DNA of 64,000 nt from positions 24,894,545-24,958,544 of the forward strand of contig NC_030386.2 in assembly GCF_001625215.2 (NCBI RefSeq), given 5' to 3'. The first letter of the stretch is position 1. Every line of letters begins with the position of its first letter. Position numbers and translations under genes: made by a program. Shown one piece after another: positions 1 through 64,000 of the stretch. This stretch comes from Daucus carota subsp. sativus. Taxonomy: Eukaryota; Streptophyta; Magnoliopsida; Apiales; Apiaceae. The notes beneath the pieces were generated by a model that did no database searches, was not told where the DNA came from, and saw only the letters and a list, made by a program, of their open reading frames with translations.

Positions 1-518
1 ATATACATTCTTGTTGCAATTAGGTGTGTTTGAGAATTTTTTTCTGCAGAACATGTAGTGCAGTGTGGTTTCAGAGTTTATTATATAAACATGCACTGCA
101 CCCCCGCACTCTTTAAAATATACCAAATTATATAATATATCAAACCAGGAGGTCCAGGAGTTTGGTTAACATAAGAACTAATTCTATCCTGATAAGCACA
201 CTTGAAATAACTGAGTATTTTTTATCAGTAACTACAAACTGCTTATCCTGAGAACCACACTTAAGATAAATGGAAAATAATTTATTGTTTTTAGTAAAAT
301 GCAAATTGTGTATCTGAATTTTGCGTGTACCTTGAGTTTCGATTGTGCATTTTGTGTATTATAAGTTTTTAGAAGTGTGAAAAGTGTATTTACAGTCAGT
401 TTCGCATCTAACAGCTTGAGGGTACTTTGACAAATAGAAACAACAGGCAAGGACTAAATGTAATCACATCAACCAAGTGAAGACTGCAGTGCTTATTTGA
501 AACTATACATATTCTTTC
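1..518. other. Non-coding stretch without recognisable gene
   Basis: AT-rich sequence with stops in all frames. I searched its minus strand for the missing 3' exons of the PSA3-like gene at 2517-3949 and did not find them, so it is either intron or sequence beyond that gene. Confidence 0.4.
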
Positions 519-975
519 TTAAAGGAGTTGAGTTGGCCCAGTGGCAGGGTCCTAGAGATTTGGGTGCCCTAGACGACTTTTAAAAATGGTGTCGCTATTT
601 TTCAAGACCGTAAAGGAAATTTTACATACATTCAAATTATACAATAACATAATCAAAAACATTATTTTAAAATAAATAAGACAATCAATTCAAATGCATG
701 TAAATATATAAATGCATAAATTTATCAGTATATATTATATACTACATATGTGTAGATTTTTTGGTGCCCCTAAGATAGTGGTGCCCTAGACGTTCGTCTC
801 GATCACCTTACCCAAGGGTCGGCCCTGCCCAGTGGTCAAGTACCCAACTCATTTAATTCCTGAGAAGAGCCTCCCTACTCAAGGATAAGGCTGCTAGCAT
901 ACCCTCTAGTATCTGGTAAGGCTGCATACAGCCTACCCTCCTCAGAGCCCACTTTAGGCTCTCTTATTATGTATT
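519..975 (+). mobile_element. tRNA-derived SINE remnant (TS-like), split by a hAT MITE
   Basis: Joining 519-544 to 836-975 (removing 545-827 and one duplicated 8-mer) gives an RNA polymerase III A-box-like start, TTGGCCCAGTGGTCAAG. The body and 3' part contain GTAAGGCTGCATACAGCC and CCTACCCTCCTCAGAGCCC, which resemble the tail of plant TS/Au-type SINEs as I remember them. The B box is degenerate. Element ends are approximate because no flanking target duplication was recognised. Confidence 0.55.
545..827. mobile_element. hAT-type MITE, copy 1 (283 bp)
   Basis: Terminal inverted repeats start CAGGG (left CAGGGTCCTAGAG, right end GGTCGGCCCTG), with an inner shared block GGTGCCCTAGACG near both ends. 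It is flanked by a perfect 8-bp target duplication CCCAGTGG (537-544 and 828-835), the length expected for hAT transposases. No coding capacity. A second copy of the family lies inverted at 57213-57493, also with a perfect 8-bp duplication. This copy sits inside the A box of a tRNA-derived SINE. Confidence 0.85.
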
Positions 976-1007
976 ATCATCAATTTAGCAATCGAGTAGA
1001 ATAATTA

Positions 1008-1845
1008 TAGATGAATTCCACGAGCTTCACAACCTCATCATTCTACATTGCTAATCACAATTCTTCTCCTATTGACGGTGGTCTCACCTTGGTCATAGTG
1101 CCGGACCACGAATTGTTCAGTGACATCACTCTTACTTTAGGATTATAAACGATGCTCCAAATGGAATTGTTGCAGTCGAATGTACAGAACACCTTAAATT
1201 ATAAATAGCACTTAACAAATTCATCTCTCATTTTTCCCTCTAAAAACTTTCGTTCACATTATATCCAAAATACTCAAAGAGATGGTTGAAAAGTGTTGGT
1301 GAGGCTTGTCATTTGAAGAAGAATAGATTTCTAGATTCAATTCGGTTGAACACCGTGTTTTCTGGGGAAACTAAGGCCATGTTTGATTGGAGGGATTATA
1401 ATCCCCGGATTATTACCTTACTGATCTCAATTGTAAAGAATTATAATCCCATGAATTCATATCCCAATCATTGTTTTACTCCATTTCTATAAGATTATAA
1501 TACCATGTGAGAGAAGGTATTATGATTCCATAGAAATAAATTAAAGAAGTGATTGCAATACATTCCCATGGAATTATAAATTTATAATCCCTTAAATGTA
1601 AAGAAAATAATGTAGTTATCCGGGATTATAATCCTTTCAAACAAACATGGCCTTAGAGAAGATTGTCAATGACAGCCCAACAAGTGAGAATGATATGGGT
1701 CTGTAGGAAGGGCTGAAAACGTATCTGGAAGCCCTAGTTACGGGCATGAGCTTGACAATCATGTTGATGGGGCTTAATATGGCTGAGGTTTAAATTTGTA
1801 CCAAAGAGGATACAATTGGAGCTGTGCAGGTTGAGGGTGTCAAGT
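1008..1845 (+). pseudogene. Decayed coding-like sequence, family not recognised
   Basis: After removing the MITE at 1375-1652, the plus strand reads as broken coding sequence. One part around 1012-1150 has no stop until 1147. A second around 1286-1374 joins across the MITE to 1653-1710. A third, around 1711-1850, is interrupted by in-frame stops. The amino-acid composition looks protein-like (segments such as GMSLTIMLMGLNMAEV and DTIGAVQVEGVK), but I cannot name the family. It may be a gene fragment or an old transposon ORF. Confidence 0.35.
1375..1652. mobile_element. Tourist/PIF-Harbinger-like MITE (278 bp)
   Basis: The inverted termini are GGCCATGTTTG followed by a GGATTATAATCC block at each end; the match extends outward to CTAAGGCC / GGCCTTAG. 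Flanks are TAA on the left and TTA on the right, so the 3-bp duplication expected for this class is not perfect. The interior is AT-rich and non-coding. It interrupts the coding-like sequence at 1008-1845. Confidence 0.7.
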
Positions 1846-2212
1846 AAATAAACTGTATTTGTCTATAACTAATATAAACTACTTTTATATAAAACCATTA
1901 AATGACTTTTAAAATTCTCAGGTTCTTATGCTCGCTTGTTTGATGTATTATTATATATACAGAGCTAAAATTCATTTTCCGACAGCTACTTTGTTTCATC
2001 TGCAGGTGCCTTCTATTTTTCATGTGTTTGAGTCCCTTCAGCTCTTCCAGTTTTCTGGAGTATGCCTTGTGAGTGACAATGTGTGTTTCTTCTTTTTTAA
2101 CATTAAAGTTACATTTATATACGCTGCATTTTTGTGGTATACCTTTGTGAGGTTTGAAGTCTATGCGGGTGTAGGTGCAATTTGGAAAATTGGCATAACA
2201 GTGGTTCTCAAA

Positions 2213-2288
2213 ATCAATTATATTTTCAATTTACCCTCCTATGCTGCTAAATCAATTATATTTTCAATTTTCCCTCCTATACTGCTAT
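2213..2288. repeat. 38-bp tandem duplication
   Basis: Two adjacent copies of a 38-bp unit beginning ATCAATTATATTTTCAAT, differing at a few positions, in presumed intron or flanking DNA of the PSA3-like gene. No further function is visible. Confidence 0.7.
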
Positions 2289-2516
2289 ATTTCTATGCTA
2301 ATTATTCAAGAAATGACCGGGAAAAAGGGACTTTCCACTTAATAGCTATTGCTTCTAGATTGTAATGCATTACCATCTGCACAAGGCCCATTTCCACTTA
2401 GTTAACTAATTGGTTGTAAATTGTATTGCAATATCAGACGCAATGAAAACTGTCACAAACCATGCATGCACAAAGTAAAAGACACAGATCGGTTCAATGC
2501 CAAAAGAGTAACCAAC

Positions 2517-3949
2517 CTCTTTCGCTTCCTTCATTAATGCTAGAAAAGTCTCTTCTTCAAATTCAATATCATTAGAAAGTCTAAGCCTTGATACCCCCTC
2601 CAAAATTTCCTCAGATTTGAGTAGACCAGCTCCAACAGCTGCTAACCAACAGCATGCAAGCACATAAATAGGATCTCCTGCCTACAAAAAACAACGCAGA
2701 TGTTCAAGTAACTACAAGATTAAATGATTCACGGTTATTTCACCCGAGCAGATGCCCTCTGTTATTAGTTGAGCTTTCAAGCCTCATAGTAGGCATGGGT
2801 GTGTGGTTATTTGTTTAATATAAATATACGTTCCACTAAGTCCTCCTTGTAACACAGTGTTTCCGGAGAGCTAGGTATATCTAATTAATTTTGCTAAAAA
2901 AATAAACACCAACAAAACTACAATATAGAACAATTACAATACAAGATCCAGCCGGGCATTTTAATACAAGATCAAATCAAAGTGATACTACGGGCAAGTC
3001 CAGTGCATCACTTATCAGGTTCTGCAAAAACACCACTCCAATGCATAGTTATAGTTGAATGTAGATATTCATATATGTATAAGTGGTTCTATATCAGAAA
3101 TGACGATAAGTTGATAACTATAGCCATTCTTGCCGCATCATCTTTAAGTAAAGGAAGAGGATATCATTAGTGGATGAATATTAACTTGGACATAACAATA
3201 ACTCTAGTCATTTCAGCATTAGCACCACGGCACAAGCTCTATTTTACGAACAAATGTCACTTTCCGGTGCCAAACTATAGCAATGGTTATCGCCAATTTA
3301 GCATCACTATAGTCATCTTTTCTACGCGAACTACTTCTCTACCATATAGTAAACGTGATCAAAGCTAATATTTGCCTACATTTTACACGCTAAATCAACT
3401 CCACGAGATCAATAAATCCCCTATCTTTCGCTTAATTAGCACACAATAAAACCAAGCAAATGCAAATACATAAAAATCCAACAAACACAAAAACCCAATA
3501 AACAAAAAAGAAAAAAAAACCTTTCCTCTCCGATCTTGAAAATCAACAAAAGCTCTAGAATCATTAACCGAAGAATTATTCCCCACTCTCCTCCTAAACT
3601 CTGCGAAATCGACAATATCACCACCAACACCTCCCACATCACTGAAAATTCTAGCAACAAGGCCAACTAAAGGGAGTGCTCCCACAACTTTATTAACAAA
3701 ACCAGAAACAGTGGTTGAGTCTTCCCTGTAGCCCTTAACCACCAAGATTCCATTAGAGTAGCTACAGCTTTTGGGCTTTGTGGGGTTTCTGTTTTTACAG
3801 AGCTGCTGCAAGTAGAAGAGAGATGGTGAAGTGGGTCTGCAGATGAAGGTGTAGAAGTTTGAGTTTGGGGTTGCAGATGGTGAATGAAGGGTGGTATTGT
3901 TATAAGGAGATAGAGTACAAGTGGTGTTGATTGAGGTCACCACCACCAT
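2517..3949 (-). CDS. Photosystem I assembly factor PSA3-like, first two exons (3' part absent)
   Basis: Exon 1 is complement(3521..3949) and exon 2 complement(2517..2681), with phase-0 GT-AG borders. The 198 codons seen match the plant PSA3 family (Arabidopsis At3g55250), a chloroplast protein needed for assembly of the stromal side of photosystem I. Residues 1-75 are rich in Ser/Thr and basic residues, as in a plastid transit peptide. The conserved core follows (NKVVGALPLVGLVARI, DFAEFRRRVGN, then CCWLAAVGAGLLKSEEILEG in exon 2). Exon 2 ends at GAG|GTTGGT. The last ~85 residues expected from the Arabidopsis protein were not found on the minus strand of 1-2516, so the gene either has a long intron reaching beyond the window or is truncated. 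The ATG at 3949 is chosen because MVVVT matches the family start. Confidence 0.75.
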
Positions 3950-5194
3950 TGTTGTGGTGAGGTATGTTGAGTGTTGTGTTTTGAGTTAACAATGGCCTCT
4001 CCTCTTTATATCGGAAATCTTGAATATGGGATAGATTATCCTGTCTGCTTTTGACAATTTTACGTACTGGACTTGTATTTATTTACTAGTTACATTTCCC
4101 GCGGGCCTACTAACGGGCGGTTGGGCAATGGGCTGGCCTTGAAATTATGATTTATGATCAATGTGACGAGTTTAAAATTTAAAATATTTATTTAAATAAT
4201 TTTGATTTATCAATAATTTATTTATTATTAGAGTTATATAATAATAAATATGTGATTACGGTTGGATAGTTCAGTGATTAAAAATTTATCCTCGGGGTTC
4301 ACCCAGATAATTTTTAAGAGCAGATACTCATTTGTAAAGATTATAAATCATATTTATCAGAAAAGATAATAATAAAATATGATTGATGGATAATTTATGA
4401 TTTGTAAATAATTATTATTAGAAAAAATATTTAAAAAATTAAATCACCGAAAGAGTATCTGAAACTAACATCTAATTTATCAACATAAAGTTAAGATCGG
4501 AAACGGTTTTAACATTTATTGTAAAATTTTCTCTATTTTGAAAGAAAGAAATAAAATGAAGAGAATTTGCTATGTATACTATTTTTTCGATCTTATTTAC
4601 AAATACACTAACCTCTCCAAAATCTTTCAAATATACTGAATCTTATTTTCAAAAATACCACCTTCTCTAATTCACCTTTTCATTTTTTATTACTTATTTC
4701 TCCTCCTCTCTCACCTCACCCCTTTCTCACACTCAGATTTACCTTTTCTATTAATTGAAGCAATTCGAGATTCTTTGCTCATTCTTCATTTCAATATCTC
4801 AAATTTGATCTGATTTTTATTTGAGATCGAAAACTAGAAATTCGATCGTCGAGCGCACATTCATTGGAGTTTATTCCCTACCCTATACTTTTCTTCCGCT
4901 TCAAGCTTGAACGGCTGCACTGTACACGCCTCCGTTTTCATTCCAAGGTCCGTCCGCTTCCAATGGACCCACGCGTTTATAAGAATCTAGTTTTTAGTTT
5001 TGAGTTGCTAGATAAATTTTGAGTTGATTTCGAGGTTGTTGTTTTAGTTACTTTTTAGGTTATAACGTTCGGCCCCGAAGTTATTTTTCTGTCTTGCAAC
5101 CGGTTGCAACTCATTATGCAAACAAATATAATTTATATTTTTTTTTCAAAATTGCATTTCTGGTTGCATATGGATGCAGTTATAGATATAATTG
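3950..5194. other. Intergenic, promoter side of the PSA3-like gene; weak SINE-like and gene-like traces
   Basis: No gene seen. About 4250-4320 has a tRNA-like stretch (GGATAGTTCAGTGATTAA then GGGGTTCACCC) that may be a SINE remnant. About 4800-5000 is less AT-rich than its surroundings and could be a captured gene fragment, but no protein is recognisable. 5340-5720, inside the next element, is AT-rich simple sequence. Confidence 0.35.
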
Positions 5195-5826
5195 GGGTTA
5201 AATAGCTAATTCATCACTAACCTGGTTGGAAATTTACAACTGAGTTATGTTGTTGAAAAAACTTTCAAACGCATCTCTAAATAATTAAAAACTTTCAAAA
5301 TTATCATTCTCCGTCAGTTCCGTTAAGTAATTATTGGAAAGTTCAAAAACATTTTATAAAAAAAATGAAAAATATCTGAAAAACTCTAAAAAAATTCAGA
5401 AAAATTTGGAGAAAAAACAAAAAATTTATAATAAATTCAAAAAATTCTGAAAAAAAATTCTAAAGTTCAAAAATATTCAGAAAAAATTCAAAAATCTTAA
5501 AAGAATATGAAAAAATTTGAAAAAAAATTAGATGGCAAGTTTTTTTTTGGATTTTAGAAGAATTGAAAAGAATAAAAAAAAGGTTTGAAACTTTTTGTTT
5601 TCCATTTTTTTAATTTTTTGATTTTCTTTTATTTTATTCACATTTTTCAAAAAAAATAATCAGATTTTGTTGAATTTTTTCAGAATTTTTCACGATTTTT
5701 TTCCAATTTTTTGATTTTTTTTTAATTTATTTTTTGAACTTTCCGTTAATTACTTAACGGAACTGACAGAGAAAGATGATTTTGAAAGTTTTAATTATTT
5801 GGTGATGCGTTTGAAAGTTTTTTCAA

Positions 5827-6042
5827 GGGAAATCTACAAAACTACCTACCTTTTCTTTTATTGTTTTCAAAAATACTACCTTCCAGGATTATTTTTAAAA
5901 ATACCTTTTCATAAAATTTTTTTTTCAAAAATACTGTTTGCAACTTTTGCAACCTCATTTGCAACTACAGGCGGCGTCAGCCGTGTTGCAACCTGATTTC
6001 AAGTTCCAGTTTTCAAATGTCATTTTCGACATCATTTTCGGA

Positions 6043-6126
<84 letters not shown>

Positions 6127-6820
6127 TCCGAAAATGAGGTCGAAAATGACATTTGAAAACTGGAACTTGAAATCAGGATTTGTAATTGCATATATGGTTG
6201 CATATGGTTGTATTCAGTTGCATATGGTTGCATTCAGTTGCATATGGTTGCATTCAGTTGATTCTATTGTAATCTAATGGCCCCGCCAGGGGCACACCAT
6301 ACATCTGTTGTTACCTACAGTTTTCAATTGCATTTAGTTGCAACTGAGGTTGCAAAAGTTGCAACTGCAGTTGCAACCTCATTTGCAACTTTTGCAACCT
6401 CATTTGCAACTTTTGCAACCTCATTTGCAACTATATATAGTTTTCAGTTGCATTTAGTTGCAACCTCATTTGCAACTTTTGCAACCTCATTTGCAACTTT
6501 TGCAACCTCATTTGCAACTTACAGTTTTCAATTGAACTAGTTGCAATTGCAGTTGCAACAGTTGCAACATTTGCAACTTTCCATTTTTATTTGCAACTTT
6601 TGCAACCTCATTTGCAACTTTTGCAAACTCATTTGCAACTTTTGCAACCTCATTTGCAACTTTTACGGCTGCGCCGCCCAAGGTTGCAAATGAGGTTGCA
6701 AAAGTTGCAAATCGTATTTTTGAAATTTTTTTTATGAAAAGGTATTTTTAAAAACAATGAAAAAGATGGTAGTATTTTTAAAAAACTAATTTTACAGATG
6801 GGTATTTTTAAAAAGATCCC
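5827..6820. mobile_element. Inner Mutator-like foldback element, TTTGCAAC family copy 1 (994 bp)
   Basis: It runs from GGGAAATCTACAAAACTACC to its inverted partner ending AAAAGATCCC, flanked by a perfect 9-bp duplication TTTTTTCAA (5818-5826 and 6821-6829). Both arms carry blocks such as CAAAAATACT and GCAACTTTTGCAACC in inverted orientation. The centre is filled with dozens of near-repeats of TTTGCAAC/GTTGCAAA. A second copy at 49690-50531 has its own 9-bp duplication. No transposase is visible. The apparent proteins rich in VATSFATFATSF are translations of these repeats, not genes. Confidence 0.85.
5994..6175. repeat. (AT)n microsatellite at the centre of a near-perfect inverted repeat
   Basis: About 37 AT dinucleotides (6048-6122) are bounded by ATCGATTCCGAAAATGA-type arms that extend as inverted copies for about 55 bp on each side. 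The other family copy (49690-50531) keeps only the right arm and a short AT run, so the hairpin arm arose or was lost after the two copies diverged. Confidence 0.85.
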
Positions 6821-7267
6821 TTTTTTCAACAACATGACTCAGTCGCAAGTTTTCAGCCAGGTTAATGATGAATTAGCTATTTAACCCGATATAATTGCAT
6901 ATGCAACTAGCGTATTTTTGAAAAAAATTTCAATAATATAATATTTTTATAATTTATTTAAAAAAATGATAATATTTTTGAAAAAACTCTTTTAAACTTT
7001 GTTATGTATATAAAAAAGTCCAAAAATGAAAGAGGGAAAAAGGCGAAAGAACGGGCGAGAAAGGCCTGAATCTTGATCCAGTGCACACATGGCTGACATA
7101 TACACACACTTGTGTATTTAACTATTCATTCGAAATAATATTAACCCCCTTCACACAGTCACACTCACACACCATTCTTCTTCTTCTATTAGTATCTGCA
7201 TCTTTCTCAACACAAACTAAACTACAAAACACCCTCTCTCTCCATATATACCAGTAGTATATTCACA

Positions 7268-7310
7268 GTGGGAGAGAGAGAGAGACAGAGACAGAGAGAG
7301 AGAGAGAGAG
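7268..7310 (+). promoter_or_regulatory. GA-rich 5' leader repeat of the kinase gene
   Basis: An almost pure GAGA run ends directly at the ATG at 7311. Such repeats in plant leaders are known binding sites for BASIC PENTACYSTEINE factors. Whether it acts here is inference. Confidence 0.4.
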
Positions 7311-10300
7311 ATGGCGGATGAAGGGGGGAACGGAGGAGGGCAAGGTGGGTTTGTGAGAGCAGACCAAATAGATCTAAAGAGTTTAGATGAGCAGCTTCAG
7401 AGGCATCTCAGTAGAGCCTGGACTATGGAAAAAAATGCTAATAATGCAAGCAGCAATGGTACTACCACTACTACTACTAGTACTAATAATAACAACAATA
7501 ATTTCAAGAAAACAGAGCAAGCTGCTACAAAGCAAGAATGGGAAATCGACCCCTCCAAGCTCATTATCAAATCTGTTATTGCTCGTGGCACTTTTGGGAT
7601 TGTTCATCGTGGTGTTTATGATGGCCTTGATGTTGCAGGCAAGTCCCACTTTTTATTTATCTCTATCTTATCTATTTCTTGTCATGTTTTTTATGTTTAC
7701 CCCATTTTGGAACTCAATCATTTTGGTTTTTCCTGTTTTTCGATGTCAAGCTTTAGGCTTTTGCTTCTGTTTTATCACCTGCATTGTGTGGAATCTTGGT
7801 CAATTTGCAAACTTTGATTTTGTTTCGACATATTGTACTGCTTCTTGAATTGAACAAAGGCTTTTCTTGATTTATGATGATGTTATTATGTTTACTCTCA
7901 ACTTCCTCTAATTCGGACTAAGTATGGTTTACTTCACAGATCTACTATGTAGTCTAAACCAATTCATCAAAATTTCACAGATGGTTTCTATTTTAATAAA
8001 TGAATTATTTTCTTTTATGTATATGCATATGAAAATCATTGAGATGGCCCCTTTTGGATTTGTGTAACTAAAACCGTGAACTCACGGGTTTTCTTTGATA
8101 TACAGGTGGGTGCATAATACCCCCTTCTTTTTATCTTTTTCATTATTTTATTAATGGCCCCTTCAGCTTTTCAGCTGGTCACTTATTACTGTCATACATG
8201 TGTGCAATATAGTCAAAATCAGAACAGATACGCAATTAAATCCTACAAAATTATGGATCTTTAAACTAATAAATGTCAGATTTTATCAAAAAGGAATAAA
8301 GTATTTTTATTTTTTTTGCTGTCTAACAAGTAACAACATATATTGTGACACGGTTTGATTTCTTAGTTGAGTCTGTTACTATGTTTCAGTCATTTGTTTC
8401 ATCTGTTTTTCTATTTGCATTACCCGTTTCAATTCATTTTCTCATGGCTTCTTAACACGGTGCAGAATAAAGATTTTGTGAATTCTTCTATATGTTCTTT
8501 TTACATGTTCAGTTAAACTTCTTGACTGGGGGGAAGAGGGCCACAGGACAGAGGCTGAGGTAGCTTCACTAAGAGCAGCTTTCACCCAGGAGGTTGCTGT
8601 GTGGCACAAGCTTGATCATCCTAATGTAACCAAAGTATACTTTCGTTTTTCCCTGACTAATTTTCTTGGTCATCCTAAATTCATTCTTTTCTTTATTTGT
8701 TATTTGCTCCTTCAAGGATTTATAGACCTTTATATGTTGGAATTATTTGTGTGTGTGTGTGATTAGTGTCTGTGGAAATACCTTTTCTATTACATAATAA
8801 AATTGAAAGAGAACCAGTAAATACTTGCAAAATCAAATATGACCAGTACTCTTGATGGAGATGTAAACTGATGTATGCTAAACCTTAAGTTCACGTATTT
8901 GTAAAAAATTAAAAAATTTAAGGTGTTGACCTGACATCACATATCTCAAGAGTTCTTCGTTTGAGTGACTTTACAGCTTAGGATTAAGATGCTGATGGTT
9001 AACTTATCTGCCGTCGATTAATACCATGTAAAAAATTGAGAGAATTTGTTTTATTAGTAGTATATAAGTTTTGAAATAATGTTTTGCTACAAAATCGCTC
9101 TCATCTTCAGATTATCTTTTGCACTGATAAAAGTGACTGCTGCTACAAAATCTTCCGTTCAGCCTATTCGTATCTTCTTCTCTGTATCTTAGCGACTATG
9201 ATAAAAATTCATGATAGTGTTCATTTCTTTCTTGTGCAAAACTTGAAGGTGCCTGCCTGACTATAATTAAATGAACTCAGACACATGTATATGTTTATAA
9301 TGGTCAAGCCTTCAACTCGTGAACTAACACTGGGGTATGTTTTCCAAGCGAATGGTGCTCACTAGATTATTTTTTACCGATTCTCTTGCAGTTCATAGGT
9401 GCTACAATGGGAGCATCAGGTATCAGCATTCAAACAGAAAATGGTCATGTTGGCATGCCGCGTAATGTTTGTTGTGTTGTTGTTGAATATCTTCCCGGTG
9501 GAGCACTAAAATCTTTCCTCATAAAAAATCGGAGAAGGAAGTTGGCATTCAAGGTTGTTCACCAAATAGCACTAGATCTTGCTCGAGGGTAAAACTCTCA
9601 TTTCCATTTTTAACTATTGTCCACGATTAGAGTTTTTATTTTCTGTGAGATTCTTCTGCTTTGTTATGAATGAAGATGAACCGTAACTTGCAATCAATTG
9701 AAGTTGTTTTTAACAGTTTGAGTCCTTAATCTTTTAGGTTGAGTTATCTTCACTCTGAGAAGATTGTTCACAGGGATGTGAAAACGGAAAATATGCTTTT
9801 GGACAAGACAAGAACATTAAAAATAGCCGATTTTGGGGTTGCTCGTGTTGAGGCTTCAAACCCAAATGACATGACTGGTGAAACTGGTACCCTTGGTTAT
9901 ATGGCACCGGAGGTAACCTAATTTGCCTTATCTGATTTGTTTAACACATAGAATTGTTTAGATAGGTTACTTATCTAACTAGCCACTGAGATCATGCAAG
10001 TATATTACGTGGATCACTGCTTAAAAAAACAGTCTCACCCTTGTACACATATTCAGTTATCTTGTTAAATTAAACAATATAGTGGACTAACTAAGCATGT
10101 GAGTATTAATTGTGCTGACTCTAATCTTGGCAGCGTAACACAACACAACATACTTAAATTAACCCCATACTTAAATTAATCTTTTCAATTCCTTACCAAC
10201 CTAGTATGTGCTGCAGTTCAATGTGAAAACGCTTGAGCCTCGTGTTGAGGATTCAGCAATGGCCTGGTGGCTCCTCCCGCACCTCCCCAACCTCTCCCTC

Positions 10301-11246
10301 TTTTATAACCTTTTCAAGGGTTATGAACTTCACTCCCCCCTTTTCTCTTACTTTAGATTTTTTGCAGTTGTACTTAAATAACTCCTACAATAATTCATAG
10401 AAGAACAAACTAATACATTAGATATATATTTTGTGTACCAACATATATAAGAGTCTCATGTCTACCAAGTCTCCAACTCCATATTCAACCAAACATGTAC
10501 ACATCTTTGCGATTTGAGCAGTAAGTAGTAACATTGACCACAAAATTGTGGGCTTTTCCACGTAGATGCCATGTCACCAGTCGCCCAAGGTCTGCAGCCA
10601 CTCGTCTACTTCCCATCTAATTAAGTTGAACAGTACGCAGAGTGTTCAAATAGCTGGGTTGAATGAGTTGTTCGACGCTTTTTTTGGCCATTGACCTATT
10701 TTGTATTTTTGCATTAATTCAGTATCAGCTAGATAACAAACCCTTGTTTAAGCTGTAAGTTTCAAGTGAGTGCCTGACTCCATATTATCTAACTGTCTAA
10801 ATTGATATGGCGGATGCATCAGGTTCTTAATGGTAATCCATACAACAGGAAGTGTGATGTGTATAGTTACGGAATCTGTGTATGGGAAATATACTGCTGT
10901 GACATGCCATATCCTGACCTCAGCTTCTCGGAAGTGACATCTGCTGTTGTCCGCCAGGTATAAACAACACTACTTCCAATTTTAGCATTACCAATTCTTT
11001 TTATACATGAAGACATCAAACTAATTATTGGAAGTACAGAATTTAAGGCCAGAAATCCCTCGATGCTGCCCCAGTTCTCTTGCAAATGTAATGAAGCGAT
11101 GTTGGGATGCTAATCCCGACAAGCGGCCTGAGATGGATGAAGTGGTGACCATGCTGGAGGCCATCGACACTTCAAAAGGGGGAGGTATGCTCCCACATGA
11201 TCACCCCCAGGGTTGTTTATGTTTCCGAAGGTATCGAGGACCTTAA
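7311..11246 (+). CDS. RAF/MLK-like serine/threonine protein kinase (ATMRK1-type), six exons
   Basis: Exons: 7311-7638, 8513-8634, 9392-9588, 9738-9912, 10823-10957, 11040-11246; 387 aa. The protein closely follows Arabidopsis ATMRK1 (At3g63260), a cytosolic kinase of the plant RAF-like (TKL) group. Residues 15-40 hold the family signature FVRADQIDLKSLDEQL, and 50-64 is a Thr/Asn-rich linker. The glycine loop is GTFG at 93-96, the ATP lysine K111 (split by intron 1), catalytic HRD 227-229, DFG 247-249 and APE 272-274. The tail ends GCLCFRR, as in the family. Intron 1 uses a GC donor (AG|GCAAGT at 7639); no GT nearby keeps the VAVK motif. Intron 4 (910 bp) holds a GC-richer patch around 10226-10330 that I cannot identify. 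The substrate is unknown. Confidence 0.93.
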
Positions 11247-12628
11247 GAAAATTATTACTGAGCCCGAATAGTGGTTGTTACATGTGATATTGAATACCAA
11301 GAAAGTTTATTAAATTTGGTGTTCTGAAACATGATTTCAAAGCTAGAATCAGGAATTAAGAACCTCGAAATTCAAAGCTTAAGAAGTTTATCTGTGGCTT
11401 GTTTACTTCGTCAACTTTAATATGCAGTTTTTAAGATTTTTATTTTAAATAGTTTATTCTACAGTGATTAACCACCACACTCACAGATCAAGATGCTCGT
11501 TTATAGTTTGAGATTTAGAATAATCATATATACACTGTATTTTCATACAACAATAAGTGTTTTTCTTTACATATATACTGTTGGATGTTGGATAACGAAA
11601 CATACGTCCATCCCAACTTCCAACTAATTAATTGGAAAAAGTTTGAAATCGAAACTTCCGGAACTTAACAAAACATTTGGTATTAAAATTATCAATCCAT
11701 AAGCCAAGGATATGATTAACTTGCGAGCTTTTATTTTGATGCATAAGCTGATGAAATATGAAATTATAATTCTTGTGCAAGATAAAGAAAGTTATATAGT
11801 CGCATACTAAAGATAAATAGAAATAATCTCCGTCAGTGTAAAACATTAACTTCAGCTCCCTCCTTTAACTGACTTATTCACAGGTATATAAAAGTGTAAA
11901 ATAATAAGAGTTATATTTAGATTTGATTTTTAAAAATCTTAAAATACGTGTAAAAAATTTCAAAAACCGGAAAATGGGACAGACGGAGTATTTAGCTACG
12001 TTAATACGGAAACCCATGCAAAATTCTCCGTACCATTTAAGTAAAGAACAATGCTTTCCTACGAAATGAACCCAGGTAACTCCGATCATATGCAAGCACA
12101 GATACATGTTATAACTGACTAGGCACAGCATGGTAACTTGAAAAAAATAACAGAACTACGAGAGAAGTAGTAAATAGCCAAATGGAGCATCCTTGAACTA
12201 TGCCAAACACATTCGACATCCTACAATAGTCTTAACCTCCACAGCATTAGTTGAATCCATGTAAAAGGGGAAGAAACAAAGACAGAGTATGAACCTACAC
12301 AACACATCCAATTTATCTCTCTAAAAACGACTCAACTTCTATCGAAAACCGTCTTTTCAGAACATTGAACAATACTTAGAATTTCAAGACATCTAAAAGA
12401 AAGGATATGAGAACAAAAAAGAAATTTCAAATTTGATCTCTCTCCCTCTTTGGTATTGTTCTCATCTGGCCCTTCTGTGTGCATGTGAAATCTATTAGTT
12501 ATACTGTGTAGTCCTCCAGGAGAAATAGAAAGTTCCAGCCATCATCAGGCCACAACTGGATGCACTATCATGCATTTTATCAATGTCTGTTTCCTATCCA
12601 TGTAGATCGAGGTTAGCATGTCACCTTT
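11247..12628. other. Convergent intergenic region between kinase and MBD9 genes
   Basis: Both genes end here, so the region must hold two 3' UTRs and polyadenylation sites. Around 11985-11995 a GGGACAGACGGAGTA end resembles one terminus of a Stowaway MITE, but no matching left end was found. No RNA gene or further ORF with family similarity was seen. Confidence 0.5.
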
Positions 12629-15600
12629 CTAAACATGAGAAATACATGTTAAGTCTCCTGTTCCTTTCTTTTCTTGCTTGAGACTTTTCTGGAAGTCATC
12701 TGAAGAAGAAGATTTATTGTAGTTGATGGCTGCATCCAGGGAGTAAATACGCAGAGCAAGGGATGATAGCGTTGAAATTTTGGCAGCCATGGTAAGTGAA
12801 GACCAGTACCGCCAAGTTTTTTTCAAGTACTCTGATTTGATCATATCCTCCAATGCTATTGTTGCTTGCGCCATCTGGAAGAAATTAGAACTCTTATTCA
12901 TAGGGAATCTATTGCTAATAAGTGAAGGGACAGATCTATCATGTTGACCAAGAAATATAATTTAGCATCTTAGGAGTCAAGGGTATGTAATGCAGCTTGT
13001 GTGAATAAAATTAAGCTTTGGCATCCAGAAAGCAAAGGGAATTATATCATAAAAAACAAGCAGGCATGCTATCTAAAAGGTTTTAATATAGAACAGTGTC
13101 ACATATACGGGACAAAATTAAATCAATGGAAGATAAACTAATTCCTACTAGTATTATAACTTTGTTCCATGTAAAGCTTATTAGAATGCATGATCAATTT
13201 CAAAAATATCCTCTTATAAAACATGCTGAAATTAATCACAAATGACTTGACTATATCATGGCTATCCATGTGTGCATACAGGCCTCATATTACAGTTATA
13301 TGCACTTAAGTATCCATATCATTAGTGCACCACATCAGTCATTATTCGGTTAGAGCCGTATATTACTTGGCACATAACACATGCAACTATACCTAAAGTG
13401 AAAACTCTCAATTGATAATCAACTACAGAAAGTATATTGTGTGCTAGTGAATGATCTAACCTCGTATATTCTCTCTGCTGATTTAACAAAGCTGCGCCAA
13501 GCCCATCTGCGTTCCAGCTTACTTCTTGAAGGTTTTATTGCCTCTTCAGGAAGTGCAGCATCCATATCCAGTAGGTTAATCTTGAGTTGTTGTAGGATAT
13601 AACCAGCTCTGCCCACCAATGGCCTTAACGAGGGTTCTGGGACAATGCAGCAATCCAACACCTTGCACAGGGGAGCACCACAGTGCAATGATACTTTTTT
13701 GTCTTGATGCTTAACAGTATGTTGCAGAGAATTATTAGGAAAATTATTGCTAGTGTTAGCATTAAATGTCCTCTCGTCTTGCAAACAAGTAAGTTTCACA
13801 TCATCAGGAAGCTTAGGAGCTTCACCAACTACAGCCTCTTGGGAAATTAGCATTGCCACAGAATCACTAAGATGAGAAGTAGATGGAAGCAACGTTGGAG
13901 TACCATTCGAGCCGATAAGACCTATGCTTTCCACAAGTTCCTTGTTTGATTCATTCATCACAAATTTGGAACAAATATCTTCATAATCAAATGGACAAAC
14001 TGACTTGTCATTCAGATGACTGATATAATTTTGCGATGGTTGGGAAAGCCCACTTCTTAATGCAGAAACATTGCGCATTTCATGTCGGTACCCTACCTGT
14101 CCAAGCCCGGATATCATGCTTTTACCCTTAGAACTTTCATGACAATCCAATTTATCAGAAGCTGGTAGAGCTTTACTGCATTTACCATCATTATGTCCAT
14201 CTAAATCTACATCTGTCAAGAAGGTTCTATGGCATGTAAAGCAATGGAGTCTAGATGGCCATATAGGCTCTAAACAATCACATCTGCCCATTTGGTGTTG
14301 GGCTATTCCATTTGCCTTTTTCATCCTTCTACTACAAAGCTCGGATGATTCCAGTGCTACGCATGGAGCATATTTTTCCTCTAGAAAACTGGTCGCCTTA
14401 GTACAAAGAGAGTTGGAAGATGCAACATATATACAGTCTCCCAAACTTGAAGTCATTTGAGGACCCTTCAAATTTTCGCTCTCAGATACTTGATTGCCTT
14501 GGGTCATAAAACTTTTCCACTGCAAAATGGATTCTTTTAAATCTCTCTCTCTTGAATTATTATCCTGTAAATGGTGCAAAATCTTTTCAATTTCTGCATC
14601 AGATTTGTAAGAAACCCATTCAGGACCACCCTTATTATCACCGAGTTCACATGGAAAAGGAGGTGAAACAGTCTCTGAAAAACTGGCAGATATAATTTGT
14701 CCACTCCACTGCATTTCCCCATTACTGCTGGAAATAGGTGAAGGTTGGGTACCTGAATCTGCCAACACCCAGTACGATCTGCCAGAAGAATCTCTACCTA
14801 GAAATTTCCTGCGCGTTGACAACTTCATAAACTGTGAATATAAACCAGCAGTTAAGTTGTTTAGTTGTAATATTCGGGTCCTAACTGATGCTAACTCAGA
14901 GTTTTCTGATTGGGAGTTATTGAGGAGCACAATGGGATCATCTGAACTGACATTGGCGCTCCCTGTGGCAAGAGAGGAAGAAAGGCCTTGCAGATCTTCA
15001 AAAGATGCCAGATCAGGAGTACTAACCTTAACACTTCTGTCACACTCTGCCACTTTGGCCTCGAAGCTCGCTTCTTTGTGTTTCAAGGTTTTTAATTCTG
15101 CAGAAGTAGAGCGCAGATTCTGCATTAATTTAGTCAGCGTTTCTGTGCATTGGTCAATGTGTTGCCGAACAAGAGCGGAGTTTAACAATTCATCACACAG
15201 ATATGTCAGCAGGTGGGATCTCTGCATTAATGTTAAAGAAAACTTGGTAAAGAAAGAAAATATATGGAATCCAAGACCATAAACATTACCGACTAGTTGG
15301 GTATTATTTGCTCACTTATTTTGATCATGATTTCTTTCACAAGGACTTACAAAATTTAAATCACTTTACTTTACCTAGATGGGTAGAATAGTAAATATTA
15401 GCATGTATTTTCTTTATTGAAAATGAAGATCAACACTCTTATTATTAGGGATAACCAAAAATCTGATATAAATTTGTATAGAAGATGTTACAGGCAGACA
15501 AACCTGGTAAAGTTCCAATTCCCAATACTCTCTCTCTTCCATATCAGATGCTAGATGTGCGATGAACTCAAAGTGTGAACCAATTTCTCCCTGATACTCC

Positions 15601-18600
15601 CTATAGTGTAGAAATTGCGACCGAGTGCCAGACGCACTTTGAGTTGTGGATGTCCCAACAACACAAGAAGGACAATACCAGTTCTCTTCAGGAATTTTTG
15701 CAAGTGGAGGATCAAGGCAGTATTGATGATACTCCGCATTACACTTATCACAGAGGAGGACGTTCGCGTCATCATCATCAATTCCACAAACTTTGCATGC
15801 CCCCCCTCCTTCCCATGGGGCTTTATCATCCAACTCACTTAGGGCCTCCAAACTTACGCGGCCTGATTGTCTCCACTTCTCTAATTTCTGAAACTGTGTG
15901 AGAACCTGCATTGCAAATAATTTAAAACAGCAGACATTGAAGATCAAACTGCCACGTGGAATAATCTTTAAAAAGAGTAGGGTAGCAACTTTACTCTAGA
16001 ATATTAAGCCAAAGCTAAAACTTTATCAGTTTCTCGATTTTCAATTCAATGCTTAAGATTAAAGAACTCTAAATTCGTGAAAACAAGACTACTAGCTGCA
16101 AGAATCACTTATAAACAGGAGCTAATTACTTTAAAGAAAATGTATCACCATCACATGGACAATTTACGCAGGTGCACAATGCACTTATAATCCAGATTAT
16201 ACGCAATACTAATCCACATACCTCTTTTTGATACAGCGAATCAAAAGTCTGGGACAATATCTCAACCAATCTAATGAGATCAGGCTTGTCCTTGGAAACA
16301 ATAAGCACATTGGCCCAAAACTGTCAATCAGAAAACAACAGAAATCAGCATCACCTTGTTATTAATAAAAGCCAAGACGAGATGTTTCATTAACAAGATG
16401 TCATCCAATCGAAAAACTGGAAAGGTTAAACCATAAAGGGAAACCACATAAGAGTTTGTTAGCTTTTTGTGATGAAGAGGCAATTGTGTATAAATGGAGA
16501 GAAATAAATGAAACATACTACAGTAGAGACTAGAGATAGCATTACAAGTGAAAATCTTGTGGATGTCAGAAAAAGATAAAAAAAAATAATACCTCGAAAA
16601 ATATATAAGGAAATGGAAAAAAGAGATGAATATACATCAAAATCCCCATTACAAGTGTGACAACACAGCAGAAGATACGCAAAAGACCCAAACTATAAAA
16701 TGTTCCACTTTAACTTTTAAAATCAATTTATGAAGAGCGAAACAATTTGGTTGCAAGTGAAAAAGAAAGCACCTGTAAATTATCATCAAAGAGAGACAAA
16801 TGGTTTCCATTTTGTAAATTCAATGAAAAATAGACACAGGACAACTAGAATGTAACTTTTTATTAGTACGACGACTGGAGCATTATGCTGCAATATTCAT
16901 GCTAATGTTCAATTCAGTTTAAAACCACTATCCAATTTTCAGCACAAACAAGTGTTCACATAAAAATATGAAGCTTACAAAGTAGCTGCATAAAACTCTT
17001 TAAAGCCTACCTCCCAAACTGCACATCTCATTCAAGTCTATGTAGAACACATATAGTAATTCGGTAAGAAATACTTGTGCACAAATAAATTAGGTTCCCG
17101 TTATATAAAGTATATTCAGGTTGTCAGGTTGACAGACCTCTTTAACATCCTCAAGAAATGCTTCGTGTGAACCACCATAGGCCCCAGCAGCCAATTTCAA
17201 ATTAATAGTCCTTAAATCGAAAGGGCGTGACACAATAGCTAGAGAACCAAGAAGCCCCTCATCTTCACCATTCGTGAATTCCTTTTCCAGCATGTCGCGG
17301 AGATTTTTTGAATCATCATGAGCAGCCAAGCTGCGTAAGACTTTACGACATTGTTTCGTAAGGATGTCGGATATTGATATGTACCTTTTCTTCTTCTTCT
17401 GTTCTTTACCAGATTTCTGCTGCAAGCCTCCACTCTGCAAGTCTTCCAGCACGGAAATAACAGCTTTCTGTTTCCATTAACCAACAATATACCAAAAAAA
17501 CTCGGATCAGAATCAGTCTTTATGTAACTAATTTTATCTATGTACATTGGCGAAATATATTTCTTAAACAAGCAAGAATGCAGCTAGAAATAAGTTATAC
17601 AAACTAGAAATAATACACCCTCCAATCCTGTTGTCCTAAGCTTTCTAAGTTTATCTATAAAGTAAGTGCCCCGGAAAGAAAAGGGAACTGAGTCCAACTA
17701 TTCTATGGTGTAGGATCAGAAGCATAACTGACCCACATACTTCATAGTGGTGCTGAACAATCAGTTAAGAATTCTGAAAGAAGGCATAAATTTTCTCTAA
17801 TGTTTCTCTATTTTACACAATTTGCTACTTTACCACAGACCAATTATGTCAAATATTGTAAATGAACGAAATTTAATAATGAACACCCCACTCCCCATGA
17901 AATTTTGCCTAACAAGTAACTTCCCTTCAATTAGAATTACAACATGACTCCACAGATGATTCCAAAGGGAAAACAGAAGAAATTATATAGTGGAAGCTAA
18001 CAACCAACAAAATAAGCAACCAAAAAAAAAAGTCTTCATGGTAGTCAGGTTTAAGTATCATATAATATGCCATGGAGGTCTATGGAAGATTTATGATAAC
18101 CAAGCCTTGGGCTATGTCGATAATAGCAAGCCTTGGGCTGCGTTTATAATGGTCAAACCTTGGGCAATGTTTGTTTGGCAACATTATAGTCCAAGGTTTA
18201 AAATCCTTGCATTGTTGTCCCCTCACTAAATTCTTGGATTATTAGTCTTTCAAAAGTCCAGTTCCAAATTTGTCTTGCACAGGATTATTTAAAGAACAAT
18301 GATATCCTTCCTAGTTCCTTCAATCAAACGAGTACGGATCAAGTTCAACATGCAAGGGTCATATAATCGAACCTCGCCAGCTCCCGGGCTCTCACCCCGA
18401 GTTGAAGAGACAGTGGGAAGATTTCACCAAAGGGGATCGGGTCCCAAACCATGCATATCACAGGGAGTTCCAACCCACTGGGTCTTATCGCCCGGTTAGT
18501 CCGATTTACATACCTGCCTTGGCCATAGAGCTAGTCGGCAGGTTCCTAGGCAAAAATCCTAGACAAGCTAGGGTGTCCTGTAATACGCCTTTTCACCAAG

Positions 18601-21600
18601 TTCAACATGCAAGGGTATTTTTGTCTAAGTTAAGTTATCACTCATAATATTTGGTCTACTTTTCACTCGTAATACTTGGTCTATAGACTCTAAACCAAGT
18701 ATTATTAATCCCTACCTAGAGTCTATTTTCTTGTCCTTATCAATCCCCTGGACTATTTACAGAAAACACGAAATTAATAATTTAAAGGAAATCACATACT
18801 TAATCCTCCGAAACAATTACAAGATATCACACAAGACATTTTGATTACATCCACCTCTGCCATTGAGCACCTAATGTCACTGGGAGTCGGTAAAAACCAA
18901 TTATATCTGAGGGCATCTCTGAATTTAAGTTTATTTATCTCTATATAAGAAATACCAGAACAATTGCATCACATAAAATGAGACCACAAATTTCCGGCCA
19001 TGCAGTATGACTTTTTGCCCTTTACTTCAAGTAAACAGGAAATAACACCAATGTTTTTTTTGCAGGTGCTAATGATATTTGATTATTTGATGCATGATTA
19101 CTTTAAGATAAATGTCAAGCTGTTAAAATTATTATAAGAAATGTGGAAAAAGTAATTTCTGTATAATTAAAACAGCACACAACTATAAAATATGAAGTTT
19201 GGTACACGTCCTCTTTAAAATTTTGCAGGAATGCTGTATGTGGAGAACTTAATATTAAATGAATCCACATAAAGTATTAACAATACAAAATATTCCACCC
19301 AGCTGTTTCCTTTCAAACCATTTATTAACGGGGCAAGTAAAGCTGAAATCAGGTTGTCTACTTGTCTTTCATTAGTTTGTTTATGTGGTTACTGGGAGTC
19401 CGGGCCATGTCAATTCGACAAACATAAGAGAATCCTTCAGCATGGCAGTATTAGAATAGAACAAATTCTCAAAGACTAGAACGTCTAATTATGTTTTTAA
19501 GATTCAGGTATATAACAATGATTAGCCCAAACCGTACCTTTGTAGGCCCAGATGCATTGCCCCTGTAAACACTCTTGCTGATTGAATGCTCCAAAACTTT
19601 CTTTGCCCATTCAGGTGGACTTTTATCCAATGCCTCATTTATGCATCTTCTGATTCTGGCTCCCACATTCGTGGGCAGCTTCCTGACGGGTTCCAGAGCT
19701 TTGGCCCACCCTGGAAGTTCAGCATCCTCTACATCTACCCTTTCCAAAATTGTCTCTTGGGATTTTACATCGTCTATAGCAATTACATCATGCTCTCTAA
19801 TGTAAGAGCCATATATATTCTGTATAGCTTCTGCAAGAAACTGTAGAGAGACAAAACTAGTGAGTAACAAGAATCGTCTCTACGTGGTCCCTATAAAAGA
19901 GAACACAAAATAGACTTCTTATAGATACAATATACACGCACAAATTGTAAAAATCTCATACAGAGGACAAGGGAAGATATATAAGACATGTAAAAGAAAA
20001 ACATAACAGCAGCACCACAATAGAGGACCTCTGAAATCTGAATATGATTTATGTTTTTTTTTCTTTTGGGGGGTTGGGGGGGTGCCTCAATTAATATTTA
20101 CTTTTCATATTTCAATATCATAATTAGTAAATTATCTTCAAATATTTTAGATAAGTGCTTACTTTTTTAAAAAATTGAATTTATAGTTAACTAGGAAAAC
20201 AATTCGCAAACCAAGAATAAAGAGCAGCAATAATGAATTAAGCGTTAAAACATTAAAATATAATGTCAACTAAAAGTGTTTTAGAACTAAATTAGCATCA
20301 TTAATATGCAAATCAGAGCAACTTTTTATGCATTCTAAAATGGCTTATAGCAGAGCAATAAACCGAAAAACAATATGCTTCTTCTTTTTTTTTTTTTTTT
20401 GTAAAAATAAGAATAATACAAATAGCTGCAATGTAATTTAAACAAAGCTGGATGAACTAAGAATTGTTAGACATGAGTTGCAGTCAGTCAGAAGCTCGTT
20501 ACCTACCATCACCTTTCAAAGCTGAAATCATATATCTAACCAAGTTAATACCATTTACATCCCTCTTCAGTAGTTGATGTCTACAACATGAGCAATATCT
20601 TCAATATAAAACTTCACATGCAGTCATGCTTAGGAGGACATATTTTGCTATTTCAGTCATCGTCTTAACTGTACTTTATTCGGGGTCCTGAGAGCAAAAA
20701 TTTCTGGCAAATGACAGGCCTAAGGATTTAAAATAAAAAAGCCATTTTCCATTTAAGAATTTGCAGAGTAAAGGAAAGCTTTTTCCATATGTGTCTGTAT
20801 ATTGAAGAGTGTTTAGTAGATAACAGGTACTGTGACAAGTATAAAGTTCATAGTAAGAGTATTATCAACAAATAAGAACTCTTTTCTTGGACACTTTCAC
20901 ATGTGGCCTGGACTCTTATGATCAATGGTGAGGAAAACTATTGGGTGCTTCTTTGTGTGCATGTTTTATCTTAATTTAAAGCATAACCAAGAGTTTATGC
21001 TACAGCCAAATGATGACCAGACTAGTAAGAAATTCACTTCAATTTTATGGTATTCTATATCTCTAAATATCTCTATTTTTTGAGAGATAAGGGAAACTCA
21101 AAGCCAGCACAAATTCAAAATGCAGAGAATCGTATATGTAATACAGTGAGCTCATGAAAGTAGAGTTGCATAAATCTTACTGCTGCATCTGCTCTTATCC
21201 CTACAGGTCCAGTAGGTGAGCCACAGAACACCCCGCCATCACCTTGTAAACAGCGAAATACATTTCTACTTTCAAGGGTTGTAATATCTGCAGAATTAAG
21301 CTTTTCACCCAAAGAAGAGACAGACAAAATATATCTCCGAAGCAACTCTGGCCAGGTTAATTCATTAAGAGGAGGTATATTCATTTTGTTTCTCATTTCA
21401 GATATCCAACTGTCTGCATCTTTCTTTCTGCCACGCTTGGATTTCAACTCACTAATATCAAATTCTGGATCTATAACTGCAGCCACCTTTGACTGCAGCT
21501 CACCTATTAGCACCCTTATTAATGAGCAGTGGATCTTAGTCAAAGCAAAGCCGTTGCACCTGTTGAAAGCAATAGACGGTAGTTGATCTTGATGTTCCTT

Positions 21601-24600
21601 CATTTTAAGTGTTATTTTTGCATGTGGATCTTTATCTGACACTGCTGGATCAGATTCAGTGTCCACAGTTCTATGCGAGGGGATACCTTTGGATTTCTCC
21701 GATACTCCTTGAATAATCTCATGGTCGAAACAATCAAGCCCCAGACTGATAAGTTCCTTTTCAAGTTCTTCAAATGAAAACAGATCCCTCAACTCCAGAA
21801 CACCATGGAAACGAATAAGAAACTCCTGCACCTGGGTAGAGAAAAAAAAAGTGAGACCACGTATTCCAGCAACGCCCCATCCTATATTTTAATTCATTTA
21901 GCTTGAAATGACACATAGAAATAAAATTTACATACTTGAAGTGCATCACTTAAGAGCGAAGGAGGAAGTCTTGAGCTAACAGGCGTTCCCTCAGGGATTA
22001 TAATATCATCGATAACACGATCATTAGCCGCTGGGATATTAGAGGTTTGGCACCTCTCAGTTAAATCATCTACTTTCTCACTCGTGAGGTCAACTCCGTC
22101 TTTCGTCTTAGCTAGTAAGAAGCCACTACCAACTGTTAAAGATGATGAATATGATTCTCTCTCTTTCAAACTGACATACTCATGACAAGCTATAGCACCA
22201 AGATTCTGTTCCAACAGTTCTTTCACGAATTGTACATTCAGTCCAAATCTGTCCTCACCAAGCCATTTCGACAACAATGCAGATGAAACGTCAAAAGCTT
22301 TATGATCCCGAATAACAGAAGGAACATCAACTGATTCAAACAAACCAATGAATTTGATCAAACGATCAGCATTCCAGTCAAAGTTTTGGTTTTTAATTTC
22401 CCATTTAGAAGAGCATGTTGCTCCAGCCGCATGTCTGCAGAAGTACTCAAAAGTCCCCGTTTGGGTAAAAGCATTTCGGCAAGCATCAATAAGTTTTCCA
22501 CAAACCCGTAGCCATGCTAGAGATGATGAACGCTCTTCAACTGAAATTTCACCAATTACATCATGCAGCACTGTCTTGTCAGACACAATATTTTCAGATT
22601 CACCATCACCTGCATTAGTTTCAACGGATGGGACTTTTAATGTCTGATCATTCAGGTCGATAGTACTGCCAAGATGGAACAGAAAGTCTTGTTCTTGTGG
22701 TGGAGGATCAGAGAGCATCATCATCAGAAAATTAAAATCCGACTCCTCCTCGAGGGAAAATACAGAATCGTTATTTTCTTCATGCTGATCAGCAAGGTGA
22801 GCCAGGTTGGACTTGTAGAGGATAGTTGAGCCTCCTGGAATTGGTACTTGAGAACATGAACACCTTTTGACGCTGAAAACAGGCCCAGAATCACCACCAT
22901 CCAATACCTCGCATATAAAAAGTGAGCCAGTAACCTTATCATGCCAACAAGATTTATAGCCAATAGGCCAGATCTCATTGGCATTATGATAAGATGGTCT
23001 GAAATCAATTTTTCCTGCTGAGATAATGAAAAAGTCTTCATATTGAACAGGATATCCATCCTGAAATAATGCACATTCTTGATTACTCACAATTCAAATT
23101 TTAATAAATCATGCAACTTCAAGCAGAAAATGAAATGGAAACCAAGGAAGTTGCTTAATGACAATTACAGTAGAATTTACAAAATATACAGCGTTATCTT
23201 ACATTATACTCCTTAGATGTCCATCCACTAGTTTTCTCGAAATTTGCATCCGTGACTTTTGTGCAGTTCACCGATTTACCAGCAATATCCACATTCTCAA
23301 TGCCAGAAACTTCATCCTTATCGAAGTCATTTATCACATCTTTAACTCTTGTATCCCCATTGGTTGGTGCAAGTCTAGCTGTCTTTCTTTTTTTACGCTC
23401 TGAAGACCCTGTCAGTGAAACATCAAGTTCATGACTTCTTATTTCACATTCTGTGGTATCAGCATTTGGGGTAAGCCCAATATAACGAGCAACTTCTAAC
23501 ATTGACTCAAACTTTTTTCCATCTGGAGCACAGTATACTACATCCGACTCATCTTTACTCCTAGAATTCTTAAACTCAACACTCCAACCTTCTTCTAAAA
23601 CTCCACCACAACTTTTACATATAAATTCCCTAAGTGACTCCAAACACATCTTCTTTTTAATGCGAGGCAATGGTCGTTTATTTGAAGAACCCTTTAAACT
23701 AGTTGAAGAAGGGCGCAAATCAAATTCTGCTAAACTATGGATCTGAGGATCCTTGGGCTGACTCAGTTCTTCATTTCCCATTTTCACAGATCGGTGCACA
23801 AGATGGGAGGATGCTTGAAACCGAAACCTGCTTCGGCAGTGCAACAATCTTGAAGATGGCACTGGCACACCAAATGGATTGCCACCAAAAGTATTATCAC
23901 ACGGGTTGTTCTTCCTGAAAAACAGGATATATGTCATCAATTATCCACACGGCACTCAAATCATAAGGAATAATAAAATATAATAAAAATCTGAGCACTA
24001 AGATCTGAGTCAAGGACCCGAGATCAATAACAACCTAATTAATTAAAGCGTTATGATTAGAAACACAGCTTTGCAAGATAGCTATCAAATCTATAAATTT
24101 AAGATTGTTGGATATATATCAAAATGTATCATAAGTAGCAGACTAAATTATCGAAACTTGCAATTATACAATGTTAGATAGCAAAAGCCCCCTCTGCAAC
24201 AGATTCATAGAAAGAGTAGAACAATTCAACATAATCAAGTCGTGCTAGCACTAATCCTGCTTTACAAATTACAATAAACAATCAATCTCATTCTATCAAT
24301 CTTAGGATCAAGCAAAAACGTATAATTCTTGAAAATGATGAAAAAATCAATGACTGCCTCACCTTGAAAAGTTCTTAGATGCACAAAAAGGCGCAGCAAC
24401 AATCAGTTCAATATAATGATAATGAGAAACCTAAGAACAGTTATACTTGTGAACCCTAAATCTTAAAAATGGGCTTAGAATAGAATGCAATTAATATATT
24501 GGGCCAAACAGGGTTAATGTATTTGATCTATTGAGCCGAATTAAACAGCTAATGTATTTGATCTATTGGGCCAAACAGCGTTAATGTATTTGATCTATTG

Positions 24601-26444
24601 AGCCGAATTAAACAGCTAACATATTTGATCTATTGGGCCAAACTAGACAATAAGTGCACACACAAACTCGATCCTCAAAATAAATTATGATCATAACGTA
24701 TTAAAATATAATTTTCACCGGCGTATATCGTTTGGCCCAACAGATTAATTTGTTAAGCCTCTATTTTGGTTCAGTCATCATAATTTGTTGACCTCCAGGC
24801 CCTTTTGATATTAGTTCACATTACAGAATATTAATCCCAAAACGTCAAACATATAGTTTGAATTAATGAAAGCGACTAAAAACACTTTAAGATGACAACA
24901 TTCTAAATCTTGATCTGATAAAACAGTACGACACGAGTATTCTATAGATAAAAGATTAACAAACCACATCTGTGAATCATAAATATACATATACATATAC
25001 ATATACATATATATATATTTATTTATTTATTTTGCCATACCACAATGTAACAGTAGTACAGTACTATCCCAAAAATGCAAATAATTCTATAAACTTATCT
25101 CAGAATCAGACCATAGTGAGTAAAAGATTCCGGTATTTAAACAAGCCGACAATTGTACAGTAAACATTTCGACAAGGCTAATACTGGAGCAACGTAATAC
25201 ATAAAGAAAAAAATAATAATATATTTTTGCTATATATCTTAATACACAATTACACAAGCAATACATCTACAGCAATACTTATTCCTGTAGATGTCCTCAC
25301 AGGCTCATACTTGCAATCCAAACTTAAACATTCTAGCAATTATAACAGGTTATTTTATACTAGAAAACAGTTCAAGTGAGCTTTTACGTAGATTTACTAT
25401 ACAAGTTATGTCAAAATCATATAACAGCGACACAATATATTCCCATCACTGAAGAGTGGAAAGTGAACCAGCTAAACACTCCATATCCTGAACACACAAA
25501 AAATAAATACACAACTTTCTTTCCTTTTTCTGAAAGGCTAAATCAGACTACTTGAGCATCTTGAAAACATGTTAATATCAAACACAAATAGTACAAATAT
25601 ACAATCACCTGAAGAAACAAACATCTTTTCAATTCAACAGAGCTTATAAATTTGAAGATATAATTCAAAAAAAGCAATGTATAATAGAGAAAATATACTA
25701 GAACCTAAAGAAGCCGACTGTGCTAACAATTCCATCAAACATGTTTATTTCTCTTTAGCACGTCCACTACCAAGGATCCCTAGGAACAAGTTGTACTGAT
25801 TTCACTCTTATAAGTATGCTACAGAATGAATTAATTTATTACTTTTCCTTTACTTTTCCTTTCTAAAGACAACATGGTTACGAAACTAAGCAATTTAACT
25901 TCCTAAACAATCAAATTCACAATGCTACCAATCATAACCCTAAATAACCAAAAATCGACAACAATAAGTACCTCGAAAACCGAGAGTCCTCACCTTCACC
26001 ATCACCGCGAGGCAAATCACTCACATTCCCCTCCACCAGCTTATTCCGACGACACCGCTTATTTGCTCTCGTTCGCAATCCATCACACCTCACCACACCT
26101 CTCCTACTGCACTGACCACACAGCCACTCCTCAAACATGACCTCACGGCCTCGCATTCCAGCGCAATCAACATGAAACCCTAACTCACACCCATCGCACA
26201 CCAAAAGGCCTCCTTTTCCGCTTCCGCTTTCGCTTTCGATAATCAACGATCGACATGCCGCGCAGTCGATCGCGCCGCCGGGAAGCGTCGCCGGAGCGCC
26301 GGGAAAAGAGGATGAGTTGCTGAGATATGATTGGACGATGGAGAGCGAGTCGCGAGAGGGAGAATCGGAAGAGTCATTGAGATTAATGTTGCGAAAAGGA
26401 CGAGTTAGTAGGGAAATTAAGTGAGTCGAATCAGTGTGGTCCAT
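12629..26444 (-). CDS. Methyl-CpG-binding domain protein 9 (MBD9), ten exons
   Basis: Exons on the complement: 25972-26444, 23203-23914, 21936-23060, 21181-21831, 19538-19840, 17138-17467, 16222-16320, 15504-15905, 13461-15221, 12629-12874; about 2033 aa (Arabidopsis MBD9 is about 2176). Domains in order: PHD finger (Cys61, Cys64, Cys83, Cys86, His91, Cys94, Cys109, Cys112), MBD about 262-310, FYRN/FYRC about 396-485 (GYKSCWHD), DDT/WHIM-like segments 773-960, bromodomain about 1110-1231 split by an intron, second PHD 1268-1312 and a Cys/His cluster in exon 9 (HCFTCHRTF near 14230). MBD9 is a nuclear chromatin factor linked to the SWR1 complex, H2A.Z deposition and flowering time. All introns are GT-AG. 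Intron 1 is phase 2; the other eight are phase 0, so exons 3-9 are symmetric. Introns 1 (2057 bp) and 5 (2070 bp) are large and carry repeats. Confidence 0.93.
18360..18596. mobile_element. SINE-like retroposed insertion in MBD9 intron 5 (237 bp)
   Basis: It is flanked by a perfect 20-bp direct repeat (18340-18359 and 18597-18616, beginning CAAGTTCAACATG), the mark of target-primed reverse transcription. The insert is GC-richer than the intron. On the minus strand it contains TATGGCCAAGGCAGGT and GGTTGGAACTCCC, which could be degenerate A and B boxes about 50 bp apart. There is no clear poly(A) tail, so orientation and class remain tentative. Confidence 0.65.
24498..24650. repeat. 67-bp tandem repeat in MBD9 intron 1
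   Basis: Units start at 24498, 24565 and 24632 (2.2 copies), each built from two related halves around TAATGTATTTGATCTATTG followed by GGCCAAAC or AGCCGAAT. Near-identical copies suggest a recent expansion. Confidence 0.8.
24984..25032. repeat. (TATACA)n/(AT)n microsatellite in MBD9 intron 1
   Basis: Five ACATAT hexamers run into ATATATAT and then TTTATTTATT. Simple-sequence repeat only. Confidence 0.85.
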
Positions 26445-28084
26445 TGAACGAGTTGAAACAGTTGCCAGGTCAAGGGTGTTGCCCTACATAATATGACATG
26501 GATTGTGTATATACATATTATACTGGTATTATATGCAGGACGTGATTGTGTACGTGTAAACAACTACTGACCTCGAGGTGAGTGATAGATAAACAAGAGG
26601 AGAGATCACATTGAGAATCAAATTAATACATTCATAATTCATTGCGAGGCAAGCCTGGTTCATATAAAATTTTGGGAAATTGATTTTTATTACATTAATA
26701 TTTTTTGAGCAATTTTTTATGCGCTTAAAATAATTTCAATTATTGGAGCATTTTCGGCAAATTAGAGAGTACTACTTATTCCCTGTTCATTTTCATTCTT
26801 CAGTTAATCTCTTACGCATCCCTCATTTGTTTTTAATGCCCGAATATTCTAACTCTCTCTTTTGCACACTTTTCACCACATCTTTTTATTATTTTATTAT
26901 TAAAAAAATTGAATTTAATGTTATAATAATAATAATAGGAGCAAAAAAGTTGTCAATGAATATAGAATCTCAATTTTGAAGAAATTGTATATTTAAGGAA
27001 CCTTGGCCGAGATGGTCTTAGATTTTGAATTGTATTTCTCATCAATAAAATACGTCTTTCTTGCTATTTTCATGTTTCCAATATAATAGAAGGAATTGTT
27101 AGCTAAATTAAATAGAAGTAGGTTCTATAATTAAATGACTTTCAAAATCAAATAAAAGGTGTTTTAATAAATTTGATATAATATTTATTATAAAGGCGTA
27201 ATTATTTTTCTAATTAAAATATAATTGTTAAATTATTACTGAATCTTTTTATTTTTACTGAAATGAAAACCTGGACTTTGATCGCACATAAATTAGTATA
27301 TAAAATATTAGCAATATAACTTATATGTAAATCAAATAAAAATATATTATATAATATTATAATATATATTAATAGAGATATATTTTAATAACATTTGTAT
27401 ATCATAAGAATGATTAAAACAGATATATTTTTTCAAAAAATACCATGAACAACTAGTATATACAAGACATATAAATCGAGATATGGAATAGTCGGACTCC
27501 CTTCACTTAACGTGAACAGATTCATAAAAAGGACCTGAAGAATCCAATGAATCCTGCAAGCCAACTTCAGCAACGTGCGTAGTCCCCAACCTCATCAATC
27601 AACTAACAATTGACCAGCCTCTAAGAATCAACGGAGCCAACACTGCAATACACGTACACGTACCTACCAGGCAAAATTTTTCACTACAAGGGTAAAAATT
27701 GTGACAATAGATTCAGACCAAAAGCAGGGTCTCATTCTGACAACTTACACAAGCGCTTCCCCGGGGAAAACAATGAAAAATAATTACCGACTTCCATATA
27801 TGTGGCCTAGAAATCCTTAGGATAACGTGCTCTTCTCATTTGCATGAGAAGATATTGAATGAGGCGTTAGGCCTCATTATTGAAAAACGGTGGGCACACC
27901 AAATTACACCAATGCGTCAGTGTTTGGCTGTCCCGGGACAACAGAGGATATACCAAGTGTCCGAGACAATATCTAATCGTGCTCAACCTCAGCGAAACTA
28001 CTTATAACTAGCTACACATAGTAAAAGTTGTTTCTAACTAAATAATCAAGATTCATAGCAGAGAGAGCAAAGCAAACAAAAACA
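26445..28084. other. Divergent intergenic region between MBD9 and the UGT gene
   Basis: It holds the upstream regions of two divergently transcribed genes. 26900-27500 is very AT-rich and 27540-27980 is less so. No clear TATA box can be assigned with confidence. No extra gene seen. Confidence 0.5.
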
Positions 28085-29509
28085 ATGGGGCATGTGGTTC
28101 TTGATGGTGAATCCTCCTCAACAACTCCTCGTGTTGTTCTGTTCCCCTTCATGTCAAAAGGCCATACAATTCCTCTTCTCCAACTAGCCCGCCTCATCCT
28201 CGCCCGAGGCATCGACGTTACCATTTTCACCACCCCTGCAAACCTCCCCTTTGTTTCGTCTCGTCTAGCTGACACTGCGGCCTCCATCGTGGCCTTGCCA
28301 TTCCCTGAAAATGTCGATGGCCTTCCATTAGGAGTCGAGAGCACGGACAAGCTCCCGTCTATGTCACTCTTTGTGACGTTTGTGACGTGCACCAAATTGA
28401 TGAAACCTTGGTTTGAAGAAGCGTTAGGGAGGTTGAGTAATGTGAGTTTTGTGATCAGTGACGGTTTTCTAGGCTGGACGCTTGATTCGGCTAATAAGTT
28501 TGGGATCCCGCGGCTGGCGAGTTATGGTTTTAATGCTTTCAGTTGTGCTGTAATTCAATCTGTAGAAGCCAGTGGAGTAATCTTTGAGGCCGAGTCTGAT
28601 GATGAGTTGTTTCAAGTCACTGATTTTCCGTGGATTAAATTGACAAGAAATGATTTTGATTTGCCTATCAAGGATCGCGTAAAAGAAGGTCCTGGCTATG
28701 AGTTTTATAAGGAGTCGATCATGGCAACCAGTAAGAGCTACGGCGTTTTGGTGAACAGTTTCTATGAGCTGGAGCCGGAGTTTTTGGACTACTTGAATCA
28801 TAAGAGCCAGCCGAAAGCATGGCCTATTGGACCTCTCTGTTTGGCTGAACCACCAAAAGCTATGGCCACAAGCGAAAAGCCTGTGTACTTGAAATGGCTA
28901 GATGATAAATTAGAGGATGGTAGGAGGTCAGTCCTTTACGTGGCGTTTGGGTCGCAAGCAGAGATATCAAAAGACCAGCTTCACGAAATCAAGACCGGGC
29001 TGGAGAAATCAGGGGTGAATTTCTTGTGGGCAGTGGGGAAAAATGGAAACGAAGTGGATCATGAGTTTGAAACCAGAGTAAAAGACAGAGGACTCGTGGT
29101 GAGAGACTGGGTTGATCAGATGGAGATACTGAGACATGAAAGTGTGACAGGCTTTTTAAGTCACTGCGGCTGGAACTCAGTGTTGGAGAGTATTTGTGCA
29201 AAGGTGCCTATATTGGGGTGGCCGATGATGGCGGAGCAGCCGCTGAATGTGAGAATGGTGGTGGAGCAGATAAAGGTCGGGTTGAGGGTGGAGACGTGTG
29301 ATGGAACCGTGAAAGGGTTTGTTAAGTGGGAGGGGTTGGAGAAGACGGTGAAGGAATTGATGGAGGGGGAGATGGGCAAGGTGGTGCGGAAAAATGTGGA
29401 GTTAACAGGTGATGCGGCGGCCAAGGCCGTGCTTGACCAAGGGGGATCATCTTGGAAGGCTTTGAGTGAACTTATCCAGGGCATTCATGCATTCAGAAAG
29501 AACAAATAA
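28085..29509 (+). CDS. UDP-glycosyltransferase, family 1, UGT90A-like
   Basis: A single exon encodes 474 aa, the usual length for plant family 1 UGTs, which move sugar from a UDP-sugar to small lipophilic acceptors in the cytosol. The catalytic His is H27 in the SKGHTIPLL motif, with the partner Asp at D126 (FVISDGFLGW). The 44-residue PSPG box starts WVDQMEIL and ends MMAEQ; position 22 is Trp and the final Gln suggests UDP-glucose as donor. Overall similarity is to the UGT90A group, whose acceptors are poorly defined, so no substrate is claimed. The ATG at 28085 gives the normal GHVVLDGE...VVLFPFMSKGH start. A decayed second copy lies 3.7 kb downstream on the same strand, including related 5' leader sequence. 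Confidence 0.92.
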   Translation: MGHVVLDGESSSTTPRVVLFPFMSKGHTIPLLQLARLILARGIDVTIFTTPANLPFVSSRLADTAASIVALPFPENVDGLPLGVESTDKLPSMSLFVTFVTCTKLMKPWFEEALGRLSNVSFVISDGFLGWTLDSANKFGIPRLASYGFNAFSCAVIQSVEASGVIFEAESDDELFQVTDFPWIKLTRNDFDLPIKDRVKEGPGYEFYKESIMATSKSYGVLVNSFYELEPEFLDYLNHKSQPKAWPIGPLCLAEPPKAMATSEKPVYLKWLDDKLEDGRRSVLYVAFGSQAEISKDQLHEIKTGLEKSGVNFLWAVGKNGNEVDHEFETRVKDRGLVVRDWVDQMEILRHESVTGFLSHCGWNSVLESICAKVPILGWPMMAEQPLNVRMVVEQIKVGLRVETCDGTVKGFVKWEGLEKTVKELMEGEMGKVVRKNVELTGDAAAKAVLDQGGSSWKALSELIQGIHAFRKNK

Positions 29510-29519
29510 AATTCTCAAA

Positions 29520-29645
29520 ACCACAAAATTCCTTTGCCTTGTTTTAATGTATTGATCTATTCTCAATTTCAAAAAAAAAAAAAGGGGGATCATCTTGGAA
29601 GCCTTGATTTATTCTCAATTTCAAAAAAAAATAAAATAATAATAA
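29520..29645 (+). repeat. Duplicated UGT 3' segment with oligo(A) tracts
   Basis: A 24-bp piece of the UGT coding end (around 29441-29464, beginning GGGGGATCATCTTGG) recurs at about 29584-29607 in the 3' flank. It is followed by a second copy of the TATTCTCAATTTCAAAA block. Both blocks end in A runs of 9 or more. Confidence 0.75.
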
Positions 29646-29657
29646 TAATAATAATAA

Positions 29658-30833
29658 GGGAAAATAGATTTTATTGTCACTCAACTTATAGCGTTTTTAG
29701 AAATTTACCACCCAACTAATTTATTTTTTCTTTTAGTCACTAATGTTAGGTTTGGTTTTTTTTTTAGCCACCAACTTAGGTTCGGATTTGATTACTAGTA
29801 TTATGATATTTTTTTTGTCACTAAACTTATTGGGTCTTTAGAATCCAACCACTCAACTATAATTTTTTTTTATTTTACTCACTAGTGTTAGATTCAGCTT
29901 TTTTTTGTCGCTGAAGTTAGGTTCGGATTTAATTATTAGCATTACATATTATGTGTAGCATTATTAAAATATAGTGGTAGTCTGTAATATTTTGATGATT
30001 TGATATATATTTGTATATTTATATATAGTACTTTTTATGTCTCCAAGGTCGTTTACCTTGGATGATAAGAATTTTACACGCATTTAATGGCATTTAAAAG
30101 ATGTAGTTTCATATGTAACTTTATTTTTTTTCTTCCGAATGAAAATTCAGCGTTTGAATATTCACACAAAAAAACCACAAAAATAAGTTATGGAACTATG
30201 TTTTATAAGAGTCTTAAATACGTGCTAAGCAGTTGAAAAAACTGTAAACTAATGAGAGGTACGGAGGGAGTAATAATAATATAAAATGATGCATTATATA
30301 TAGAGGACAATCATCGAAATTTAAGTTTTCACATCTGTTTATTTATTTTGAAATTTGTAATAAGATAAAGTTATTAAAATTTTTGAAGATAAGTTTAAAA
30401 GAGATCTTAAACTGAGCTAGTTGATTAAAACTTTAATAGCGAAAGATGATGCGTCATATCACTCAATTACACTTTATCTTATGAGAGGAGGTGAATTGTT
30501 TGAAGTAATTAATTTCATATTCATGATTTATTGAATTTTTAGAATCTAATTACGATTTTTCCTGATTTTAATTTTCATCGGCTCATTTTATATTATTATT
30601 GCTATATATAAATATATAAACATACGACACATCATCAAAATATTACATACTATCACTATGTATAAATGATGCTACAAAACATTATCATAATGCTAGTAAT
30701 TAAATCCAAACCTAAGTTGGTGGCTAAAAATAAAACCAAACCTAACATTAGTGACTAAAAGAAAAAATATTTTAGTTGAGTAGTAAGTTTCTAAAAACGC
30801 TATAAGTTGAGTGGCAAAAAAATCTATTTTCCC
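29658..30833. mobile_element. Mutator-like foldback element (1176 bp) in a (TAA)n tract
   Basis: The long inverted ends begin GGGAAAATAGATTTT and stay alignable for about 130 bp, including ACTCAACTTATAGCG and TAGTCACTAATGTTAGG blocks. The insertion lies in TAA repeats on both sides, so a 9-bp duplication TAATAATAA is consistent but not independent evidence. Non-coding. It contains a nested Stowaway-like MITE at 30031-30270. Confidence 0.7.
30031..30270. mobile_element. Degenerate Stowaway-like MITE nested in the MULE-like element
   Basis: The right end reads ACGGAGGGAG followed by TA; the left end CTTTTTATGTCTCC preceded by TA is worn. The interior shares TAAGTTATGGAACTATGTTTTA-type sequence with the better-preserved copies at 34233 and 43411. 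Confidence 0.6.
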
Positions 30834-33204
30834 TAATAATAATAATAAATAAATGATGTATTGATCCAGCACTATCTTTTTCATATTATGTTTATATATG
30901 TTAGCATTCATAGCAAGTTAAGTAAGAGTCACCACATTATAGTAGCTAGTCTTAAAGAATAATGTAATCAGGCGGATACATTTGATCATTTTCTTGTAGG
31001 AACTGTTTCCCAATAAGTGTGTTGAATGCGTACAACTAACTTTGTGGGTGGGTGCTACAAACAGAAGTAAGATGTTCAATGTCCTTGCCTTTTTGTAACG
31101 TGTAATAAGACTTGGTTCTACTTCAATCAACACCAGTGAATCTCCCGACTTTATTTGGTCATGTAACGTGATATTCATTTGAATCATTTTGCTCTTCGCA
31201 GCCACTCAAATAGGAAACTTGCTTCTATTTCATTCGGCTAGTTTTAATCTCAATTTTTATTAATTTAACCAATAATTTTAGACAATATCGTTGAGATTTA
31301 ATACCATCATCTTGTATATGGTGCACACTAATTTGAGTATTTTAGTTTCATTATTATATAATACTATTTTTTTAAAAATATATCTATATAAATATAAAGA
31401 ACGTGTATGAATTAAAATATATTATTAAATAATTAGGCTTTTAAAATATGTTTACATAAATGTATCTATAAATGTGTTTGAATTAAATATATTTTAAATT
31501 CATGTTTAATAAGATCTATAATTTTTTTTTTGCACATAATGATTTTATAATAAAAATATGCCCTCATAATTCTTAAACATTTCTTTAAATTATTTAGAGA
31601 TTTGAAGTAGCAGTAATTATTATAGCTGCTTAAAGGTTTAAAACAATATAAAGTACAATAATATACTATAATTAGAGTATATTATAAGAAAATTTAATAA
31701 TTATTTAATGGTAGGTACTGTTTGGGGTCAACATCATCTTTTTGCTGAAAAGTGTTTGGTAAATCTCAAAACACCTTTTCTAAACAGCCGTTTTTAGCTC
31801 AAAGGCTGTTTTTTTTAAAAATTTAATAATTATTTAATGGTCAGATATGTACTAAGATACTGTTTTGGGTCATCAGCTTTTCATTGAAAAACAGGTGAAA
31901 AACTGTTTGATAAATCTAAAAACAGCTTTTATGATTGATAAATCTAAAAACAGCTTTTATGAGCAGCAGCTTTTAGCTAAAAAGCTGTTTTTAGAAAAAG
32001 CAAGTCCGCTTTTGCAAGAAGCTGTTACGAATTTCATATTCAATCCTCACCAAAAACATTATTTTATTTATATTATAATTCAAAACAAGCAAATTTTACA
32101 AAATTACCAAACACTATATGATTTCCACAACAACATTTTTTTTACGAGCACTCTCAAACAATGAAAACTTTGACGTAAATGGTTGAATCATTTCTTAACA
32201 TATGCTTTACAATTTACAAAGACATAAAACATGTGCATCTTCCCATGTGTAGGAGCTCTTCTAGTGGACAACAAAGTAGACTATATTTTCTTTCACACAA
32301 TCAACTCTTTTAAAGTTGATGGCTCTGTTTCTCCACTGATAATGACTTGATAAAATTTACAAGACTTGGAGTCGTGACTAGACATCATCTAAAAACACAC
32401 AATACGGAACTCTACACACAAAAGTGCATAGAAACACTATGCACGTCCTGTTTTACACTGTTCTTTTACTTTGTGAAGCCACTGCAACCGGCTATCAGAG
32501 GGGGATCTAGGAGTGACACGGTTCTAGATCTTCCTGGTTTTTTCTTGTCTTGGTCATGAAATATTCTGCAAGCACAATGCGCCTACAATCGTCAGAAATG
32601 TAACATTCTGAAAGTTAGTTGTGCTCGACGGACTGTCGGTGCAAGAATGAACTGGGATTGGGAAGTTACATCTCGCAATATACAAACTGCAAAGCTAACT
32701 GCCAGGTCATTTGATTCACATTTTTAACTTGTAACCTTAACAAGTTAATCAGGTGTTAAATACTTTTCATCTCAACTTATAAGCTAATAAACTGCTTAAA
32801 ACTTATAAGCCCAAAAGCTGGGCCACGCCCAACACCCCCTGTGTTTTCTAGGAACAGAGATTTATGCAAGCTGTCTTAAAACAGTAGTTTCATCACCCCT
32901 ATGGGTGCGCAAAGCATTTAAAGAACTTCCAGCAAACTTAATCAGCAAGTCTCAAGTAACTGGCGGAAAAGTTTAATCTTAAGCCTTAATTAACTGGCAG
33001 GACTTTAAATGCAGAAACATGGCTAGGGAGAAGAAATATGAGAAGCAAAACATGAGGCCGAGAAAAGCAAGGGAATCCTGAACACCCACACGATATATTG
33101 TGCTACTAGTTGTTTCCAACTACGTAGTTTAAGTAAAGATAATCAAGAATCGTAGTAGAGAGAACGAGGAACACAACTACTTAAGACAGCAGAAAAACGG
33201 GGTA
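30834..33204. other. Intergenic with a MITE-like repeat region around 31690-32170
   Basis: No gene seen. 31690-32170 contains several partial copies of a ...AAAACAGCTTTTAGCT... motif in both orientations. It also has a direct 28-bp duplication near 31908-31965 and two copies of TTTAATAATTATTTAATGGT (about 31690 and 31820). It is probably a decayed foldback MITE with unclear ends. Confidence 0.45.
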
Positions 33205-34185
33205 TGCTCTTGATTCTGGTTCTCATCAACAACTCATGTTCTTTCCCCGTTTATGTCAAAAGGCCATAACATTCCTCTTCTTCAACTAGCCCGCCTCATC
33301 CTCACCCATGGCATTACCTTTACAATGTTCAACACCCCAGCGAACCGTCCTTTCGTTTCCACTCGTCTAGCTAAAACTGCTGCCTCAATGGTTCCTTTCG
33401 TTTCCACTCGTCTAGCTAAAACTGCTGCCTCAATCATTACATTGCCATTCCCCAAGAATATAGATGGCGTTCTCAAAGGGGTGGAGAGCACGGACAAACT
33501 CCCGTCTATGTCACTCTTTGTAACATTTGCCACTTCCACCAAATTAATGAAACCACATTTTGAAGAAGCATTAGGGACTTTACCTAATGTAACTTTATGA
33601 TCAGCGATAGTTTCCTAGGCTGGACACTTGATTCAGCCAATAAGTTCAGAATTCCCTGGCTGGCAACTGATGGTTTCAACGGTTTCTCTAGTGCTAGAAA
33701 GTCGATCTGTAGCAGTCAGTAGAATAATCTTTGAGGTCGAATCTGATGATGGATTGTTTGAAGTTCCAGATTTTCCTTGGATTAAAGTAACAAGAATGAT
33801 TTTCTTTCGCCTATTAAAGATCGCGAATCAAAAGGTCCTTGCTATGAGTTCTGTAGGAGACTATCACTGCGACCAGTAATAGCTACGGCCTTATAGTAAA
33901 CAGTTTATATGAGCTGGCCTTATAGTAAACAGTTTATATGAGCTGGAACCGAAGTCTATTGATACTCAAATCATGAAAGCCAGAAACTATGACCAAAAGC
34001 CTCTATATTTGAAATGGCTCGATGACAAATTAGAGAATGGTAGAAGCTCAGTCCTTTATGTGGCGTTTGGGTCTACGAAATTAAGACTGGGCTGGAGAAA
34101 TCAGGAGTCAATTTTTTGTGGGTGGTGGGGAAAAAATGGAAAAGAAGTTGAAAATGAGTTTGAAATTTTGGTATCAGGGTTCTAA
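33205..34185 (+). pseudogene. UGT90A-like pseudogene
   Basis: A degenerate copy of the intact UGT at 28085-29509 in the same orientation. The start is altered. A 45-bp in-frame tandem duplication (33349 and 33394; 15 residues beginning PFVSTRLAK) is present. The frame breaks after position 33600, a second direct duplication of about 29 bp lies at 33888/33917, and about 33 bp is missing after GTGGCGTTTGGGTC near 34070. Similarity ends near 34172, before the PSPG donor-sugar box, so no functional enzyme can be made. The Stowaway MITE at 34233 lies just past the break. Confidence 0.9.
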
Positions 34186-34232
34186 AAGACAATAACTACT
34201 GAACTAAATATAACTAATGTGCCCAAATATTA

Positions 34233-34483
34233 CTCCCTCTGTCCCATTTAATTGTATACGTTTCTTTTCAACTGCTCGACACGCATTTCAATGCTCTTAT
34301 AAAATATGGTTCCGTAACTTATTTTTAAAATTTTCTTTTTCTGAATAAAAATATAACATCCAAACTTTAATTCAGAAAAAGAAAATTTTAAAAATAAATT
34401 ACACAACTACACTTTACAGGAGCATTAAAGTCCGTGCCGCGTCCCCGTCCCCCAATGTATACTACTCAGGGGGACGGAGGGAG
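34233..34483. mobile_element. Stowaway MITE (251 bp), copy A
   Basis: Termini CTCCCTCTGTCCC and GGGGACGGAGGGAG, flanked by TA duplications. The interior is an inverted repeat around TTTTTAAAATTTTC and includes GCATTAAAGTCCGTGCCGCG. Same family and same length as 43411-43661. Confidence 0.9.
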
Positions 34484-34956
34484 TACTAGCTTACTCAGGT
34501 TACCGGGTGGCTCTGCCACTATCGACAAGTTTCATTATCCGACACTCTGTGCCGAGATCCGAGCAACATAAATCTAATGTGTTGTCCACAAAAGATGGAC
34601 AATCATAAATATTTGTTTGACAAGGGATTAGTCGATCAAAGCATATCTGTATGACGAGCAAATGGACAAACAAATCGAACAGAAACAGTCCAATTTCAGC
34701 TCCAGTAAATAGCACATTTTTCCTATTTATTTATAATTTATTTGCATGTTGTCACTGAAGTTGATTATGTTACATTTATATAAGCGAAACTTCACGACAT
34801 TGATTTATTTTTGTTCATACTGTCACATAAGATTTCCAAAGTTGTACGTTCCATTACAAGATGTCACATAGCCAAAGAGCAAATAAAAATTCTAGAATAT
34901 GTCCTCAAACATTCAAGGGAAATGCTATGACATATGAAAGTTTAAGCTCACTTAAT

Positions 34957-37513
34957 TTAAGTCTTCACGTTGTTGCTCTCCAGTTCCCTCCTCAATTGCA
35001 GGGAGAAGTCATCACTGACGTCATCATCATCCCAATCATCTTCCCATTGTTGTGTTGCTTCTTTTCCCTCTTTCTCATCCCACTCTGCAAACATAATAAA
35101 ATAGGACATTAAATGAATGGAGTGGAGGGACTTCTCAGTAATTTCTTGTACTCCAGAAGTACCAAAATTGTAGTTTGATTTGCAAATTATTCACTCCAGT
35201 ACAAAGGACCACCTTAATATTATTAACCTATTAATACCATTATCTATTAATAATGCAGAAGATCTGATAGAGATGAATAAAAATATAAAAGCACTAAAAA
35301 GATAGCTTGGTCGGACGAACTGCTAATATATAAACAATTTGGCTTATTATAAATAAGATACATACTTAATACGAGTAACTTCTAACCCCACATATAGAAC
35401 ATACTACATACTAATAAAAACAAAAGACCTCTTACATATTCATTCTTAATCCTCATTAGTTAATCTCAATAAAATACTATAATCTATACTTGACCACCTA
35501 ATCCCACACAAACTATTCAATGAGCAACAAAAATCAACTCCTTGAATACATAACCTCAATATATACCGATGTCATATGAAAGACTTTAAAATTCTAATGG
35601 ATTCCAATACAAATGATCATTAAACCTCTAGCAGTTCAACTTCTGACAACAACACTTTCGCAAGTGTCCCACAATACCAGAAACAATGATAAGGCTGAGT
35701 TGTTAAGCCCAACAACTAATACTCTAAGCATCTGGCAGAATAAAGCAAACTTTAAGAAATTTTTTGAAGCAAATATTTTGTTTTAAAAATAATTTCCTGA
35801 GAATTTATAAATCTGTTTATGAAACTAAATTACTATTAGAAGAAAGCAGTTACAAGACGATAGTCAATTTTATTTTCAAAAAGATTTTCTGATGCGAACA
35901 AAAATAATGACAAATCTATATCTCATAATTCAACACGATCAAAATCTATACCTCTACCCCGGGAAATCTCAACCACAGAAGGAAGAGATGACGATGTTTA
36001 TGTATAACAACCCATAAATGAAGGAACTCGTTAAGATACTAAATAATATATCAACAAATAAGTCATTTAGTAGTGTGCGGGGATTTCATTACTTATTTTA
36101 GGAAATGGGAACTCTAGTAATATAACCTCATTGACTAGGGCCAAAAAAAAAGGGGCTTACAACATATTGATTATGTATTTAATAAACTACTATCCCCGCT
36201 TATAAAACACATAAATATACACACTATTTCCCATCAATATAATGTTTGAACTCCTTTGATATGTCATTCCTGAAAACTCCGCTTATAGTGGGCTTATAGT
36301 AGGTGCGACTTTCAGACCTCATGATCAGAAATTATTTGTATTTTACAATTCAGTTTCTCTATATGAAGATGGGGATTTACAAGTTCAGCGCATCGCACAC
36401 ATAAAAATGTAAGAACATTCAATAAATTTTGAAGCATATATAAGCTCATAACTCCCTCTTCTTTGTATATCACTCGAGTCTATTTATATATTAATACTTA
36501 CCGATTCTTTCAACATCCAAAATTTAAAATTTCTTTTACTAGAATCCTGCCCGAATTTGCGATTATTTACCCAAATCCTTGCCAAATTTCAAGATCATTT
36601 ATAAAACCTGCCAAATATTACTGTCCAAGTTGGTAAAATACTTTTATTGTATCAGATCAAATTTTACGAACCCCAACTCCTTGCACTAGAATAAGCATGG
36701 TCACCAAAAAATGTTCCTACTTATACAACTTAGCACTTAAGAATTCTTTTATGAAATTGGCGAATTAATCACATAGCTCGGGATTAGTTGCAAGACTTGC
36801 ATGCCACGAAAATGCTTTATTTTGGCGCAACTTCCATATACCCCCTCTCATGACATGCAAAACAAAAAGTAATCTCCAAATTTACAATGGCAGCATAGCA
36901 GGTCATATACTTAACCTTTTTATCCTATTTCTTCACATCCAACAGCAAAAGATGTTTTAATATAACATAGTAGTTAGTACACCAGAATCTAGACACAAAG
37001 TTGTTCTTATTATTGTCAACGAAAAAATTTATTGACCCTCCATCTCCTAATGCAATCACAAGTTTAGAAACTTTAATAAATCCTCATGCTCATGTATTCA
37101 ATAAATCGTGATTACATATCAACTAAATATACCACATGGGAACACTGGAACAAGTGCCACATACCCACATAGCAATCATATTCAAAAATAAAATATAACC
37201 TAGCATGTATCATAATTTGAAACAACACACAAAGACACTAAAAAAAATGTCAGTGAAGGATAGCTGAAAATTGACATGTATATTTAGAAAGAAATCAATA
37301 AACATTTAACATCAATGTAAAAAACAGCACGTTAACAAAAATAATTACTAGAAAACATGAAATAACATTGAATTAAAATGAATTGGCAATACGAAAAACA
37401 CAAAATAAAAAAGTGAAATGACCTTCATCGATCTCGAACTCCTCGAACTCATCATCATCTTCGAACAAATCAATCTTGGGTTCTTCTGTGGCTACCTTAG
37501 TTTCTTTGTCCAT
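34957..37513 (-). CDS. DSS1/SEM1, 26S proteasome and BRCA2-binding small acidic protein
   Basis: Exon 1 is complement(37423..37513) and exon 2 complement(34957..35084), GT-AG, phase 1; 72 aa, like the 70-75 aa of plant DSS1 proteins. It carries the two conserved acidic blocks DLFEDDDEFEEFEIDE (residues 16-31) and QQWEDDWDDDDVSDDF (about 43-58). DSS1 is a lid subunit of the 26S proteasome, a partner of BRCA2 in recombination and a component of TREX-2 in mRNA export. The 2338-bp intron is over ten times the coding length, which makes the gene easy to miss. A likely 5' UTR intron spans complement(37520..37685), from ATC|GTAAGT to TTATTAG, ending seven bases before the ATG. Confidence 0.92.
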
Positions 37514-37689
37514 CTTAATCTAATAACTCAAACAAAATCAAAATCAAAAAGCTAAGAATTTATCATAAACCCTAGATCTTAATACACTATTCAGCAATTG
37601 ACTAAATATAATATAAATCAATACATAGATAATATACATGTGTTTACATAGGAAGGTTTAAGAATGAAGGGCAGTGAGAACTTACGATT

Positions 37690-38436
37690 TGGATGAACAC
37701 AAGTCAAACACAGGTTCTTAGTTTTTTGGATCTGTGAGTCTCGCTTGCTTAAGTTTTTCTTCAATGTGGCTTTAAGTTTTAACGACCTACTTTTTTATCT
37801 GAAATCCAATGCGACATTTTTCTTTAAAATTTTATATAAAATATATATCCTATTTTCTAAAAATTAATAATTAATGATTTCATAACTCGTCAAACTGATT
37901 AAATTAGATTTTATCGATGATTAAGTCGATTAAATTAATATTCAATTAATTTTAGAAAACTGATTAGATATTAAATATTTGATAATCGATACTTGACTTT
38001 TTATATACCATTTTTTACTTTATACTGGTATGTAGGTTAATATATTAGATATTTGAAGTGTTGAATCGGCCGAGTTAAAAGCCGTATTGGTTCGCACCCA
38101 ACTATTTTGAGACTCAAAGGTTATTTAGCCTATTTTTTAACTACATAAGTGAATTATATTAATCGAGCAAGAGAAATTCTTCAACTCTTCAACTTACCAG
38201 GCAACCAGCTTCCTGCTGTATCACAACAATATTAGGCAAACCATATATGCTTAGTTCCTCTTTAAAAATGTCTGCTGATTAGTATAACTACAACATGTCA
38301 AACAATTGACAGGTTCCATTGGGCTTTTCTCTTAACATTCCCAACTCTGTACATTTCATTTTCTCACTACAAGCTACCAGTGATATTTACACGACATGTC
38401 ACACGTATTCTACAACTCACACCACTCCTGCACTAC
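37690..38436. other. Intergenic between DSS1 promoter and CNGC 3' end
   Basis: AT-rich with no ORF of note. It must contain the DSS1 promoter (minus strand, reading away from the CNGC gene) and the CNGC 3' UTR. Nothing else recognised. Confidence 0.5.
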
Positions 38437-41070
38437 CTAAACATCCTCCCTGTCTAAAGAAAAATCAGGCTCATCAGGCTTAAACAGCTTGGGCATCTTC
38501 AGGCTCGAAGAAGAAGCCCCAACCACTTGCACTGGCACAACCTTGTGCCCAACCCCTCGTCTCGTATTAGCCGCAAACTTTGAGGCCATGATGGTGGCTC
38601 CAAGATGCTGTGTACCATCCGAGCTCTCAACCAAAACATGCTCTCCGCTTCCGTCGTCATAGACCACAGCATTGCCAGTCCCATCTGGCACAATGTAGTA
38701 GTGATTCTCCTGCAGAGCCAGCTCCTTGGAGAGTTTCCTCCTCTTGTACCTTCGCCACGCGGCTTGCATGTAACAAGCCCCCCAGGTTCTCCACTGGGAG
38801 GAGTAGTACCTGAAGGCATGCTGCAGCTTCTTGCTGTGGAGATGCCTGAATTGGTTTGAGACAAATTTGAGGTCTTCTGCTCGAAGGGCGAAGGCTTCTA
38901 CTTCGGTTAGTGTTCTGACTGTGCGCGTTGAGGTGGGGAGGTTTACGCTTGAGTTGGGGAGTAAGGCCCATGTAAGGAGCTCTTCTCCACAGAAATCTCC
39001 TGGTCTGAGGGTGATTGAGTTGAAGAATCCTGTCCTTCCACCATTCGTCGTTGAGCTCTCCAATTGGCCCCTGATTATAAACAGCATTTCGTTTACTGGA
39101 TCACCTTCTTGGAAAATGTAGCTGTCTTGGGTACTTAAGGATGACACAAGCCTTTCACATATGGCATCTAGAAGCTGAACATCCATTTGTGAGAAAAAAG
39201 GAACCTGTTTCAACGGATGTTATAATAAGTACCTTACCAGAATGATGTCTAATTGTATAATTGCAATAACATAATACAAGAAGTGCATACCCGTTGGACA
39301 AGTTTTAGGCAGAGATGTCGTTGGATGTCACGTCGCAGGTCCTGTGGCAAGGATTTTAAGATGGCTTCTTCATCAACTCCTTTGGTAGCAACCCATCTAT
39401 ACTGAACAAATCGACGAACACGTTCTTGCAGGGCAGGAGGTAATTGCCGGTGTCTCATCCACTCCTCTGTATCTCTCTTTTTGATTCGCCACTCTTCAAG
39501 CCTCACAGACATGGATTGCAAATATGACTTCATAAAAAATCAAAATGATTAAAATTTTAATGTTAGAGTTTAGTTGAAACATCAGTGACTATACTAGGAC
39601 AAGGGAAATACTCCCAGATGATAAAAGATGTTACCTGCATGTTTCCTATTAACTGCGCGAACAGAATCAAACCCGAAATGGATAGGAGAATGCAAAATAA
39701 AGTCTCACCAATGTAAGTGCTGGTCTGCAAATTCTGTCCATATGAGCTGCAAATGGAAAAATTATGCACAATCAAAGGCTCTGCTGACTATACAGAGAGA
39801 GAATTTCACAAGATAGAAACCAGTTTACTCTTTGATTTCTAAGAGGAAGAAGATGTAAATATGATATAAAGCAGAAGTGCACCTTAAATTTCTTAAACCC
39901 CACCAGAGGCTATACAGATACTTCTCATACATGGGGGACATAGCAACTTCACTAGTAAAAGCATCCGAAAACATTCCAAATTTAAATGTTGAGTCTAGAT
40001 TATTAGCATCACAAGTAGAAAGCACTTTGGTGAAATTGAGCCAATAAGCCCGCTGGATTTGTCCTAAACTGTTACAGTCCAGAAAAGTAAAGTTGCAAGG
40101 GGGAACTCTGTGCTGCTCCGCCAGACACTCGTCTCTCCAGCACGAATGCTGCCTGCCTATCGACATCAGATACCAGGCTGCTCCTAGTACCTGCACCAAG
40201 AGTAGATGATAAACAAACGTGTTTTGTCTCGTGCACGAGTGCTAGATTTATCTACAAATTACTAATGGAAGAGCGAATAACAGGATGAGAAAGACGAGGA
40301 GGAGATCATTACATGACTTGCTAACATGTAGAGCACAAGATTGTATGCAGCTCCAGCCCAAGCAGTATTAGCAACGACGCCTGTAGTTTTAATTATCCTC
40401 TGATTCAGGGGAAACATGACAAACAGTCTTGGAACATACTGAATCAAAAGAATGAGAACCAGAGTGTTGTGAGCATGATCAGCACTGTTGTTTTTCATTG
40501 CTGGAACAACATACCAATTAAGAATCTGCAACCGAAAAAAAAAATCAAAAATTTAATTCATAATTTAAATGAAGAAAACATCTTTAAATTGGTCCAGCTT
40601 GCCTGAGGTAAAGGCAGAGAAGCTGCAAGATCAATAATAAAATCAGATTTCAAATATCGCATAGCAATTTGATGAGAATCCATAACAAGTTCCCCTCTAC
40701 CAAAAACTCTAGAACTTGGAGCAACAAAGGCCATCCTAAACTTCATCACAATGTGCAGAACAAAAAAAAGATCAGCCATGGTTCTGAAATAGGTAATGGT
40801 AATCGCGGCAGGAACATCGGTGCTCATACAAGCAGGTCCACCAACATAAGGCAGGAAAAAATACAGAGGGTCTATGAAAAGAGAGAAAAGACAAGTGAGC
40901 AGAAAAAAACGGTTCCATCTGGCAACAATAGGGCTACTAGGATCAAGAATTTGGTAGAGCCATGGCGCAGCTCTGGCGAGTGCTGGCTCGGTTTTTGATT
41001 TCAGGGGATTGGCTGCTTGTCGCCTGAGCTGGCGGAGTTGGGATGCTGGCGTCGAAAATATTCTATTCAT
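38437..41070 (-). CDS. Cyclic nucleotide-gated ion channel, group III (CNGC16/18-like), six exons
   Basis: Exons on the complement: 40603-41070, 40313-40525, 39883-40190, 39635-39746, 39291-39527, 38437-39204; 701 aa, the usual length. Plasma-membrane cation channels of this family carry Ca2+. Exon 1 has the first transmembrane helices, exons 3-4 the pore region (LWWGLRNLSSYGQN, the plant GQN-type filter). Exon 6 has the nucleotide-binding domain (about 447-570, phosphate cassette RPGDFCGEELLTWA) and a calmodulin-binding IQ motif (MQAAWRRYKRRK). The end, LKMPKLFKPDEPDFSLDREDV with one residue trimmed, resembles AtCNGC18, which drives pollen tube growth; CNGC16 is the other close relative. Intron 1 begins GC (CAG|GCAAGC at 40602), with no usable GT. 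Some leader sequence should lie in 41071-41320. Confidence 0.92.
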
Positions 41071-41536
41071 CTGTCATTGCGGAACCCAAATGAGGGTTTG
41101 CTGGATTCCGCCAAGAGGGAGGGATGGACTTGATGTGATTATTTGGGTTTTTTTTTTCGAGTTTTGTGTGATTAAGATGGGGATTTTGTGAGAATGATGG
41201 ATGGAGAAGTGCAGCTAGGAGGGTTGCAGAGGGTGAAATTTGGCAAGGGGGATTGATCATAGGTGCAAGTTTGGAGGGAATGAAAGGCAATGCTTTAAAA
41301 TAGGTACGCTGCATTGCATCTTTGCATGTAAATTATGGGACAAAATTGTCTAGTCAATGCGTATTCTCATTTTTTAGACTATGTGGTATCTGTAATTCAT
41401 GATTCATCTGTCATCGTATGAATAACGAAAATTTTGGTATAAAGCAATCACAATCAAACTCACTTATAAGTCATATAAATTCAAAATTTAAAGGGCAAAT
41501 TACATGTTTTAGTTTTGGGGCATGGAGAATTTCGAG

Positions 41537-42772
41537 GGTTTTGGCCCCAAATAACCAGATTTAGGGTGAAAATGCCCAAAATAACAAAATACCCGAAACA
41601 TGGCCCTCACTAACCAGTAGAGACGCTTCTCGTGTAGCGTTTTTGTTTTTAAAACAAAAACGCTACATCGTGTAGCGTTTAAAGTTTTTTATTTTTTTTA
41701 TAAAAAAGAAAAACGCTACTCAAATTAGCGTTTATGGTTTTAGTGGATCACCTGGAAGTGGGCTGGGCTTTTACATCTAAAAACGCTATTCATACTAGCG
41801 TTTAATGCTTGGCTTTTAAAAATCAAATGTCAACTCATGTGGCGTTTCTCTTTTGTTACAAATTAAAACGCTAATTCTCTTGGCGTTTGTTTTGTTTTCT
41901 TGTTCTCAAATATTAATTATTCTAAGGCCAGTCCTAAACTCTAACCGTCAGTCAATTTAACTTAAAATATAAATTAATCATTCTGCAACCCAAACCTAAA
42001 CCCTAAATGTTAACGATTGTAAATTAATTTATTACACCGACGTCTCGGCTTCAGGGCCTTCGGCCCTTCAACCTCGTTTAATTAGGGTTTAGGCTCGAGG
42101 GAGTAGGGCCTACCGGCCCTACACCCTCAATCCTAAACCCTATCCGTCGGCCAATTTAATATACAGTATGAATTAATCATTCTGCAAGCCAAACCTAAAC
42201 CCTAAATGTTAACGGTTGTAAATTTATTTATTCCGCCGGCGTCTCGGCTTCAGGGCCTTCGGCCCTTCAGCCTCGCTTAATTAGGGTTTAGGCTCGAGGG
42301 AGTAGGGCCTACCGGCCCTACACCCTCAATCCTAAACCCTAACCGTCGGTCAATTTAATAAACAGTATGAATTAATCATTCTAAAACCCAAATATAAACC
42401 CCAATTATCGGTCAATTTAATTTTAAATATAAATAAATTATTCTAAAATCTAATCTGAACCCTCAAATATTAACAACTGTTAATTTACGTTCCAATTATT
42501 ATTTTATCTAAGGTGATCAAAATTATTTTTAAAAAAACAAAAAGAAACAAAAGTAGCTAGTCTTGGGCTTGGGCCTAAAAAATGTAAAACGCTACTTCGT
42601 GTAGCGTTTACATCTTTTACAAAATTATAAAACGTTACACGAAGTAGCGTTTTATTACAAGTTAAAAACGCTACTTCACATACGTCTTTACTTGTTATTC
42701 AGGGCCAACTTTTTAAAAATGGTTATTTTGAGCATTAGCTTGGTTAATCTGGTTATTCAGGGCCTTTTTTCG
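41537..42772. mobile_element. Mutator-like element with arrayed TAGCGTTT palindromes
   Basis: Inverted ends share GGCCC..AATAACCAGATT and CAAAATAAC; flanks are AATTTCGAG (41528-41536) and AATTTCGAA (42773-42781), a 9-bp duplication with one mismatch. At least seven palindromic pairs of AAACGCTA and TAGCGTTT lie in both arms (41620-41890 and 42585-42700). The centre is a 199-bp tandem repeat. No transposase is visible. Class inferred from duplication length and long arms. Confidence 0.65.
41935..42400. repeat. 199-bp tandem repeat with palindromes and CCCTAAAC motifs
   Basis: Two full units (start marks CGGCTTCAGGGCC at 42047 and 42246) and partial units on each side. Each unit holds the hairpin AGGGCCTTCGGCCCT, a GTAGGGCCTACCGGCCCTAC palindrome and CCTAAACCCTAA resembling plant telomere repeats. 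Confidence 0.85.
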
Positions 42773-43410
42773 AATTTCGAAGATCATTGTATAAAAGTTT
42801 GAAATAATCATAATCAATAATTTCGATTACAATAGTTGGATATTAGTTGACTTAGGTTGTTAAAAAATTCATAATCGATATGTAGTGTTCTAAATATCTT
42901 TCGTTTAAAAAATATATTTTTTCAATTCAGTAATTATCCTAGGACAAAAGTAAAAAGAGGAGGCCAATAACTTAGTACAAAAAAACCCTCATAAATTCTG
43001 AATCGACAAGTCACCAGATTAGTTTTGATTTCCGACTTTTACAATCATACTGATATGCTATAAATTCGATTCTTATGAAATACATTTCAGGGAAGTCGTT
43101 TTTGAAAACTAACTTCTCAACTTTTCTTTAAGAATTAAACAATTATGATAAATATCCTCCACTCACCCGTAAACACTTGTAATTTGCGAGTTCCTTTCTT
43201 CAATTTATTGGTGACTGTTAAAAGCCTGACTTCTGCGTTTGTAAGTTAGAAAAATTTATTCGTATCGTTTATGTAAAAAGTGAAAAAACACTTATAAAAA
43301 ACTTAGAATGCTAACTTTTGTCTCTGGACGTCTATTTTTTTCAAACACTTCAATCATTTATAAGTCTTAAGCCAAACTGTCCCTGCATATTTTATCGTAC
43401 TTGATTGATA
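42773..43410. other. Intergenic, nothing recognised
   Basis: AT-rich, no ORF with family similarity and no clear repeat ends. Confidence 0.5.
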
Positions 43411-43661
43411 CTCCCTCCGTCCCATTTAATTCTATACGTTTCTTTTTCACTACTCGACACGCACTTCAATGCTCTTATAAAACATAGTTCTACAACTTAT
43501 TTTTAAAATTTTCTTTTTCTGAATAAAAATATAACATTCAAATTTTTATACAGAGAAGAAAAATCTTAAAAACAAGTTATAGAACTATATTTTACGGGAG
43601 CATTAAAGTCCGTGCCGCGTCCTCGTCCCCCAATGTATATAACTCAGGGGGACGGAGGGAG
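43411..43661. mobile_element. Stowaway MITE (251 bp), copy B
   Basis: Termini CTCCCTCCGTCCC and GGGGACGGAGGGAG with TA duplications at 43409-43410 and 43662-43663. It is alignable over its whole length with copy A (34233-34483). Confidence 0.92.
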
Positions 43662-44176
43662 TACTTATCTGTTTCGTTTATAGAAAATGATACGGTAGTT
43701 TTGCACAAGATGTCCTGTTTTACTACAGTATTAAAAACAGCCTTTTACAGTACAAACCTTTTTGTCAGAAAACGGTTTAAAATAAAGAGGAACATCAAGA
43801 AAAAAGAAAACATTCGGGTGGAGAGATCTATGATCTGTTTCACAATGAAAACACATGCATGACGCATGCGCCTGCAAATAAACACACCAAACGCATCCAA
43901 AATATAAGTATAAATACAAAGATTGTTGACGATAAATTGTGGAAAATTTGGAATAAATTTCCAATTTCTCTTATGTTTGATCTTGATAGTGGATTAGGAA
44001 ATTTCACTTAAAATTATATTATCCTAATTTAATATTCAACATATTTATGTTAATAGTTAATACTACTCACAATTTGCCCTTTTTCAAAACCAGAAAGTAG
44101 AAACTACAGACGTTTTGTCTGTTCACACCCCTATACTCTAGTAATAAGTGTGAACTACCTTTGTCTCGTTACCAAG

Positions 44177-44578
44177 CAGGGCTGTAATTCGAGTCGAGTC
44201 AGTCGAATTTCGAGCCGAACTTAATTCGAGCCAAGTTTAATCGAGTCGAGCTGAGCCGAGCCGACTTATTTAACTAATCGAGTTTAAATCTCTGCCCGAA
44301 CTCGAGCCGGATCGTTTAGCTAAACAAGCTGGTTTTAACGAGTCAAGTGAGCCAACTCGCATAATTTTATACTAAATCGAACCTAAACCTCTACCTGAAC
44401 TCGGCTCGTTTATTTTCACGAGTCAAATCGAGCCGCTTCGTTAAATTAAACGAGCCGGAATTTTTGTCCGAATTCGGCTCGTTTAACGAGTCGAGCCGAG
44501 CCGAACCCAGTTAAACGAGTTTGAGCCGGACGAGCTGGCGAGCAACCCGACTCGAATTACAGCCGTAGTACTAAGTGA
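44177..44578. mobile_element. hAT-like MITE rich in GAGCCGAGC motifs (402 bp)
   Basis: Inverted ends share GGCTGTAATTCGAGTCG. The interior is built from short GAGTCGAG/GAGCCGA repeats in both orientations. Flanks TACCAAG and TACTAAG give a 7-bp imperfect duplication, consistent with an old 8-bp hAT target. No coding capacity. Confidence 0.7.
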
Positions 44579-44689
44579 AGATTGTAGTTCATAAATAAAG
44601 TGCTCGGCTCGTTCAAGTGAATTTGTTTTTTTATTTATTAAAAATATATAATTTTAAATATAACAATCTGTTTAATTAATAAATAATTT

Positions 44690-44770
44690 TATGCTAATTT
44701 TTTTACTATTAGATTCGAACCTTAAGTTTTTTTCATCTAACTGACAGCTCCATTATTTAACACATATAAA
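44690..44770 (-). mobile_element. Possible tRNA-SINE head fragment
   Basis: The minus strand shows GGAGCTGTCAGTTAG, then GGTTCGAATCTA, in A-box/B-box order about 30 bp apart. No tail or duplication was found. It lies about 280 bp upstream of the NHL gene start. Confidence 0.3.
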
Positions 44771-45047
44771 TATTAACTTTACCTTCTTGCATTGAGCAGA
44801 GAGCTTTCATTGCTTTTATCTACCACTACAACCCTCTCAACAGCCCACTTCTTTTCCTTTTAATTGCACTCTCTCTTCCAAGAAAAGCAAGAAACACAAA
44901 CAAGATTTGGGTCTTGTAATTAATTTGCACAAAGTGAGAATAAATTGATTGTGGGTCACTCTTCTTTTCTAAATTAAAGCCAAAGTTTGCATCTTTATAT
45001 ATAAATATTCTCGTTTTTTGGATGTACTCTGAGAAGAAGAAACAACA

Positions 45048-48000
45048 ATGAGGAGAAATTGGTTAATTTTACTCCTGATTTTAGTTGTTTTCTTTGTTGG
45101 GTGCTCCTCAGCTTCATCCTCTCCTCCTGCAAGTGAGTAAATAATCAATTTCATACTGTTTTTTAGTACTAAATGTGTGTATTTTTTTGTTTTAATTATT
45201 TCATTCATATTTCACATCTGTGTTTTGATTGTTGCTGTTTTGTAGAAATTGTTAGTGGGGTTGTCTCAAAAGTTGTTTCACTTCTACTTAGATGGCTCTG
45301 GTCACTAACATCTAACAAACCAACAGGTGCATTGTACAAACTCCAGTTTCAAGTTTTCTCTGTTTTTGTTTTTCTTGATGTTGGAAATTTTTATGTGTAT
45401 ATATGTTTGGGGGTGAGTTAAGTGACTAATGGGGTTGTGAGAATTGCAGCTCTTTCTGGCCGCTCGAAGATGAAATTTGAAGGTGGTTACACTGTAGAGA
45501 CTGTTTTCGATGGAAGCAAACTTGGAATTGAGCCTTACAGTGTAGAGGTTTCCCCATCAGGGGACCTTCTGGTGTTGGATTCTGCAAATAGTAATACTCC
45601 CTCTGTTTCAAATTAGATGTCCACTTTAAAAAAATCACACAGTTTAAGAAAAGTGGTTATTCACATATTAATTGCATTAAATGATCAAAATATGTGGAGT
45701 GAGATTGATCTAGGAAATAGGAATAAGAGATATGTGGAGTAGAATTGACTTTGAAAATATGATTTTGCATTGAAAGTTGAAGTGGACAAGTAATTTGAAA
45801 CAAAAAATTTTCTTGAAAGTGGACATGTAAATTGAAACGGAGGGAGTATCTATAAAATCTCAACACCGTTGTCCCGATGTAAGTTAATATGCTGATTCCC
45901 TTTGTTGTATACTAGATTATCAATGAAAACCATTGATCATATAATATGCTTGCAAAGCAATTACTCTTTAAAGAGAAAGTCTGTTATTTTTATTCTATTG
46001 TAATTGTGTTCAGTAATTCTGGTTTGAGCTGTAGTGTGTAATTGTTTAGATGAATTGACCATGTGAAAGAACTAGGGCTACAGTCGCAAGTTGGTGACTG
46101 TTTATGCACATTAAATTTCATAACAACATTACAATTTTTTCTTTTACTCTCTTTTTGTTTATGGGGAAAGTAAGTCCATCCGTTGTTTTTCTATTCTAAG
46201 GCTCTAGTTAAGATTGCATCCCGACCTTCAATCAGCTCATTGATATTAAACCAAGTCCACATTACGTTGCTAATTATTAAGTGGCCCTTTCCGTAAGGTC
46301 TTAGAGAATGGCCCTTTCCAGGATCTTATATTCTAACATTCCCCCTCACTCGAGAGCCCATTTATGGGTCGAAGAGTGGATCACGGGCGCTCATCTTTGG
46401 AGCATTAATTTGCCATTCGTGCCACTATAAATTGTGAGAATATTGGGGGTGGCAGGGATCGAACCCGAGTCCTCTGCCAACCTGGCTCTGATACCATGTT
46501 AAGGAACCAGTTACTCTAAAACCTCAAGGTCTTAGAGAATGGCCCTTTCCAGGATCTTATATTCTAACAAATGGTATACTACATGAAAGTCATTAATCAC
46601 TTTCATTTTAGAACTCTTTTAGTTAACGACTACCGCCAGCTTTTCATAATTAGTTAACTTTGAAACTATGTGGTTTTTTAAACTTTGTTGATTTTAGTGA
46701 ACACAGAAAGCTAGTTTGCACTTGCCATGAAAACTATCACTTGTACTTAATATGAGGATAATTATACTTAAGCTTTTTACACTGTTGATTTTCAGTCTGT
46801 GATCTCTTTCTTTTGCTCCGGCGGATAATTTGATTTTGTAATGTATAAGAAACGCTTATTGATTTGCATTATGTAGCTGCAGAAATATTTATTTTAACAG
46901 GAGCAAGTTGTTTTTGTGAAAAATCATTTTCTTTTCAGAGCTACGTCACCACTCAAATTTTCTATAAATTTTCTGCAGATAGCAGACCAAAGCTTGTAGC
47001 TGGCTCATCTGAAGGTTACTCTGGCCATGTGGATGGAAAGCCAAGAGAAGCAAGATTGAACCACCCAAAAGGGCATACCATTGATGAGAGAGGAAATATT
47101 TATGTTGCAGACACCACTAATATGGCAATTAGGAAGATCAGTGATGCAGGTGACTTGAGTACTAAGAATTTACTTATTTACTGATTGGAAACACCTGCAT
47201 TATAAGTCTTCTTACCATGATACAGCCAAAACAAATACAATCATATGGAGATCAGCAAAGCAAGTTTATATTTAAAAACAGATGTCTTTTTTCTATGTAT
47301 CCAGGGGTTGTGACGATTGCAGGAGGGACATTGTCTCGAGGGGGAGGTCATGTTGATGGTCCAAGTGAAGATGCAAAATTCTCAAATGATTTTGATGTGG
47401 TTTATGTTGGAAGCACTTGTTCTCTTTTGGTTGTTGACAGGGGAAATCAAGCAATTCGTGAGATTCAACTCAATGATGATGAGTGTTCCCAAAAGTATGA
47501 TGGAGATCTTAATTTAGGTACACATAAAAAAAATATTCACATACTTTTATACAACATTCACATGAAACTGAATGTAAAATTTCGAATAATGTATATATGA
47601 AATTGATGATTGTAGGCATAGCAGTTCTTGCTGCAGCAGGATTTTTCGGATACATGATGGCTCTGTTACAACGTAGGCTTATAGCCATGTTTTCGTCCCC
47701 CGACTCCTACCATGTAAGAAACCAATGCCATGGTGTACTTGTCTGTTCTGTTTTCTACACTTCATTAGCTAGGCAATGTGCTTATTTCTACATCCATCCC
47801 ATTTAGATGTTAAATCTGTAAGTGTAAAGGAGAGGTGTTAGGAGGATTAGGATATCCCAGTAGCGCATCTACTCCAAAATCTAGGATCGATATAAGTTTA
47901 TTTAGCTTCCTTTATTATGTATCTATGCTTTGTAACACGTTGAGCTTATACATATTCCCACTTAAACTTCTTCTTTATTTCTTCCTGCAGGAACATAGAG

Positions 48001-48713
48001 ATTCATTAAAGGGTTTCCCTCCTGCACCATATCAGAAGCCTCCTGTATCAGTTAGGCGTCCCTTAATTCCAGCTGAACATGAACATGAACCCGAGAGAGA
48101 AGAAGGCTTTTTTGGTTCATTACATAAGCTTTTAATAAACACCAGCTCGTCTGTAGTTGAACTCTTTGGAGGATTATTCTCAGGGTTTAGAAAACCAGTG
48201 CATCCTGTCCAACAACAATATTACCAGCAATTGAGCAGACATGCTAACACTTGGCCCGTGCAAGAAAGCTTTGTCATTCCAAATGGAGATGCACCACCTC
48301 CATTAGAAAGAAGAGACCCAACTCCACGAAAAACCTACCAATCTACTACAAAGGACATGGAGAAAAGTCGGCAATATAAGCAAAACCAGTCTTTTTATGG
48401 TGGGTGGAATGGAGATTTTCGTCAGCAACAACAGTTCCAGCAGCATATGCAACAGCAGCAGCAGCAGCTATACCAACATTTGCAGCAACAGCAACATAAA
48501 CAGATTCAACAGCACCATCAGAGACACCAGTCATCTAGTCCTCAGACATACTATGAGCAAAACTGCGAGACAAATGAGATCGTATTTGGAGCAGTCCAAG
48601 AACATGATGGGAGGCATGAAGCTGTTGTCATCAAGGCTCTCGACTATGCAGATCCTAAGAGCAGTAATATTCGATCCCGGTATAATTATACGGGTTACTC
48701 GTATGGTTATTGA
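45048..48713 (+). CDS. NHL-repeat membrane protein with a MITE in exon 3
   Basis: Exons: 45048-45132, 45246-45326, 45450-45878 (with the MITE inside), 46979-47149, 47305-47517, 47616-47713, 47991-48713; 515 aa if the MITE is ignored. It follows plant NHL-domain proteins such as Arabidopsis At1g70280. Residues 1-22 form a signal peptide, then KIVSGVVSK, NHL beta-propeller repeats (EPYSVEVSPSGDLLVLDS; HPKGHTIDERGNIYVADT), and a transmembrane helix in exon 6 (VLAAAGFFGYMMALL). The cytosolic tail has a Gln/His-rich tract (about 48425-48535). Function is unknown in this family. The Stowaway at 45597-45846 puts a stop (TAG 45614-45616) in the frame. Removing MITE plus one TA restores the family sequence NSNIYKIS exactly, so the gene was intact before insertion. 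Splicing 45591-45842 out would also keep the frame. Confidence 0.85.
45597..45846. mobile_element. Stowaway MITE inside NHL exon 3 (250 bp)
   Basis: Termini CTCCCTCTGTTTC and GAAACGGAGGGAG, flanked by TA at 45595-45596 and 45847-45848. MITE plus one TA is 252 bp, a multiple of three. It lies in the codons for Ser-Asn of the NHL repeat. This copy has a different interior (paired AGTGGACA/TGTCCACTTT-type arms) from copies A and B, so it belongs to another Stowaway family. Confidence 0.93.
46295..46569 (-). mobile_element. TRIM-type miniature LTR retrotransposon, 3' LTR truncated
   Basis: Minus-strand order: 5' LTR complement(46497..46569), 73 bp, from TGTTAGAATATAAG to TTCCTTAACA. Directly after it comes a primer-binding site TGGTATCAGAGCC complementary to initiator tRNA-Met (46484-46496). 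A ~135-bp non-coding interior follows, then a purine tract GTGAGGGGGAA (46339-46349) and the first 44 bp of a 3' LTR (46295-46338), identical to the 5' LTR. The rest of the 3' LTR is missing. It lies in intron 3 of the NHL gene, antisense to it. Confidence 0.8.
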
Positions 48714-49460
48714 TCTTTCTTGAATCTACTTTCAAAATGTAGTATGAACTTGTACTAGGTATAAAGAAACCAATTTAGAACATTAAGTTAGTAGCAAAAT
48801 TATCTCCTTGCAGAGTCTCCTATATATTTCTTCAGCAAAGCAGTTTTCGCTGAGTAATGAATGTAAAAATAAAATAAAATAATAAACACAGACTGAGGAA
48901 TCCCCTGAGAAAAAACCAGTGGCTTCAAGAAGTTGTAACCAATCTAGATACTAAATAAAAAATAATAAAAAAACAACTGCTGCTTGTTAGAGTTGCTTTA
49001 TGTTTATCACAGTAATGGCTACTACTGCTGCTTGTTAGAGTTGATCTTTTTAAAAAGTCTTCACAAAATGTCAAGCTGTATGATTTCATCTTCAGTCTTC
49101 ACAGAATTAAATTATGTTGTCAGTTAATCTCATCTCATTGGAAATGTCAACATTTTACAAGTGAAAGTTGCCTCGACAGGGAATGGCCGAATGGCCAATG
49201 GATAATCTCTTATCCTAGTACTGTATTCAAGCCAGATAATTTTGTCCTGATATTTTCAGTATTTGGGGCGGCACGGTCATCGAGAATAAATGGTCTTGGT
49301 CACAACAATGCAGGTAACAATGGGCAGAGCCGCAGATGAGATAAAAACGATATCCCATTACCCATGTCCCGTTCTTCTTCGGAAACAAAATCTTTTTTTT
49401 TTTTAATAAAACAAAATCTTTTTAAAGTAAGTTATAATGTTATATTTTATATAAGTCCGA
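48714..49460. other. NHL gene 3' flank, partly duplicated downstream
   Basis: It contains the 3' UTR. Segments around 49060-49330 reappear in diverged form at 52275-52600, showing that the local duplication covered more than the gene. Confidence 0.6.
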
Positions 49461-50894
49461 GGGGTCATTTGTTTACTTCTTAATGAAGCTGAATGACTGT
49501 AATCTTAATGTATCAGATCTTTCAGACTGTTTGACAAATATTTTAAATTCTAAGAATGATTCATACGCGACCGGAATCGGTCAGCTCAAAATTCTGGCTG
49601 AGCCATTTAGGAAAGACGCGAGCAGGTATCTTGTCTTTCCTTTACCACTTTACACAGTCTTGCCTCTATTTATAATACTTTTATTTTGGGAAATCTACAA
49701 AACTACCTACCTTTTCTTTTATTGTTTTTCAAAAATACTACCTTCCAGAATTATTTTTAAAAATACTTTTTCATAAAATTTTTTTTCAAAAATACTGTTT
49801 GCAACTTTTGCAACCTCATTTGCAACTGCAGGCGGCGCCAGCCGTGTTGCAACCTCTTTTACAACTTCATATGCAACTTCATATATATATATATATATAT
49901 CGATTCCGAAAATGAGGTCGAAAATGACATTTGAAAACTGGAACTTGAAATCAGGATTTGTAATTGCATATATGGTTGTATTCAGTTGCATATGGTTGCA
50001 TTCAGTTGATTCTATTGTAATCTAATGGCCCCGCCAGGGGCACACCATACATCTGTTGTTACTTACAGTTTTCAGTTGCATTTAGTTGCAACTGAGGTTG
50101 CAAATGAAGTTGCAAAAGTTGCAACTGCAGTTGCAACCTCATTTGCAACTTTTGCAACCTCATTTACAACTATATATAGTTTTCAGTTGCATTTAGTTGC
50201 AACCTCATTTGCAACTTTTGCAACCTCATTTGCAACTTTTGCAACTTACAGTTTTCAGTTGAACTAGTTGCAATTGCAGTTGCAACAGTTGCAACTTTCC
50301 ATTTTTATTTGCAACTTTTGCAACCTCATTTGCAACTTTTGCAAACTCATTTGCAACCTCATTTGCAACTTTTACGGCTGTGCCGCCCAAGGTTGCAAAT
50401 GAGGTTGCAAAAGTTGCAAATCGTATTTTTGAAAAAAAAAAATTATGAAAAGGTATTTTTAAAAACAATGAAAAAGATGGTAGTATTTTTAAAAAAATAA
50501 TTTTACAGATGCGTATTTTTGAAAAGATCCCTTTTATTTTCATTATATTATTTTTTTTATATTTAAATAGCTAGATTGAGCATGTGTTCTATTCAATTTT
50601 ATTTTGCATAAAATTTTAATTCAAATAATTAAATAAGATTTTGCATAAACAAAAATAAAAATCACATTATTTGGTAATACTTTTTATTTTATTGCATAAA
50701 TTTAAAATAAAACATATTAATATTTTATAATTATTATTTATTTATGAGGATAAAATATAAATTTGTTCAGATTTCCGAAATATGCATATATCAGATGATA
50801 TTATTCATTCATCTTTCAGATAACTTATTCTTTCATATGTTTCAGATATATTAACCATTAAGATATTTTAGATTCAGATCTGTCAAATGACCCC
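49461..50894. mobile_element. Outer foldback element hosting a MULE-like insertion
   Basis: Ends GGGGTCATTTG and CAAATGACCCC are perfect inverted partners; further inward, AGATCT/TCAGA blocks and CTTAATG also pair. Flanks (CGA left, TAA right) show no convincing duplication, so the class is open (Harbinger-like is possible). The 842-bp element at 49690-50531 is nested in it. Confidence 0.6.
49690..50531. mobile_element. Mutator-like foldback element, TTTGCAAC family copy 2 (842 bp)
   Basis: Same ends as copy 1 (GGGAAATCTACAAAACTACC ... AAAAGATCCC), flanked by a perfect 9-bp duplication TTTTATTTT (49681-49689 and 50532-50540). Shorter than copy 1: it lacks the left arm of the central inverted repeat and has a short AT run. 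Confidence 0.88.
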
Positions 50895-51639
50895 TAATGA
50901 AAATAATTATATAAAAATAAATTGAACGGAGGGAGTGTTATACTACTGTCGACAGACATGAGCCAAATAGGAAGCAGCTTCATATCTGTTGATAGTCCCC
51001 CATGTTCTCAGAGAGTTGGAGTGTCAAATTTCATATACTAGCAACATCTGATTCTTGTGTTTTCTATTGTCCATTTTCGTATCGAAACTTGTCTGATGCA
51101 ATATTGGTAAAATAAAACTACTAGGCAAATTAAAAATTCAGATAAAATTTATCAGAATAACTGAAGTGCATATAAGTTTCTTATTACATTCAGTAATCGA
51201 ATAATGAAAGATAAACGAAGTATCCCTCAACTCTATGTTAAGGATGCACATATGTTTCGTCCTGTTGGTGATCAACATTGGCATGTCCAATCCCTAGAAT
51301 CCTTAATCCAAGCCCATTGGGCAACTATTTTTCCAAAAATTTGTCGATTTTCTTCGTGCTTATTTTTGTCACTTAAAAAAAAGGAATAAATGAGACTATT
51401 TTAAAGCATACACAATTTTTAATCAAAATATATAAAAATCTATAAAAATAAAAATTATAGACATTTATAAAAATCTCAGCTCCAATGAAATCGATATTCT
51501 CTTTGATTACATTTGTCGAATTTTTAGAGACACGGTCAAACCTACACCCCTACTAATTTCCATTCGTTATGCTGTAAAATTCAGAGAAAGATGACCAAGA
51601 TTTTGTATAATGATTGTGGGTATCTTGTGAATTGAAATT
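50895..51639. other. Intergenic, Stowaway remnant only
   Basis: GAACGGAGGGAGTG near 50923-50937 looks like one Stowaway end without a partner. No gene recognised. Confidence 0.45.
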
Positions 51640-51953
51640 CTTGTTTCGATCCTCCAGAAAATAGGATCTGCGCTAACGTCAATTTTGGATTTGAGGAAAA
51701 GGGTTCAAATCATTCAATTGGCGGAGGATTTCGCGACACATGTAAGTCTCATGTAATAAAATCATGGGCGAAGGTACTATTTTCACGGATGTCACACAAT
51801 ATTTTATCTTGCACTAAGTCGGGGGTCTTCACGGAAATAGCCTCCTTACTCTTTGAGAATAAGGGCATCGTCTGCAGACATTTTACCCTCACTAGACCAT
51901 GCTCTAAGCGGGATATACTGGGTATATTTGGTTTGGTTTGGTTTGGTTAAAAC
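51640..51953 (+). mobile_element. TS-like tRNA-derived SINE
   Basis: A B-box-like GGGTTCAAATC lies at about 51702. The 3' part has AATAGCCTCCTTACTCTTTG, then GGGCATCGTCTGCAGACATT, CTAGACCATG and GGGATATACTGGGTAT. It ends in TTGGT repeats, close to the tail of TS-type SINEs known from asterids. The A box is degraded and no duplication was identified, so the start is approximate. Confidence 0.6.
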
Positions 51954-51956
51954 ATG

Positions 51957-52640
51957 GGCTTATAGCCATGTTTTCGTTCCCCGACTCCCACCATGTAAGA
52001 AACCAAATGTCATCAAGAACTCGACGGGAGGCGTGAAGCTATTATCATCAAGGCTCTCAACCATGCAGATCCTAAGAGCAGTAATCAGAATATCTGATCG
52101 CGGTAAAATTATATGGGTTACTCATATTGTTATTAATCTCTCTTAAATGTGTACTAACTTCTTAAGAGTCATATATTTTATATTATATTTAAGAATTAAT
52201 AGGAGGTTTTTGGAGACGCTCAAATGACTACTACTATTATAACAAGAAGTTAGAAACCCCCGATATTTGTTTATAAGTCTTCAGGAATGTCAAGTTGTAT
52301 CATCTCATCTTCTTTACTGAGGTGAATTGTGTTGGCAGTTACTCTCATTCATTGAAATTCAGTATAAATATTTTACAAGTGAAAGTAACCTTGAGAAAGT
52401 GGAGGAACCGAGTGAGCAGTGGATAATTTTTTTACTGTATCCAGGAAATATTATATCCTAATATTGACAGTAATAGTATTTTGGTATTGCAGATCATCAA
52501 AAATAAATGATCCTTGATTATAACAATGCATGCAACAACGGGTAGATGAAATGGAAAATGATAACCGTACCACTACTTTATTACTGTTAGATAGGAAACA
52601 GACAACCATGAGTTTCCACTTTTCATATTTCACATGTTCT
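51957..52640 (+). pseudogene. Decayed duplicate of the NHL gene 3' part
   Basis: 51957-52013 matches the end of NHL exon 6 and its donor (GCTTATAGCCATGTTTTCG...CATGTAAGAAACC). Sequence then jumps to the last part of exon 7 (52014-52150, matching 48597-48730 with frame breaks) and continues into matching 3' flank up to about 52620. Most of intron 6 and exon 7 is deleted. It is non-functional. Confidence 0.85.
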
Positions 52641-53084
52641 CAGAGAGTCCCTTCCTGGATACTTTTGAAATGAAAGAGAGAAATGAGACTTTTTTTGTTA
52701 TAAACGAGAGGAAGAGAAAGAGAGAATTTTTTTTTCATGAGTGTTGTGACACTACAAACTTTGAATTATTGCAAGGATACTATTTGTCTAGCTTTTTTTA
52801 CTTTATTGTTTGTTCAGCTCTAATTATAGGTTCATTGCCAGTTGCATCATAAACCAAATAAAACATACTTTTATTTAAATACAACATAAAAGGTTACAAT
52901 AAGTTCAAAATAAATGCAAAAATAATATTACTTAAAACACATAAACAAACATATTGAAACTGAGTAAGGTCGACGGCTCGAGACTCCTTGTCTCACTCTT
53001 CATCCTCTTTGTAACAGTGTTTTAATTTTTGTGGTCTTTACTAGCATTTTCCTCCATTTCAATGCATAGTTCTTTTGCATGTAA

Positions 53085-53540
53085 TCATTGGAGATGCTTT
53101 TCATATTCAACATCATCCTGGTTCTGAATACTTTTCACTTTCATCTCGTATTGTAAAAAAATTTCTAGCAACATGACCAACCACTGCTTTTCCATAATCT
53201 TTCTTTGAATATAAGCATGATTTATGTTCATATCTTTCTCATAATAATACCTTTTTAAAGGCTGATTCACTCCATAATCACGTTCAGTGTGATACCCATC
53301 TCTAGTTAGTACCCAATCTTTATCCTTTCCTGTTTCTCGGTTCTTTAGCAGTAGCAGCTTTGCCGCGAACTTCAACTTCTTATCCTCCTTTTTTGCTGCC
53401 AGTTCCAGAACTTTCTTTCTTTTTATACACCTCCACTCCATTTTCATACACCCTCATCCGGTTCCTCATTAAGAAGTTTTCAGACTCTACATCATTTGCA
53501 AGCCTGCTCCTCATATCCATATACCGCCAATTGTATTGAC
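53085..53540 (-). pseudogene. Unrecognised coding-like minus-strand ORF, probably a gene fragment
   Basis: An open frame of 120 codons (53085-53447) has protein-like charged composition (DWVLTRDGYHTERDYG, KIMEKQWLVMLLEIFLQYE). A second protein-like stretch in another frame (MRSRLANDVESENFLMRNRM, about 53450-53520) runs into it, suggesting one frameshift. I cannot assign a family. It may be an old gene or transposon fragment. Confidence 0.35.
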
Positions 53541-53707
53541 AGATGATGACAATAATTATTTTATTTTTTCAAAGAGAAAAATACACTTTGTGTACATATA
53601 TTTGGGGTTTTACATCACTTGTAATATTGAAATTCAAAAATCTACACTTGCAATACTTCTTTTCAAGATTTTATCTAGTTTACATAAGTATTGGTGATGG
53701 CGTTGGG

Positions 53708-54458
53708 TAGGGGTGAGCAAAACCGAACCGAACCCGAAAAACCGAACCGTATAATTTCGGTTCGGTTCGATTTTATTTTTTTTCAAAATTTCGGTTAATT
53801 CGGTTTTTCGGTTTAAACCGAAAATAATTTCGGTTCGATTCGGTTTTTGATATTAAATATCGGTTCAAACCGAAATAACCGAACTTTTGTTAAATATAAA
53901 AAAATACATATATTTCATATACATACATTACGTTTAGGTGTCCTGCCGAGTAACCCGAACTCTTTTAAGCCGCACAGCGCCTCTCCTGACCAGAAGTCCA
54001 ATACCACGAATCTAACACCACCAAGCAACGCTACCACAGAAGTGTTTGTTTTCGTATCTGATCTTGGTATGCTATGTCATCTAACCAATATTTGGTTCAC
54101 ACATCTGCAGAAGTGCAAAGGCCGGAGAAATTTCTCGGTGCAGCCGCAGATTGAAACTACTTGTCTTGTGTGTTTCAATATAAACTTTAAACGTCTAGAC
54201 TTTAATTTGCTATTTTTAGTGGTGTATGAATGAAGTGTAGTTTGGTTGATTGTGATTTTTGATTACAAATTGCCATTTACAAGGTGTTTAGAAATTTCGG
54301 TTTTCTAAACCGAAACCGAACCGAAATAATTCGGTTGGTTCGGTTCGGTTTAGAATGGTAATTCGGTTCAGTTCGGTTTCAGGAAAAAACTCAATTCGGT
54401 TTTCGGTTTTTTCGGTTCGGTTTGGTTTTGAACCGAACCGACCGAATGCTCAGCACTA
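53708..54458. mobile_element. hAT element rich in CGGTTCGGTT motifs (751 bp), possible captured sequence
   Basis: Inverted ends TAGGGGTGAGCA and TGCTCAGCACTA, with a perfect 8-bp duplication GCGTTGGG (53700-53707 and 54459-54466). Both ends carry dense ACCGAACCG / CGGTTCGGT subterminal repeats. The middle (about 53935-54200) is different in composition, GC-richer and free of these repeats. It could be a captured host fragment, although no protein is recognisable. Confidence 0.85.
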
Positions 54459-54466
54459 GCGTTGGG

Positions 54467-55470
54467 TTAAAATGTAAACAGATAACATTTGAAGTGCACG
54501 TTGTGTAACTGCACTTTGGACTTTACAAGACTACACTATTGTACTTTCAATAATGCTATTATTGATATCGTTTATTCGTATTTAAACCTAAAGCCGTTAA
54601 CAACATTTGATAGAAATATACAAAATTAGGGGAATCTTGAAGAGCATTATTATAATCGTAGATTTTTAAAGTACACAAGTGTTGTGAAGTCCAAAATATA
54701 AGTATAAAGAATGCACTATTCTATTTTCCGAATCATAAGAAGAAATGAAATGATTATAGTGGTATAAATAAAAAATATACAACTGTTGAAATTATATTCG
54801 ATATAAAAAAAATATAAGCGTTGAATTGTACATGTAATTTTTAAATATAAAGATTTCTTAAGAAAAAGTATATGTATTGTGTACGCCCTTGTCACAGGCG
54901 AACAATATGATTACTTTTTAATAAGTATTTTCAGTTGGGAGAACGGCAAATGAACCGTAAAATAAAATTTTCAAACTATTCGTCATTGCTAAGGACGAAC
55001 ATAATTGAATTATTATAAAATTTTGGTTTTTCCCGTATTCGCTAGCATGAATTTTTGAAAGATTTGTCAAAACTCAAAATGGGTGGTTAGTTTTGTCGGT
55101 TTAATTGATAGAGTACTGGCTACAAAGTGGAGAAAACCATTGAATATGAATAACATTGTTTTTGTATTTTTGTTACACTTACTTAGTATAATTTATATAG
55201 ACTTTCGTGTATCTATTTCATGTTTCATTATACATCAAACCTCATCTCATGTAAAACTGGCAAAAATTATGCTAATTAAATTAAAAATTCAACAAAAAAT
55301 TGTTAGAACAATAAAAGTGCATAATTTCTTATTATATTTAATGACGTAATAAGAAAAGATACAGATTTCGAAAACAAAGGATCATAACAATGAAAAGTCT
55401 AAAATCCATAAACTCATGAAGTAAATAAGTATTCCTCGATTTCGTATAAATGATGTATCAGTGATGTCAA
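54467..55470. other. Intergenic, nothing recognised
   Basis: AT-rich; scattered short ORFs have no family similarity or codon bias. Confidence 0.5.
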
Positions 55471-55475
55471 TGATC

Positions 55476-55790
55476 CACAAGGATGTCAAATCCCCGAATT
55501 TGGTGAAGAATTTTTAATACTAGCCCACAAATAAGGATGTCCAATCCCCGTACTTGACGAAGAATTTTTACTACCAGCCCACATATAAGGATGTCCTATG
55601 CCCGGACTTGGAGAAAATTTTTTAATTCTAGTCCACAAAGTATTAATTTTCTCAAAAGTAGTGCTGCTGGAAGGGGAGTATTTGTTATAAAATTGATCCA
55701 TTATGGGTCTGCCTGCAACAAGGTAAAAAACAAGTTTAAACTCAACAACAACAATATTACAATAGCAAAAAAATTGCTTCTGGAAGCCAT
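55476..55790 (-). pseudogene. Secreted-peptide precursor-like locus with 54-bp repeats and a frameshift
   Basis: From ATG at 55790 the first frame encodes a strong signal peptide (MASRSNFFAIVILLLLSLNL...) but stops at codon 30. The +1 frame continues with RPIMDQFYNKYSPSS and three 18-residue units, KKFSPSPGIGHPYMWAG, KNSSSSTGIGHPYLWAS and KNSSPNSGI, the last cut by TGA where the others have GGA (Gly). The core SPSPGIGHP resembles C-terminally encoded (CEP) or PIP-type peptide hormones, which also end in GxGH, but there is no full CEP consensus. The frames meet at TTGCAG|GCAGACC, which also looks like a splice acceptor. It may be a pseudogene, a gene with an unseen first exon, or a base error. 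Confidence 0.45.
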
Positions 55791-56056
55791 TAGGATTAAA
55801 GATAAATGATATGGGTTTTTCAAATAATCTTGGGGGAGATATGGGTGATAATAGTAACAATTAGTGTATGTATATATAATGGTCATTGGTACAATTAAAT
55901 ACACAGTCCCATTATTTTTCTTGGTTATTGATGTGTTGGGTTTTAAAAGATTCACTGAAATCTTGTAGATATTTTAAACTTTTGAGATATATCGCCTAAA
56001 TTTTGAATTATCCTCCGGGTATTTAGTTAGGATTTTATAAAATATTTTGAAATCTA

Positions 56057-56686
56057 GGGTCTGTTTGGACAAGCTTAAAAGAAGTGACTTCTTGCTTAAA
56101 ATAAAAAAGTGGAGTAGAAGTGAGAAGTAGGAGTAAAACTTTTAAGTTTTTAAAGTGTTTGGTAACTTTAACTTATAAGTTTTTTGAGTGTTTGGATAAT
56201 CTGACTTATAAGTTTGTGCGGTGTTTGGTATTATAAGATATATTTTTTTAAAAAATTGTTATTGATAATAAATAAAACTTGGTTACAAATTAAAATACAA
56301 AATAATTGAAATATATTTTAAAAGTAATAAAACTTGATACAAAATAATTAAACTTTGACGCAAAATAATCGAAATACAAAGTAATTAAAATAATTTGGTA
56401 ACAAGCTAAATGAAATTGAAAAGTATTTTTTTCATTTATTTCAGAATTTAAAATAATGTAGTGAGGCAGTATAAGGGGAGGAAGACAACCACGAGAGAGA
56501 GAGTCCGGATTTTCTGACGAAAAAAAGTGAGAAGCACAGCAGAGAAGTAAAGAATTGAAGCTTCTCACTTCTGGCTTTGGAATTGAGAAAAAAGCGCTCC
56601 AACTTTTCTAGCCAAACCAACCTCAGACTTCAGAAGCACATTTATCCTTAAAAGAAGTGGTTGCTTCTTCATTCCAAACAACCACC
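56057..56686. mobile_element. Harbinger-like MITE (about 630 bp)
   Basis: Ends GGGTCTGTTTGGACAAGC and CCAAACAACCACC are inverted partners, and AAAAGAAGTGACTTCT / AGAAGTGGTTGCTTCT pairs continue inward. Flanks TA and TAA suit a 3-bp target but are not clean. Non-coding. Confidence 0.6.
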
Positions 56687-56970
56687 TAATTTTATGACGG
56701 ATTTTTGTTTGTAGTTCATAAAATGATTGATTATAATGAATTTGCTAATGTATTTTGTGATTTTGAGAATCTCTTTAAAATTTATAAAATTTAAATGAAA
56801 TTATGTGTAAATCCAACATATTCTATGTCAATTCTACAAAATTTTATTTGAATAGACTCTTCGTAGAATCAAAATAATTTACAACCTATTAAATTTATAT
56901 ATTAGTATTACTTTATAGGTATTAAAATCTGAACTAAATATACAGTTCGACATTTCACACAAGGTGATTT

Positions 56971-57193
56971 TTTTTAATTAACGTAGGACTCCTAGCCGCT
57001 ACCTTTCGGGAGCGCACCAAATAAACTCACGAGCTCACGCAATAGTCTGTAAACTACATGAACCAATTAAACTACTCTTAAGCGACAAGCTCTCAGGAAG
57101 CATAACCACAAATTCTCCTCTCTTCGGGATTCAAACATGTGACCAAGAGGATACAAGCCCCCTCTTTAACCAGCTGATCCAACTCTCGCGGGC
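56971..57193 (-). mobile_element. tRNA-derived SINE (223 bp)
   Basis: The minus strand starts with an A box (TTGGATCAGCTGGTTAA) and a B box (CATGTTTGAATCCCG) and ends in a short A tail (TTAATTAAAAAAAA). It is flanked by 17-bp direct repeats (56954-56970 and 57194-57210) that differ at two positions. All three marks of a pol III SINE are present. Confidence 0.88.
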
Positions 57194-57212
57194 TTCACGC
57201 GAGGTGATTTAC

Positions 57213-57493
57213 CAGGATCGATCCTTGGGTAGCGACCAAGGCGAACGTCTAGGTCACCGCTATCCTAGAGACACCAAAAAAATCCATACACATGTAATAT
57301 ATAATGATAAGTTGATGCATTTATATATTTACATGTATTTGAATTGATTGTGTTGTTAATCTTAAAATATATTCTTATTATATCATTGTATATTGATTTG
57401 AATGTACGTAAAATTTTCATTTACGATCTTGAAATATATGGGCATCATTTTCAAAATTCGTCTAGGGCACCCATATTTCTAAGGTCGGCCCTG
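57213..57493. mobile_element. hAT-type MITE, copy 2 (281 bp)
   Basis: Inverted copy of the element at 545-827, with CAGGATCGATCCTTGGG at the left and GGTCGGCCCTG at the right, flanked by a perfect 8-bp duplication TGATTTAC (57205-57212 and 57494-57501). Its target overlaps the end of the SINE duplication at 57194-57210, so it inserted after the SINE. Confidence 0.88.
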
Positions 57494-57610
57494 TGATTTA
57501 CTATTCATTATTTAAAGGCCAATTTTGAAGATTATATCATTTCAATTTAGAAATATTTCATATGTGTTATAAACAAGAATTTTTAAAACAAAAAAATAGA
57601 TATAACTATC

Positions 57611-58030
57611 GGGGGTGTATTCGATTGGGATTTTAATGGATTGTTTTTAGTCTGTGGATTTTAATGGATTGCATGTGATTTTGATTTTGTGAGGATTCTT
57701 GATAAAATGTCGCAGAGTTTATAAGATTTAAGCACAATGCTTCAAAATCACATTGATTTTGGTGGGATTTCAAAAAACTTAAAATACACTGAAAAATGCC
57801 ACAAAATCCATCATTTTATGAAATCCAAAAAATCCATCAGCATTTGACATCAGCATTTGAATACCATCAGATTTTAATGGATTTTAAACAATCCCAATTG
57901 AATACCATCAGATTTTAAAGCATAATTTAAATTCTCAATTGAATACCACCAGATTTTGTAGCATAATTTAATATCTCAATTGAATACCTCAAGATTTTAA
58001 TAGATTTCAAACCATCCCAATCAAATACCT
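57611..58030. mobile_element. MITE with ATTGAATACC repeats
   Basis: Ends GGTGTATTCGATTGGGAT and ATCCCAATCAAATACC are inverted. The right half holds three or four tandem units around TCAATTGAATACCACCAGAT. Family and duplication are uncertain. Confidence 0.55.
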
Positions 58031-58336
58031 TCGGATTTCATGAATGAAAAAAAATATTTTAAAATTCGATGTGGTGCGGTTCAGTTTTCAAACCGTGAAA
58101 CGTCCGATAAACTCTCGAATGTCAGGGTAAGTTTACGATGTATATCTGCGACGTGGTACACCAGTGGTGGACAGTGGATACACTTTGTGCGAGTAAACTA
58201 CAAATTACTTCAAAATATATAAGCCAGTTACCACTATTACAAAAAGAAATATAAGTAGAAACATATTATAAATACTTGGGACTGTGGAAGCTAGCCAGAA
58301 CGGGCCTAACTAAGAGCATGTTTGGCAAAAACAAAA

Positions 58337-58537
58337 GGACAATGCTAGAGACCCCAAATTTTTTTCCCGAAATTTGTTACCAAATGACGTGGATAATAAG
58401 TGGCGAAATTTGATTGGGTGATTGATGAATCTGCAGGGGGGCCTCATTATTATGAGAATGAATGCAACCAATGAAATTTCGCCACGTCATTTGGAAAAAA
58501 AATTTGGGATAAATATTTGGGGTCCTTAACATTTTCC
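58337..58537. mobile_element. Small Mutator-like MITE (201 bp)
   Basis: The inverted ends are alignable for about 55 bp (GGACAATGCTAGAGACCCC / GGAAAATGTTAAGGACCCC, then CCAAATGACGTGG), flanked by a 9-bp duplication AAAACAAAA at each side. Confidence 0.75.
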
Positions 58538-58681
58538 AAAACAAAAACCACCTTATGAGAGTTTTAAGTTGCTATGCACACAACCTAACGTAAAGTCCAA
58601 AACGGCCCAAAAACCACAAGTATTACTTTTTTTTAGCTTTTTGTTTTTTCATTCTTTCCGTAAATTATGATTAATTTTAAG

Positions 58682-60240
58682 TTTTTTTTTTTTTTTTTTT
58701 TTGACTGAAATGCACTTGCCCGCAACGAGATACAACAATACTCCGAGGAGTTTCTTTCATTCAAAAAGCTTATTATCTAACCGAAAGACATGAAAATGTC
58801 TCCGGAAGTTTAGACAATAATACTTAATGTCCGAAAAGAGAAACGTCCCATCTTGTATGATCATGCTACCTGAGACAAAAACAATCCATTAATAACATGA
58901 AAAGTAATTATAAATTAATTATTAAAATAGTATAGTTCGTCAAAAAAAGTAGTTGGATGAAATAATAAATATAAAATAATCTGTCAAAAATAGAAGATAA
59001 ATATAAAAACAAAATATATCTAACCAAAGGGAGACCCTTTGGCTAGATATATAACAAGCTGAATAATTACTAAGAATATAATTAAATAATTAATAAGAAC
59101 TAAAATATAAATATAAAAATATAACTTTGATATTCAAAATGATATTTAAATTTTAGATAACAAGTTAAATATAATAAATAAGCCAACAAAGTGGCACCAA
59201 ATTGCCCCTACTAGGCCAAGAATTTACGCCATCAATCATGGCCACCCATATATGGTACATAAATTTAAATGCATTCATTTACAAGATTCAAAATTCAAAT
59301 CACCCATAAATGGTGCAAATAGATTTAAATGCATTCATTTACCAGATTCAAAATCCGAATATTTTAATTAATCTTCTAATGAATACATAAAAGTTGAAAT
59401 TAAAGCATGAAGAGAAAATTCAAATTTCAAAACCAAATAAATTAAAAGAGTCAACTTGCCATTTACAAAACTGAAATTAAGATTAACATTTACTACTATT
59501 AAAATCAAATAAAGCCAAATTTTCAAATCTAAACTAAAATAATGCAACAAACTAAGTCAATCAGAATAATCTAATATCAAAACACCCGCTAATTAGGTCG
59601 CCACTACACCACCTCCGTCGTCACCGTGCAAGAACCGGAAAACTACAAACATTCATCATGGACACTAGCGAAAACTAAGAATCGAAAAGAATCGAGAATC
59701 AAAAAGTAACTAATCATATAATATAAAAATGGTTACATATACCCAATCTCCTCCAATTCAGACAAAACAGAATAAAAAATGACAAAAGAGGATACAAAAC
59801 AACACATACACTAAAAGATTCAAGCACATTACATCAATATACTTAATCATGAAAAATGAGTGATGAGCCAAACTATAATAATATATACCGTGAATTCATA
59901 AATAATCACACAACCATAATCATGAAATTTTATATATTGGAAAGATCGCACCTGTTTTTCTTGTTTTTAATTGTATTTCTGTAGATATGAGCTTTGACAG
60001 CTGTGAGCATTCGGACTCATAACCTCCGTTGACTCGGACACCATTTCTAGTGATGCGTTGATGACTATACATATCATAGTTTTCATCAGAGAAATTGAGA
60101 GAGGAGGGAGGGAGAGAGGATTTCTCACTTGCGGGGTTTTAGAACAATAGGTTGAAAATCGGATATTGATTTGTGCTGAGGTAATTGTACTGGGGAGAGA
60201 GAGAGAGAGAGGAGAGGGAGAGAGGGGGGAGAGGGAGAGG
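58682..60240 (-). mobile_element. Retroposed transcript copy with poly(A) tail
   Basis: A direct repeat ATGATTAATTTTAAGTTT (58667-58684 and 60241-60258) flanks a segment that begins on the plus strand with 21 T (58682-58702), a poly(A) tail on the minus strand. The minus-strand 5' end is a CT-rich leader like a plant 5' UTR, followed by a short open frame (MKTMICIVINASLEMVS, about 60080 downward) that stops after roughly 40 codons. The rest is AT-rich, with a ~70-bp tandem duplication at 59230-59360. No reverse transcriptase is seen, so it was probably mobilised in trans; it may be a processed pseudogene or a retroposed non-coding RNA. Confidence 0.7.
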
Positions 60241-60258
60241 ATGATTAATTTTAAGTTT

Positions 60259-63121
60259 AAATACCCAAACACTCACATGTAACTTAAAGTCTAAACTTTC
60301 ACATTTAACTTAAAACCACATAAACCAACTTTAAAGCATAAGTAATTTATTTTAAGCCCATCAAACATGATCTAAATATGTTATCACTAATGAAAATATG
60401 ATGCTTGCGGTTCTAAATTGCTTACTTAAAATTTCATCAGATTCTTGCAACATCTTTTGTACAGTATGATTTACAGTATTCCTATATCCATGCTTGAAAA
60501 TCAAGATTTACGGTCTTTATTGCCTCAAAAACGTGACACTGATGATAAGAAAATGACAGAACGCATATATAGTCATATACATAATTATAATATATAATAG
60601 ATATAATTTAAATATATAAAATAAATAAATAAAAATATTATTGCAGTCGGTTCGATTTGTATCCTGTTTTAAAATTTTCGGAAATCAAAACCAAATTCAA
60701 AATATCTACGCAGTTTTTATTCGATCCTGTTTTAATTAGGTGTAATTTTATTTGAGGCGGTTTAATTAGGTGTCTTTAAGATCTCTTATAGCATTTGTAC
60801 CCCTTGTTCATCTGGCAAGTCGTCAATATTTTTGAATAAGTTTGTAACGTTCGTTAATTTTACGGGAGCGAACTCTCTGTTATAAATTTGCGAGTATCAC
60901 CTACAGTTTCGAATATTTTCTGCTCCATCGAATCCGATATCTTTAATACCAACGTAACATTTTTTTTTGATGATCACCTTTACATGTTTGATAGTGGACC
61001 CTTTGAATAGAAATTATATTTTTAGGCATATATTCAGTGACATTATTTAAATGAAGTATTAATTGAAAATTATATATTCAGATTATTAATACAGTATAAT
61101 ATTTCATAATTGAAATCTATGTTACTCGTACTCTTAATTTTATCTCAAAGTATCCGTATCAGACATATACACTTATTTTAGATTATTACTCGTATAATAT
61201 TTTATAATTAGAATTTATGTTACTCATACATTTAATTTTACTTCAAAGTATCTGTGTCGGACATATACATTTATTTTAGACCAAAAATATATAAAAATTT
61301 TCAAAATACTACCGAGCCTGATACATAGATACTTAGACATTTCTAACTGAGTCCACACACATATCCATATCAGACCATTCTAGCTAAATCCGAGTAACTG
61401 GGAATATATCGCTGAACTCTGATTAGTACTCTGTTTTAAAATACTCAGCTGAACCAAAACAATACTTTTATACAAATATACAGAAACCGTATATTGTAGT
61501 CGTGTTTGATTGATAATATTTTATTATTAAATTGCTTGGTTGCATGTCAAAGTACCAATGTAAAATATAACTCATAAGCAGCAAGACCACAAATTTCATT
61601 AAGGTTCTAAAACTAATATCAACAAACAATTAGTCATTTTTTGTGGAAATGTTTATGAGACTGATTTAACCATCTCATAATCTAATATCTTTCTGAGTTT
61701 AGAAAAACATTATTAAACAAATAACATAAACTCCCCAACAACTAATAATTGAAACTGTTGCTTAAATAAGCCATAGCCATGACAGAGATGTTCTAGCAGA
61801 AGCCCAAAGCTTTACATATGTGTACTTGCAGAAATAGGGAACCAATTGGTTTATTATACTTCCCTTTTTTTATTCTTTACATATTGTATCTCAAATCATT
61901 TAATATTTTTTAGGTAAGTAAATCTTGACCCTACTAAAAGTTGAAACCAATGTGGAGATCTAGGTATAAATCCACACATTAAACTTGAAAATCATTATAT
62001 GAACTTGGAATTTACACATGACAGTATATATATAGTCAAAAAAAAGGGATAGAGGGCATCATGAGCACATCAAAGCTAACACTAACTATTTAAAATTAGT
62101 AGAAATGGTCAAATTTCCTCACTGTCATCATGGATCCCACAATAAAAAAAGATGCCAAACATGGTGCTTGGCTCCCACTATATGACTATAACAAAAGGCA
62201 TGGTCACAAACAACAATAAGATAAAAAGGAGATCAACAATGAAAAGCAAAGCTAAGATTGAGGAGAAATGTGCAAGCAAAAGAAGTTGTTGACCATCCTA
62301 AAGCTTATTTAGACATTTGAGATCAAGATTTGCGAAAGCTTTTAATCCTACTTAACAACATGGAATTCTTAACGTGATATAATTTAGCATCATAAACAGT
62401 GGATACACTTCTCGGAACAAGGGTCGAGGGCCTCGACGCCCAAGCGGATCAAGTGCGAATATCATATTTTTTTACAATCGACCATCATACAAAAAAAGAA
62501 TTTAATGCCAATACTACGCATGATAAGAATCTTGTTTTACAACATAAGAGAATTTCTTGGTTCAGATCTATGAGAGGAATTTGATTTTCAAAATTTGATG
62601 TCTATTTAGGTTTGATCAGAAACTGTTGCCAAAAATATCTCTAACTAATTGCGGTTGAAGAACAACATTTGGAATCTTTGGTCAGCTACTATGAGACAGT
62701 TTTATTTTTTTTTGTTACTTGAGCTCACTTATATATAAGCCTTGCGGCTCTCTCTTGGTAGGTCATGTTCTGCAGTTGGTGTAACTTAACAACAGCAGAA
62801 GCTACAAGACTATGTCCCAAACACATTATTCAAGTTATCTGGGGGACCCTAACACATATAACCAGCCAATATGATGATTTAAAGGTTCTCTCAACAAGAA
62901 GATTGCATTCTATATATTTGTCATGTAACCATATCAAAACTTAAACTTGAAAGTACCTTTACAAATCAGACCGGTTGGTAAGTTCTATTTAAACTATGGA
63001 TAAAAGGTTTGACCTAGCGGTGAGCTACACACAAATACGATTTAAATTTAAATGTCAGGAAGCTCAGTTGGTTAAATAATCTGTCTGATCATTAATCAGT
63101 AAAAAGTAAATATTATAATTT
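60259..63121. other. Gene-free stretch with one 100-bp tandem duplication
   Basis: No gene recognised. 61081-61280 is two diverged copies of a 100-bp unit (starts at 61081 and 61181, marked by GATTATTA and CAAAGTATC). Around 62990-63115 there is a weak tRNA-like GCTCAGTTGGTTAAATAA motif, perhaps a SINE scrap. The last few hundred bases should include the 3' UTR of the ATL gene. Confidence 0.5.
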
Positions 63122-64000
63122 TCATATACCTTCAGTTTTCCTCATCCATGGAAGTTCGTGATCAAGAGAGGAAGGATAATCCAATTGAGTGTTTGAAGAA
63201 CCTGAAAATTGGCCTTTCTTAGACCATTGCCATATCTTTGAAACAGAATAGCTGTCGGTTTTTGTCCCAATACTAATCTTTTTCCCGTTGTTGTCCCCAT
63301 CAGGAAAAGAACTATGGCTGCATTCCTTACTTTTTACAAGTTTCGCATCACTACCATCTCTTACATTGTTCAATGCTACCTCAAGACTTGTATCAGCAAC
63401 CACATACTGATATGAACCCATTGAGTAGCACCTTCTTGCATCTAAATTGCTACTACTAGTCTCCCCTCCCGCGCTGTCCGACCCATCCAACTTTCTAAAC
63501 TTACCAAGTCTAACAGGTAGAACGCCAGATTCGACTGCAATTTCCTCAATTTCAACAGTTTTCTGATTGGAAGATAATGCATATCTTCTATTACCATGAC
63601 ACTCATCATCGTTTGGATCATCAAAATCAAACATTGGATTTTCAACTGAGAATCCAGGACTGAAAAGTGTCCCTCGACAAAGAGGGCATGTCGAGTTTGA
63701 AAGCAGCCATGTATCAATACAACTAATATGAAACGCATGACTACAAGTCGGAAGCAATCTCAATTTATCCTTATCAGTAAACTCACACAAACAAACAGCA
63801 CAATCAAACGGTTCTTTCGAACCCACAACCTCCTTGTACATAAACACAGGCAAAGCATCAATAAAAGCTTGATCCAAACCCGAGTCATGTAAATGGAACA
63901 ATTGTTGTAGCTGTCTTTCAAGAGCATCTGATCTAGAAGACACCTCAACTCTATCCGACTGCGACGATGTCGAAGATTGGTGTTTTGTCAAAAATCTAAC
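63122..64000 (-). CDS. RING-H2 finger E3 ubiquitin ligase, ATL13/ATL46-like (5' part missing)
   Basis: The frame is open to the window edge, so only the last 292 residues are seen and the N-terminal membrane helix is absent. The visible part starts VRFLTKHQ, the position just after the helix in ATL13-type proteins. Then comes the conserved [20 protein letters not shown] (GLD region), then the RING-H2 finger [25 protein letters not shown] with C-x2-C, C-x-H-x2-H-x2-C and C-x2-C ligands complete. The long Ser/Asp-rich tail ends [13 protein letters not shown] proteins are membrane-bound E3 ligases. GAAG|GTATATG before the stop resembles a splice donor, but a stop there fits the family. Confidence 0.9.

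What the first reader, a model, noticed from the sequence alone, without database searches (positions are those of the whole stretch)
45591..45848. Stowaway MITE in a coding exon that could be spliced out in frame
Exon 3 of the NHL gene holds a 250-bp Stowaway with TA duplications. Precise removal restores the family sequence, so it is an insertion into a working gene. Unspliced, it brings a stop at 45614. The host exon has a donor-like GTAATA at 45591, and the MITE right terminal repeat offers CGGAG|GGAG with AG at 45841-45842. Removing 45591-45842 (252 nt) keeps the frame and changes only two residues (NS-N to NR-S) before IYKIS. The MITE terminus would thus supply a 3' splice site and create a new intron.
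Basis: partly seen in the sequence, partly recalled or inferred. Interest (0 to 1): 0.88.

Follow-up and report, generated by a model that had tools for sequence, protein, structure and literature searches.

The report
Recent Stowaway insertion breaks carrot gene
A short, recently moved jumping element sits inside a coding exon of a carrot gene and probably disables that copy; the idea that the cell splices it out as a brand-new intron is possible on paper, but the splice signals look too weak to make it likely.

Summary
A 250-bp Stowaway (core 45597-45846, TA on both sides) lies in exon 3 of a seven-exon NHL-repeat gene. Read without it the gene gives 515 aa; with it, a stop at 45614 after 110 aa. 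Cutting 45591-45842 does keep the frame. The genome is almost certainly carrot. Four paralogues read through the insertion point. Among 30 best-scoring family copies this one has 1 private difference and its nearest differs at 4 of 254 sites, so recency can explain the open downstream exons. The proposed donor and acceptor score below all 21 introns inferred from this genome, though one of those has a weaker U1 match. A suitable in-frame GT is common (17 of 77 TA sites in this coding sequence), and the AG is the family terminus (29 of 30 copies). Most likely this is a recent loss-of-function allele; in-frame exon-3 skipping is a likelier rescue than a new intron. Coding DcSto insertions are already catalogued (67 of 18,518 sites, PMC6881990). 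No transcript data were available.

The parts
45048..48713 (+). NHL-repeat gene, seven coding exons: 45048-45132, 45246-45326, 45450-45878, 46979-47149, 47305-47517, 47616-47713, 47991-48713 (stop codon at 48711)
   Evidence: Borders read from the sequence and checked by the 515-aa frame; Pfam NHL repeat E 2.3e-07; paralogues in the same genome
45450..45878 (+). Exon 3, 429 nt with the insertion, 177 nt without core plus one TA
   Evidence: exon 3 of the C3, C8 and C4 paralogues ends at a GTAAG donor in the matching place
45597..45846 (.). Stowaway MITE core, 250 bp
   Evidence: 40 of 1,405 first-look candidates in the genome were scored and all 40 (this copy included) matched at 95-100%
45595..45596 (.). 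TA target-site duplication, left
45847..45848 (.). TA target-site duplication, right
45614..45616 (+). TAG stop brought in frame by the MITE (after 110 aa)
45591..45592 (+).
   Evidence: Score -5.26 against minimum -2.35 of 21 inferred donors; U1 duplex -1.8 kcal/mol, stronger than 1 of 21; 70.5% of plus-strand GTs in the window score as high
45841..45842 (+).
   Evidence: Score -7.58 against minimum -2.71 of 21 inferred acceptors; G at -3, 0 of 21; 42.4% of plus-strand AGs in the window score as high; AG at this column in 29 of 30 family copies

Best explanation
A DcSto-like Stowaway MITE, presumably moved in trans by a mariner-type transposase, inserted recently at a TA in exon 3 of one member of a small carrot NHL-repeat gene family. 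Shown by sequence: the insertion, its TA duplications, the in-frame stop at codon 111, the otherwise open gene, the close similarity of family copies and the uninterrupted paralogues. Inferred: the main transcript keeps the MITE inside exon 3, stops early with four exon junctions downstream, and is mostly degraded by nonsense-mediated decay, so the allele is null or weak. If any product is rescued, in-frame skipping of exon 3 (456 aa), or an upstream donor joined to exon 4, is likelier than splicing at the MITE terminus. Paralogues may cover the loss.
For: Stop at 45614 and open 515-aa frame without the insert; four exon junctions downstream of the stop in the gene model. Mean pairwise difference 3.7% among the 30 copies fetched, this copy 1 private difference, nearest copy 4 of 254. 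Paralogues open across the site on C3, C8, C4 and C9, C3 matched over nearly the whole protein. Proposed splice sites below 21 of 21 inferred introns. The natural exon-3 donor GAT|GTAAGT and exon-4 acceptor are present and within the range of the other introns (leave-one-out 0.47 and -1.71). Skipping exon 3 keeps the frame. In PMC6881990 (passages and section 5 read) coding-sequence sites are 67 of 18,518 DcSto sites and DcStos are 'virtually absent in exons'. PMC12595863 (passages read) describes a Stowaway in exon 1 of a potato flavonoid hydroxylase gene with loss of its expression.
Against: No transcript was seen, so retention and decay are inferred. Some genuine sites are weak: one inferred donor here (CAT|GTAATG) has a weaker U1 duplex (-1.5) than the candidate (-1.8). 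The matrices rest on only 17 to 21 introns inferred from frame and homology, none checked against RNA. The copies compared for age were the best-scoring ones, so the recency estimate leans on close relatives.
Confidence: 0.8

Rival explanations
1. One reading: exonic GT at 45591 and the AG at 45841-45842 of the MITE's right terminus act as splice sites, so the MITE is removed as a new 252-nt intron and a near-normal protein (NR-S for NS-N) is made.
For: Frame arithmetic correct, 515 aa. Four other exonic GTs paired with a terminus AG also leave the gene open (45483, 45486 and 45540 with 45842; 45574 with 45846; 5 of 170 pairs tested in all), and 45483 and 45540 score better (-1.5) than 45591. 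The candidate's U1 match is stronger than 1 of 21 inferred donors. Transposon insertion is listed as a source of introns, on indirect evidence, in Oryza and Zea (Table 1 of PMC3443670, passages read). The architecture resembles introners that carry the 3' site and take the 5' site from the insertion site (PMC9860276, passages read).
Against: Donor and acceptor lower than 21 of 21 inferred introns; acceptor -3 is G (0 of 21); 4 T in -20..-4 against 5-11. An in-frame GT within 9 nt occurs at 17 of 77 TA sites of this coding sequence and within 30 nt at 32 of 75, so the coincidence is ordinary. The acceptor AG is family sequence in 29 of 30 copies. PMC9860276 reports introners among animals and land plants in only two groups, both animals.
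Confidence: 0.06
2. Exon 3 (45450-45878) is skipped in part of the transcripts, giving a 456-aa in-frame protein lacking 59 residues of the NHL-repeat region.
For: Normal exon 3 length 177 is a multiple of three and the skipped frame is open. The insert lengthens the exon to 429 nt and places a long inverted repeat in it. MITE-linked changes of splicing are reported in mulberry (PMC6593561) and, for hAT-like MITEs, in carrot (PMC8227079) (passages read).
Against: Both borders of exon 3 are present and score within the range of the other inferred introns; no transcript data.
Confidence: 0.3
3. The MITE insertion is an assembly or haplotype mix-up and the locus is really empty.
For: DcSto sites are very polymorphic between accessions (PMC6881990, passages read).
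Against: Clean TA duplications and exact ends; an assembly of 441 Mb in 11 contigs; this copy has its own private difference among 30.
Confidence: 0.03

Closest known systems
Carrot DcSto Stowaway MITE families (PMC3695323 passages; PMC6881990 passages and section 5)
   Same: CTCCCT terminus, TA duplication, about 250 bp, high copy number, carrot genome; coding-sequence insertions known (67 of 18,518 sites)
   Different: Termini differ from the printed DcSto7b/Dcmar1 31-nt repeat at 7 (left) and 5 (right) of 31 positions, so it is not DcSto7b by that repeat; the family number was not assigned because other family consensus sequences were not seen
dTstu1 Stowaway in exon 1 of a potato flavonoid hydroxylase gene (PMC12595863, passages read)
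   Same: Stowaway in a coding exon that disrupts the host gene
   Different: There a phenotype and a line lacking the element were observed; here only DNA is known
Introners (PMC9860276, passages read)
   Same: TIR element with target-site duplication, proposed to bring the 3' splice site and take the 5' site from the host exon
   Different: No transcript evidence, one locus, weak sites; that study reports no evidence for introners in land plants
Maize Ds-derived intron (Giroux et al. 1994, seen only as a reference in PMC3443670)
   Same: Plant DNA transposon reported as an intron
   Different: The 1994 paper itself was not read; here no splicing evidence and a different superfamily (recalled)

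Membership tests
Stowaway MITE | TA target-site duplication | tested here: met
Stowaway MITE | Terminal inverted repeats beginning CTCCCT | tested here: met
Stowaway MITE | Short, many similar copies | tested here: met
   250-bp core; 40 of 40 scored candidates (of 1,405 in the first look, this copy included) matched at 95-100% over 250 or more of 254 positions
Stowaway MITE | Mobilised by a mariner-like transposase | not tested
   Proposed for DcSto7b in PMC6881990 (passages); not tested for this family
DcSto7b | 31-nt terminal repeat shared with Dcmar1 | tested here: not met
   7 and 5 mismatches of 31
Transposon-derived intron (introner-like) | Element is removed from mRNA by the spliceosome | not testable with these tools
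   no transcript data held
Transposon-derived intron (introner-like) | Usable splice sites at the element's borders | tested here: inconclusive
   GT and AG are present; both score below 21 of 21 inferred introns, but the donor's U1 match exceeds 1 of 21; usability was not observed
Transposon-derived intron (introner-like) | Recurs as introns at several loci | not tested
   other copies were not examined for exon location
Plant NHL-repeat gene family | NHL repeat and conserved exon structure | tested here: met
   Pfam PF01436 E 2.3e-07 on the first 355 residues; paralogues in the same genome with matching exons where modelled

The most novel reading that the evidence does not exclude
The insertion is a newborn spliceosomal intron: the Stowaway's purine-rich right end works as a 3' splice site with a weak exonic donor, giving a land-plant case of introner-like intron birth caught very early.
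Probability: 0.06. Interest if true: 0.65.

Novelty: new member of a known kind. Interest (0 to 1): 0.2.

Why it matters
As a recent coding insertion of a Stowaway it is one more allele of a known class, useful as a presence/absence marker and as a likely natural knock-out of one NHL-family gene. If the element were spliced out it would be a very young transposon-derived intron in a land plant, a group in which a survey of 3,325 eukaryote genomes reported no introners (PMC9860276, passages read). One RT-PCR would settle which it is.

Tried and rejected
New-intron model: tested with splice-site matrices from 17 introns of the NHL family and 21 with four introns of a neighbouring channel-like gene; judged unlikely, kept at 0.06. 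The six window NHL introns were read by eye and checked by frame; eleven paralogue introns come; the four channel-gene introns were read by eye. Dropped before the count: C3 intron 5 (no solution) and intron 6 (ambiguous), C9 first intron (ambiguous acceptor), all, and one channel-gene intron with a GC donor. Introns of C8, C4 and C9 outside the blocks given to one search were not modelled.

Selection for splicing: compared the proposed acceptor with the family; its AG is unchanged family sequence. A first alignment mixed orientations (12 of 30 copies unreversed), so its counts are not used; one search repeats it with those copies reversed.

Other splice outcomes: 19 AGs from 45591 to 45846 were tried as acceptors for exon 2, only 45842 leaves the gene open; of 170 pairs of 10 exonic GTs with 17 AGs, 5 leave it open. 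Coincidence test: the AG was taken as given and new stops were not checked; the paralogue stretches were concatenated and the last C8 stretch taken approximately, so it may include some intron. Family number: not assigned; DcSto7b excluded by its printed terminal repeat. An orthologous empty site in another carrot accession and transcript data were not sought, since no collection named in the tools is of plant genomes or transcripts. One search used a start codon one base off and gave empty proteins; one search corrected it. The excision string printed was joined at wrong bases and is not used.

Full report
What is there. The stretch holds a Stowaway MITE whose core is 45597-45846, flanked by TA on both sides. 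Its ends are inverted repeats of 41 nt at 88% complementarity, and the single strand of 45580-45860 folds far better than shuffled sequence (z -6.45, 0 of 200 shuffles). Two other 255-bp Stowaways of a different family lie in the window at 34231-34485 and 43409-43663.

Host gene. The element sits in exon 3 of a seven-exon NHL-repeat gene, 45048-48713 (Pfam NHL repeat). With the insert left out in a script the gene reads 515 aa. With the insert retained it stops at 45614 after 110 aa.

Genome and relatives. The window is G000:C6:24894545-24958544 of a 441-Mb genome of 11 contigs. The two primers of a carrot single-copy control printed in PMC6881990 lie in proper orientation within 279 nt on C2. 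Three of the four printed Dcmar1 primers lie within about 700 nt on C8; the fourth, a flank primer, was not found in that 9-kb stretch, and the other flank primer lies between the two element primers, so this does not prove the accession. Carrot is nearly certain; DH1 is likely but unproven. Four paralogous genes (C3, C8, C4, C9) read across the insertion point without interruption, for example CENSNLYKISTPLS and SANSNLYKISSSLS; C9 is more diverged there. The sequence without the insert is therefore the family state.

Age. The first look found 1,405 candidate copies; 40 were scored, this copy among them, and all 40 matched at 95-100%. I fetched 30. After orienting them, mean pairwise difference is 3.7%. 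The copy in this gene has one difference found in no other of the 30 (45754), and its nearest relative differs at 4 of 254 sites. These are the best-scoring copies, which leans towards close relatives, but a recent insertion is the simplest reading. It can also explain why the downstream exons are still open.

Splice-site test. I inferred 17 GT-AG introns from this gene and its paralogues from reading frame and homology and scored them leave-one-out. Four introns of a neighbouring gene (cyclic-nucleotide-gated-channel-like; the name is recalled, not from a call), read by eye, were scored as held-out positives and then added. The proposed donor ATA|GTAATA scores -5.26 against a minimum of -2.35 among the 21. 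The proposed acceptor scores -7.58 against -2.71, and a short acceptor core scores -3.71 against -2.35. Its -3 base is G, seen in 0 of 21, and it has 4 T in the upstream tract against 5-11. With the 17-intron matrix, 70.5% of plus-strand GTs and 42.4% of plus-strand AGs in the window score as high as the two proposed sites. One result runs the other way: on U1 duplex energy alone one inferred donor (-1.5) is weaker than the candidate (-1.8). The matrices are small and no intron was checked against RNA.

Is the coincidence notable? The AG comes with the terminus (29 of 30 copies). An in-frame GT within 9 nt upstream exists at 17 of 77 TA sites in this gene's coding sequence; within 30 nt it exists at 32 of 75, and at 11 of 47 and 31 of 66 in stretches of two paralogues. 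An in-frame GT-AG pair around a 252-nt insertion is thus expected often by chance. The count took the AG as given, did not check for new stops, and used approximate paralogue exon limits.

Other outcomes. Of 19 AGs tried as acceptors for exon 2, only 45842 leaves an open gene. Skipping exon 3 gives 456 aa in frame. Upstream donors 45483, 45486, 45540 and 45591 joined to exon 4 also keep the frame. With retention the stop has four exon junctions downstream, a standard setting for nonsense-mediated decay (established knowledge).

Literature. In PMC6881990 (passages and section 5 read) 67 of 18,518 DcSto sites are in coding sequence. PMC8227079 (passages) says that intronic Stowaways are usually spliced out with their introns and that hAT-like MITEs make splice variants in carrot. 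PMC12595863 (passages) describes a Stowaway in a potato coding exon. PMC3443670 (passages) lists transposon-derived introns, on indirect evidence, in Oryza and Zea among others. PMC9860276 (passages) reports introners among animals and land plants in only two groups, both animals. PMC6593561, PMC3695323 and PMC5454002 were also read as passages only. Searches aimed at a Stowaway spliced from an exon listed no paper that I recognised as showing it, judged from titles and abstract starts; the library lacks most subscription journals.

Verdict. This is a clean but ordinary example of a recent exonic Stowaway insertion, most likely a loss-of-function allele. The new-intron reading stays open mainly because no RNA could be examined.

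Noticed in passing
window 34231-34485 and 43409-43663: Two further Stowaways, 255 bp each with their TA ends, 88.6% identical to each other, of a different family from the one in exon 3.
   Followed up: partly
window 46295-46569: In intron 3 of the NHL gene, two identical 44-nt direct repeats, 231 nt from start to start, flank a stretch holding GGCTCTGATACCA (46484-46496), which looks like a reversed primer-binding site (recalled motif): possibly a small TRIM-type LTR element.
   Followed up: no
window 44180-44564: About 385-bp stretch with 20-nt inverted ends (95% complementary) and a CGAGCC-rich interior, just upstream of the NHL gene; perhaps a MITE-like insertion of another kind.
   Followed up: no
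L033 2512-2799 and L034 2923-3211: Part of exon 3 and intron 3 of the C3 NHL paralogue (about 90% identical over 212 nt) lies inside a stretch of about 3 kb shared at 97% between C3:32.86 Mb and C2:0.80 Mb: looks like a gene fragment carried by a mobile or duplicated segment.
   Followed up: partly
window 40602-40601, minus strand: A channel-like gene on the minus strand appears to use a GC donor (CAG|GCAAGC) for one intron (read by eye).
   Followed up: no
window 45780-45801 and 45817-45838: The right end of the MITE holds a 22-nt direct repeat at 91% identity, start-to-start spacing 37 nt, so the terminal sequence is partly doubled, perhaps as repeated transposase-binding motifs (inference).
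   Followed up: no
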